Shown here: one piece after another, positions 1 through 35,325 of the stretch
How the letters are laid out: every line of letters begins with the position of its first letter
Position numbering within the stretch: position 1 is the first letter of the stretch
NCBI GenBank assembly: GCA_903899375.1
Contig: CAIUIT010000100.1
Span: 1-35,325, forward strand
Source of the DNA: an uncultured Actinomycetes bacterium
Lineage (GTDB): Bacteria > Actinomycetota > Actinomycetes > Nanopelagicales > Nanopelagicaceae
Length of the DNA: 35,325 nt
Direction of reading: 5' to 3'
Translations under genes and position numbers: made by a program
Notes under the pieces: generated by a model
What the model was told of the DNA's origin: nothing
Databases searched by the model: none
What the model saw: the letters and a program-made list of their open reading frames with translations, nothing else

Positions 1-1219
1 CGCTATATATTTCTAGCCTGCGATCTGATTCAACATCGATATCGATATCGGGCAGCTCTGCCCGCAAGACAGAACAGAAGCGTTCCATCAAGAGCCCTTG
101 GCTAATCGGTTCTACCCCAGAAATCCCCAGCAGATAACAGATCAAAGAGCCCGCACCAGACCCGCGCGCTGCCACCCGAATCCCCCGCGCCCGCGCCATA
201 TCGGCAACAGCAGCCACGCTTAAGAAATAGGGCTCAAAGCCCAGCGTTGTAACGGTTTCTAGCTCTTCTTCTAAACGCACCGCCGCCTTAACAGATAGTT
301 CGCCCGTATAACGTGAGAGAGCGGCCCGCGTGCGTTGTCGCAACTCGGAAGGATCAACAATATGCGGCAGATGAATCGCACCCAGGCCAATATCTCGCCG
401 CGGTGACAAGCGCAGCCGTTGTGCCAAATCTTCGGTATCTGCCAGCAAGCGGTTGCCGTTGCGCTCTCCGGCAGCCCGCGCGATCTCATCGCCCACCCAG
501 GCCATCTCGGCGGGGTTCTTTAAATATGCTTCGCTATTGCTGCGCTCTACATGTTTGTAATGCAGCGGCACCAACTTGCGCGCCGAATCCAATACATCTG
601 CCACCGGCCCATCTTTGCGATCGAGCATCCGTACCGCATTGCTTAAAATCGCGGGAAGATTGTTATCGCGCGCAAAGCCCAACATCCGTGCCGCATGCGT
701 TGTCGACAACGGCCCCGTCCCCGCCCGCAGGTGTGAGGTGCATTCAATTACCTGTCCTGCAAATAGATCAGCTACAGAACCATAGATAGAGATCGCCTCT
801 TCACCACGCCGCGCGTTGATCGCCGCCGCCAATTGTGAATCAACGCCATGCGCCAGAATTAATTGCGATGAATATTGCGCCGCCGAACTCAACACTTTAT
901 ACGTTAACAATTTATCTTCACTCAAATTAATACTGGTGATCAAACGATAGAGCGCACCCAACCCATCGCCCTGCGCAAAGATGGTGACGCGATACTTCTT
1001 CTGCAGAAAACTTAGATTGACACCCAAGATCGGTGCCACACCCATCTCTTCACAACTCTTCGCAAACCTAATCGCACCAGCAGCGCCATCGCGATCAGTC
1101 AAGGCAATCGCACCAGCACCTTGCTCTGCAGCTCGTTCGACCAAACGGGCCGGCAAGGCAGTGCCATATTTAAAGGAGTAACCACTCGCCACCGAGAGGT
1201 GTGTAAATGGAATCTTCAT
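1..1219 (-). CDS. dnaE2: DnaE2/ImuC-type DNA polymerase III alpha subunit, 3' end beyond window
   Basis: C-family DNA polymerase alpha subunit; about 406 N-terminal residues are visible and the reading frame is still open at the window edge. The ATG overlaps the stop of the upstream DUF6504 gene (ATGA). An N-terminal PHP domain covers roughly the first 250 residues, and the palm begins before the cut: the RGSGAGSL motif and PDIDIDVES with the catalytic aspartates lie about 15 residues from the edge. The PHP first motif reads HLSVASGYS where metal-binding homologues have HLHVHSxYS, and TDRD replaces TDHD, so the PHP metal site is probably inactive. Actinobacterial DnaE2 proteins look like this; they act in translesion synthesis, usually with ImuB. 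The SOS box before the operon fits a damage-inducible role. No imuA or imuB is in the window. It could be the sole replicative DnaE, but the DUF6504 neighbour and SOS box argue against that. Confidence 0.85.
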   Translation of the reverse strand, partial: MKIPFTHLSVASGYSFKYGTALPARLVERAAEQGAGAIALTDRDGAAGAIRFAKSCEEMGVAPILGVNLSFLQKKYRVTIFAQGDGLGALYRLITSINLSEDKLLTYKVLSSAAQYSSQLILAHGVDSQLAAAINARRGEEAISIYGSVADLFAGQVIECTSHLRAGTGPLSTTHAARMLGFARDNNLPAILSNAVRMLDRKDGPVADVLDSARKLVPLHYKHVERSNSEAYLKNPAEMAWVGDEIARAAGERNGNRLLADTEDLAQRLRLSPRRDIGLGAIHLPHIVDPSELRQRTRAALSRYTGELSVKAAVRLEEELETVTTLGFEPYFLSVAAVADMARARGIRVAARGSGAGSLICYLLGISGVEPISQGLLMERFCSVLRAELPDIDIDVESDRRLEIYS

Positions 1220-1578
1220 GAAGGCCTGGATGTGGGGCGTATCTGCCACTTGCCAGTGATCTCATCCAACTCAATCTCAAAGGTCGCCAGCGCCCCCTCA
1301 GGAGCGGCTTCGACCCGCCAGATCGCCTTGCCCCCATCATCGAAGATCACATCTTCGAGTGGAGCCTTCTGTAGCCGACCATCATCGATCCGGTTCCACC
1401 AGCCCCCAGATTCGCGCCACCTCGACACAATCGCGTGCACATGGAAGCGCCGCCCCTTATAAATGAACTCCATGGGCTCGCCCTGAGGCGCAATTACCCG
1501 CGCCCCAGGCGTCTGGGCAGCCCCAGCTACCCCAGGGACGGATCCTGGAGTGGCTGGGTTTGAGGCTGATTCGAACAT
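1216..1578 (-). CDS. DUF6504 family protein, first gene of SOS operon
   Basis: A 120-residue protein. A Gly/Ala/Pro-rich N-terminus (about 30 residues) precedes a compact domain with GEPMEFIYKGRRF, a V..IVSRWRE..GWWNRID segment, IWRVEA and a C-terminal TGKWQIR. This pattern matches the actinobacterial DUF6504 family as I know it, which is often encoded beside dnaE2/imuB-type genes; its biochemical role is unknown to me. The stop overlaps the dnaE2 start, so the two are probably translationally coupled. The ATG at 1578 is preferred because no GTG or TTG occurs in frame before Met36 (1473), and Met36 would cut into the conserved domain. The start codon lies inside the SOS box, which implies a leaderless or nearly leaderless transcript. 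Confidence 0.75.
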   Translation of the reverse strand: MFESASNPATPGSVPGVAGAAQTPGARVIAPQGEPMEFIYKGRRFHVHAIVSRWRESGGWWNRIDDGRLQKAPLEDVIFDDGGKAIWRVEAAPEGALATFEIELDEITGKWQIRPTSRPS

Positions 1579-1587
1579 ATGTTCGAA
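1570..1587. promoter_or_regulatory. SOS box (LexA operator) over the start codon of the DUF6504-dnaE2 operon
   Basis: TTCGAACATATGTTCGAA is a perfect 18-bp palindrome and fits the Gram-positive/actinobacterial LexA consensus TCGAAC-N4-GTTCGA exactly. The minus-strand ATG (1578-1576) is the centre of the palindrome. Bound LexA would cover the transcription start and the start codon together. Confidence 0.88.
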
Positions 1588-1615
1588 AGATAGTACCCCG
1601 AGGTGACAGGGGCAA
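1587..1615 (-). promoter_or_regulatory. Promoter of DUF6504-dnaE2 (near-leaderless)
   Basis: On the minus strand a TTGCCC -35-like hexamer (1615-1610) is separated by 17 nt from TATCTT (1592-1587), which ends 8 nt before the ATG. An alternative -10 is the nearby TACTAT. Transcription would start within 0-2 nt of the start codon. The -10 abuts the SOS box. Confidence 0.6.
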
Positions 1616-1713
1616 GTGGCTGGGTTTTCAGCGTGATTAGACTCACGGAAAATTAAAAAGTGGGTTGGACTGAACCTAAAGTTCTAATCCCTTCAAGCGC
1701 ACAATCTCGTTAT

Positions 1714-1740
1714 TTGAGAGAATTCCTAGTGAAATAGTCT
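1714..1740 (+). promoter_or_regulatory. Possible promoter of the first TauE/SafE gene
   Basis: TTGAGA (1714-1719) and TAGTCT (1735-1740) are separated by 15 nt (16 if the -35 is read as TTTGAG). The predicted start is near 1747, giving a leader of about 12 nt before the ATG at 1760. The short spacing makes this tentative. I see nothing else clear between 1588 and 1759. Confidence 0.4.
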
Positions 1741-1759
1741 TTGAGTTGAAGCTGCTGGA

Positions 1760-2509
1760 ATGATCACGAATATGTTTCTGCATGGTCTATTTCTTCTCAT
1801 TGCAGGCATCAGTGCTGGACTAGGCGGCTCAATAGCCGGCATTGGTTCTATTTATAGCTATCCAGCGCTCCTCATTATTGGGCTAAATCCCTTGGATGCG
1901 AATGTAACAAATTCAGTAAGCCTGACATTCGTGAGTATCGGAGCTGTTATCGGCTCTAAGCCCGAATGGCTCCCTAAGAAGAAGCTTTTGATGAAGATGG
2001 CTCCCGCTACGTTTATAGGCGGAATATGCGGTGCGCTTCTCTTGCTCAACACTCCTGTCACGAGTCTAAGAATCATCATCCCTTATCTGCTTATCTTTTC
2101 TTCTCTTGCAGTTCTATATCCTCGCAATTCATCCTCAAGTGAAGTAACGAGAAGCAAGTTCGTCATTGTCACCATTATTGCCGGCGTGATCGGAATTTAT
2201 AGCGGATATTTCGGTGCTGGCTCTGGGAGCATGACAATCGTCATATTGATGCAGCTTTTAAGTCTTGAAATCAAAGTCGCCCAGGCGATGAAAAATTTGC
2301 TCATCGGAGTAGCAAACGGAGTTGCGGCCTTCGCTTTCATTTTCTCAGGTCACGTGCATTGGCTCGTAGCGATACCCCTAGCCATTGGATGCTACATAGG
2401 CGGAAGAACTGGACCTTTCATCGTACGGAGAATGAACCAGAAGCACCTGAAGATCATTACCTCTATTTCCGGGTTGGTGTTAGCTACCTGGCTTCTTATT
2501 CGTCAGTAG
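1760..2509 (+). CDS. TauE/SafE family permease (probable anion or sulfur-compound exporter)
   Basis: A 249-residue, almost entirely hydrophobic protein with about eight predicted membrane segments. It has the family's two related halves, each with a glycine-rich turn: GLGGSIAGIGS near residues 20-30 and GYFGAGSGSM near 153-162. The length is normal for TauE/SafE (former DUF81). Members move sulfite, sulfoacetate and other small anions across the inner membrane; the substrate here cannot be told. It stands alone, with a putative promoter upstream and a strong terminator 33 nt downstream. A second family member lies at 3861-4613 and is clearly different in sequence. Confidence 0.85.
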   Translation: MITNMFLHGLFLLIAGISAGLGGSIAGIGSIYSYPALLIIGLNPLDANVTNSVSLTFVSIGAVIGSKPEWLPKKKLLMKMAPATFIGGICGALLLLNTPVTSLRIIIPYLLIFSSLAVLYPRNSSSSEVTRSKFVIVTIIAGVIGIYSGYFGAGSGSMTIVILMQLLSLEIKVAQAMKNLLIGVANGVAAFAFIFSGHVHWLVAIPLAIGCYIGGRTGPFIVRRMNQKHLKIITSISGLVLATWLLIRQ

Positions 2510-2542
2510 TAGAAAAACAGGGGCCAACTATTTCTAAGATAG

Positions 2543-2577
2543 AAAAAGGCTCCCAGTTGTTCACCGAGAGCCTTTTT
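2543..2577 (+). terminator. Rho-independent terminator after TauE/SafE gene
   Basis: A perfect 10-bp stem, AAAAAGGCTC (2543-2552) with GAGCCTTTTT (2568-2577), encloses a 15-nt loop and ends in a T run. The A/T flanks make it potentially bidirectional. Confidence 0.88.
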
Positions 2578-2578
2578 A

Positions 2579-2591
2579 CATCCGCCTGACT
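2579..2591 (+). repeat. 13-nt direct repeat, copy 1 (matches tRNA-like anticodon arm)
   Basis: CATCCGCCTGACT occurs here and again at 2712-2724, inside the anticodon arm of the tRNA-like gene 133 nt away. A looser copy, TCCGCCTAGTCAGCGG, forms part of the terminator hairpin at 2778-2793. Confidence 0.75.
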
Positions 2592-2687
2592 GCAAGTAAT
2601 CCTAATAGATTTCCACAGCTCGCGTCTATCAAGACTTGCTTGCATGCAGGGGATGAAATCATCCGAAAATTCTTACGCTTCTCGAAT

Positions 2688-2761
2688 GCGGCTGTAGCTC
2701 AGTGGATAGAGCATCCGCCTGACTAACGGAAGGTCCGTGAGTTCGATTCTCACCAGTCGCA
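2688..2761 (+). tRNA. tRNA-like gene (Arg-like body, abnormal anticodon arm); possible pseudo-tRNA
   Basis: A cloverleaf is clear. The acceptor stem GCGGCTG (2688-2694) pairs with CAGTCGC (2754-2760), with one G-T pair, and A is the discriminator. The D arm is GCTC-AGTGGATA-GAGC, and the T arm is GTGAG-TTCGATT-CTCAC (2737-2753). The D-loop GGATA with A20 resembles tRNA-Arg. The anticodon arm is wrong: only TCCG/CGGA pairs, leaving a nine-base CCTGACTAA loop with a C-A clash at 31-39. Reading after U33 gives GAC (Val) with an unusual U37. CCA is not encoded. A terminator directly follows, so the gene may be transcribed. Either it has decayed from an Arg tRNA or it is an unusual functional tRNA; I cannot assign the amino acid. 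Confidence 0.65.
2712..2724 (+). repeat. 13-nt direct repeat, copy 2, inside tRNA-like gene
   Basis: CATCCGCCTGACT is identical to 2579-2591. It spans the 5' side of the anticodon stem and loop. No integrase gene or element lies between the copies. Confidence 0.75.
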
Positions 2762-2771
2762 TATATACAGG

Positions 2772-2809
2772 GTGACCTCCGCCTAGTCAGCGGGGTCACT
2801 TCTCTTTTT
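2772..2809 (+). terminator. Rho-independent terminator after tRNA-like gene
   Basis: The arm GTGACC-T-CCGC (2772-2782) pairs with GCGG-GGTCAC (2790-2799), with one bulged T. It is followed by a pyrimidine run with TTTTT (2800-2809), 10 nt downstream of the tRNA-like sequence. Confidence 0.8.
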
Positions 2810-2895
2810 CCCAAACCACGAAATTCTGAAAGATCAAAAGATAGCTCCCAGTGCCCAGTTTCATCCCGCGAGGCGCACTAAAGAAATTTAATTTA

Positions 2896-3228
2896 TTAGA
2901 TTTGTGGACCAATACTCCCTGTTGGTTCTGAATCGTCCTTTAACTCTACAAAAATAACGTGGGTATCTGTTTGCCCGATGTTCTCACCTGCATGCATTTG
3001 AGCCGGAAGCCAACTGGTGGTTCCCGCGACAATTTCGACATCGCGGGTGGTTCCGTTTGCGTGCAGCCGCCTTGAAAAAGTGGTGAGGGTATACATAACG
3101 CTATTTGGATGCTCGTGTGGAGTGGTCAAATGTCCCGGTTTATCTTTGTATTCCAAAACGCGAACCCGATCATTTTCAAAGACCACTTTATAGCTCTCTG
3201 GGTTGGTGGTTACAGGGTCCAATTTCAT
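2896..3228 (-). CDS. Small cupin-domain protein
   Basis: A 110-residue, soluble single-domain cupin. It opens with YKVVFENDRVRVLEYKDKPG, typical of small conserved-barrel cupins. The first cupin motif gives HLTTPHEHPNSVMYTL (two histidines about residue 40) and the second is represented by WLPAQMHAGENIG with one histidine, so a metal site of three His is plausible. No catalytic partner domain is present and the substrate is unknown. It is the last gene of a three-gene minus-strand operon, starting 5 nt after the stop of the 59-aa gene. Confidence 0.8.
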   Translation of the reverse strand: MKLDPVTTNPESYKVVFENDRVRVLEYKDKPGHLTTPHEHPNSVMYTLTTFSRRLHANGTTRDVEIVAGTTSWLPAQMHAGENIGQTDTHVIFVELKDDSEPTGSIGPQI

Positions 3229-3233
3229 CGCAA

Positions 3234-3413
3234 CTACTCCGCTACCAATACGACTCTGGTCACATCAGTCGCACGAACGCGCAGAACCTGCTCCGCTTGT
3301 GATTTTGCACCATAGAAGACAAACCAACCATCTTTTAATTCGTATGCGACGGCCTTGACGGTCTCGTTGGGCTTATCGATGTAGTACTCGATTTGATAGG
3401 TAACTACTTCCAT
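3234..3413 (-). CDS. Short uncharacterised protein, 59 aa
   Basis: An ORF of 59 codons plus TAG, starting at ATG 3413 with MEVVTYQIEYYIDKPNETVK and ending VTRVVLVAE. I do not recognise a family. The composition is that of a small folded soluble protein: alternating hydrophobic residues suggest beta strands (VVTYQIEYYI, AVAYELKDGWFVFYG) followed by a helix and a final strand. It lies between DUF952 (stop 16 nt upstream) and the cupin (start 5 nt downstream) on the same strand, fitting the gaps closely, which is the main reason to accept it. It is too short for many gene callers. Confidence 0.65.
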   Translation of the reverse strand: MEVVTYQIEYYIDKPNETVKAVAYELKDGWFVFYGAKSQAEQVLRVRATDVTRVVLVAE

Positions 3414-3429
3414 GACAGCTCGATTCTCT

Positions 3430-3780
3430 TTAGAGGTTAATGGTATCTAGAATCAAATTAACGGGAATAGGTGCGAAAATGTGAGGATAGAAATCTCCCT
3501 CTCCCCCATCTTCCAAACGGACTTCGATACCGGCATTTGCGAGTGTTTTTTGGCTCATGACCAGAACCACTAAGTCGTGGGCGGTTGCTCCATATACATA
3601 ATCCTTGGTGCCCTCTAATTGAATAGCTGTTGAAGCATGAATGAATCCGACTTGTTCGAAGGATTTGCCTTTTGTGGATCGATCGTAGATTCCAGTTCTT
3701 TGGGCTTGCTGCCATTCGGCGAGCGTGGTGACATGGAAGATCAGGTCGTCATGAGAATTTTCAGAGGCGTCCATGTCCAT
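3430..3780 (-). CDS. DUF952 family protein
   Basis: About 116 residues from the chosen ATG. DUF952 hallmarks are visible: IFHVTTLAEWQQAQRTGIY at the N-terminus, GFIHASTAIQL in the middle, and EGDFYPHIFAPIPVNLI towards the C-terminus. This fold is related to ADP-ribosyltransferase-like domains by published comparisons, but the function is not established. A longer frame reaches 3858. I prefer 3780 because conserved sequence begins soon after it and TAAACT sits 5 nt upstream, suggesting a leaderless start. It is the first gene of an operon with the 59-aa protein and the cupin, divergent from the second TauE/SafE gene. Confidence 0.78.
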   Translation of the reverse strand: MDMDASENSHDDLIFHVTTLAEWQQAQRTGIYDRSTKGKSFEQVGFIHASTAIQLEGTKDYVYGATAHDLVVLVMSQKTLANAGIEVRLEDGGEGDFYPHIFAPIPVNLILDTINL

Positions 3781-3785
3781 GCCCC

Positions 3786-3791
3786 AGTTTA
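3786..3791 (-). promoter_or_regulatory. -10 box of DUF952 operon (leaderless)
   Basis: TAAACT on the minus strand ends 5 nt before the ATG at 3780, matching the TANNNT spacing seen at many starts in this window. No clear -35 is seen. Confidence 0.45.
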
Positions 3792-3860
3792 ACGAAGATG
3801 AATTTTGGCGAAAGGTACTTTTCTGGACTCTTTGTCGCCTTGATAGGGCAAGATGCATCC

Positions 3861-4613
3861 ATGGACGCGGTGCTAGCGATATTTAGCGGAGCCTTTATCG
3901 GCTCAGTACTCGGGTTTGTCGGAGCTGGCGGGGCCATGACTTCAGTCCCGATCTTGCTTTACATATTCCATTTCACTCCGACACAGGCGACCACTGCGGC
4001 ACTTGCAATAGTTTTGCTGGCGGCTCTCTCAGGAGCAATTCCAAAGATGCGTACGCACGAAGTTCTTTATCGCGAGGCCTTCTCCATCTGGGGCATTGGG
4101 CTAGTAACCAATATTGGCGGGGCCGCACTTTCAAAACACCTACCCAACTCGGCCATTACGACAGGCTTTGCCTGCATTCTCGTCTTTGCTGGATTCGCGA
4201 CTGCTCGCGGCCCTGTCAAAGTTGATGCCGAAACCCGGATGACAGTTGGAGTTCTAATAATTACCGCGCTCGGAATCGGAGCCATGACCGGCGTATTCGG
4301 CGTAGGCGGTGGCTTCCTCGCCATTCCTATCTTGGTTCTCTTTTATAACACCCCGCAGAACAAAGCGGCCGGTACATCACTATTAATTATCTCGATCAAC
4401 TCCGCGACCTCTTTCTTGGGCCATCACGCGGTCTGGCATGAGGTGAAATGGGGAATCCCGGTTGGCATAGGTGCGGTCGCGATTGTCGTATCAATGGTGG
4501 CATCTCACAACACCAAACGTGTACCTGTGGCCTTGCTCCGTCGCTCATTCACTTATCTGTTGTTCGCTCTCGCTATCTTCACTTTGGCGAAGACATGGGT
4601 CTTCCACTCATAG
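3861..4613 (+). CDS. TauE/SafE family permease, second copy
   Basis: 250 residues from the ATG at 3861. The frame is open from 3798, but the upstream part is not hydrophobic like the family's N-terminus, while MDAVLAIFSGAFIGSVLGFVG begins a typical first membrane segment. About eight membrane segments are predicted. The two internal halves each carry a glycine-rich turn (GFVGAGGAMTSVP and GVFGVGGGFLAIP) with the family's conserved proline. Predicted inner-membrane exporter of sulfite-like or small organic anions; substrate unknown. It diverges from the DUF952 operon across about 80 bp. It is only distantly similar to the 1760-2509 protein, so it is not a recent duplication. Confidence 0.85.
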   Translation: MDAVLAIFSGAFIGSVLGFVGAGGAMTSVPILLYIFHFTPTQATTAALAIVLLAALSGAIPKMRTHEVLYREAFSIWGIGLVTNIGGAALSKHLPNSAITTGFACILVFAGFATARGPVKVDAETRMTVGVLIITALGIGAMTGVFGVGGGFLAIPILVLFYNTPQNKAAGTSLLIISINSATSFLGHHAVWHEVKWGIPVGIGAVAIVVSMVASHNTKRVPVALLRRSFTYLLFALAIFTLAKTWVFHS

Positions 4614-4635
4614 GGTGACCTTGGAAGTTTTTGGG

Positions 4636-4641
4636 TAAAGT
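4636..4641 (+). promoter_or_regulatory. -10 box of the alpha/beta hydrolase-crtA-cruF block
   Basis: TAAAGT ends 7 nt before the GTG at 4649, again the leaderless arrangement. It would drive the first carotenoid block. Confidence 0.5.
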
Positions 4642-4648
4642 TCGGCGC

Positions 4649-5437
4649 GTGAAACTCTCCTACGAAAGATCAGGCAGCGGGGCACCGCTCATCCTGGTGC
4701 ATGGAATGGGTTCTGCTTCAACCGCATGGAAAGTCATTAGACCCGCGTTGGAAGAGAAGTTTCAGGTCACGGCGATCGATCTTCCGGGGCATGGCAAATC
4801 AGATTTTGATCCAAATCAAGCAATGGACCCCTATTCGCTCGCCTTGCTTATAACGAAGCAGATGGATGAATTGGGAATTGAGAAAGCTCACATTGCGGGG
4901 AACTCGCTGGGCGGATGGATTGCATTGGAACTCGGAGCTGCATTTCCAGATCGCGTTTTAAGTATTACTGGTTTGGCACCTGCTGGTTTGTGGTTGGTGC
5001 CAACAACTCATCGCACGCTGCTCGGCGCAACTTCGAGAATTATGGCGCAATACACCTATAAATTTGCAGATCAAATAGTGGAGCAAGAATGGGCGCGTAA
5101 ATTCGGATTCGCTGAGGTCAGCCCAAAGTGGCGCGAACTTCCACGCGATGTCATGGTCGACGCGGTTGTTGCCTATGGTGGTTCGGAAGGTTATTTTCCA
5201 GCTTGGGATGGCATGCTCACACGTCGCTTCGATAAAACAATAAGCGATTCGATTCCGGTGACAATTCTCTTTGGCGATAGCGATAACACCTTGCCAGCTC
5301 AAACTTCGCAAGAGCGAACACTGGCGCCGGCACATGCCCGTTGGATCACCTTGTCACAATCGGGCCATGCCCCAATGTGGGATAGCCCCCAAGATTGTGT
5401 CGCAGAGATAATCCGTACCGCCTCGCTCGTCCAATGA
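4649..5437 (+). CDS. Alpha/beta hydrolase linked to carotenoid genes
   Basis: 262 residues from GTG 4649; a TTG at 4631 would add six residues and overlap the -10 box. Classic alpha/beta-hydrolase landmarks are present: oxyanion HGMG (residues 18-21), DLPGHGKSD, the nucleophile elbow GNSLGG with Ser86, a candidate acid Asp210 or Asp212 in LFGDSDNTLP, and His240 in SGHAP. It is cytosolic with no signal peptide. Family members are esterases, lipases, epoxide hydrolases or acyltransferase-like enzymes, and sequence alone does not choose. Its stop overlaps the crtA start (ATGA), so it is probably co-expressed with the carotenoid-modifying genes and might act on a carotenoid ester or glycoside acyl group; that role is inferred from position only. 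Confidence 0.8.
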   Translation: MKLSYERSGSGAPLILVHGMGSASTAWKVIRPALEEKFQVTAIDLPGHGKSDFDPNQAMDPYSLALLITKQMDELGIEKAHIAGNSLGGWIALELGAAFPDRVLSITGLAPAGLWLVPTTHRTLLGATSRIMAQYTYKFADQIVEQEWARKFGFAEVSPKWRELPRDVMVDAVVAYGGSEGYFPAWDGMLTRRFDKTISDSIPVTILFGDSDNTLPAQTSQERTLAPAHARWITLSQSGHAPMWDSPQDCVAEIIRTASLVQ

Positions 5438-6114
5438 TTACCGTTGTTTATTTGTGGCGTATTCCCCGCACGCGCGCTCCGCAGGCTATTTGGCATATGG
5501 CGGTAGATCGATTTTCACTCAAGAGGGATAAGTCGGTTGGATTTTTCAAATTAATTGGGACTGGAACCGGTGAAACTTTTACACCTCGCGATGCCGATCC
5601 AACCCTCTGGGGATTGATCGCCACAATGGGTGAAGAGAACGTCGCTGCCTTTGATGCCGGAACTGTCGTAACTGCTTGGAGAAAGTTCGCGCTTTCAGAG
5701 AGCCGGTATCTCGCCTCCCCCATCTCCTCCCACGGTAAGTGGTCTGGCGCGGAACCTTTCGCAGCAGATTTAGATTTAGCGAAGTCATGGAGCGGTCAGG
5801 TCTTGGCGATCACGCGGGCAAAAATCCGCTGGAGTAAGAATCTGCGTTTTTGGCGCGCGGTGCCTCCGGTGATTGTAAGTTTGCGTGGTGGTGTTGGGGT
5901 TCAAGTTGCAATCGGTATTGGCGAAGCCCCGCTTGGACTACAGGGGACTCTCTCAATCTGGAGTGATTCCGCGGCCCTCAAAGCCTTTGCTTACAAGGGG
6001 GCAGCACACTCTGCAGTGATCCGCGAGACCCTCTCGCAGGGTTGGTACTCAGAAGAGCTCTTCGCTCGCTTTGCGCTTCTAGAGGTTCGTGGCTCTGTTA
6101 CTAGCAACAAGTAG
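5434..6114 (+). CDS. crtA: Spheroidene monooxygenase-like carotenoid ketolase (CrtA family)
   Basis: 226 residues from the ATG that overlaps the hydrolase stop (a frame from 5395 adds unconserved sequence). CrtA-family features seen in order: WHMAVDRFSL, FFKLIGTGTGETF with the G-rich turn, PFAADLD, LAITRAKIRWSK, FWRAVPPV, GIGEAPLGLQGTLSIWSD, FAYKGAAHSAVI and GWYSEELFARF. Characterised CrtA introduces a keto group at C-2 of acyclic carotenoids (spheroidene to spheroidenone) using oxygen. Here it precedes the 1',2'-hydratase, glycosyltransferase and CrtD-like genes, which fits ketolation of an acyclic psi end. The exact substrate is inferred. Only 14 nt separate it from cruF. Confidence 0.82.
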   Translation: MITVVYLWRIPRTRAPQAIWHMAVDRFSLKRDKSVGFFKLIGTGTGETFTPRDADPTLWGLIATMGEENVAAFDAGTVVTAWRKFALSESRYLASPISSHGKWSGAEPFAADLDLAKSWSGQVLAITRAKIRWSKNLRFWRAVPPVIVSLRGGVGVQVAIGIGEAPLGLQGTLSIWSDSAALKAFAYKGAAHSAVIRETLSQGWYSEELFARFALLEVRGSVTSNK

Positions 6115-6128
6115 GGCAGAATAAAGGC

Positions 6129-6941
6129 GTGACCATCCGCAATTACCGCCCACGCCAACAAGCGCGTAGAGCGACGTCGCGGACACAGCTCGTGGGACTT
6201 TATATGGGAGTTCTAGCGGTTATTGGATTGCAAATTGCTTATCCGCTGGTCCACGGCAATGTCTTGCGCGATATCACCTTGGCGACAGTATTCGTAGGCG
6301 CTGCAACGATGGTCTTTCATTCATACCTAGTCTACGGTCCGCTCTTCGCTACGACATTTACCGTCGTTACCTTTGCTTACTCTTTGGGCATCGAAACTTT
6401 GGGCGTTAAAAGTGGATGGCCATTTGGTCGCTACCAGTACGACCACTCCCTCGGGTTTCAGATCTTCGGTGTTCCACTGCTTGTTCCCTTTGCTTGGATG
6501 ATGCTTTCCTATCCCTTGCTTGTCGCGTCGCGTCGCGCCGCCGCTCGGTGGGTTTTTATTTACGGTGGAATTGGCCTCATGATTTGGGATCTCTTCTTGG
6601 ATCCGCAAATGGTCGACGCAGGCCGCTGGAGTTGGAAATTGGTTGGTCCTCACACTCCATTCGAACCCCGAATCCCGCTCTCTAATTCTGCGGGTTGGCT
6701 CTTTGCGGGGATGGGATTAATGGCGCTATTGCAAAAAGTTTTACCCCACGGCCACCGCAGAAAAACGATCAATTCGATGGCGCCCGATCTCTTGCTCTTA
6801 TGGACGCTCATCGGCGGGATCGTCGGAAATATCTTCTACTTCCATCACAAGCAGATCGGCATATTTGTGGGCTCCATCTTCTTTATTTATCTCATCCCAT
6901 ATTTCTTCCAGCTCCGCTTTGGTCGACCAGATACCGCATAG
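6129..6941 (+). CDS. cruF: CruF-like carotenoid 1',2'-hydratase (DUF422)
   Basis: 270 residues, GTG start, about seven to eight hydrophobic segments. Family motifs: GWPFGRYQY near residues 96-104, GVPLLVPFAWMMLSYPL, WDLFLDPQMVDAGRWSW near 157-173, and PLSNSAGWLF. CruF adds water across the C-1',2' double bond at the acyclic end of gamma-carotene or lycopene, and related proteins hydrate bisanhydrobacterioruberin. The spacing to the glycosyltransferase is 3 nt, and CruF-CruG pairs are known to act in sequence (hydration then glycosylation). A heterodimeric lycopene cyclase was considered and rejected on length and motifs. The first 20 residues are basic and may lie in the cytosol. Confidence 0.85.
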   Translation: MTIRNYRPRQQARRATSRTQLVGLYMGVLAVIGLQIAYPLVHGNVLRDITLATVFVGAATMVFHSYLVYGPLFATTFTVVTFAYSLGIETLGVKSGWPFGRYQYDHSLGFQIFGVPLLVPFAWMMLSYPLLVASRRAAARWVFIYGGIGLMIWDLFLDPQMVDAGRWSWKLVGPHTPFEPRIPLSNSAGWLFAGMGLMALLQKVLPHGHRRKTINSMAPDLLLLWTLIGGIVGNIFYFHHKQIGIFVGSIFFIYLIPYFFQLRFGRPDTA

Positions 6942-6944
6942 CCA

Positions 6945-8018
6945 ATGATTTATCTCCTCGCACTTACCGCAATTCCACTCCTATTTACCATTGCCAATTC
7001 CCTCTCCATGCGCGTTGTACACAAAGGCCAAGCGAAAGAGATCAATGGTGCAGTTTCGATCTTGATACCAATGCGCAATGAGGCCGAGAATGTCGAAGGC
7101 GTACTTACATCTGTTGCAGCATCCCTCTTGATTCCAGAGCGCGAAATACTCGTGCTCGATGATCATTCTGAAGATGCCACATCGGCACTGCTGCAGGGTT
7201 TTCCCAGAGCAATAACCTATGCGGGTATCGATCTACCTGAGGGTTGGCTCGGCAAGAACTTTGCCTGCCACCAACTGGTTACCCATTCCAAAGGTGAATA
7301 TTTAGTCTTTGTCGATGCCGATGTACGAGTTTCCGATTCTGCTATCGCCGCCGCAATTTCTTATATGGATTCTCTGGGCTGGGATTTCATCTCACCCTAC
7401 CCCCGCCAGTTAGCGGAGACATTCTTCGAACGCTTGATTCAACCGCTACTGCAGTGGTCTTGGCTCTCCTCGGTGCCACTGCGTTTTGCGGAGCGCGCAA
7501 AGTTTCCCTCCATGATTATCGCTAATGGTCAGTTCATGATCGTCAAACGCCAGCCCTACATTGCGGCAGGTGGGCATAAGGCCATCAGACACGAAGTGCT
7601 TGATGATCTCGAGCTAGCTCGCCTTTTAGTAAAGAGTGGATTTAAAGGCGGAGTCGCCGATGCCAGTGGAGTCGCAGCTTGTCGTATGTACACAACGCAG
7701 ACTGAGCTCTTTGATGGTTACACCAAATCGCTCTGGCGCGCCTTTGGTTCTCCGCTCGGTGCTTTCGTTATGAGCATCTTCCTATTTCTCACGGGCGTGC
7801 TTCCGCTCCTGCTCGCTCTCGCGGGATACCGCACCGCCTGGCTCGGCTATTTCATCGTCGTGCTCTCGCGTTATGTATCTGCACTGCGAACACGTTCAAC
7901 ACCGAGTACCGCACTCTTACATCCGCTCGCTATCCTCACTCTCCTCTACCTCATCATCAAATCGTGGTATCAAAAATCAACGGGCCAATTAATGTGGCGC
8001 GGACGGAGCGTGGCTTAA
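6945..8018 (+). CDS. cruG: CruG-like carotenoid glycosyltransferase (GT2 family)
   Basis: 357 residues with an N-terminal membrane anchor, a GT-A family-2 catalytic domain and two or three C-terminal membrane segments (from about residue 268). Visible motifs: SILIPMRNEAENV at residues 39-51, VLDDHSED near 70, the metal-binding VFVDADVR (DxD) near 122-129, DDLELARL near 223-230 and a late basic WRA. Homologous CruG proteins glycosylate 2'- or 1'-hydroxylated carotenoids. It follows cruF by 3 nt and abuts the CrtD-like gene, whose GTG start is the next base after this stop. The sugar donor cannot be predicted. Other membrane GT2 enzymes are possible but the context favours carotenoid. Confidence 0.78.
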   Translation: MIYLLALTAIPLLFTIANSLSMRVVHKGQAKEINGAVSILIPMRNEAENVEGVLTSVAASLLIPEREILVLDDHSEDATSALLQGFPRAITYAGIDLPEGWLGKNFACHQLVTHSKGEYLVFVDADVRVSDSAIAAAISYMDSLGWDFISPYPRQLAETFFERLIQPLLQWSWLSSVPLRFAERAKFPSMIIANGQFMIVKRQPYIAAGGHKAIRHEVLDDLELARLLVKSGFKGGVADASGVAACRMYTTQTELFDGYTKSLWRAFGSPLGAFVMSIFLFLTGVLPLLLALAGYRTAWLGYFIVVLSRYVSALRTRSTPSTALLHPLAILTLLYLIIKSWYQKSTGQLMWRGRSVA

Positions 8019-9551
8019 GTGTCGAAGATAGTTGTCATTGGCGCAGGCGTAGGTGGTATGACGGTCGCCGCCCGTCTGGCAAAACAAGGACATGAAGTCG
8101 CTATCTATGAAGCATCTGATCGCACCGGGGGCAAGTGTCGAACAGAATGGATCGGCGATTACGCCTTTGATACCGGACCATCGCTACTGACACTTCCCGC
8201 TATCTATAAAGATTTCTTTCTTAAGACCGGCCCACGCTTTGAAAGAGTGCTAACTAGCACCGCCGTCAATCCCTCATTTACCTATAACTTTGCCGATGGA
8301 AAGAGCGTTGACTTCATCAATCTCGATCTTCCCAAGACCTGTGCCGCTATCGATGCGTCGCTTGGCGTCGCAGCTGGTAACGCCTGGCATACTCTCATGC
8401 AACGCGCAGAGATAATGTGGGATATCTCCAGAGTTCCCTTCGTGCAATCCGAACTTACCTCCATCTGGAGCTTGCTCAAACGTCGCGATTTAATACGTGG
8501 AATTCGACAGATCGCCCCATACAAATCTTTACGCAAGGTAACAAGAGAATATACGCACGATCAACATATTCAAAAGATCATCGATCGCTACGCAACTTAT
8601 ACGGGTTCAGATCCGCGCAAGGCTCCCGCTGCGCTTTTAACTATCGCCTTCGTGGAAGCCAGTTTTGGTGCCTGGCACTTGTCGGGCGGAATTGGTCAGT
8701 TGAGCGTTGCGCTAGAAGATCGCTGTCGCCTGCTCGGAGTTGATATTCACCTCAACTCCGCCGTTACAAAGATCAATACCGCAGCAGGAACCGTCACAGG
8801 AATAACTCTGGCAGATGGCGAGCAGGTAAGCGCAGATTTAGTTGTTGCTAATGCCGATGCCGAAATCGTTTACAACCAGCTTTTAGAACCCACTGTGCGC
8901 CAAGCAAAATCCGAACGCAAAAAGTTGAAGCGCGCCGAGAAATCTTTGGCAGGTTTCTCGCTCTTGCTGGGGCTCGATAATTCCAAGATGGATGGCCCTT
9001 CTCCCGAAATTAACCATCATTCCATTTACTTCCCAGCAGATTACGATGCTGAGTTCGATGCAATCTTCACCAAACACATTCCGGCTGCAGATCCAACCAT
9101 CTATATCTGCGCTCCGCGCGACCCCTTGATGGTTAAACGTGAAGGTACTGAGAATTGGTTCGTCCTAGTAAATGCTCCCCGGCATGATCCTGCATCTGGA
9201 TGGGATTGGAGTACGGGTGGTGAAAAATATGCAGAACAAATCATTGCAAAACTTGATGCGTTGGGGCTACGAGTGAGCGAACGTCTTGATGTAATGGAAT
9301 ATAGGACGCCGCTTGATCTGCAAAATGAGACCAACGCTCCTGGTGGATCTATCTATGGAACATCTAGCAATGGAGCGATGTCAGCATTTTCTCGCGCCAA
9401 GAATCGATCTCCTGTACAGGGTCTCTTCTGTGTTGGTGGATCAGCTCATCCAGGCGGTGGACTACCCCTGGTCGGAATTAGCGCGGAGTTAGTCGCCGAG
9501 GCGATCGGTGGCACTCAAACGGGTGTAGCCGCTGCGCATCACAGTCACTAA
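8019..9551 (+). CDS. crtD: CrtI-family carotenoid desaturase, CrtD-like (3',4'-desaturase)
   Basis: 510 residues. The N-terminal FAD-binding fold is IGAGVGGMTVAARLAKQGHEVAIYEAS with GGKCRTE, then FDTGPSLLTLP. The C-terminal family signature includes YRTPLDLQNETNAPGGSIYG, GLFCVGGSAHPGGGLPLVG. It differs strongly from the CrtI at 12096-13577, and the C-terminal segment is that of CrtD/methoxyneurosporene-dehydrogenase types, which introduce a 3,4 double bond next to a 1-hydroxy group; CrtNb-like oxidases are an alternative. It follows cruF and the glycosyltransferase without a gap (GTG start at 8019). Its last 63 bp overlap the 3' end of the opposing CDP-alcohol phosphatidyltransferase gene. 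Confidence 0.82.
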   Translation: MSKIVVIGAGVGGMTVAARLAKQGHEVAIYEASDRTGGKCRTEWIGDYAFDTGPSLLTLPAIYKDFFLKTGPRFERVLTSTAVNPSFTYNFADGKSVDFINLDLPKTCAAIDASLGVAAGNAWHTLMQRAEIMWDISRVPFVQSELTSIWSLLKRRDLIRGIRQIAPYKSLRKVTREYTHDQHIQKIIDRYATYTGSDPRKAPAALLTIAFVEASFGAWHLSGGIGQLSVALEDRCRLLGVDIHLNSAVTKINTAAGTVTGITLADGEQVSADLVVANADAEIVYNQLLEPTVRQAKSERKKLKRAEKSLAGFSLLLGLDNSKMDGPSPEINHHSIYFPADYDAEFDAIFTKHIPAADPTIYICAPRDPLMVKREGTENWFVLVNAPRHDPASGWDWSTGGEKYAEQIIAKLDALGLRVSERLDVMEYRTPLDLQNETNAPGGSIYGTSSNGAMSAFSRAKNRSPVQGLFCVGGSAHPGGGLPLVGISAELVAEAIGGTQTGVAAAHHSH

Positions 9552-10127
9552 AGCAATTGCTTGCTGCACAGTCCAGACGACTGCAAGTGTTGTTATTGCA
9601 GAAACTTTGATGTCATAAGCCAAGATCGCGACCGCTAAAAAGGATGCACGAACCGGCCGTTCTGCGATCGTTACGACATCAATGCGATAGTCCCCAAGTC
9701 CCGCAATGCGGGCACGGCAATATTCTTGAGTAAATGCGAGCACCCAGGCTATAGCAATCAACCAAGCGGGTGCCCCAAGTTTATAAAAGGCGAGAGCCCA
9801 GAAGGTTTCTCCAATACGATCGCTAAGAGCATCTATCATCGCGCCTCGCTTGCTTGCCTTGCCACTTAAAATCGCAACCGAGCCATCAATCCCGTCGCTG
9901 ACCAGTGAAATGCCAAGGAGGACGATGCAATAATTTCTGTTGGCCTCAGAATATGTGAAGATCGCGGCAATAACTCCGATGAAGCTCAATAGATTGGGTG
10001 AAACTTTTAAGCGAACGAGCGGTCGGGAAATGGCATACGAGATAGCAAGCCAGCCTTTAACTACCCCCGTGACATACGCTCCGCCGTGGAGTTCACTCCA
10101 TCGAGTAAAGAATTCTTCACGTTTCAT
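9489..10127 (-). CDS. CDP-alcohol phosphatidyltransferase family membrane protein
   Basis: 212 residues from ATG 10127, which overlaps the metF stop (ATGA); a longer frame to 10226 lies wholly inside metF and is rejected. About six membrane segments. The CDP-alcohol motif D-x2-DG-x2-A-R-x8-G-x3-D-x3-D is present as D78, D81, G82, A85, G95, D99 and D103, but Ile86 replaces the usual Arg. Enzymes of this family join CDP-diacylglycerol to glycerol phosphate, inositol phosphate or other alcohols in the membrane. The substitution and the unusual metF neighbour leave the substrate open. The 3' end overlaps the opposing crtD by 63 bp, so both proteins depend on the same bases for their C-termini. 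Confidence 0.78.
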   Translation of the reverse strand: MKREEFFTRWSELHGGAYVTGVVKGWLAISYAISRPLVRLKVSPNLLSFIGVIAAIFTYSEANRNYCIVLLGISLVSDGIDGSVAILSGKASKRGAMIDALSDRIGETFWALAFYKLGAPAWLIAIAWVLAFTQEYCRARIAGLGDYRIDVVTIAERPVRASFLAVAILAYDIKVSAITTLAVVWTVQQAIALVTVMRSGYTRLSATDRLGD

Positions 10128-10987
10128 CGCAATCCAATGTTCTTTACGATCGCCGTCGTAGCTGCAGCCTTGTTCATAGTATAGAAATGGATTCCAGGAA
10201 CACCAGCCCTTATCAATTCTTCGCACAGTTGAGTCGCAATCTCTATTCCTAATGCAACTCCCGCTTCTTCATCACCTGCTACGTCAGCAAATCGTTTGCT
10301 GATCGACGCTGGAATATGGGCCCCTCCCAGATCAGCCATGCGAGAAAGCTGCTTGAAGTTAGTTATTGGGAGTACGCCCGCGATGATGGGCAGGGACGAG
10401 CCCACAGCGGCGAGCGCATCAACCAATCTCGTATACGCCTGAATATCGAAGAAGAACTGCGTTGTGGCGAAGGAAGCTCCATGTGCCTCCTTGCGGAGCA
10501 AGGTCTGAATATCGGCGGCCAGGTCTCCGTGCGAAGCGGGATGCCCATCAGGAAAGGCCGCCACACCTACGGCGAAGTTGCCGCGTGCACAGGCGAGATC
10601 TACCAATTGGTCAGCATGATCGAATCCGCCATCGGTGGAAACCCACCGAGCGCTCGGGCCCCCGCTTGGATCACCGCGCAGCGCCAGAATCGTTGAAATA
10701 TTCGCTGATTGATATTGATCCAAAATCTTCTCGAGTTCAGCCTTGGTTGAACCCACGCACGTGAGGTGGGCTACCGTTGGAATGCCTGTGTGAATTGTAA
10801 GTTCTGAGGCGATACGGATCGTTCTGTCGCGAGTGGATCCCCCTGCACCATACGTCACCGATACAAAGTCAGGGGTCAGCAGCGCCATCTCTTCGACCGC
10901 CTCCCAGAGGCGTGACTCCCCCGACTCATCCTTCGGTGGAAAGAGTTCGATAGAGAACGTTGTGGATTTCTCAGTTCTCGTCTTCAT
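10124..10987 (-). CDS. metF: Methylenetetrahydrofolate reductase
   Basis: 287 residues from ATG 10987; the frame runs to 11080 but would then overlap crtE. The TIM-barrel MTHFR family is clear: FSIELFPPKDESGESRLWEA at the N-terminus with the catalytic Glu, DFVSVTYGAGGSTRDRT, VAHLTCVGST, ILALRGDPSGG, FAVGVAAFPDGHPAS and ATTQFFFD. It reduces 5,10-methylene-THF to 5-methyl-THF, using FAD, for methionine synthesis. Length is normal. It begins 24 bp from the divergent crtE start, and its stop overlaps the phosphatidyltransferase start. It appears to be an ordinary housekeeping gene placed between the two carotenoid blocks. Confidence 0.93.
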   Translation of the reverse strand: MKTRTEKSTTFSIELFPPKDESGESRLWEAVEEMALLTPDFVSVTYGAGGSTRDRTIRIASELTIHTGIPTVAHLTCVGSTKAELEKILDQYQSANISTILALRGDPSGGPSARWVSTDGGFDHADQLVDLACARGNFAVGVAAFPDGHPASHGDLAADIQTLLRKEAHGASFATTQFFFDIQAYTRLVDALAAVGSSLPIIAGVLPITNFKQLSRMADLGGAHIPASISKRFADVAGDEEAGVALGIEIATQLCEELIRAGVPGIHFYTMNKAAATTAIVKNIGLR

Positions 10988-10995
10988 AGCGGAGC

Positions 10996-11005
10996 AGGGT
11001 ACCGT
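10996..11005. promoter_or_regulatory. Interleaved divergent -10 boxes of metF and crtE
   Basis: The only 24 bp between the two start codons contain TACCGT on the plus strand (11000-11005, 6 nt before the crtE GTG) and TACCCT on the minus strand (11001-10996, 8 nt before the metF ATG). They share two bases around a GGTACC palindrome. Both transcripts would be leaderless or nearly so, and initiation in one direction should hinder the other. Confidence 0.6.
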
Positions 11006-11011
11006 TACCGA

Positions 11012-12079
11012 GTGGACTTTGATGGCATTCGCGGACTCACTGGAGCAATCAACACTTCTCTCGGCGAATTTTTTGATCACGAGTCAACATACCTGCGAAA
11101 AATAGGCAGCGAACTTAATCCAGTAGCCGATGCACTCGGCCGTTTTCTGCTAGACAGTGGAAAGCGTCTGCGCCCCCTTTTCGCCACGATAGGTTATTTA
11201 GGAGCCGGCGGAGAACTCACTCCACAGATCATTCGCGCCACATCAAGTTTGGAATTAGTACACGTATGTGCACTCATTCATGATGATGTCATGGATGCAT
11301 CAGATACAAGGCGTGGTGCACCTGCAATACATAAACAGTTTGAGGGTCTTCATGACGCTCAAGGTCTGCACGGTAGCAGCGAACAATTTGGAGTCGCTTC
11401 GGCGATCTTGCTCGGGGACCTCGCCCTTATCTGGGCCGCGAAGGCGTTGCATGAATCCGGGGTGCCCTCTGAAAGCATTCTGCACACTCTTCCGGTCTAC
11501 GACGAGATGCGCGTTGAATTGATGGCCGGCCAATACCTGGATGTGCACGAACAAGCCCTTGCCAGTGAGAGTGTCGAACGTTCTCTGAAAGTTGCCCGAT
11601 ACAAATCCGGGAAGTACTCCATTGAACGCCCATTACATTTTGGCGCCAGTCTTGCTGCGGGATCTTCGCCACAGGTCATCGAGATCTATTCAGGCTATGG
11701 TCTACCGCTGGGAGAAGCTTTCCAACTTCGCGATGATGTCATAGGAGTCTTTGGGGATCCCGAGAAAACCGGCAAGCCCGCAGGCGACGATCTCCGTGAA
11801 GGTAAGCGCACTGTATTAGTCGCCATGACACTTTCCAAGGCAAATTCCGCCCAGCGAGCAGAATTCCTCGAAAACTTTGGCCGTAAGGATTTGGATTCAG
11901 GACGGATCGATTCTTTGCGGCAGATCATCGTCGATACCGGCGCACTTGCCGAACTCGAAACTATGATCGAAGTCATGACATTCAAAGCGCATGATGCACT
12001 CTCACATGGTGGAATTACCCCAGAAGCCGTCACCTACTTAAATGAGATGGCTGTCGCTGCAACACAACGCAGCTCGTAG
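11012..12079 (+). CDS. crtE: Geranylgeranyl diphosphate synthase-type polyprenyl synthase
   Basis: 355 residues, GTG start. Trans-isoprenyl diphosphate synthase features: GKRLRP (residues 50-55), the first aspartate-rich motif DDVMD (91-95), GDLAL, and the second region DDVIGVFGDPEKTGKPAGDD from 241. It elongates IPP onto allylic diphosphates, most likely to GGPP for phytoene synthesis. The start is fixed by a TANNNT -10 box six bases upstream and by metF on the other strand. crtI follows with a 16-nt gap and a good ribosome-binding site. No other GGPP-consuming gene is in the window. Shorter or longer chain length cannot be fully excluded. Confidence 0.9.
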   Translation: MDFDGIRGLTGAINTSLGEFFDHESTYLRKIGSELNPVADALGRFLLDSGKRLRPLFATIGYLGAGGELTPQIIRATSSLELVHVCALIHDDVMDASDTRRGAPAIHKQFEGLHDAQGLHGSSEQFGVASAILLGDLALIWAAKALHESGVPSESILHTLPVYDEMRVELMAGQYLDVHEQALASESVERSLKVARYKSGKYSIERPLHFGASLAAGSSPQVIEIYSGYGLPLGEAFQLRDDVIGVFGDPEKTGKPAGDDLREGKRTVLVAMTLSKANSAQRAEFLENFGRKDLDSGRIDSLRQIIVDTGALAELETMIEVMTFKAHDALSHGGITPEAVTYLNEMAVAATQRSS

Positions 12080-12083
12080 ATAT

Positions 12084-12089
12084 AAGGGG
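12084..12089 (+). promoter_or_regulatory. crtI: Ribosome-binding site deciding the crtI start
   Basis: AAGGGG lies 6 nt before the GTG at 12096. The open frame extends back to 12042 inside crtE, but this Shine-Dalgarno sequence and the family N-terminus support the GTG. Confidence 0.7.
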
Positions 12090-12095
12090 TCCTGG

Positions 12096-13577
12096 GTGCG
12101 TCAAGTTAAAGGCAAGAGCGATCATGTGGTCATTGTTGGAGCTGGCCTTGGTGGTTTGAGCGCTGCGCTCCGCCTAGCCGGTGCAGGTCGCAAGGTAACG
12201 GTAATCGAACGCGAATCAGTTCCGGGCGGTCGCAATGGATTGCTGCAACGGGACGGTTACTCGTTTGATACGGGGCCATCCGTTTTAACCATGCCATCTT
12301 TAATTGAAGATGCACTCGCCTGTGTAGGAGAAGATATTAAGGACTGGCTCGAACTCGTCCCAGTCGATCCGCTCTACCGCGCTTTCTACCACGATGGAAC
12401 TCATCTCGACGTCCATGCCGACACTCAGAGAATGCAAGATGAGATAGCAACAAAGATCGGGGCCACAGAAGCGGCCGGTTATGGAAGGTACGTTGACTTC
12501 GTTACTAAGCTTTACAAATACGAGATGAATGATTTCATCGATCGAAATATCGATTCACCTTTGAATTTGGTTACACCTAACCTCGCGCGATTGGTTGCGC
12601 TCGGTGGATTCCGTCGTTTAGCCCCAAAGGTCAATCAGTTTCTCAAAGATCCAAGAACTCAGAAGGTTTATTCATTCCAGGCAATGTATGCAGGTGTAAG
12701 CCCACAGCAAGCTCTCGCTATATACGCCGTTATCGCATATATGGATTCGGTCAACGGGGTCTTCTTCCCTAAAGGTGGCATGCATGCTGTCCCTCGTGCT
12801 TTAGCAGGAGCGGCCGAAAAGCATGGCGTCACGTTCAAGTACAACACGACTGTTACGACCGTCGAAAAAAGTAATAACCGCGCCACCGCCGTGATCACCG
12901 ATACTGGTGAACGTATCGAGTGCGATGCGCTCATTTTAAATCCAGATCTGCCCGTCGCTTACCGTGATTTACTGGGCTATACCCCGCGCAAGGTTAAGAA
13001 CCTTCAGTACTCACCATCGTGCGTAACGCTGCTGGTGGGAACTAAGAAGAAATACGATCACCTCACCCATCACAATATTCACTTTGGAGAATCATGGGAT
13101 CAGGTCTTTGATGAACTGATCAATAAGCAAACGTTGATGACCGATCCAAGTCTTCTGGTCACAATTCCCACCTACGATGACCCTTCATTAGCTCCCAAAG
13201 ATCGCTCCTCGTATTACATCCTCTTTCCTACGCCTAATCTAGATGCCAACATTGATTGGCGCACTGAAGGACCGCGCTACCGCGATGAAATGCTTCGCAT
13301 CATGCAGGCTCGTGGCTATGAAGGATTTGCCGACTCGATCGAAGTCGAAGAGCTGACAACACCCTTGGATTGGCAGGAACGTGGAATGGAGCGCGGCGCC
13401 CCCTTTGCTAGCGCGCATACATTCTTTCAGACCGGTCCATTTAGACCACGTAATCTGGCGCAAGGCTTTGAAAATGTGGTCTTTGCGGGATCAGGAACCC
13501 AACCTGGTGTTGGCGTACCGATGGTTTTAATTTCTGGTCGCTTAGCCGCAGAACGAATTGTGGGAGCGACAAAATAA
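12096..13577 (+). CDS. crtI: Phytoene desaturase
   Basis: 493 residues. N-terminal FAD-binding fold VIVGAGLGGLSAALRLAGAG, then VPGGRNGLLQRDGYSFDTGPSVLTMP, a typical CrtI N-terminus. The C-terminal signature TPLDWQERGMERGAPFASAHTFFQTGPFRPRN leads to VVFAGSGTQPGVGVPMVLISGRLAAERI. CrtI converts phytoene to lycopene (or a less desaturated product) in four steps using FAD. It sits between crtE and crtB, the usual early carotenoid operon. The next gene's GTG starts 2 bp after this stop. The number of desaturation steps cannot be predicted from sequence. Confidence 0.92.
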   Translation: MRQVKGKSDHVVIVGAGLGGLSAALRLAGAGRKVTVIERESVPGGRNGLLQRDGYSFDTGPSVLTMPSLIEDALACVGEDIKDWLELVPVDPLYRAFYHDGTHLDVHADTQRMQDEIATKIGATEAAGYGRYVDFVTKLYKYEMNDFIDRNIDSPLNLVTPNLARLVALGGFRRLAPKVNQFLKDPRTQKVYSFQAMYAGVSPQQALAIYAVIAYMDSVNGVFFPKGGMHAVPRALAGAAEKHGVTFKYNTTVTTVEKSNNRATAVITDTGERIECDALILNPDLPVAYRDLLGYTPRKVKNLQYSPSCVTLLVGTKKKYDHLTHHNIHFGESWDQVFDELINKQTLMTDPSLLVTIPTYDDPSLAPKDRSSYYILFPTPNLDANIDWRTEGPRYRDEMLRIMQARGYEGFADSIEVEELTTPLDWQERGMERGAPFASAHTFFQTGPFRPRNLAQGFENVVFAGSGTQPGVGVPMVLISGRLAAERIVGATK

Positions 13578-13578
13578 A

Positions 13579-14478
13579 GTGGATGAGTTAACCGCTGCTG
13601 GAATAATTGATCCGGTACTCCGTGCCTCATATGCAGAGTGCAAGCGACTTAACTCTTTACACGGCAAGACTTATTACTTGGCAACGCTTCTGCTTCCTAA
13701 AGCAAAGCGCCCCCACGTTCATGCGCTCTACGGTTTTGCCCGGTATGCAGATGAGATAGTTGACGATCTCGCATCTTCTCTCTCGATCCCCGAGAAATCA
13801 GCCCTCTTAAAGAGTTGGGGTGATGGGGTTCTTGCCGATATTCGTCGGGGCACCAGCAATGACCAGGTAGGTCGTGCGCTGGTCGACACCGTACAACGAT
13901 TCGACATCCCCATTGCCCACTTTGAAGCATTTCTTCGCTCGATGACCATGGACCTGTCCATCACTCAGTATCAAACGTACGAGGACCTTATGGAATACGT
14001 TTATGGGAGCGCCGCAGTCATCGGCTTACAGATGGTTCCAATTCTCGGTGCGACCGATCCCGCTGCTTTTGCGGCGGCAGAAAAGCTCGGAGTGGCTTTC
14101 CAACTTGCCAATTTCATTCGGGATGTTAGCGAAGATCTCGATCGCGGACGTATTTATCTACCTCTCGATGAATTGCAAGCTGCGGGCGTTACGCCAGAAA
14201 TGTTGGCCGAAAAGAAATTAACCCCCGAGATAAAAGCAGCCCTCACCTTCCAGATAGCAAGGGTGCGTCGCCTACAGGCGGAAGCTTCTGCTGGTATCAA
14301 ACTTTTGGACCGTTCTAGCCAGCCATGCATCAACGCCGCCTCCGAACTGTATTGCGGAATTGTTGACGAAGTAGAGAAGGTCAACTACGAAATCTTTGCT
14401 CAGAGGGCAACCACTTCTACCTGGCGTAGGCTCAAAGTCGCACTCCCTGCTTACGCCAAGGCGCTCCAAGCGCGCTAG
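13579..14478 (+). CDS. crtB: Phytoene synthase
   Basis: 299 residues from GTG 13579, which directly follows the crtI stop; the frame continues upstream to 13558 inside crtI. Squalene/phytoene synthase motifs: YYLATLLLPKAKRPHVHALYG, the first aspartate-rich DEIVDD (residues 58-63), and the second QLANFIRDVSEDLDRGRIYLP with its conserved RD..ED. It condenses two GGPP molecules to 15-cis-phytoene, the first committed step. Last gene of the crtE-crtI-crtB operon. Immediately downstream lies a TPP riboswitch that belongs to the next gene; no clear terminator separates them. Confidence 0.93.
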   Translation: MDELTAAGIIDPVLRASYAECKRLNSLHGKTYYLATLLLPKAKRPHVHALYGFARYADEIVDDLASSLSIPEKSALLKSWGDGVLADIRRGTSNDQVGRALVDTVQRFDIPIAHFEAFLRSMTMDLSITQYQTYEDLMEYVYGSAAVIGLQMVPILGATDPAAFAAAEKLGVAFQLANFIRDVSEDLDRGRIYLPLDELQAAGVTPEMLAEKKLTPEIKAALTFQIARVRRLQAEASAGIKLLDRSSQPCINAASELYCGIVDEVEKVNYEIFAQRATTSTWRRLKVALPAYAKALQAR

Positions 14479-14480
14479 AG

Positions 14481-14570
14481 TTACACCAACGGGAGCCGCT
14501 TATCGTGGCTGAGAGGACCTGATCTCCAGGTCGACCGTATGACCGGTTCGGTAATGCGAACTGTGGAAGG
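14481..14570 (+). promoter_or_regulatory. Thiamine pyrophosphate (TPP) riboswitch
   Basis: The conserved thi-box elements appear in order: CGGGAGCC, then GGCTGAGA (14507-14514), a variable P3 hairpin ACCTG-atctc-CAGGT (14517-14531), GACCGTATGACC (14533-14544), and GGTAATGC (14550-14557) followed by GTGGAAGG. The 3' end includes the Shine-Dalgarno GGAAGG (14565-14570), 8 nt before the ATG of the PnuC-type gene. TPP binding would be expected to hide the ribosome-binding site, giving translational control. No terminator hairpin is seen. Confidence 0.9.
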
Positions 14571-14578
14571 TTTTAATT

Positions 14579-15193
14579 ATGCACTCAATAAATCACGCTG
14601 TTATGTCCGTCATGTTCACCGCTTGGGGATACCAACTCACCTATCTGGAATTTTTCGCATTTGTAACCTCAGTTGTCGGAGTGGCATATGGAATTTTCGG
14701 TCCGCGTATCACCTGGCCGTGGTGGAATATCAGTAGCTTGTTATATGCAGGTCTTTTCTTTGAGCAAAAGTATTACGCCAGCGCCCTACTCCAATTCGTC
14801 TTTGTTGCAGGCGGAATTTGGGGTTGGTTCGGATGGGGTCCCAAAGGTGCGAAGCCAGCAAAACTCTCGCTTCGAACCAATCTCTACTGGATCGCTGGAT
14901 ATTTCGTAGCTTGGTTTGCTCTTTATCCTTTGCTCGTACACATCGGGGCTGCGGCATCCCTGACCGATGCCTTTGGTTTTGTCGGAAGTTGCATCGCCCA
15001 GGTATTAATGTGCGTAGAGCGATATGAAGCCTGGCCGCTCTGGTTAGTGGTCGATGGCGTTTATACTTATCAGTTCTGGCACGGCAAGTCTTATCTCACG
15101 GCGATTTTGTACTTCATCTTCGTGCTCTTGGCCATCGGTGGCTGGAAGCGCTGGTTACGAGTGGCGAACATCCCGGCCTCTGCCATGAAGTAA
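14579..15193 (+). CDS. pnuT: PnuC-family transporter, probable thiamine transporter PnuT
   Basis: 204 residues, about seven membrane segments. PnuC-family features: a FAFVTSVVGVAYGIFG first segment, WPWWNISSLLYAGLFFEQKYYASALLQ, GGIWGWFGWGPKGAK and the C-terminal VDGVYTYQFWHGKSYLTAILYFIF. PnuC proteins facilitate uptake of vitamin nucleosides such as nicotinamide riboside (PnuC), riboflavin (PnuX) or thiamine (PnuT), with intracellular phosphorylation trapping the substrate. The TPP riboswitch directly upstream makes thiamine the best assignment. The P-loop kinase gene follows after 9 nt and could in principle help trap a substrate, though it does not look like a thiamine pyrophosphokinase. 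Confidence 0.88.
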   Translation: MHSINHAVMSVMFTAWGYQLTYLEFFAFVTSVVGVAYGIFGPRITWPWWNISSLLYAGLFFEQKYYASALLQFVFVAGGIWGWFGWGPKGAKPAKLSLRTNLYWIAGYFVAWFALYPLLVHIGAAASLTDAFGFVGSCIAQVLMCVERYEAWPLWLVVDGVYTYQFWHGKSYLTAILYFIFVLLAIGGWKRWLRVANIPASAMK

Positions 15194-15202
15194 CTGACAT
15201 AC

Positions 15203-15697
15203 ATGATTATCACTATAGATGGTGTCGCTGGTGCTGGGAAGACAACGTTAGCTAGGCATATGAGCAATGAATACCGCGATCGATTTACTGTAACCGTTAT
15301 TCATATGGATGACCTCTACGAAGGCTGGATCGATCCCCTCGGAGCCTCTCTCACCACAAAGCTCGAACTGATTGTTCAGGCCCATCTCGCGCGGCAACCA
15401 TGTATAACTACGCAATTTGATTGGCTGCGATCACAGCCTGGTCCTTCCTTCAGGATCGAGCCCTCCGAGTTGCTTATACTCGAGGGAGTTGGGTCGGGCC
15501 AGAGTTCAATCCGAGAATTCGTTGAAACTAAGATTTGGATTGACTTAGAACCGATTGTGGGATTGCGCCGCGTACTCGCGCGGGATGGGAATGAGATAGA
15601 AGCCCAGATGGTGGAATTCCTAGAAGAACAGCGAAGGCACTTTATGAAAGAAGGCACGCGTGACGCCGCCGATTTCCACGTGAATGGCCTCAATTAA
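15203..15697 (+). CDS. Uridine kinase-like P-loop kinase
   Basis: 164 residues, a single P-loop domain. Walker A is GVAGAGKTT (residues 7-15), followed by a MDDLYEGW segment at 36-43 like the D-x-F/Y region of uridine kinases, then LLILEGVGSG as Walker B near residues 91-100, and a basic lid region RHFMKEGTRD. It is shorter than a typical uridine kinase (about 210 residues). Substrate unknown: uridine, another nucleoside or a vitamin precursor are possible. It follows the thiamine transporter by 9 nt, so a salvage link is tempting but unproven. The pknB -10 box lies just after its stop. Confidence 0.65.
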   Translation: MIITIDGVAGAGKTTLARHMSNEYRDRFTVTVIHMDDLYEGWIDPLGASLTTKLELIVQAHLARQPCITTQFDWLRSQPGPSFRIEPSELLILEGVGSGQSSIREFVETKIWIDLEPIVGLRRVLARDGNEIEAQMVEFLEEQRRHFMKEGTRDAADFHVNGLN

Positions 15698-15701
15698 CCT
15701 C

Positions 15702-15707
15702 TAAGAT
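15702..15707 (+). promoter_or_regulatory. -10 box of the PASTA kinase gene (leaderless)
   Basis: TAAGAT followed by exactly 6 nt and the GTG at 15714, close to the actinobacterial leaderless promoter pattern. No clear -35 hexamer. Confidence 0.5.
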
Positions 15708-15713
15708 TTAAGC

Positions 15714-17549
15714 GTGTCAGATCTCTCCGGCGAAGTTATCGATAACCGCTATGAGCTCATCTCTCTCATAGCCTCCGGTGGAATGGCCTCAATTTACAAA
15801 GCGACCGACTTACGCCTAGATCGCTTTGTGGCAGTCAAAATTATGCATCCGCATCTGGCGAACGATGACGAGTTTGTGAATAGATTTATTCGCGAAGCAA
15901 AGGCGATCGCCGCACTCTCCCACCCCAACATCGTCTCCATCCAGGACCAAGGATGGAATGAAGGTGGGGCTCAGGCCATCTTCATCGTCATGGAATATGT
16001 GGATGGATTTACCCTGCGTGACCTTCTCCTCGAACGCGGCCACCTGGCTCCTAGCGAGCTCCTCCGTTACATGGTCCCCGTGGTAAGTGCACTTGCGCAG
16101 GCACATAGCCTGGGTATCAATCACCGTGACCTCAAGCCCGAGAATATTTTGATCTCTAAAGATGGCCGGATCAAGATCGCCGATTTTGGGTTGGCTCGTG
16201 GCGGCATGCTCGGAAACACGATGACGGTTGATTCAAGCGTTGTTCTTGGAAGCGTTTCGTATCTCTCCCCTGAACAGGTGGAGCGCGGAATCTCAGATGC
16301 GCGCAGCGATATTTACTCACTTGGAATCATGTTCTTCGAACTTCTGACTGGACGTAAACCATTTGATGGAGACACTCCGATTCAGATCGCCTTTAAACAT
16401 GTCAATGAGAGAGTGCCCGCACCGTCTACTTTGATAAATGGAGTTCCACCATCTCTCGATGCAATCGTTCTCAAAGCAACATCTCCCAATCCTGATCAAC
16501 GTCAGCGCAATGGGGCCGAGTTATTAGATGCGCTACAAAACGCTCAGATAGAGCTCGATCCAAAACGATCACAACTCAGCCTCGACCTGGACTTGCCGCT
16601 TGAGACTCCTTCAACAAAACGCAAAGGCAACCGCCCAGAGGTACGGGTGGGTGCGACGCTAGTTACCAGGGTAAAGAACTTTACTGAACCTCTTTCGATC
16701 AAAAGAAGTGAAACCAGACCCACATTTATCCCCAGCGGTAAAGTCCCCAGCGCAAAAGCGGAGGTACCAGCGATGAGCCACAGTGGTGCAGTGCGACGCA
16801 AAACTTCCAAGCGCGTGAAACGCAATCGATATTTTCTTACTTTAATTCTTCTACTGCTCATCGGAGGTGGCCTGTACAAGTTAGTAGCCTCAAATTCTGG
16901 AATCTCGCTACCTTCCGTCGCTGGAATGAATCAAAGAGATGCGACTTCGACACTTAAAAGTATTGGCATGAATGTCGTAGTTGGAGATAAGCAGTTTGAT
17001 TCCAGCGTTCCCGCTGGTGAAGTTATCTCGTCCTCCCCCGGAGGCGGGGCTCACCTCAAGCTCGGTGGCACTGTTTCACTGACTATCTCACAGGGCGCAC
17101 AGCCAGTTCCGACGCCGACTCCCACGCCGACGCCGACTCCCACGCCCACAACTACCGATTCGACCACCCCGGTCTCCATCACTTCCTATGTCGGCCTTAC
17201 GAGCGGGCAAGCACAGAGCGAACTTACCGCTGCCGGTTTGTCTGTAAATCAATCTTTTGCGTATAGCGATAGCGTCGCTGCTGGAAATGTAATAAGCCAG
17301 AGCCCAGATGGAACGACCCCCGTGTTACCAGGTTCAATAATCTCCATTGTCGTTTCGCAGGGAACTGCCACGGTTTACATCCCAAATATTTACTCACTCT
17401 CGCGCAGCGCTGCCACAACTGCTCTTGAAAACCTGCAACTCAAAGTGGTAGTCAGAAAGATCGGAAACGGTAAATTTGTCACTAATGTCTCCCCTAAGGT
17501 GGGAAGCAAGGTCAAACGTGGCTCTACGGTGGTTATAACGCTCGGGTAG
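15714..17549 (+). CDS. Membrane Ser/Thr protein kinase with PASTA domains
   Basis: 611 residues. Kinase domain about 13-275: glycine loop IASGGMASIY, Lys42 in VAVKIM, catalytic HRDLKPEN (Asp139), DFG 157-159 and SPEQVERG. A basic juxtamembrane linker follows, then one membrane helix at about 373-389, then extracellular PASTA repeats: about 397-461, 488-550 and 553-611. The first two are separated by a Pro-Thr stretch (466-479). This is the PknB/StkP/PrkC layout, in which PASTA domains sense peptidoglycan fragments and the kinase controls growth and division. Known neighbours of pknB (pbpA, rodA, pstP) are not here, so this may be a paralogue. The start is set by the -10 box. Confidence 0.92.
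   Translation: MSDLSGEVIDNRYELISLIASGGMASIYKATDLRLDRFVAVKIMHPHLANDDEFVNRFIREAKAIAALSHPNIVSIQDQGWNEGGAQAIFIVMEYVDGFTLRDLLLERGHLAPSELLRYMVPVVSALAQAHSLGINHRDLKPENILISKDGRIKIADFGLARGGMLGNTMTVDSSVVLGSVSYLSPEQVERGISDARSDIYSLGIMFFELLTGRKPFDGDTPIQIAFKHVNERVPAPSTLINGVPPSLDAIVLKATSPNPDQRQRNGAELLDALQNAQIELDPKRSQLSLDLDLPLETPSTKRKGNRPEVRVGATLVTRVKNFTEPLSIKRSETRPTFIPSGKVPSAKAEVPAMSHSGAVRRKTSKRVKRNRYFLTLILLLLIGGGLYKLVASNSGISLPSVAGMNQRDATSTLKSIGMNVVVGDKQFDSSVPAGEVISSSPGGGAHLKLGGTVSLTISQGAQPVPTPTPTPTPTPTPTTTDSTTPVSITSYVGLTSGQAQSELTAAGLSVNQSFAYSDSVAAGNVISQSPDGTTPVLPGSIISIVVSQGTATVYIPNIYSLSRSAATTALENLQLKVVVRKIGNGKFVTNVSPKVGSKVKRGSTVVITLG
17109..17144 (+). repeat. Tandem 18-bp repeat coding for the Pro-Thr linker
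   Basis: Two perfect copies of CCGACGCCGACTCCCACG encode six residues each (PTPTPT). They lie in the extracellular linker of the kinase. In-frame gain or loss of units would change linker length without breaking the protein. Confidence 0.8.
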
Positions 17550-17552
17550 GCT
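17547..17552 (+). promoter_or_regulatory. -10 box of endonuclease IV gene, overlapping the upstream stop codon
   Basis: TAGGCT includes the TAG stop of the kinase gene and is followed by 6 nt (CCCCCC) and the ATG at 17559. TAGGCT also precedes ogt and the DAHP synthase gene at the same spacing. Confidence 0.5.
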
Positions 17553-17558
17553 CCCCCC

Positions 17559-18440
17559 ATGAGTCCAACAGCTACTCCATCCGCAACACCACGCATCGGT
17601 GCACATACCCCGACTTCAGGCGGTATGGCCAAGCGCTCCATTGAATATGCACTCACTACAGAGGCAGAAGCGATCCAGGTCTTTGCATCAAACCCGCGTG
17701 GTTGGGCGATGCCAGATGCCAATCTTGCTGCAGATACATCATTCCGCGACCGTGCCGCAGAGTTAGATATTCATACCTACGTTCATGCTCCATTTTTGAT
17801 TAATCTCGGATCGCCCACTGTTGCAACCTATGAGAACTCGCTGGCATCAACAGCATATTCTTTAAAGCGAGCACGTGAAATTGGCGCTCTTGGAACAGTC
17901 ATCCACACCGGATCGGCGGTCGATGTAACACATGTGCCAACTGCTTGGAAGCAGATCAAAGAGGGCATGATGCCAGTATTAAATAATTTGAAAGAGTCCG
18001 ATCCGTGGCTGCTTTTGGAACCAACGGCCGGTCAAGGTCAATCACTCGTTAAAAAACTGGATGATCTGCTCCTCTACTTTGAAGCCCTTGAATGGCATCC
18101 CAAGGTAGGCGTCTGTCTCGATACCTGCCATGTCTTTGCCGCGGGACATGACATCGCTAAGAAAGGTGGAATGACCGAGACCCTCGACCTACTAGTTTCC
18201 CTGGTTGGAATTGAGCGCATCAAATTGATCCACACCAATGACTCTATGGATGTTTGCGGGGCCCTTAAAGATCGCCATCAAAATTTGGGTGATGGAGAGA
18301 TTGGGCTCAAGGCTTTTGAAGAGTTGATTGCACATCCAGCAGTTGCTAATGCACCCCTCATTTTAGAAACTCCCGGCCAAGAGCCAGAACACGGTGCTGA
18401 AATCGCCCTCCTGAAAAAAATGAGAAGTAAGCGAAAGTGA
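17559..18440 (+). CDS. nfo: Endonuclease IV (AP endonuclease, AP-endonuclease family 2)
   Basis: 293 residues. TIM-barrel endonuclease IV with the metal-binding residues visible: GAHTPTSGG, HAPFLINLG, VIHTGSA, LLEPTAGQG, CLDTCHVFAAGHD, HTNDSMDVCGALKDRHQNLGDGEIG and LETPGQE. It cuts the phosphodiester bond 5' to abasic sites in base excision repair, using zinc. The ATG comes 9 nt after the kinase stop and is preceded by a TANNNT box whose first three bases are that stop codon, so it may have its own leaderless transcript. The next gene overlaps by 4 nt. The first ten residues are Ser/Thr/Pro-rich and may be non-essential. Confidence 0.92.
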   Translation: MSPTATPSATPRIGAHTPTSGGMAKRSIEYALTTEAEAIQVFASNPRGWAMPDANLAADTSFRDRAAELDIHTYVHAPFLINLGSPTVATYENSLASTAYSLKRAREIGALGTVIHTGSAVDVTHVPTAWKQIKEGMMPVLNNLKESDPWLLLEPTAGQGQSLVKKLDDLLLYFEALEWHPKVGVCLDTCHVFAAGHDIAKKGGMTETLDLLVSLVGIERIKLIHTNDSMDVCGALKDRHQNLGDGEIGLKAFEELIAHPAVANAPLILETPGQEPEHGAEIALLKKMRSKRK

Positions 18441-19336
18441 ATTTTAAGGAACATAAATTAATTCCATCGCTGTTGCTGCTGATAGTCTCGCTGGTTTGGG
18501 GAAGCACCTTTGCGATCATGAAGGATTCGCTGGCTCGAATTGATGTCAATTCATTTCTGGCCTGTCGGTTTATCTTGGCAGCAATCGTCATGGCAGTCAT
18601 TCGCCCGCAATCCTTTCGCCATATCACCCCCAGTTTCTTGCTTCGGGGCGTAGCTGCGGGTCTCTTGCTCGGCTGCGGATATATCTTCCAAACCTTTGGA
18701 TTAACTCTCACAACCGTGGCCAAAGCCGGATTTATCACAGGGCTTTACGCCATTTTCGTTCCATTAATCGGAGCCATCTTCTTCCGAAATCAGATATCGA
18801 AAATCCAATGGTTCGCGGTCACATTGGCAACTATCGGAATGGTCTTTCTCTCTCTTCACGGCTTGACGATGGGCTTGGGCGAATTCTTTGTGCTCATTGG
18901 AGCTCTCTTCTATGCCCTACATATTATTGGATTAGGACGTTGGAGCCCTGATCGTGATTCATATGCCCTCGCCATGATCCAAATGGCAACCGTCGGTTTA
19001 CTAGCTTTGCTCGGATCCTTTAAAAATGGTTTTCACCTCCCTCACGATCAGGGCGTTTGGGCAGTAGTCATCTATTCTGCAATAGCTGCAAGCGCCTTCG
19101 CTTTTATGGTTCAAACCTGGGCGCAGTCATTTATGTCAGCCACGGGTGTTGGCATCATCCTGACCATGGAATATATCTTTGCTGCCGCATTTGGAGTAGC
19201 GCTAGTTCATGAGCGGTTAACCTGGCGGACTATCGTAGGAGGGATATGCATGATGGCTGGCCTATATCTCGTCATTCTCTTCGATGAATCAAAACAGTCC
19301 AAAGCGGCGATCAAACATGAGAAGATTGCCCAATGA
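18437..19336 (+). CDS. EamA-type (DMT superfamily) transporter
   Basis: 299 residues, ten predicted membrane segments forming two EamA repeats (about 10-140 and 152-285). Typical features: VSLVWGSTFAIMKDSL at the start, FILAAIVMA, GFITGLYAIFVPL at the end of the first repeat, and EYIFAAAFGVALVHERLTWRTIVGGICMMAGL in the second. DMT transporters export amino acids, metabolites or drugs. Substrate unknown. The GTG overlaps the nfo stop (GTGA) and its own stop overlaps the threonine aldolase start (ATGA), so co-expression with the aldolase hints at amino-acid export, which is inference. Confidence 0.88.
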   Translation: MNFKEHKLIPSLLLLIVSLVWGSTFAIMKDSLARIDVNSFLACRFILAAIVMAVIRPQSFRHITPSFLLRGVAAGLLLGCGYIFQTFGLTLTTVAKAGFITGLYAIFVPLIGAIFFRNQISKIQWFAVTLATIGMVFLSLHGLTMGLGEFFVLIGALFYALHIIGLGRWSPDRDSYALAMIQMATVGLLALLGSFKNGFHLPHDQGVWAVVIYSAIAASAFAFMVQTWAQSFMSATGVGIILTMEYIFAAAFGVALVHERLTWRTIVGGICMMAGLYLVILFDESKQSKAAIKHEKIAQ

Positions 19337-20376
19337 TTGATCTCCGCTCTGACACTGTAACAAAACCAAGTGATGCCATGCGCGCCGCAATGATGAGTGC
19401 TCCCGTCGGTGACGATGTCTATGGCGATGATCCAACTGCGAATTCCCTAGAAGAACGCGTTGCAGCACTCTTTGGCTTTGAGGCCGGACTCTTCACTTCA
19501 ACTGGTTCACTAGCTAATCAACTTGCCATTCGTCAGTTGGTAAAGCCGGGCGAAGAATTAATAACGGAAACTTTTTCGCATATCGTGCGAGCTGAGTTAG
19601 GCGCTGGCGCAGCATTTAGCGGAATCACCACCCGCACATGGGAATCCCCTCGTGGCATATTGAACGCAGTAGATCCTCTGCGTATCGCGCGCCCCGATTC
19701 TGGTCCATATCAAGTTTCAACGACTGCAATCGCGGTCGAAAATACTCATAACTTTGGTGGCGGAACGGTGCAATCCATCGCTGAAATTAAATTACTCCGT
19801 GAAGCCTCACTCAAACTTGGGCTCACCATGCATCTCGATGGGGCGCGAATCTGGAATGCGCATATTGCATCGGGCATCTCTTTTCTGGAATATGGAAAGT
19901 ACTTTGATACCGTTTCGGTCTGTTTTTCTAAAGGCTTGGGTGCGCCCGTAGGATCGGTAATGCTCTCCAATAAGGAGCGCGTAGCCAGCGCCCGCATTTG
20001 GCGTAAGCGCTACGGAGGTGGCATGCGCCAAATAGGAATGTTGGCTGCCGCCGGACATTACGCACTTGATAACAATATCGAACGACTATCTATCGATCAT
20101 GAACACGCTCGATCACTGGCCTCTTCGGTAAATGCAGTTACTCCAGCGGTAGTAAACCCGGTAGAAGTTGATACAAATATCGTAATTTTAGATATGGCTG
20201 GTGCTTTGATCAGTGCTGCTGATCTAAACGGCCAGCTCAAGATCGCCGGAATATTGGCGAGCACAGTCAGCCCTACTGTTTTACGATTGGTCACTCACCT
20301 AGATGTATCTGCAGCAGATGTAGCAAAGGTTAATTCGGTACTTCCAGAATTAATTGAGCGCGCCTTCAAAGCGTAA
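19333..20376 (+). CDS. ltaE: Low-specificity L-threonine aldolase
   Basis: 347 residues, PLP-dependent fold type I. Starts with IDLRSDTVTKPSDAMRAAM, the family signature, then VGDDVYGDDPTANSLEE, FTSTGSLANQLA, HLDGARIWNA, and the PLP lysine K200 in SVCFSKGLGAPVGS. Cleaves L-threonine or allo-threonine to glycine and acetaldehyde, or runs in reverse. The ATG overlaps the transporter stop. Its last 27 bp overlap the 3' end of the opposing ogt gene. Length and motifs are normal. Confidence 0.92.
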   Translation: MIDLRSDTVTKPSDAMRAAMMSAPVGDDVYGDDPTANSLEERVAALFGFEAGLFTSTGSLANQLAIRQLVKPGEELITETFSHIVRAELGAGAAFSGITTRTWESPRGILNAVDPLRIARPDSGPYQVSTTAIAVENTHNFGGGTVQSIAEIKLLREASLKLGLTMHLDGARIWNAHIASGISFLEYGKYFDTVSVCFSKGLGAPVGSVMLSNKERVASARIWRKRYGGGMRQIGMLAAAGHYALDNNIERLSIDHEHARSLASSVNAVTPAVVNPVEVDTNIVILDMAGALISAADLNGQLKIAGILASTVSPTVLRLVTHLDVSAADVAKVNSVLPELIERAFKA

Positions 20377-20844
20377 TAGCTCTTCTTTGAAATGTAATCC
20401 GTAGGCGTAGTTGCCCAGTTCACCCCCGGTTTTAACAACTCTGTGGCAAGGAATAATCGGAGCAATTAAATTACGGGCACAGGCACTTCCTGCGGCCCGC
20501 ACAGCGCTTGGGGAGCCCGCGCGGTCAGCTAGTTCGGCATAACTCATTGTCTTTCCGGCGGGAATCTTTCGCATCGCCTTCCAGATCGCTTGTGAAAAAT
20601 CTGGACCAGGTTGTCTTACCTTGATTCCATTAAGCGCAGCAAAATCACCATCAAAATAATCTTGAATGAGATCGCTAATAATTGGAATCTCTTTAACCAC
20701 CTTAAAACCCAAGTCATAATCGGATTTATCAAGTCGTGCACTCAACTCGCGCAAAGGTCCAAACCCAGCTGCGAGCAAGACGTGCTCGTTGGCGATCAAT
20801 TGGAGAGTACCTACCGGCGTCTTTGCGGTAGCGGTGAGGAGCAT
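20350..20844 (-). CDS. ogt: Methylated-DNA-protein cysteine S-methyltransferase (Ogt type)
   Basis: 164 residues. The C-terminal DNA-binding domain is clear: FSQAIWKAMRKIPAGKTMSY near 83-102, RAAGSACARN near 116-125, and the active-site motif IPCHRVVKTGGELGNYAYG with acceptor Cys133. It removes alkyl groups from O6-alkylguanine in a single-use reaction. The Ada regulator domain is absent, consistent with Ogt/MGMT. A TAGGCT -10 box 6 nt before the ATG suggests a leaderless transcript. It converges on ltaE with a 27-bp overlap. The O6-alkylguanine repair role is known for the family. Confidence 0.92.
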   Translation of the reverse strand: MLLTATAKTPVGTLQLIANEHVLLAAGFGPLRELSARLDKSDYDLGFKVVKEIPIISDLIQDYFDGDFAALNGIKVRQPGPDFSQAIWKAMRKIPAGKTMSYAELADRAGSPSAVRAAGSACARNLIAPIIPCHRVVKTGGELGNYAYGLHFKEELLRFEGALN

Positions 20845-20850
20845 TTATGA

Positions 20851-20856
20851 AGCCTA
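20851..20856 (-). promoter_or_regulatory. ogt: -10 box of ogt (leaderless)
   Basis: TAGGCT on the minus strand, with 6 nt (TCATAA) before the ATG at 20844. Confidence 0.5.
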
Positions 20857-20892
20857 ATTGAACGTCTACCTAATTAAAAGAGCCAGGACTGG

Positions 20893-22236
20893 TCAGCGAT
20901 CGCGCAACATCTCCGCGACTAAGAATGCCAATTCGAGAGATTGGGTGTGATTTAAGCGGGGGTCGCAGGCAGTTTCATAGCGATTGGCAAGGTCCTCTTC
21001 AGATATCTGTTCGCCGCCGCCGACACATTCAGTGACATCGTCGCCCGTGAGTTCAATGTGAATTCCGCCAGGATGAGTACCGAGCGCCTTATGAACTTCG
21101 AAGAAGCCACGGACCTCATCGAGTACATCATCAAAACGTCGAGTCTTGTATCCGCTTGGAGCCTCGTAGGTATTGCCATGCATTGGGTCGCAAACCCAGA
21201 GCACCTTCGCACCAGATCGATTTACTGCATCAACGAGGGCAGGAAGTTTTTCGCGGACCAGCCCTGCGCCCATACGGGTGATAAAGGTCAAACGTCCCGG
21301 TTCATTAGTAGGGTTCAGAATTCTAATCATGGTCAGAGCATCTTCAGGGGTCGACTTCGGCCCCAATTTAATTCCAATTGGATTATGTATCTTTGATGCA
21401 AAATCTAGATGGGCTCCATCGAGTTGGCGAGTGCGCTCCCCGATCCAAACCATGTGACCAGAAACGTCATAGGCATTACCGGTGCGAGAGTCGATTCGGG
21501 TGAGCGCCTTTTCGTATTCCAGAATGAGAGCTTCGTGGCTAGAGTAAAAATCCACTTTTTTGAAGCTCTCCGGATCGACTCCGGCAGAGGTCATAAAATC
21601 AAGGGCGCGACCGATCTCGTTCGCCATCTGTTCGTAGCGCTGGCCGTAACGTGGATCGTTGGCAAACCCTTTATTCCATTCATGCACTTGGCGCAGATCT
21701 GCAAAGCCACCTTGAGTAAATGCGCGGACCAAATTGAGGGTTGCGGCCGATGTGTTGTAGACCTGGACTAAACGCTGCGGGTTGGGCTGACGCGATTCTT
21801 CGGTGAATTCAATGTCATTAACCGCATCTCCGCGGTAAGCCGGAAGAGTTACTCCATCGCGGGTTTCTAGATCGTTACTGCGTGGCTTGGCAAATTGCCC
21901 AGCCATGCGTCCAACTTTGATGACTGGCAACGATGAGGCATATTGCAAAACTGCCGCCATCTGCAGAATGGTCTTGATGCGATTGCGGATCGAATCTGCA
22001 GTCGCCGAAGCAAATGTCTCGGCACAATCCCCACCTTGCAACCAGAAAGCGCGGCCAGCCTGAGCTTCGGCGACCTTAGCTTTGAGGTTGTCACATTCAC
22101 CAGCAAATACCAGTGGAGGCAACTTCTTCAATTCTTCAACCGCTCTGGCAACGGCAGGGCCGTCGGGTCCGCCTGGCCATTGCGGCTGTTGAGCCGCAAC
22201 AAGTCCAGGAGTAAACAAAGTATCGAGGTTTGTCAT
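20893..22236 (-). CDS. aroG: 3-deoxy-D-arabino-heptulosonate 7-phosphate synthase, class II
   Basis: 447 residues, typical of plant/actinobacterial class II enzymes rather than the roughly 350-residue class I. Signatures include LPPLVFAGECDNLKAKVAE, FWLQGGDCAETFA near 81-93, VIKVGRMAGQFAKPRS, SSHEALILEYEKALTR, WIGERTRQLDGAH, GIKLGPK, WVCDPMHGNT and HIELTGDDVTECVGG. It condenses phosphoenolpyruvate and erythrose-4-phosphate, the first step of the shikimate pathway, with a metal bound by Cys, His, Glu and Asp. A TAGGCT -10 box lies six bases before the ATG. It is transcribed in the same direction as the phosphofructokinase, 41 nt downstream of it. Confidence 0.94.
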   Translation of the reverse strand: MTNLDTLFTPGLVAAQQPQWPGGPDGPAVARAVEELKKLPPLVFAGECDNLKAKVAEAQAGRAFWLQGGDCAETFASATADSIRNRIKTILQMAAVLQYASSLPVIKVGRMAGQFAKPRSNDLETRDGVTLPAYRGDAVNDIEFTEESRQPNPQRLVQVYNTSAATLNLVRAFTQGGFADLRQVHEWNKGFANDPRYGQRYEQMANEIGRALDFMTSAGVDPESFKKVDFYSSHEALILEYEKALTRIDSRTGNAYDVSGHMVWIGERTRQLDGAHLDFASKIHNPIGIKLGPKSTPEDALTMIRILNPTNEPGRLTFITRMGAGLVREKLPALVDAVNRSGAKVLWVCDPMHGNTYEAPSGYKTRRFDDVLDEVRGFFEVHKALGTHPGGIHIELTGDDVTECVGGGEQISEEDLANRYETACDPRLNHTQSLELAFLVAEMLRDR

Positions 22237-22242
22237 GAGGGA

Positions 22243-22248
22243 AGCCTA
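22243..22248 (-). promoter_or_regulatory. aroG: -10 box of the DAHP synthase gene (leaderless)
   Basis: TAGGCT on the minus strand with 6 nt (TCCCTC) before the ATG at 22236; identical hexamer and spacing to ogt and nfo. Confidence 0.5.
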
Positions 22249-22277
22249 GGGAGTTTAGAAGTCAGCGTGACGACTAA

Positions 22278-23303
22278 TTATCCGAAGAAAACCTCTGATT
22301 CCGCGTAACGTGATGGATCGACGAGTTTGAGCTCACCGGTCGCAGATTCCAATGGAACCATTTCGATCTTAGTTCCGTGCAGCGCTGCCATGGTGCCCCA
22401 GTTGCCTTCATGTGCAGCGGTAATCGCTGCAAGCCCGAACCGGGTTGATAGGACGCGATCAAAGGCGGTCGGAGTTCCACCGCGTTGGATATGACCCAGC
22501 ACGACGGTGCGAGTCTCGTGACCAGTTTTCTCTTCAATTTCAGCAGCCAGCCAGTCGCCGATACCAGACAATTTCACATGCCCAAAGGCGTCGAGGGTCT
22601 GATCCTTTACCTTCATGTCTCCATCCTGCGGGATAGCGCCTTCTGCAATGACAATGATGGGTGCAAAGCCATCGGCAAAGCGGGAGTTAACCCATGCCGC
22701 AACTTTTTGCGTTGAGAACTTCACTTCAGGAATCAGAACTGCAGCGGCGCCGCCGGCAATACCTGCGTGCAGGGCGATCCATCCAGCGTGACGGCCCATA
22801 ACTTCGACCACAAGTGCACGATGATGCGATTGCGCCGTAGTGTGCAGGCGATCGATGGCTTCCATGGCGATATTTACTGAGGTATCAAAACCAAATGTGA
22901 AATCGGTGTTGTTGAGATCATTATCAATTGTCTTTGGAACACCAATGACTTTAACGCCGAGCGCATCGAGTTTGGTTGCAACACCGAGAGTATCTTCTCC
23001 ACCGATTGCGATAAGCGCATCAATCCCGAGCTTCTTTAAATTCTCTTGAATCTTCTCAACGCCGCCCTCGATTTTGAAAGGGTTAGTGCGTGAGGAGCCG
23101 AGGATGGTTCCGCCCTTGGGCAATATTCCACGTGTCGTGGCGAGGTCGAGGGTCATCGTGAGGCCCTCTAGTGGACCCTTCCAGCCATCGCGGAAGCCGA
23201 CAAAGTCGTATCCGTACTCTTTGACACCTTTGCGAACTACCGCACGAATTACGCCATTGAGGCCGGGGCAATCTCCGCCACCTGTAAGAACACCAAAACG
23301 CAT
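22278..23303 (-). CDS. pfkA: 6-phosphofructokinase, probably PPi-dependent
   Basis: 341 residues of the group III (actinobacterial) PFK family. The N-terminus MRFGVLTGGGDCPGLNGVIR holds the phosphate-donor loop. IGGEDTLG places Asp at 104 and VPKTIDNDL places Lys at 124, the pair diagnostic of pyrophosphate use; ATP enzymes of this group have Gly104. The catalytic region TIDNDL and substrate-binding MGRHAGW are present. Group III enzymes of Amycolatopsis type use PPi reversibly. The ATG has GGAG six bases upstream, unlike the many leaderless neighbours. It diverges from xylulokinase over 90 bp. The donor call is inferred from two residues. Confidence 0.92.
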   Translation of the reverse strand: MRFGVLTGGGDCPGLNGVIRAVVRKGVKEYGYDFVGFRDGWKGPLEGLTMTLDLATTRGILPKGGTILGSSRTNPFKIEGGVEKIQENLKKLGIDALIAIGGEDTLGVATKLDALGVKVIGVPKTIDNDLNNTDFTFGFDTSVNIAMEAIDRLHTTAQSHHRALVVEVMGRHAGWIALHAGIAGGAAAVLIPEVKFSTQKVAAWVNSRFADGFAPIIVIAEGAIPQDGDMKVKDQTLDAFGHVKLSGIGDWLAAEIEEKTGHETRTVVLGHIQRGGTPTAFDRVLSTRFGLAAITAAHEGNWGTMAALHGTKIEMVPLESATGELKLVDPSRYAESEVFFG

Positions 23304-23381
23304 CTTTTACTCCAGTACCTAAATCAATTCTCGAATAGCGGAAATGGGCTCCCGCTGTGGTCAACGCTGACTGGGGCAGTC

Positions 23382-23387
23382 TACCCT
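23382..23387 (+). promoter_or_regulatory. xylB: -10 box of xylB (leaderless)
   Basis: TACCCT with 6 nt (TGCGCC) before the ATG at 23394. No convincing -35. Confidence 0.5.
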
Positions 23388-23393
23388 TGCGCC

Positions 23394-24788
23394 ATGGCCC
23401 TTATTGCAGGCGTAGATTCTTCGACTCAATCCGTCAAAGTTGTCGTTCGGGATGCCGAGAGTGGCGCTCTCATCCGCGAAGGGAGGGCGGCCCATCCTGA
23501 TGGAACCGAGGTTGATCCGCAGAACTGGTGGCTCGCATTACAAGAGGCATTTCTCCAGGCCGGCGGGCTGGGCGATGTTGCCGCCATCTCAATAGGCGGA
23601 CAGCAGCATGGGCTGGTAGCTCTCGATAACAAGGGGGAAGTTCTCCGCCCCGCTTTGCTCTGGAACGATACCCGCTCTGCTGGTGCCGCTGAAGATCTCA
23701 ATCGCGAAGCAGGAGGAAATCAGGCGATGGCAGATGCAACAGGGTCCGTGCTGGTTGCTTCCTTTACTGCGAGCAAAGTCCGCTGGATGGCCGATCACGA
23801 ACCGGTACTCGCTGCCCACATTGGCGCAATCGCTCTCCCCCATGACTGGTTGTCATGGAAGTTACAAGGTGCAAAAGATTTCTCCCAATTATTTACCGAC
23901 CGCAGCGATGCATCAGGAACAGGATATTTCGATCCCGTCACTTCGACGTATCGCAGAGATTTACTAACGCTGGCGTTGAAGAGTGAGCGCGAAATTTATC
24001 TTCCTCGAATTGTTGCCAGCAATGAATTTGGTGGCTCTACCCCACAGGGCGTGAAGATCGGTGCCGGCGCAGGTGACAACGCTGGCGCGGCCTTTGGAGT
24101 CCAGGCGCAGCCGGGAGATGTCATCGTCTCCCTCGGCACCAGCGGTACCGCCTTCTCCGTCTCAACAACTCCCACACATGAAGCAACCGGAACGGTTGCC
24201 GGCTTTGCAGATCTCACGGGAAATTACCTGCCGCTCGTTTGTACCTTAAACGCGGCGCGCATTCTCGATGCGGCGGCACGAATTTTGGGAGTCACATTCG
24301 ATCGCCTCTCCGAATTAGCACTCACCGCGCCAGCAGGTGCAAACGGGTTGACGCTTCTGCCTTACTTTGAAGGTGAACGCACACCTAACCGCCCAGATGC
24401 AACTGGCGTCTTCGCGGGAATGAACTTAAGTAATTCCAACCCAGAAAATATTGCACGCGCGATGATCGAGGGCATGCTCGCTGGTTTGGCAGATGCAGTT
24501 GATGCACTTGTTCAGCAGGGCGTAGCGATAAATCGAATTTTTCTGGTTGGTGGGGCTGCTAAGAATCCGGCCGTTGGTGCTATCGCCTCCGCGCTCTTTG
24601 GTCGCGAAGTAATAATTCCTCCCGCTGGGGAATATGTGGCCGATGGTGCCGCTCGTCAAGCCGCCTGGGCGCTATTAGGTGAAGCACCCCAGTGGAACTT
24701 GGGTAAGGTCACCCATGTGCAAAGTAAAGCGACTCCTCACGTGATGGAAAAATATCGGACCCTCCGTGATGCAACGGTCTCCTGGTGA
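23394..24788 (+). CDS. xylB: Xylulokinase
   Basis: 464 residues of the FGGY carbohydrate-kinase family. N-terminal IAGVDSSTQSVKVVVRD is the phosphate-binding region; ISIGGQQHGLVALD with the xylulokinase QQHG motif and PALLWNDTRS fix the subfamily; LPHDWLSWKL, GAGDNAGAAFG and VSLGTSGTAF continue, and the C-terminal FLVGGAAKNPAVGAIASALFGREV completes the second actin-like domain. It phosphorylates D-xylulose into the pentose phosphate pathway. No xylose isomerase or sugar transporter is in the window. The following EamA transporter overlaps its stop by GTGA. Confidence 0.9.
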   Translation: MALIAGVDSSTQSVKVVVRDAESGALIREGRAAHPDGTEVDPQNWWLALQEAFLQAGGLGDVAAISIGGQQHGLVALDNKGEVLRPALLWNDTRSAGAAEDLNREAGGNQAMADATGSVLVASFTASKVRWMADHEPVLAAHIGAIALPHDWLSWKLQGAKDFSQLFTDRSDASGTGYFDPVTSTYRRDLLTLALKSEREIYLPRIVASNEFGGSTPQGVKIGAGAGDNAGAAFGVQAQPGDVIVSLGTSGTAFSVSTTPTHEATGTVAGFADLTGNYLPLVCTLNAARILDAAARILGVTFDRLSELALTAPAGANGLTLLPYFEGERTPNRPDATGVFAGMNLSNSNPENIARAMIEGMLAGLADAVDALVQQGVAINRIFLVGGAAKNPAVGAIASALFGREVIIPPAGEYVADGAARQAAWALLGEAPQWNLGKVTHVQSKATPHVMEKYRTLRDATVSW

Positions 24789-25657
24789 AGCGCAGCAGTT
24801 GGATTAATTTCGGCTTAGTGAGTGTGCTCTGGGGAGTTCCCTATCTGCTCATTCGAGTTGCGGTCGCTCCTGGACAATTCACCCCTGCCTTCGTCGTCTT
24901 TTCGCGAGTAACAATCGGCGCCGCTCTACTCATCCCTTACGCAATAAAGCGCGGCACTTTTAAGCCGGCCCTCAAGCAATTCAAATGGGTTGCTGCCTAT
25001 GGACTTCTCGAAATGGTCGGCCCTTGGGGATTTATTAGCCAGGGTGAGACAAAGCTCAACTCAGGGCTAGCTGCACTCTTAATCGCTACCGTCGCTATCT
25101 GGGCCACTCTGCTCAACGGCGCGCTGGGAGATAAAACGGTCTTTCACTCCTCACGTCTCATCGGCCTTGCCGTCGGCTTCATCGGTATCTGTTTTGTCGT
25201 CGGCCTCGAGAGCGTACAAGGCAAGGTAAATATTGCAGCAATCTTTTTACTCCTACTAGCTGCGATGGGTTATGCCATCGCCCCTACGCTGGTTCGTCAC
25301 AAGATTCCAGATCTCGACGGAGCGGCGGTTAATGGTCTAGCGCTTTTGACCACATCTATTATTTATCTCCCCTTTGCAATATCGCAGTGGCCTCATCATC
25401 ACATTCGTGCAAATTCGATTTACTCCATTATTGCTCTTGGAATATTTCCGACCGCAATCTGCTTCGTCTTCTTCTTTAAACTCATGGCCGATATTGGAAT
25501 CGCACGGGCATCTCTCATTGCATATGTAAATACTGGAGTGGCGGTACTTCTTGGAGTAATAGTTCTGCACGAAAAATTGACAACCGGAATGTTGATTGGC
25601 TTGCCAATGGTGATGATTGGTTCCTATTACGCAAGCAGAAAGCGTGTTACTCGGTAA
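24785..25657 (+). CDS. EamA-type (DMT superfamily) transporter, second copy
   Basis: 290 residues, about ten membrane segments in two EamA repeats. It begins WINFGLVSVLWGVPYLLIRVAV, with FVVFSRVTIGAALLIPY, then AALLIATVAIWATLLNGALGDK closing the first repeat; the second repeat ends GVAVLLGVIVLHEKLTTGMLIGLPMVMIGS. Predicted exporter of small metabolites; substrate unknown. GTG start overlaps the xylulokinase stop (GTGA). Its last 11 bp overlap the opposing era gene. Sequence is quite different from the 18437-19336 transporter. Confidence 0.87.
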   Translation: MKRSSWINFGLVSVLWGVPYLLIRVAVAPGQFTPAFVVFSRVTIGAALLIPYAIKRGTFKPALKQFKWVAAYGLLEMVGPWGFISQGETKLNSGLAALLIATVAIWATLLNGALGDKTVFHSSRLIGLAVGFIGICFVVGLESVQGKVNIAAIFLLLLAAMGYAIAPTLVRHKIPDLDGAAVNGLALLTTSIIYLPFAISQWPHHHIRANSIYSIIALGIFPTAICFVFFFKLMADIGIARASLIAYVNTGVAVLLGVIVLHEKLTTGMLIGLPMVMIGSYYASRKRVTR

Positions 25658-26561
25658 ATCCCAAACGCGCTAGTGCCTTTGGATCGCGCTGCCACTCTTT
25701 TGATACCTTCACGTGTAGCCCTAAATAACTCTTTCCATCTAAGAAAGTTTCGATTCCGGCACGAGCTCGCATGCCTATATCTTTCAAGCGACTGCCTTGC
25801 GGTCCGATAATGATCGACTTTTGTGAGTCGCGCTCCACATGGATCGTGGCATGAATATCGTAGAAGTTCTTACCTTCGCGCTTGCTCATCTCGTCGATGG
25901 TCACCATAACCGAGTGCGGAAGTTCTTCATATAAATCTTGAATAGCTGCTTCACGAATCAATTCCGTTATGTGCAACTCTGCTGCTTGATCGGTATCAAT
26001 GTCTTCTGGGTAAAGAGATGGGGATGCTGGCAGCGCCTTGACCAATAGGTCGAGCAATAAATCGGTCTGCTCTAGATTCTTAGCTGAAATCGGAACGATC
26101 TCATCGACAGTAATGCCGGTCTTGGTGATGAAATTGGAAACTTCAACGAGTTTGGCAATTAAGTCATCATTCTTCGCGGTATCAACTTTTGTAACGGCGA
26201 TATAGATGTGGCGAATATGGCCTAGCTGCTTGACGATATATTCATCCCCCGCGCCGATCGCTTCATCAGCGGGCAGGCAAAGCAGGGCAGCATCAACCGA
26301 TTCCAAATTCTCTTGCACCATCGCATTAAGGCGAGTGCCGAGCAATGTCTTGGGCTTATGGATTCCTGGGGTATCAACCAAGATCATCTGGTAATCAGAT
26401 CTGGAGATAATTCCGCGAATCGGATTACGAGTGGTGTTGGGATGAGCCGAGGTGATAACAATCTTCTTGCCTACAAGAGCATTGACCAACGTGGACTTGC
26501 CCACATTTGGGCGTCCAATTACCGCAACGAATCCGGCGCGGTGCTCTGTTGTCATGGTCAT
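25647..26561 (-). CDS. era: GTPase Era
   Basis: 304 residues. All G motifs are seen: G1 GRPNVGKST, G2 TTRNPIRG, G3 DTPG, G4 VTKVD and G5 SAKN. A C-terminal KH domain includes IIIGPQGSRLKDIGMRARAGIE and ends with LHVKVSKEWQRD. Era binds the 3' end of 16S rRNA and assists 30S maturation. Two possible starts, ATG 26561 and ATG 26555, follow GGGAG at 3 and 9 nt; 26555 has the better spacing but both are plausible. It follows dprA after 9 nt and is the last gene of the minus-strand block. Its 3' end overlaps the opposing transporter by 11 bp. Confidence 0.95.
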   Translation of the reverse strand: MTMTTEHRAGFVAVIGRPNVGKSTLVNALVGKKIVITSAHPNTTRNPIRGIISRSDYQMILVDTPGIHKPKTLLGTRLNAMVQENLESVDAALLCLPADEAIGAGDEYIVKQLGHIRHIYIAVTKVDTAKNDDLIAKLVEVSNFITKTGITVDEIVPISAKNLEQTDLLLDLLVKALPASPSLYPEDIDTDQAAELHITELIREAAIQDLYEELPHSVMVTIDEMSKREGKNFYDIHATIHVERDSQKSIIIGPQGSRLKDIGMRARAGIETFLDGKSYLGLHVKVSKEWQRDPKALARLGFTE

Positions 26562-26570
26562 AGTCTCCCA

Positions 26571-27452
26571 TTAATCCAGGAGCGGGCCGACCAGTTCCAT
26601 GCAATCTGCTATCGATGTGACTATCTCTGCCGTCCGTTCGCCTATCAACCGGTGACAGCCATCACTGGTGGGCGAAGTAATTGGACCCGGAACCGCGAGC
26701 ACGGGACGAAATATCTCTGCCGCATCACGTGCGGTGCGAAGAGAGCCACTTCTGAAGGCAGCTTCCACAACAATTGTTGCTCGAGAGATCGCGGCTATCA
26801 ATCTATTTCTTGTAAGAAATCGAGAGGGAATAGCGTGCACGTTCGGTAAAACTTCAGAAAGGAGCAATCCATTTTCAACTATTTCGCGGAAGAGGCGTTC
26901 ATTTCCGCTTGGGAATACCGAATTCACTCCCCCACCGAGGATTGCGATCGTCTGTCCTTCAGCAACAATTGCCCCGCGATGCGCCGCGCTATCGATTCCA
27001 AAAGCGCCTCCACTGATTACGGTCCACCCCCGGTCCACCGCACCAGCGGCGAAGTCACCCGAGATGCGCACTCCATATTCCGTTGGATTTCTCGTTCCCA
27101 CAATTGAAAGCGAACGCTCTAAATTTTCAAGCGCTGGCCGAGCTCCTCGACCAACGAGTGCAATGGGGGGAGCTTTTAGATCATTTAGGCCAGTTGGCCA
27201 ATCCGCATCGTTTCGCGTCAAGAGAAATCCACCCGATGCCGCAATCTGATCTTCGAGCATGTTGGTATCGATCTGTGCCAGAGATTTGCTTAATTTGTAA
27301 CCACTATTCTTATAATCCGCATATGCACCGGAAGATATTCGTTCCAAAAAATCTTGTGCTCCAAGGCGAAGATATTCAGAGCTCCAATATTCATTCCCGC
27401 CCTCGAAGAGGGCTAAGAGCGCAAGATGTGCAGCGGTATCCGAGCCGCTCAT
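26571..27452 (-). CDS. dprA: DNA processing protein DprA
   Basis: 293 residues. The Rossmann-like DprA domain is visible: LSIVGTRNPTEYGVRISG, VISGGAFGIDSAAHRGAI, IAILGGGVNSVFPSGNERLF, LLSEVLPNVHAIPSRFLTRNRLIAAIS and VVEAAFRSGSLRTARDAAE, then VLAVPGPITSPTSDGCHRLI. An N-terminal helical region of about 80 residues precedes it; there is no clear C-terminal winged helix. DprA loads RecA onto incoming single-stranded DNA in natural transformation. The ATG overlaps the ComM-like gene stop (ATGA). Other competence genes are not in the window. Confidence 0.92.
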   Translation of the reverse strand: MSGSDTAAHLALLALFEGGNEYWSSEYLRLGAQDFLERISSGAYADYKNSGYKLSKSLAQIDTNMLEDQIAASGGFLLTRNDADWPTGLNDLKAPPIALVGRGARPALENLERSLSIVGTRNPTEYGVRISGDFAAGAVDRGWTVISGGAFGIDSAAHRGAIVAEGQTIAILGGGVNSVFPSGNERLFREIVENGLLLSEVLPNVHAIPSRFLTRNRLIAAISRATIVVEAAFRSGSLRTARDAAEIFRPVLAVPGPITSPTSDGCHRLIGERTAEIVTSIADCMELVGPLLD

Positions 27453-28972
27453 GATATTTCAACACCTTGTCGCAAGTGGTAGGCACTCTCTACCTCATCT
27501 AACCCCGGGGTCGTAACTCCATTGCGATCAGCGATAGTCCAAGCCAGCCGCATCACCTTGTGATATCCCCGCGCACTCAATCGCTCATGATCAAGTTCAG
27601 TATGCAAGAAGGCCATGCCCTCTTTAGTGGCGCGAAAGCGAGATCGCAGTTGGCTCGCAGGAATCTGTGAATTGGTGCTCCAAAGATCTCTAGTAAATCT
27701 CTCGGCCGCTGCGCCACGAGCGGCAATGACGCGGGAACGTACATCGCTGCTTGACTCACCCCCTTCGGTAGATGCTAACTCGGTTCGCTTTGGCACTTCA
27801 ACGAAGGTGCGAATATCAATTCGATCCAGGAGGGGTCCAGAAAGGCGTTGTAGGTAGCGACGAATTTGCAGCGAGGTGCAAGTGCACGCCCGCCCCTTTC
27901 CATTAAATCGTCCACAGGGGCAGGGATTCGCGGCTATAACGAGAAGAAAGTCCGCGGGAAAGGTAGTGCTACCAGTTGCTCTAGAGATAACAACCGATCC
28001 CGATTCGAGCGGTTGTCGCAGAGAATCAAGAACTCCAGGTTTACATTCTGGCGCTTCATCAATAAAGAGAACTCCGCCATGCGCCATGGAACAAGCGCCA
28101 GGTTTGATGAAATGCGCCCCACCTCCAACCATGGCCGTCGCCGTCGTTGTGTGATGCGGAGATACAAAGGGAGGGGTTCTAGATTCCAGATTTCTCTCCC
28201 CCAGCGCACCAGCTATCGAATGAATCGCAGCTACTTCAACCGCTTCTTCGCGAGTAAGTGGGGGCATGATTGTCGGAATGCGTTCTGCCAACATCGTCTT
28301 CCCTGTTCCGGGAGGTCCAATTAATAAGAGGTGATGTCCACCGATTGCAGAGATTTCAAGGGCCAACCGTGCTCGCTTCTGTCCCACCACTTCGCTCAAA
28401 TCGAGGGGTGATTCGCTCACCCTTTTAATCTCTTCGAGATTCACTTCTGGGATTACGCCCTCTTCAATAAATGAGATGACCTGATTCAAATGTGACACTG
28501 CAATCGATTTAACGCCTGCCAGTCCCATTGCCTCAGCGGCGTTGGCTAGCGGCACTACGGCAGTGGTAATTCCACGATCAACGGCTGCTAGTAATGCCGG
28601 CAAAACTCCCCGAATTGGTCTGATCGATCCATCAAGAGCTAGCTCACCGAGAAATATGTGTTGCTCTAAATTCCTCGACGTAATTGTTCCTTGGGCCATT
28701 AACAGAGCAATGGCGATCGGAAGATCGAAACCAGAACCACTCTTATGTAGCCATGCAGGCGACAGAGAGACTGTTACTCGTTTATTGGGCCACGTGGCTC
28801 CGGAATTTTGTAGCGCGGAACGTACTCGCTCTCTTGATTCGAGAAGAGCAGCGTCGGGTAAGCCCAACAAGGAGTACCCTGGTAATCCATCAGATATGTC
28901 CACTTCTATATCCACTATTTCACCGCGCAGCCCGATTAAGGCAATGCTCTTAACGCGCGCCAGCGTCATCAA
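27449..28972 (-). CDS. comM: ComM/YifB-type Mg-chelatase-like AAA+ ATPase
   Basis: 507 residues. An N-terminal Lon-protease-like fold domain (VDIEVDISDGLPGYSLLGLPDAALLESRERVR, SLSPAWLHKSGSGFDLPIA) is followed by the AAA+ module with Walker A GPPGTGKTM near residue 222, Walker B GVLFIDEAPE, and the Cys-rich NPCPCGRFNGKGRACTC segment. C-terminal Mg_chelatase region includes DRIDIRTFVEVP. ComM is a helicase that extends branch migration during transformation. It overlaps dprA at the 3' end and yraN at the 5' end (ATGA both times), giving a yraN-comM-dprA unit found in many bacteria. Confidence 0.94.
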   Translation of the reverse strand: MMTLARVKSIALIGLRGEIVDIEVDISDGLPGYSLLGLPDAALLESRERVRSALQNSGATWPNKRVTVSLSPAWLHKSGSGFDLPIAIALLMAQGTITSRNLEQHIFLGELALDGSIRPIRGVLPALLAAVDRGITTAVVPLANAAEAMGLAGVKSIAVSHLNQVISFIEEGVIPEVNLEEIKRVSESPLDLSEVVGQKRARLALEISAIGGHHLLLIGPPGTGKTMLAERIPTIMPPLTREEAVEVAAIHSIAGALGERNLESRTPPFVSPHHTTTATAMVGGGAHFIKPGACSMAHGGVLFIDEAPECKPGVLDSLRQPLESGSVVISRATGSTTFPADFLLVIAANPCPCGRFNGKGRACTCTSLQIRRYLQRLSGPLLDRIDIRTFVEVPKRTELASTEGGESSSDVRSRVIAARGAAAERFTRDLWSTNSQIPASQLRSRFRATKEGMAFLHTELDHERLSARGYHKVMRLAWTIADRNGVTTPGLDEVESAYHLRQGVEIS

Positions 28973-29328
28973 AGAACTCCTGCGCGATATTCAACTTCAG
29001 GTTGCAGCCCATCTCTAAAGTGCACCGCCGCACAATCAATGCGGTAATCAGCTCCCCATTGGTCGTGCACCGCAATCCACGCCAGCGCCAGCCTTTGGAG
29101 GCGATGCGCTTTCTCTGGCCCAATAGCTTCTAATGGATGCCCAAATTTGGCACTCGTGCGACTCTTCACTTCAACAAACAACAACCTGCCGTCCAGCCTC
29201 GCGACTAGATCTATCTCGCCTTCCTTTATGCGCCAATTCGTAGCGATGATCACCGCGCCTTGCTCCTGCAAATAGGAGGCAACGAGTGTCTCCCCATCTG
29301 CGCCTATCTGGGAAGTTCGTTTTGTCAT
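28969..29328 (-). CDS. yraN: YraN family (UPF0102) endonuclease-like protein
   Basis: 119 residues. GADGETLVASYLQEQGAVIIATNWR, then GEIDLVAR and LLFVEVKSRTSAKFGHPLEAI give the D-x(n)-ExK restriction-endonuclease-like core. Function is not settled; it is commonly found next to rnhB and comM as here. A TACTTT box exactly 6 nt before the ATG suggests that transcription of yraN-comM-dprA-era may start here as a leaderless mRNA. The 74 nt up to rnhB hold nothing else I can support. Confidence 0.9.
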   Translation of the reverse strand: MTKRTSQIGADGETLVASYLQEQGAVIIATNWRIKEGEIDLVARLDGRLLFVEVKSRTSAKFGHPLEAIGPEKAHRLQRLALAWIAVHDQWGADYRIDCAAVHFRDGLQPEVEYRAGVL

Positions 29329-29334
29329 ATCAAG

Positions 29335-29340
29335 AAAGTA
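29335..29340 (-). promoter_or_regulatory. -10 box of yraN-comM-dprA-era (leaderless)
   Basis: TACTTT on the minus strand with 6 nt (CTTGAT) before the ATG at 29328. Confidence 0.5.
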
Positions 29341-29402
29341 GTGCGTTTGAAAATCCAGGGGAATTTCATGCTATCTCGCTGTTGAAAAACTTCTCTTGTT
29401 GA

Positions 29403-30005
29403 TTAAAGCAGGGCAGCGATATTCGCAAAACTCTGGCGATGAATCTCCGTGATGCCCAACTCTTGCAGAGCTGCCGTATGAGCGGCGGTTGCATATCCCT
29501 TGTGTTTCGCAAAGCCATAGCCAGGGTATTTAACATCCATCTCGCGCATGATCCGGTCGCGATAGACCTTCGCCAAGATGGATGCGGCGCTGATGCTCAG
29601 AGCGACTTGGTCGCCCTTCCAGACAGCGAGATTGGGAATTGCGAGTCCTTCGATGGCATATCCATCGGTGAGCACGTATTCAGGTGGGGTCGTTAGTGAG
29701 TTAATCGCGCGACGCATGCCTTCGAGATTGCATTTATGAAGTCCAAGACGATCGATCTCTTCAGGTGAAATTTCGATGATGGAATAGCTAAGCGCTTCAT
29801 CGATAACAACGTCGTAAAGTTCTTCGCGTACTTTCTCGGTTAACGCTTTGGAATCTCGTACGCGTGCGAGAACTTGGGAATCAGAATCTTTCAGAATAAT
29901 CGCTGCAATTACGAGTGGGCCGGCACACGGACCGCGTCCTGCTTCATCTACTCCGGCGATTCGCATAACTCCGCTGGCGCGAAGTGAGGCTTCGATGCCG
30001 GGCAT
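29403..30005 (-). CDS. rnhB: Ribonuclease HII
   Basis: 200 residues. The active site begins GVDEAGRGPCAGPL with Asp20 and Glu21, a further Asp is in YVLTDGYAIEG, and SISAASILAKVYRDRIM supplies the last acidic/lysine region; the typical PGYGFAKHKGYAT follows. It cleaves RNA in RNA-DNA hybrids and removes misincorporated ribonucleotides. The ATG lies 5 nt after the lepB stop. The order L19-lepB-rnhB-yraN is widely conserved. Confidence 0.94.
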   Translation of the reverse strand: MPGIEASLRASGVMRIAGVDEAGRGPCAGPLVIAAIILKDSDSQVLARVRDSKALTEKVREELYDVVIDEALSYSIIEISPEEIDRLGLHKCNLEGMRRAINSLTTPPEYVLTDGYAIEGLAIPNLAVWKGDQVALSISAASILAKVYRDRIMREMDVKYPGYGFAKHKGYATAAHTAALQELGITEIHRQSFANIAALL

Positions 30006-30010
30006 TTCGG

Positions 30011-30688
30011 TTACTTTTTAACCGGGACTTTCGACAGGTCATGGCTGACCGACAAGAACGTAATATGGTTGAACGGCCAAACAACGAATTCGGCACGGCC
30101 AACTACATCATTTAAAGGGACAAAACCTTTGTGAACATCGTCGGTATGAAAGCGCGAGTCAGCGCTAGCCGCACGATGATCGCCCATAACCCAGATGAAT
30201 CCTTTAGGAACAGTCACATCAAATTTTGAATCGCTTGGAGCATTGCCCGGGAAGAGATAACCTTCATTGATCGAAGTTCCATTTACCTGCAAATGACCTT
30301 TTGCATCGCAGCAAACTATGTGATCGCCACCAACACCAATAGTGCGTTTGACTAGGTATTGAGTTGCGGGGTCCGGCATCACGCCAACATCGACAAGCGC
30401 GCGCTTAAGATCACGAGTAAAAACATCTCCCGTAGGAGCAGGTGCCGCTCCGAGCCATCCAGCTGGATCTTTGAAAACGACTACTTCGCCACGACGAATA
30501 TCGCTGAACATTGCCGAGAATTTATTGACGGCGATACGATCGCCAATTCCCAGAGTGTTCTGCATCGAACCAGAAGGGACATAGAAAAAGTGAACGAAAA
30601 AGGTTTTGATTATCACCGCAACAATAAGAGCCGATACAACGATGATCGGAACTTCCCGAAGCAATGAACCCTTCTTGGGAAGGCGCAT
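30011..30688 (-). CDS. lepB: Signal peptidase I
   Basis: 225 residues. One N-terminal membrane anchor at about 12-33, then the periplasmic-side catalytic domain: YVPSGSMQNTL with Ser41 as nucleophile, GDRIAVNK, GEVVVFKDP, YLVKRTIGVGGD with Lys114 as general base, and GDHRAASADSR. It cuts signal peptides from exported proteins. The protein starts 11 nt after the L19 stop and ends 5 nt before rnhB, so all three are probably one transcript. Size normal for an actinobacterial single-anchor enzyme. Confidence 0.94.
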   Translation of the reverse strand: MRLPKKGSLLREVPIIVVSALIVAVIIKTFFVHFFYVPSGSMQNTLGIGDRIAVNKFSAMFSDIRRGEVVVFKDPAGWLGAAPAPTGDVFTRDLKRALVDVGVMPDPATQYLVKRTIGVGGDHIVCCDAKGHLQVNGTSINEGYLFPGNAPSDSKFDVTVPKGFIWVMGDHRAASADSRFHTDDVHKGFVPLNDVVGRAEFVVWPFNHITFLSVSHDLSKVPVKK

Positions 30689-30699
30689 CTTAAGAATAA

Positions 30700-31197
30700 T
30701 TAAGCTTGTTCGGCTGGTGTCTCAGCGTCTGCAGCAACTTCTTCAACAACTGCTGGAGTTTCGACAACTGCTTCAACAACCACTGGGGCTTCAACAACCG
30801 CTTCGATAACTACTTCCTCGACGATTACATCTTCAACAATGAACTCATTGTTAGCGCCACGACGCTCTTTAATCTTGGCAGCCTTACCGCGAAGGTCGCG
30901 TAGGTAGTAAAGCTTGGCGCGACGGACATCTCCACGACGAACCATTTCAAACTTTTCAATAACTGGGGTGTGCACTGGGAAGGTACGTTCTACTCCAACA
31001 CCGTATGAAAGTTTACGGATTGTGAAAGTCTCGCGAACTCCGGCACCCTGACGGCGAATTACTACGCCTTGGAAAACCTGGATTCGGCTCTTGGAACCTT
31101 CGATAACACGAACGTGGACCTTGATCTCATCGCCAGAGCGGAAGTTGATAATGCCCTTTTTGAGCGAGGCGGCATCAACCGCATCCAAAACGTTCAT
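30700..31197 (-). CDS. rplS: 50S ribosomal protein L19 with long acidic tail
   Basis: 165 residues from ATG 31197, preceded by AAAGGA at 6 nt. The first ~115 residues are standard L19: [56 protein letters not shown] and [19 protein letters not shown]. Residues 119-165 form a Val/Glu/Ala-rich tail with repeated VVEAP/VVETP units, beyond the usual family length of about 115. Frames reaching 31428 overlap IMPase and are rejected. It stabilises the 30S-50S interface. trmD and rimM, the common upstream neighbours, are absent here; the upstream 89 bases probably hold its promoter but I could not settle the boxes. Confidence 0.94.
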
Positions 31198-31286
31198 GGG
31201 TAATCCTTTGCTTATGGGACCGTCGTAAGAGGGCCTGCCAATATTGTTATTCGTTGAAGACCGTATCTTGCCACAGTCAGGCTGGG

Positions 31287-32072
31287 CTAGCCAATTTCGA
31301 GCGTGAGGAGCGCGTGTAGGGCTGCTCCAGCGGCAATAACCATCTCCTCCCCAGGAGGAGCGCCCTTTCGAGCGCTCACGATAGCCCCAGCTTCTCGGGC
31401 AATCAGCCCCCCGGCAGCTAGATCCCACTCCTTAAGCCCTATTTCATAATAACCGTCAACTGAACCGCTGGCCACGTGGCAGAGGTCGACTGCGGCGGCC
31501 CCATTTCTTCGGATATCGCGGACCCGAGGGATCAAATCTGCAATCTTCTCCCCCTGTCGCACCCGCTCATCCACATCGTAGGAAAATCCCGTCGCAATCA
31601 ATGAATCTTCTAAGCGATCTGCCTTGGAGCAATGGATCGCTCGGTCATTGAGAAATGCCCCTCCTCCTCGACTGGCGCGCCAGAGCGAATTGAGCGTAGG
31701 CGCATAGACGATTCCGATAAGAACTCCGTCAGCATCCTTCGCTGCAATGCTGATATTCCAACCAGGTAAGTTATAAAAATAATTAACCGTGCCATCAATC
31801 GGATCGATCACCCAGGTGATACCCGATTGGGACTCCCGGTTTGCCCCCTCTTCGCCGATGATTCCATCACCCGGGCGCGCTGCCAGAATTTCGCCCACAA
31901 TCATCTTCTCGCAAGCAATATCCATGTGTGTAGCGAAGTCACGCGCTGAACTCTTCTCGTTGATATCGAAGGTGTCGGGGCGATTGCTCAGAAGTTCACC
32001 AGCCCGCTGCGCGATCCCCTCTGCGAGGATGAGTAGTTCATTGATGAGTTCAGTCTGCGGTTGCTGCTTCAT
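31287..32072 (-). CDS. Inositol monophosphatase family protein
   Basis: 261 residues. Metal-binding signatures are present: GEEGANRES near residues 76-84, [24 protein letters not shown] near 90-113 (the family DPxDGT), and a C-terminal [19 protein letters not shown] (WD.AAG). Members remove phosphate from inositol, histidinol phosphate or other sugar phosphates; which one cannot be told here. It starts from a bidirectional leaderless promoter shared with the MFS gene. It is 89 nt upstream of L19 and may or may not be co-transcribed. Confidence 0.9.
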
Positions 32073-32075
32073 GGC

Positions 32076-32084
32076 TAGAATCTA
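32076..32084. promoter_or_regulatory. Interleaved divergent -10 boxes of IMPase and MFS genes
   Basis: Only 15 bp separate the two ATGs. TAGAAT (32076-32081, plus) and TAGATT (32084-32079, minus) overlap by three bases inside the near-palindrome CTAGAATCTAG, and each lies exactly 6 nt before its ATG. Both mRNAs would be leaderless. Confidence 0.65.
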
Positions 32085-32087
32085 GGT

Positions 32088-33284
32088 ATGTTTTCACCAT
32101 ATCGCAAACTTTTCGCGGTACCGGGTGCGTTTCGATTTTCCATAGCTGGTTCAATCGCTCGATTACCAATATCTATGACCTTGCTCTCGATCACCTTTGT
32201 CATTGTGCATGTAAAGCATTCATATACCTTGGCGGGAACGGTCTCCACGGGAGCCGCCTTGATTTCGACGGTTTTTAGCCCAACCTGGTCGCGTTACGCA
32301 GATCGACTCGGGCAACGCAAGGTGCTGCGATTTACCATCCCCTTCTACATCATCTTTGATCTCATCTTTCTCATCGCCATTAGCAAGCACGCCCCCACCT
32401 ACATTTGGATGAGCGCGATCTTCCTAGCCGAAGTCTTCCTTCCCAATGTTGGCGGCCTGATTCGCCGGCGCTGGCTCTGGGTTCTCTCCGAAGATCGGGT
32501 AATGATCAATACCGCGTATTCCTATGAAGCCTTGGTCGACGAAATCATTTTCATTATCGGCCCTCTCGTCGCAACCTCAGCGGCAACTTTTATCGCCCCA
32601 GCTGCCGGGATGATCATGGGATTTTCTTTCATGGCGGTCGGAACAACTCTCTTCATCTCGCAACGATCGACCGAGCCACCTCCTTTCAAGAAAGATGAGA
32701 GCGGAAAGCATGGATTTGTTTTAGCTATGCCGGTTGTACAAGCCGTCTTCTTTCCATTTATTTTTCTCGGCTCGTTCTTTAGCGCGACAAATCTCGCTGT
32801 AGTCGGCTACGCCCAGCAACATCACCATGTCGCATATACAGGTCTAGTACTTGCAATCTGGGGGGTAGGAAGTGGAATTGCCGCGCTCTTCAACGGCTCC
32901 ATCAAGTGGCGTCTGTCCGACGCCTCGCGCTTTCGCATCAACCTCCTTGCGATCATGGTTCTGACACTTCCCTTCTTCTTCATCCACTCAATGGTTATGT
33001 TGACAGTTGCTCTATTTCTCTCAGGAATTGCGGTGGCGCCGTTGATCGTGGCGGGATACAACGTTGCAGAGAAATCCGTACCCCCCGAAAAAGTCACCGA
33101 AACTCTCTCCTGGGTGATTGCTGGCCTTTCGCTGGGAGGCGCTCTTCCCGGAACGCTCACCGGACATATCATCGACTCACAAGGAGCGAGCAAGGCCTTT
33201 ATTGTCCCGATCCTCGCCCTCGTTCTGGCCAACCTCGCAACCCTGCCCTACCTGCGCACCTGGCGGCGAATTTCTGATCACTAG
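32088..33284 (+). CDS. Major facilitator superfamily transporter
   Basis: 398 residues, twelve predicted membrane segments in two halves separated by a charged loop near residue 200 (FKKDESGKHG). The first loop after segment 2 has SRYADRLGQRKVLR, the MFS loop motif of the form G-x3-D-R-x-G-x-R-K. The second half contains SLGGALPGTLTGHIIDSQG near 345-363. Predicted proton-driven uptake or efflux of a small solute; substrate unknown. Starts from the shared divergent promoter and is followed after 51 nt by sepH. Confidence 0.85.
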   Translation: MFSPYRKLFAVPGAFRFSIAGSIARLPISMTLLSITFVIVHVKHSYTLAGTVSTGAALISTVFSPTWSRYADRLGQRKVLRFTIPFYIIFDLIFLIAISKHAPTYIWMSAIFLAEVFLPNVGGLIRRRWLWVLSEDRVMINTAYSYEALVDEIIFIIGPLVATSAATFIAPAAGMIMGFSFMAVGTTLFISQRSTEPPPFKKDESGKHGFVLAMPVVQAVFFPFIFLGSFFSATNLAVVGYAQQHHHVAYTGLVLAIWGVGSGIAALFNGSIKWRLSDASRFRINLLAIMVLTLPFFFIHSMVMLTVALFLSGIAVAPLIVAGYNVAEKSVPPEKVTETLSWVIAGLSLGGALPGTLTGHIIDSQGASKAFIVPILALVLANLATLPYLRTWRRISDH

Positions 33285-33323
33285 CATCACCCAAATATCC
33301 CAACCTTGACCCCCCTGTTGTGG

Positions 33324-33329
33324 CACTCT
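33324..33329 (+). promoter_or_regulatory. Possible -10 box of sepH
   Basis: CACTCT lies exactly 6 nt before the GTG at 33336, which would give a leaderless transcript, but it lacks the T of TANNNT. Weak. Confidence 0.3.
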
Positions 33330-33335
33330 TTGCCC

Positions 33336-34172
33336 GTGAGCGACTTACGACTAATTGGACGATCAGAAGATGGCAGCGAACTCGAGTTGCAATCGAAAGA
33401 TGGCACGCACTTCAGCCTTCGAATTAGCGATCACCTCCGCTCTTTAGTCAACCAGCCCCGTTTAGTTTCAGTTGTCTCCGAGGATGAGCAGTCGACGGTT
33501 ACCGTCAAAGATGTTCAGGCGCGCCTGCGCGGTGGCGAGAGCATCGACTCAATAGTGCGCAACTCCGATTGGAGCGCGGAAAAGGTAGAAAAATTCTCTG
33601 GACCTATCCTGCAAGAGCGCGCGTATGTCATCGGCTTGGCGCTCGCCGCGCAACTGCGAAAAGAGAAGCACGCTCCGACTTTAATGTCCGCAACAATTTC
33701 ACAACTTGCTCCTCGTGGAGTAGATATGGCGCTGGTCGAGTGGAATACCTGGCGCCTGCCAGATGGCTCGTGGAACATCATCCTTTTTTATCCGACCAAG
33801 AACGGTGGAACTAGCGAAGCGAATTGGTCTTTCGATTTAGCTAATCGCAGCCTGGAAGCGCTCGATGATGATGCAGCGTGGATTGCTGGAGATGAGTTAG
33901 AAGCTCAAAGCGCCGTTCCATCTCACGGAATCGTCTACCCCGCGACAACGCCAGCACCGCGATTAGTTGCGGTCCGTGAAGGTGTCGATCGCATGGAATA
34001 TCCAGACCCGATCAAGATTTCTAGCCTAGATGCCATCATAAATTCAGGACCAAGTCAGGCAGATAGTGCCTCCGATGCCGAAAAGCGCGATGGGATTACT
34101 AAGCGTTTAAAGATTCCCTCATGGGACGACATCATGTTCGGCGGTCCTAAAGAAACTTCAGAAGAGGAATAG
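33336..34172 (+). CDS. sepH: Cell division regulator SepH (DUF3071)
   Basis: 278 residues from the GTG at 33336; a TTG at 33306 adds ten unconserved residues. The N-terminus SDLRLIGRSEDGSELELQSKDG and ISDHLRSLV match SepH proteins, followed by the helix-turn-helix region LRGGESIDSIVRNSDWSAEKVEKFSGPILQERAYV at about 62-96. The C-terminal half is acidic and less conserved. In Streptomyces, SepH binds FtsZ and promotes Z-ring assembly. It is widely paired with a phosphodiesterase gene, present here on the opposite strand and overlapping it by 26 bp. Confidence 0.88.
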   Translation: MSDLRLIGRSEDGSELELQSKDGTHFSLRISDHLRSLVNQPRLVSVVSEDEQSTVTVKDVQARLRGGESIDSIVRNSDWSAEKVEKFSGPILQERAYVIGLALAAQLRKEKHAPTLMSATISQLAPRGVDMALVEWNTWRLPDGSWNIILFYPTKNGGTSEANWSFDLANRSLEALDDDAAWIAGDELEAQSAVPSHGIVYPATTPAPRLVAVREGVDRMEYPDPIKISSLDAIINSGPSQADSASDAEKRDGITKRLKIPSWDDIMFGGPKETSEEE

Positions 34173-35280
34173 CGGACTCCATCTCAGTAACTCCTCCGTG
34201 ATGTCCCACCATGGACGACTCTTGTGAAGCACGTTCGGGATCGATCAAGATCATCTCATCATTCGCAATTGCCATGAAATCGCCCATACGTTCCAAACTA
34301 TCCTGCGATACGACCGCTCCAAAAGTTTGGTTCGCCACCATTTCTTCACGCGAATAAATTGTGGCGCGCTCTCCCAAATATTCACGCCATTGCGCGATGG
34401 TCTCTGCCGCAGATCCTTGAGCCACATACATATGACGAGCTCGTGGCTCTCCCCCAACGAGGGTGATGTTGTTCATCAATCCATTATCTTGGCCCAAAAT
34501 GATCTTCTCTCCCACGTTGACCATCCCATGGTCGGCCGTCACATAAAGGTCGGTGTTCTTAGGCAAGCGAGCCATCAACGAAGTTATGAGTTCGGCTACT
34601 TGCGAAAGTGCCAGCATCCACTTTTCGCTACCAACGCCATCATTGTGACCAGCATGGTCAAGCGCATTTATATACAAGTAAGTGAAAGAATAAGGTTCGG
34701 CGAGCGCCTGTGCTGCTGCGTTAACCATCTCTTCGCTGCGATTCGCGCCCACATATTTTGCACCTCGTAGAGCAGCTTGAGTAAATGCACTTCCCTCATA
34801 GCGTTTTTCAGCGATATTCGTAACAGTAATCCCATGTTCCATGCCGCGCTCAAAGAGCGTTGGTACCTTCTGCCAGAAGAGTGGATCGACTCGATCATCC
34901 CATTTAAGTGCATTGAGTAATCGTCCCGGAGTTCCAGAATTGGGAACGCGTACCGTGTATCCCAGCATTCCATGGACACCAGGAAGTTCTCCGGTGCCCA
35001 AACTCGTTAGATTAGTAACAGTGGTTGATGGAAAGTGCGATTCTAAATCGGAAGATGATTTCACTGACGCAAATATTGAAAATTGTGACTTATAACTCTC
35101 CAGCGACTTAGAACCCATGCCATCGATAAGTAGGAGGCAGGTCCTCCGCGATTGGGCGAGCGCGAGACGATTTTCCGTGCCGGCAAGCCCAAGGGTCGCA
35201 AAGATAGATTGCGACAGATCTGCCAGTCCAAAGCCCACATCCCCATCCTGCCGTAAATAGCGTGGCAAGATACGCGCCAT
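34147..35280 (-). CDS. Alkaline-phosphatase-superfamily nucleotide pyrophosphatase/phosphodiesterase
   Basis: 377 residues from ATG 35280 (a GTG three codons earlier is possible). The type I phosphodiesterase fold is seen: LLLIDGMGSKSL with a metal Asp, FPSTTVTNLTSLGTGELPGVHGMLGY with the nucleophilic Thr, DHAGHNDGVGSEKW and TADHGMVNVGE with later metal ligands, and VGHHGG near the C-terminus. It probably hydrolyses nucleotide or phosphodiester bonds; no signal peptide is seen, so it may be cytosolic. The neighbouring sepH suggests a conserved link but not a mechanism. Upstream, GTTCTC/GAGAAC (35300-35323) could form a small hairpin of unknown purpose. Confidence 0.86.
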   Translation of the reverse strand: MARILPRYLRQDGDVGFGLADLSQSIFATLGLAGTENRLALAQSRRTCLLLIDGMGSKSLESYKSQFSIFASVKSSSDLESHFPSTTVTNLTSLGTGELPGVHGMLGYTVRVPNSGTPGRLLNALKWDDRVDPLFWQKVPTLFERGMEHGITVTNIAEKRYEGSAFTQAALRGAKYVGANRSEEMVNAAAQALAEPYSFTYLYINALDHAGHNDGVGSEKWMLALSQVAELITSLMARLPKNTDLYVTADHGMVNVGEKIILGQDNGLMNNITLVGGEPRARHMYVAQGSAAETIAQWREYLGERATIYSREEMVANQTFGAVVSQDSLERMGDFMAIANDEMILIDPERASQESSMVGHHGGVTEMESAIPLLKFL

Positions 35281-35325
35281 GGCACGCACCCCTAAAGCCG
35301 TTCTCCCGAAAGCTGGAGAGAACCC

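Follow-up and report, generated by a model that had tools for sequence, protein, structure and literature searches.

A 15-nucleotide intergenic region as a putative bidirectional leaderless promoter between divergent phosphatase and transporter genes of an uncultured actinobacterium

An inositol monophosphatase family (IMPase) gene and an MFS transporter gene of an uncultured Actinomycetes bacterium (Nanopelagicaceae) diverge from an intergenic region of only 15 nt. On sequence comparison, this region is best read as a leaderless version of a known bacterial type, the bidirectional promoter, one that is genuine, unusually compact and under strong conservation. Good descriptions exist of leaderless translation and of bidirectional promoters separately; their combination at one element appears to be new. 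The region lies within a stretch of 35,325 nt (contig CAIUIT010000100.1), referred to here as the window, and its features are listed in Table 1.

Table 1. Features of the divergent IMPase/MFS region (window coordinates) and of the glpD/glpK site elsewhere in the genome.
Feature	Position	Strand	Evidence or remark
IMPase gene, 261 aa	31287..32072	-	PF00459, E 1.2e-58
CAT, start codon of minus gene	32070-32072	-	sequence
Predicted transcription start, A of IMPase ATG	32072	-	inferred from 6-nt spacing (T at -7) and genome-wide leaderless signal
Whole intergenic region GGCTAGAATCTAGGT, proposed bidirectional leaderless core promoter	32073..32087	.	sequence; 15-nt length constant in 19/19 genus loci
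-10 hexamer TAGAAT of MFS gene	32076..32081	+	sequence; invariant in 19/19 loci, zero inferred changes
-10 hexamer TAGATT of IMPase gene	32079..32084	-	sequence; invariant in 19/19 loci, zero inferred changes
Predicted transcription start, A of MFS ATG	32088	+	inferred from 6-nt spacing (T at -7) and genome-wide leaderless signal
ATG, start codon of plus gene	32088-32090	+	sequence
MFS transporter gene, 398 aa	32088..33284	+	PF07690, E 1.3e-20
Probable -35 TTGCGA of IMPase promoter, 17-bp spacer, in MFS codons 5-7	32102..32107	-	TTGCG in 19/19 loci
glpD/glpK site	G000:C138:11338-11360 (L285:1501-1523)		both hexamers 6 nt from GTG/ATG; canonical 18-bp class

As the earlier note had described, the two -10 hexamers overlap and each ends exactly 6 nt from its ATG; the shared nucleotides are the three at 32079-32081. 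Around them, CTAGAATCTAG (32075-32085) forms a perfect, odd-centred inverted repeat. Both starts are forced, each being the first start codon downstream of an in-frame stop. Read from the sequence, that stop is the TAG that opens the gene's own -10 box, 12 nt before the ATG (32076-32078 on the plus strand, 32084-32082 on the minus strand). Neither start has a convincing Shine-Dalgarno site; the best anti-Shine-Dalgarno duplex is -3.0 kcal/mol for the transporter, where it touches the start codon, and +0.4 for the phosphatase. Leaderless genes are recognised by the lack of such a site and by a TANNNT box, enriched genome-wide, about 6-7 nt before the start codon. Both starts show these marks, the box lying at exactly 6 nt on either side. 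Bidirectional promoters are recognised by opposite-strand -10s that share bases, as TAGAAT and TAGATT share 3 bp. The transcription starts predicted from the -10 spacing are 16 bp apart, inside the small variation stated for such promoters and outside their preferred classes (18, 10 and 23 bp). The IMPase family protein reached no NCBIfam equivalog cut-off. Elsewhere in the window (8019-14478), translations suggest by eye a carotenoid-like cluster with two CrtI-like frames, a prenyl transferase and a CrtB-like frame.

The genome comprises 1.38 Mb in 138 contigs. The sample used here covered 944,444 bases in 119 sequences, including the window, and 752 genes were called with a simple script, under which some starts are uncertain. 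Of 1819 candidate start codons in early positions, 129 (7.1%) have a TANNNT ending exactly 6 nt upstream, compared with 0.24% of late in-frame start codons (n=6249), a 29.5-fold excess for early starts. None of the other offsets from 0 to 25 rose above 4.7-fold. Because of this enrichment, leaderless promoters look routine in this genome, as far as sequence can indicate. The box is carried by 127 of the 752 called genes, with ATG as start codon in 100 and GTG in 27, and its third base is most often G (41%). Among the 87 called divergent pairs of the 944 kb, both genes are preceded by a leaderless box in seven, and the boxes overlap in the window's pair only.

The transporter was searched in 60 relatives and matched in 51, and the phosphatase was matched in all 32 genus genomes in which it was searched. 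These relatives are metagenome-assembled genomes labelled uncultured actinobacterium, Actinomycetes, Actinobacteria or Actinomycetota bacterium; judging from the isolate names, they are probably Nanopelagicales-like lineages from freshwater or peat. The two genes stand back to back in 19 genus genomes. Alignments and the tree were made from 19 loci with a full-length transporter, drawn from 18 genomes (one with two copies). The set excluded L021, which has a partial transporter and an identical core, and L018, L020, L022 and L023, which are without the layout.

In all 19 loci the 15-nt length and the nine-base core TAGAATCTA are identical, at transporter identities down to 57%. On the two-gene tree, Fitch changes number 0 at all nine core positions and at intergenic positions 2 and 14, and 1, 5, 2 and 3 at positions 1, 3, 13 and 15. 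Four-fold degenerate sites changed on average 7.4 times in the MFS gene (68 sites) and 7.2 times in the IMPase gene (52 sites), or about 7.3 times over all 120. By this comparison the layout is conserved within one genus, and it is more than a chance arrangement, since the core stayed invariant in 19 loci while four-fold sites changed about 7.3 times each. The palindrome, whose conservation the earlier note had proposed to check, is unchanged across its nine core bases. The same note had named substitutions breaking both hexamers in relatives as evidence that would count against it; refutation on this ground fails because both hexamers are intact at every locus.

Its further suggestion, that any -35 elements lie inside the opposing genes, was borne out for the IMPase direction, where TTGCGA (32107-32102) is the probable element, and not for the transporter direction. 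The CGC codon of Arg6 in the MFS gene, which lies in TTGCGA, is the sole unchanged four-fold site (one of 68 in this gene, one of 120 in both). Its conservation may be due in part to codon preference, because the same codon occurs in L018 and L020, both of which are without the promoter layout and have altered hexamers. A spacer of 17 is where TTG peaks upstream of the leaderless -10s of this genome (8 of 127), which otherwise have weak -35 sequence. The transporter direction yielded no conserved -35; its spacer-17 candidate, GTCTGC, is unconvincing and varies between loci. The extended -10 (TG at -15/-14) is absent at this promoter and occurs in 4 of the 127 leaderless genes.

Very probably, the region is a compact bidirectional promoter of the housekeeping sigma factor with start sites at the two start codons. 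Two TANNNT -10s on opposite strands, overlapping by three bp (TANANTNTA), would allow RNA polymerase with this sigma factor to load in either direction on the same nine bp. It would do so singly, as predicted from the geometry of the shared -10s. In each orientation the RNA would begin on the first base of the gene's own start codon, so that both mRNAs would be leaderless. Transcription of the IMPase gene would probably gain from the -35-like TTGCGA embedded in the transporter codons, and the transporter direction appears to rely on its -10 alone; the two directions would presumably differ in strength. The name given by the earlier note, "bidirectional leaderless promoter", agrees with the routine 6-nt -10s, the hexamers intact in 19 of 19 loci and the want of a convincing Shine-Dalgarno site. 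Its description as close to the smallest possible also seems fair. A 14-nt layout is geometrically possible and occurs at one site in 32 genomes; a 12-nt layout is possible too, and its pattern is absent from the 944 kb.

In the bidirectional promoters described by Warman, Grainger and colleagues, a pseudo-symmetrical shared -10 drives divergent RNAs, with one polymerase bound at once (PMC12825309, PMC10268837). Their start sites are mostly 18 bp apart, 10 and 23 bp also being common (PMC12825309). The element described here resembles them in its shared opposite-strand -10 region, but its predicted starts are 16 bp apart rather than 18. Because of this distance, the -10s overlap by 3 bp instead of 5, and the -7 and -11 positions are not reciprocally coincident. 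A further difference is that the mRNAs predicted on both sides lack leaders and that the promoter core takes up all of the intergenic DNA. Leaderless genes of Actinobacteria can be told by a TANNNT some 12 bp upstream of the start codon (PMC3160421). For Mycobacterium tuberculosis, 26% of genes with a primary start site are reported as leaderless, and the species has leaderless mRNAs as well as divergent promoters in juxtaposition (PMC3898074). The present element shares the TANNNT box with such genes; ordinary cases are one-directional, whereas this one faces both ways. The divergent pair prpD/Rv1129c of M. tuberculosis is leaderless on both sides, and the source passages are silent on -10 overlap (PMC3898074). 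Judged on titles and abstract openings, no paper was found that joins leaderless translation and a bidirectional promoter at one element.

A search was made in the genus for the generalised 21-mer CAY-N3-TANANTNTA-N3-RTG (16 bp between starts), with the reversed pattern as control. It is present in 26 of the 32 genomes (30 sites), the control in 2 of 32. This difference, and the single occurrence of CTAGAATCTAG in 944 kb, also argue that the layout is more than chance. By listing, 20 sites are phosphatase/transporter pairs, nine involve yczE, and one is a further site (G031:C272). Of the 30 sites, 26 were examined with their flanks, and every one has long facing reading frames to either side (17 phosphatase/transporter, 9 yczE). 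The yczE gene was identified by NCBIfam NF052291, above cut-off. Its partner through the same 15-nt layout is uppP (PF02673) in five cases and a DUF554 gene (PF04474) in four. These pairs, from nine other genomes of the genus, have a geometry identical to that of the IMPase/MFS region, with unrelated genes and different bases where the sequence is free to vary (TAGACTCTA, TAAACTCTA), and the layout is constant while the partner differs between species. In G015 and G002 (L248, L252), the yczE/uppP region has widened to 32 nt from the original 15, and yczE has gained a further -10 downstream of the formerly shared one. Two yczE sites come from other genera of the family, one with a DUF554 partner (L278) and one with a UppP-like partner named by eye (L279).

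Beyond the genus the pattern is not enriched. In the order sample, 17 of 133 genomes outside the genus matched, and 2 of 10 loci examined were true pairs, both yczE. A phylum-wide class was considered and rejected, the 16-bp pattern being found in 26 of 396 phylum genomes and the control in more (45, hand count). Among the 25 phylum loci examined, only L207 is open for at least 100 aa on both sides.

Other geometries were compared with their reversed controls by hand sums over the 32 genomes. Observed and control counts were 47 and 63 for 18 bp, 0 and 6 for 17 bp, 1 and 0 for 15 bp, and 107 and 52 for 23 bp; by count, only 16 bp (30 against 2) and 23 bp lie above control. In this genome glpD (PF01266, PF16901) and glpK (PF00370, PF02782) are divergent with overlapping -10s, TTAGAATAC. 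Like the IMPase/MFS region, this site has both hexamers 6 nt from the starts, but it is 17 nt long and of the 18-bp class. It was picked out because 11 genus genomes have similar 23-mers, not by enrichment. A candidate of the 23-bp class, whose count is twice its control, lies between an aldehyde dehydrogenase gene and a divergent gene at a contig end (L138:127-154; AAGTTTACTCTT), with similar sites in several genus genomes. At L105:661-695, TerC-family and HhH-GPD DNA-repair genes diverge across 29 nt; here two back-to-back TAGGCT boxes lie in an almost perfect inverted repeat, and 6 nt separate either box from a GTG.

Changes at the IMPase/MFS pair itself are also found among relatives. In G015 (L018), the transporter has a different upstream neighbour and the phosphatase is on another contig. 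There, TAGAATTTC retains the plus hexamer TAGAAT 6 nt from GTG, and the minus half has decayed to TTTC. Phosphatase genes of the genus without an adjoining transporter mostly have an asymmetrical TANNNT 6 or 7 nt upstream, e.g., TAGGAT, TAAGAT or TACGAT (the 7-nt cases were identified by eye). The pair is also divergent in three further genera of the family (G034, G035, G036), where the -10-like boxes, as judged by eye, are separate and do not overlap; thus, the overlap is not required for this pair. With regard to the region 31287-34172, in genus genomes that lack the transporter the DNA immediately upstream of the phosphatase looks, by eye, like the beginning of sepH (DUF3071). Because of this adjacency, the transporter gene looks to have been inserted into, or lost from, an IMPase/sepH junction.

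Both promoters might work and yet their overlap might be a passive outcome of genome compaction, the sharing having no regulatory effect; we put the chances of this at about even. In E. coli bidirectional promoters, basal transcription is reported as too low for polymerase competition (PMC12825309), which matters only once one direction is activated (PMC12825309; PMC10268837). Sharing is dispensable at the yczE pair of G015 and G002, since these have opened it to 32 nt with a new yczE -10, and there is no evident functional link between the IMPase and the transporter. Against passive overlap, it is unbroken in 19 of 19 loci, although three other genera use separate -10s for the same pair.

That the palindrome is instead a transcription-factor operator for one or both genes, its resemblance to -10s being secondary, we regard as improbable. 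The perfect inverted repeat and the invariance of all nine core bases would suit an operator, as would the invariant positions 6, 8 and 10 of 15, which a pair of TANNNT boxes does not need. However, the yczE pair has the same geometry with other free letters, a better fit to TANNNT constraints, and G015 keeps only the half that serves its remaining gene. A regulon was also rejected: an operator would be expected as the same palindrome at several promoters, and CTAGAATCTAG has one copy in 944 kb. Still less probable is that the main transcripts carry 5' leaders and begin within the opposing genes, upstream of intergenic hexamers that would be incidental: internal and antisense starts are reported as common in actinobacteria, from M. 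tuberculosis data (PMC3898074), but both hexamers show zero changes over 19 loci, the enrichment at exactly 6 nt is genome-wide, and a led mRNA would have no Shine-Dalgarno to use.

If the bidirectional leaderless promoter is as proposed, it would be about the smallest regulatory region that two divergent genes could share. A broader and more tentative suggestion, to which we give somewhat less than an even chance, is that start-to-start bidirectional promoters are a recurring part of streamlined freshwater actinobacteria, with fixed geometries (16, 18, perhaps 23 bp) and outputs coupled by exclusion. The shared -10 core and two 6-nt spacers would then be all the intergenic DNA, and neither gene could move without destroying the other's promoter, because the start codon would be the transcription start. 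Exclusion of polymerase on the nine shared bp would tie the outputs of both genes, and the layout could survive a change of partner gene, as for yczE with uppP or DUF554. Nature supplies controls in which the partner is lost, the partner differs or the spacing has opened. If the element is real, very short DNA could be used to ask directly how a symmetrical promoter comes by its direction, and whether, where a cell has few other means of control, the exclusion of one polymerase by another links the activity of two genes.
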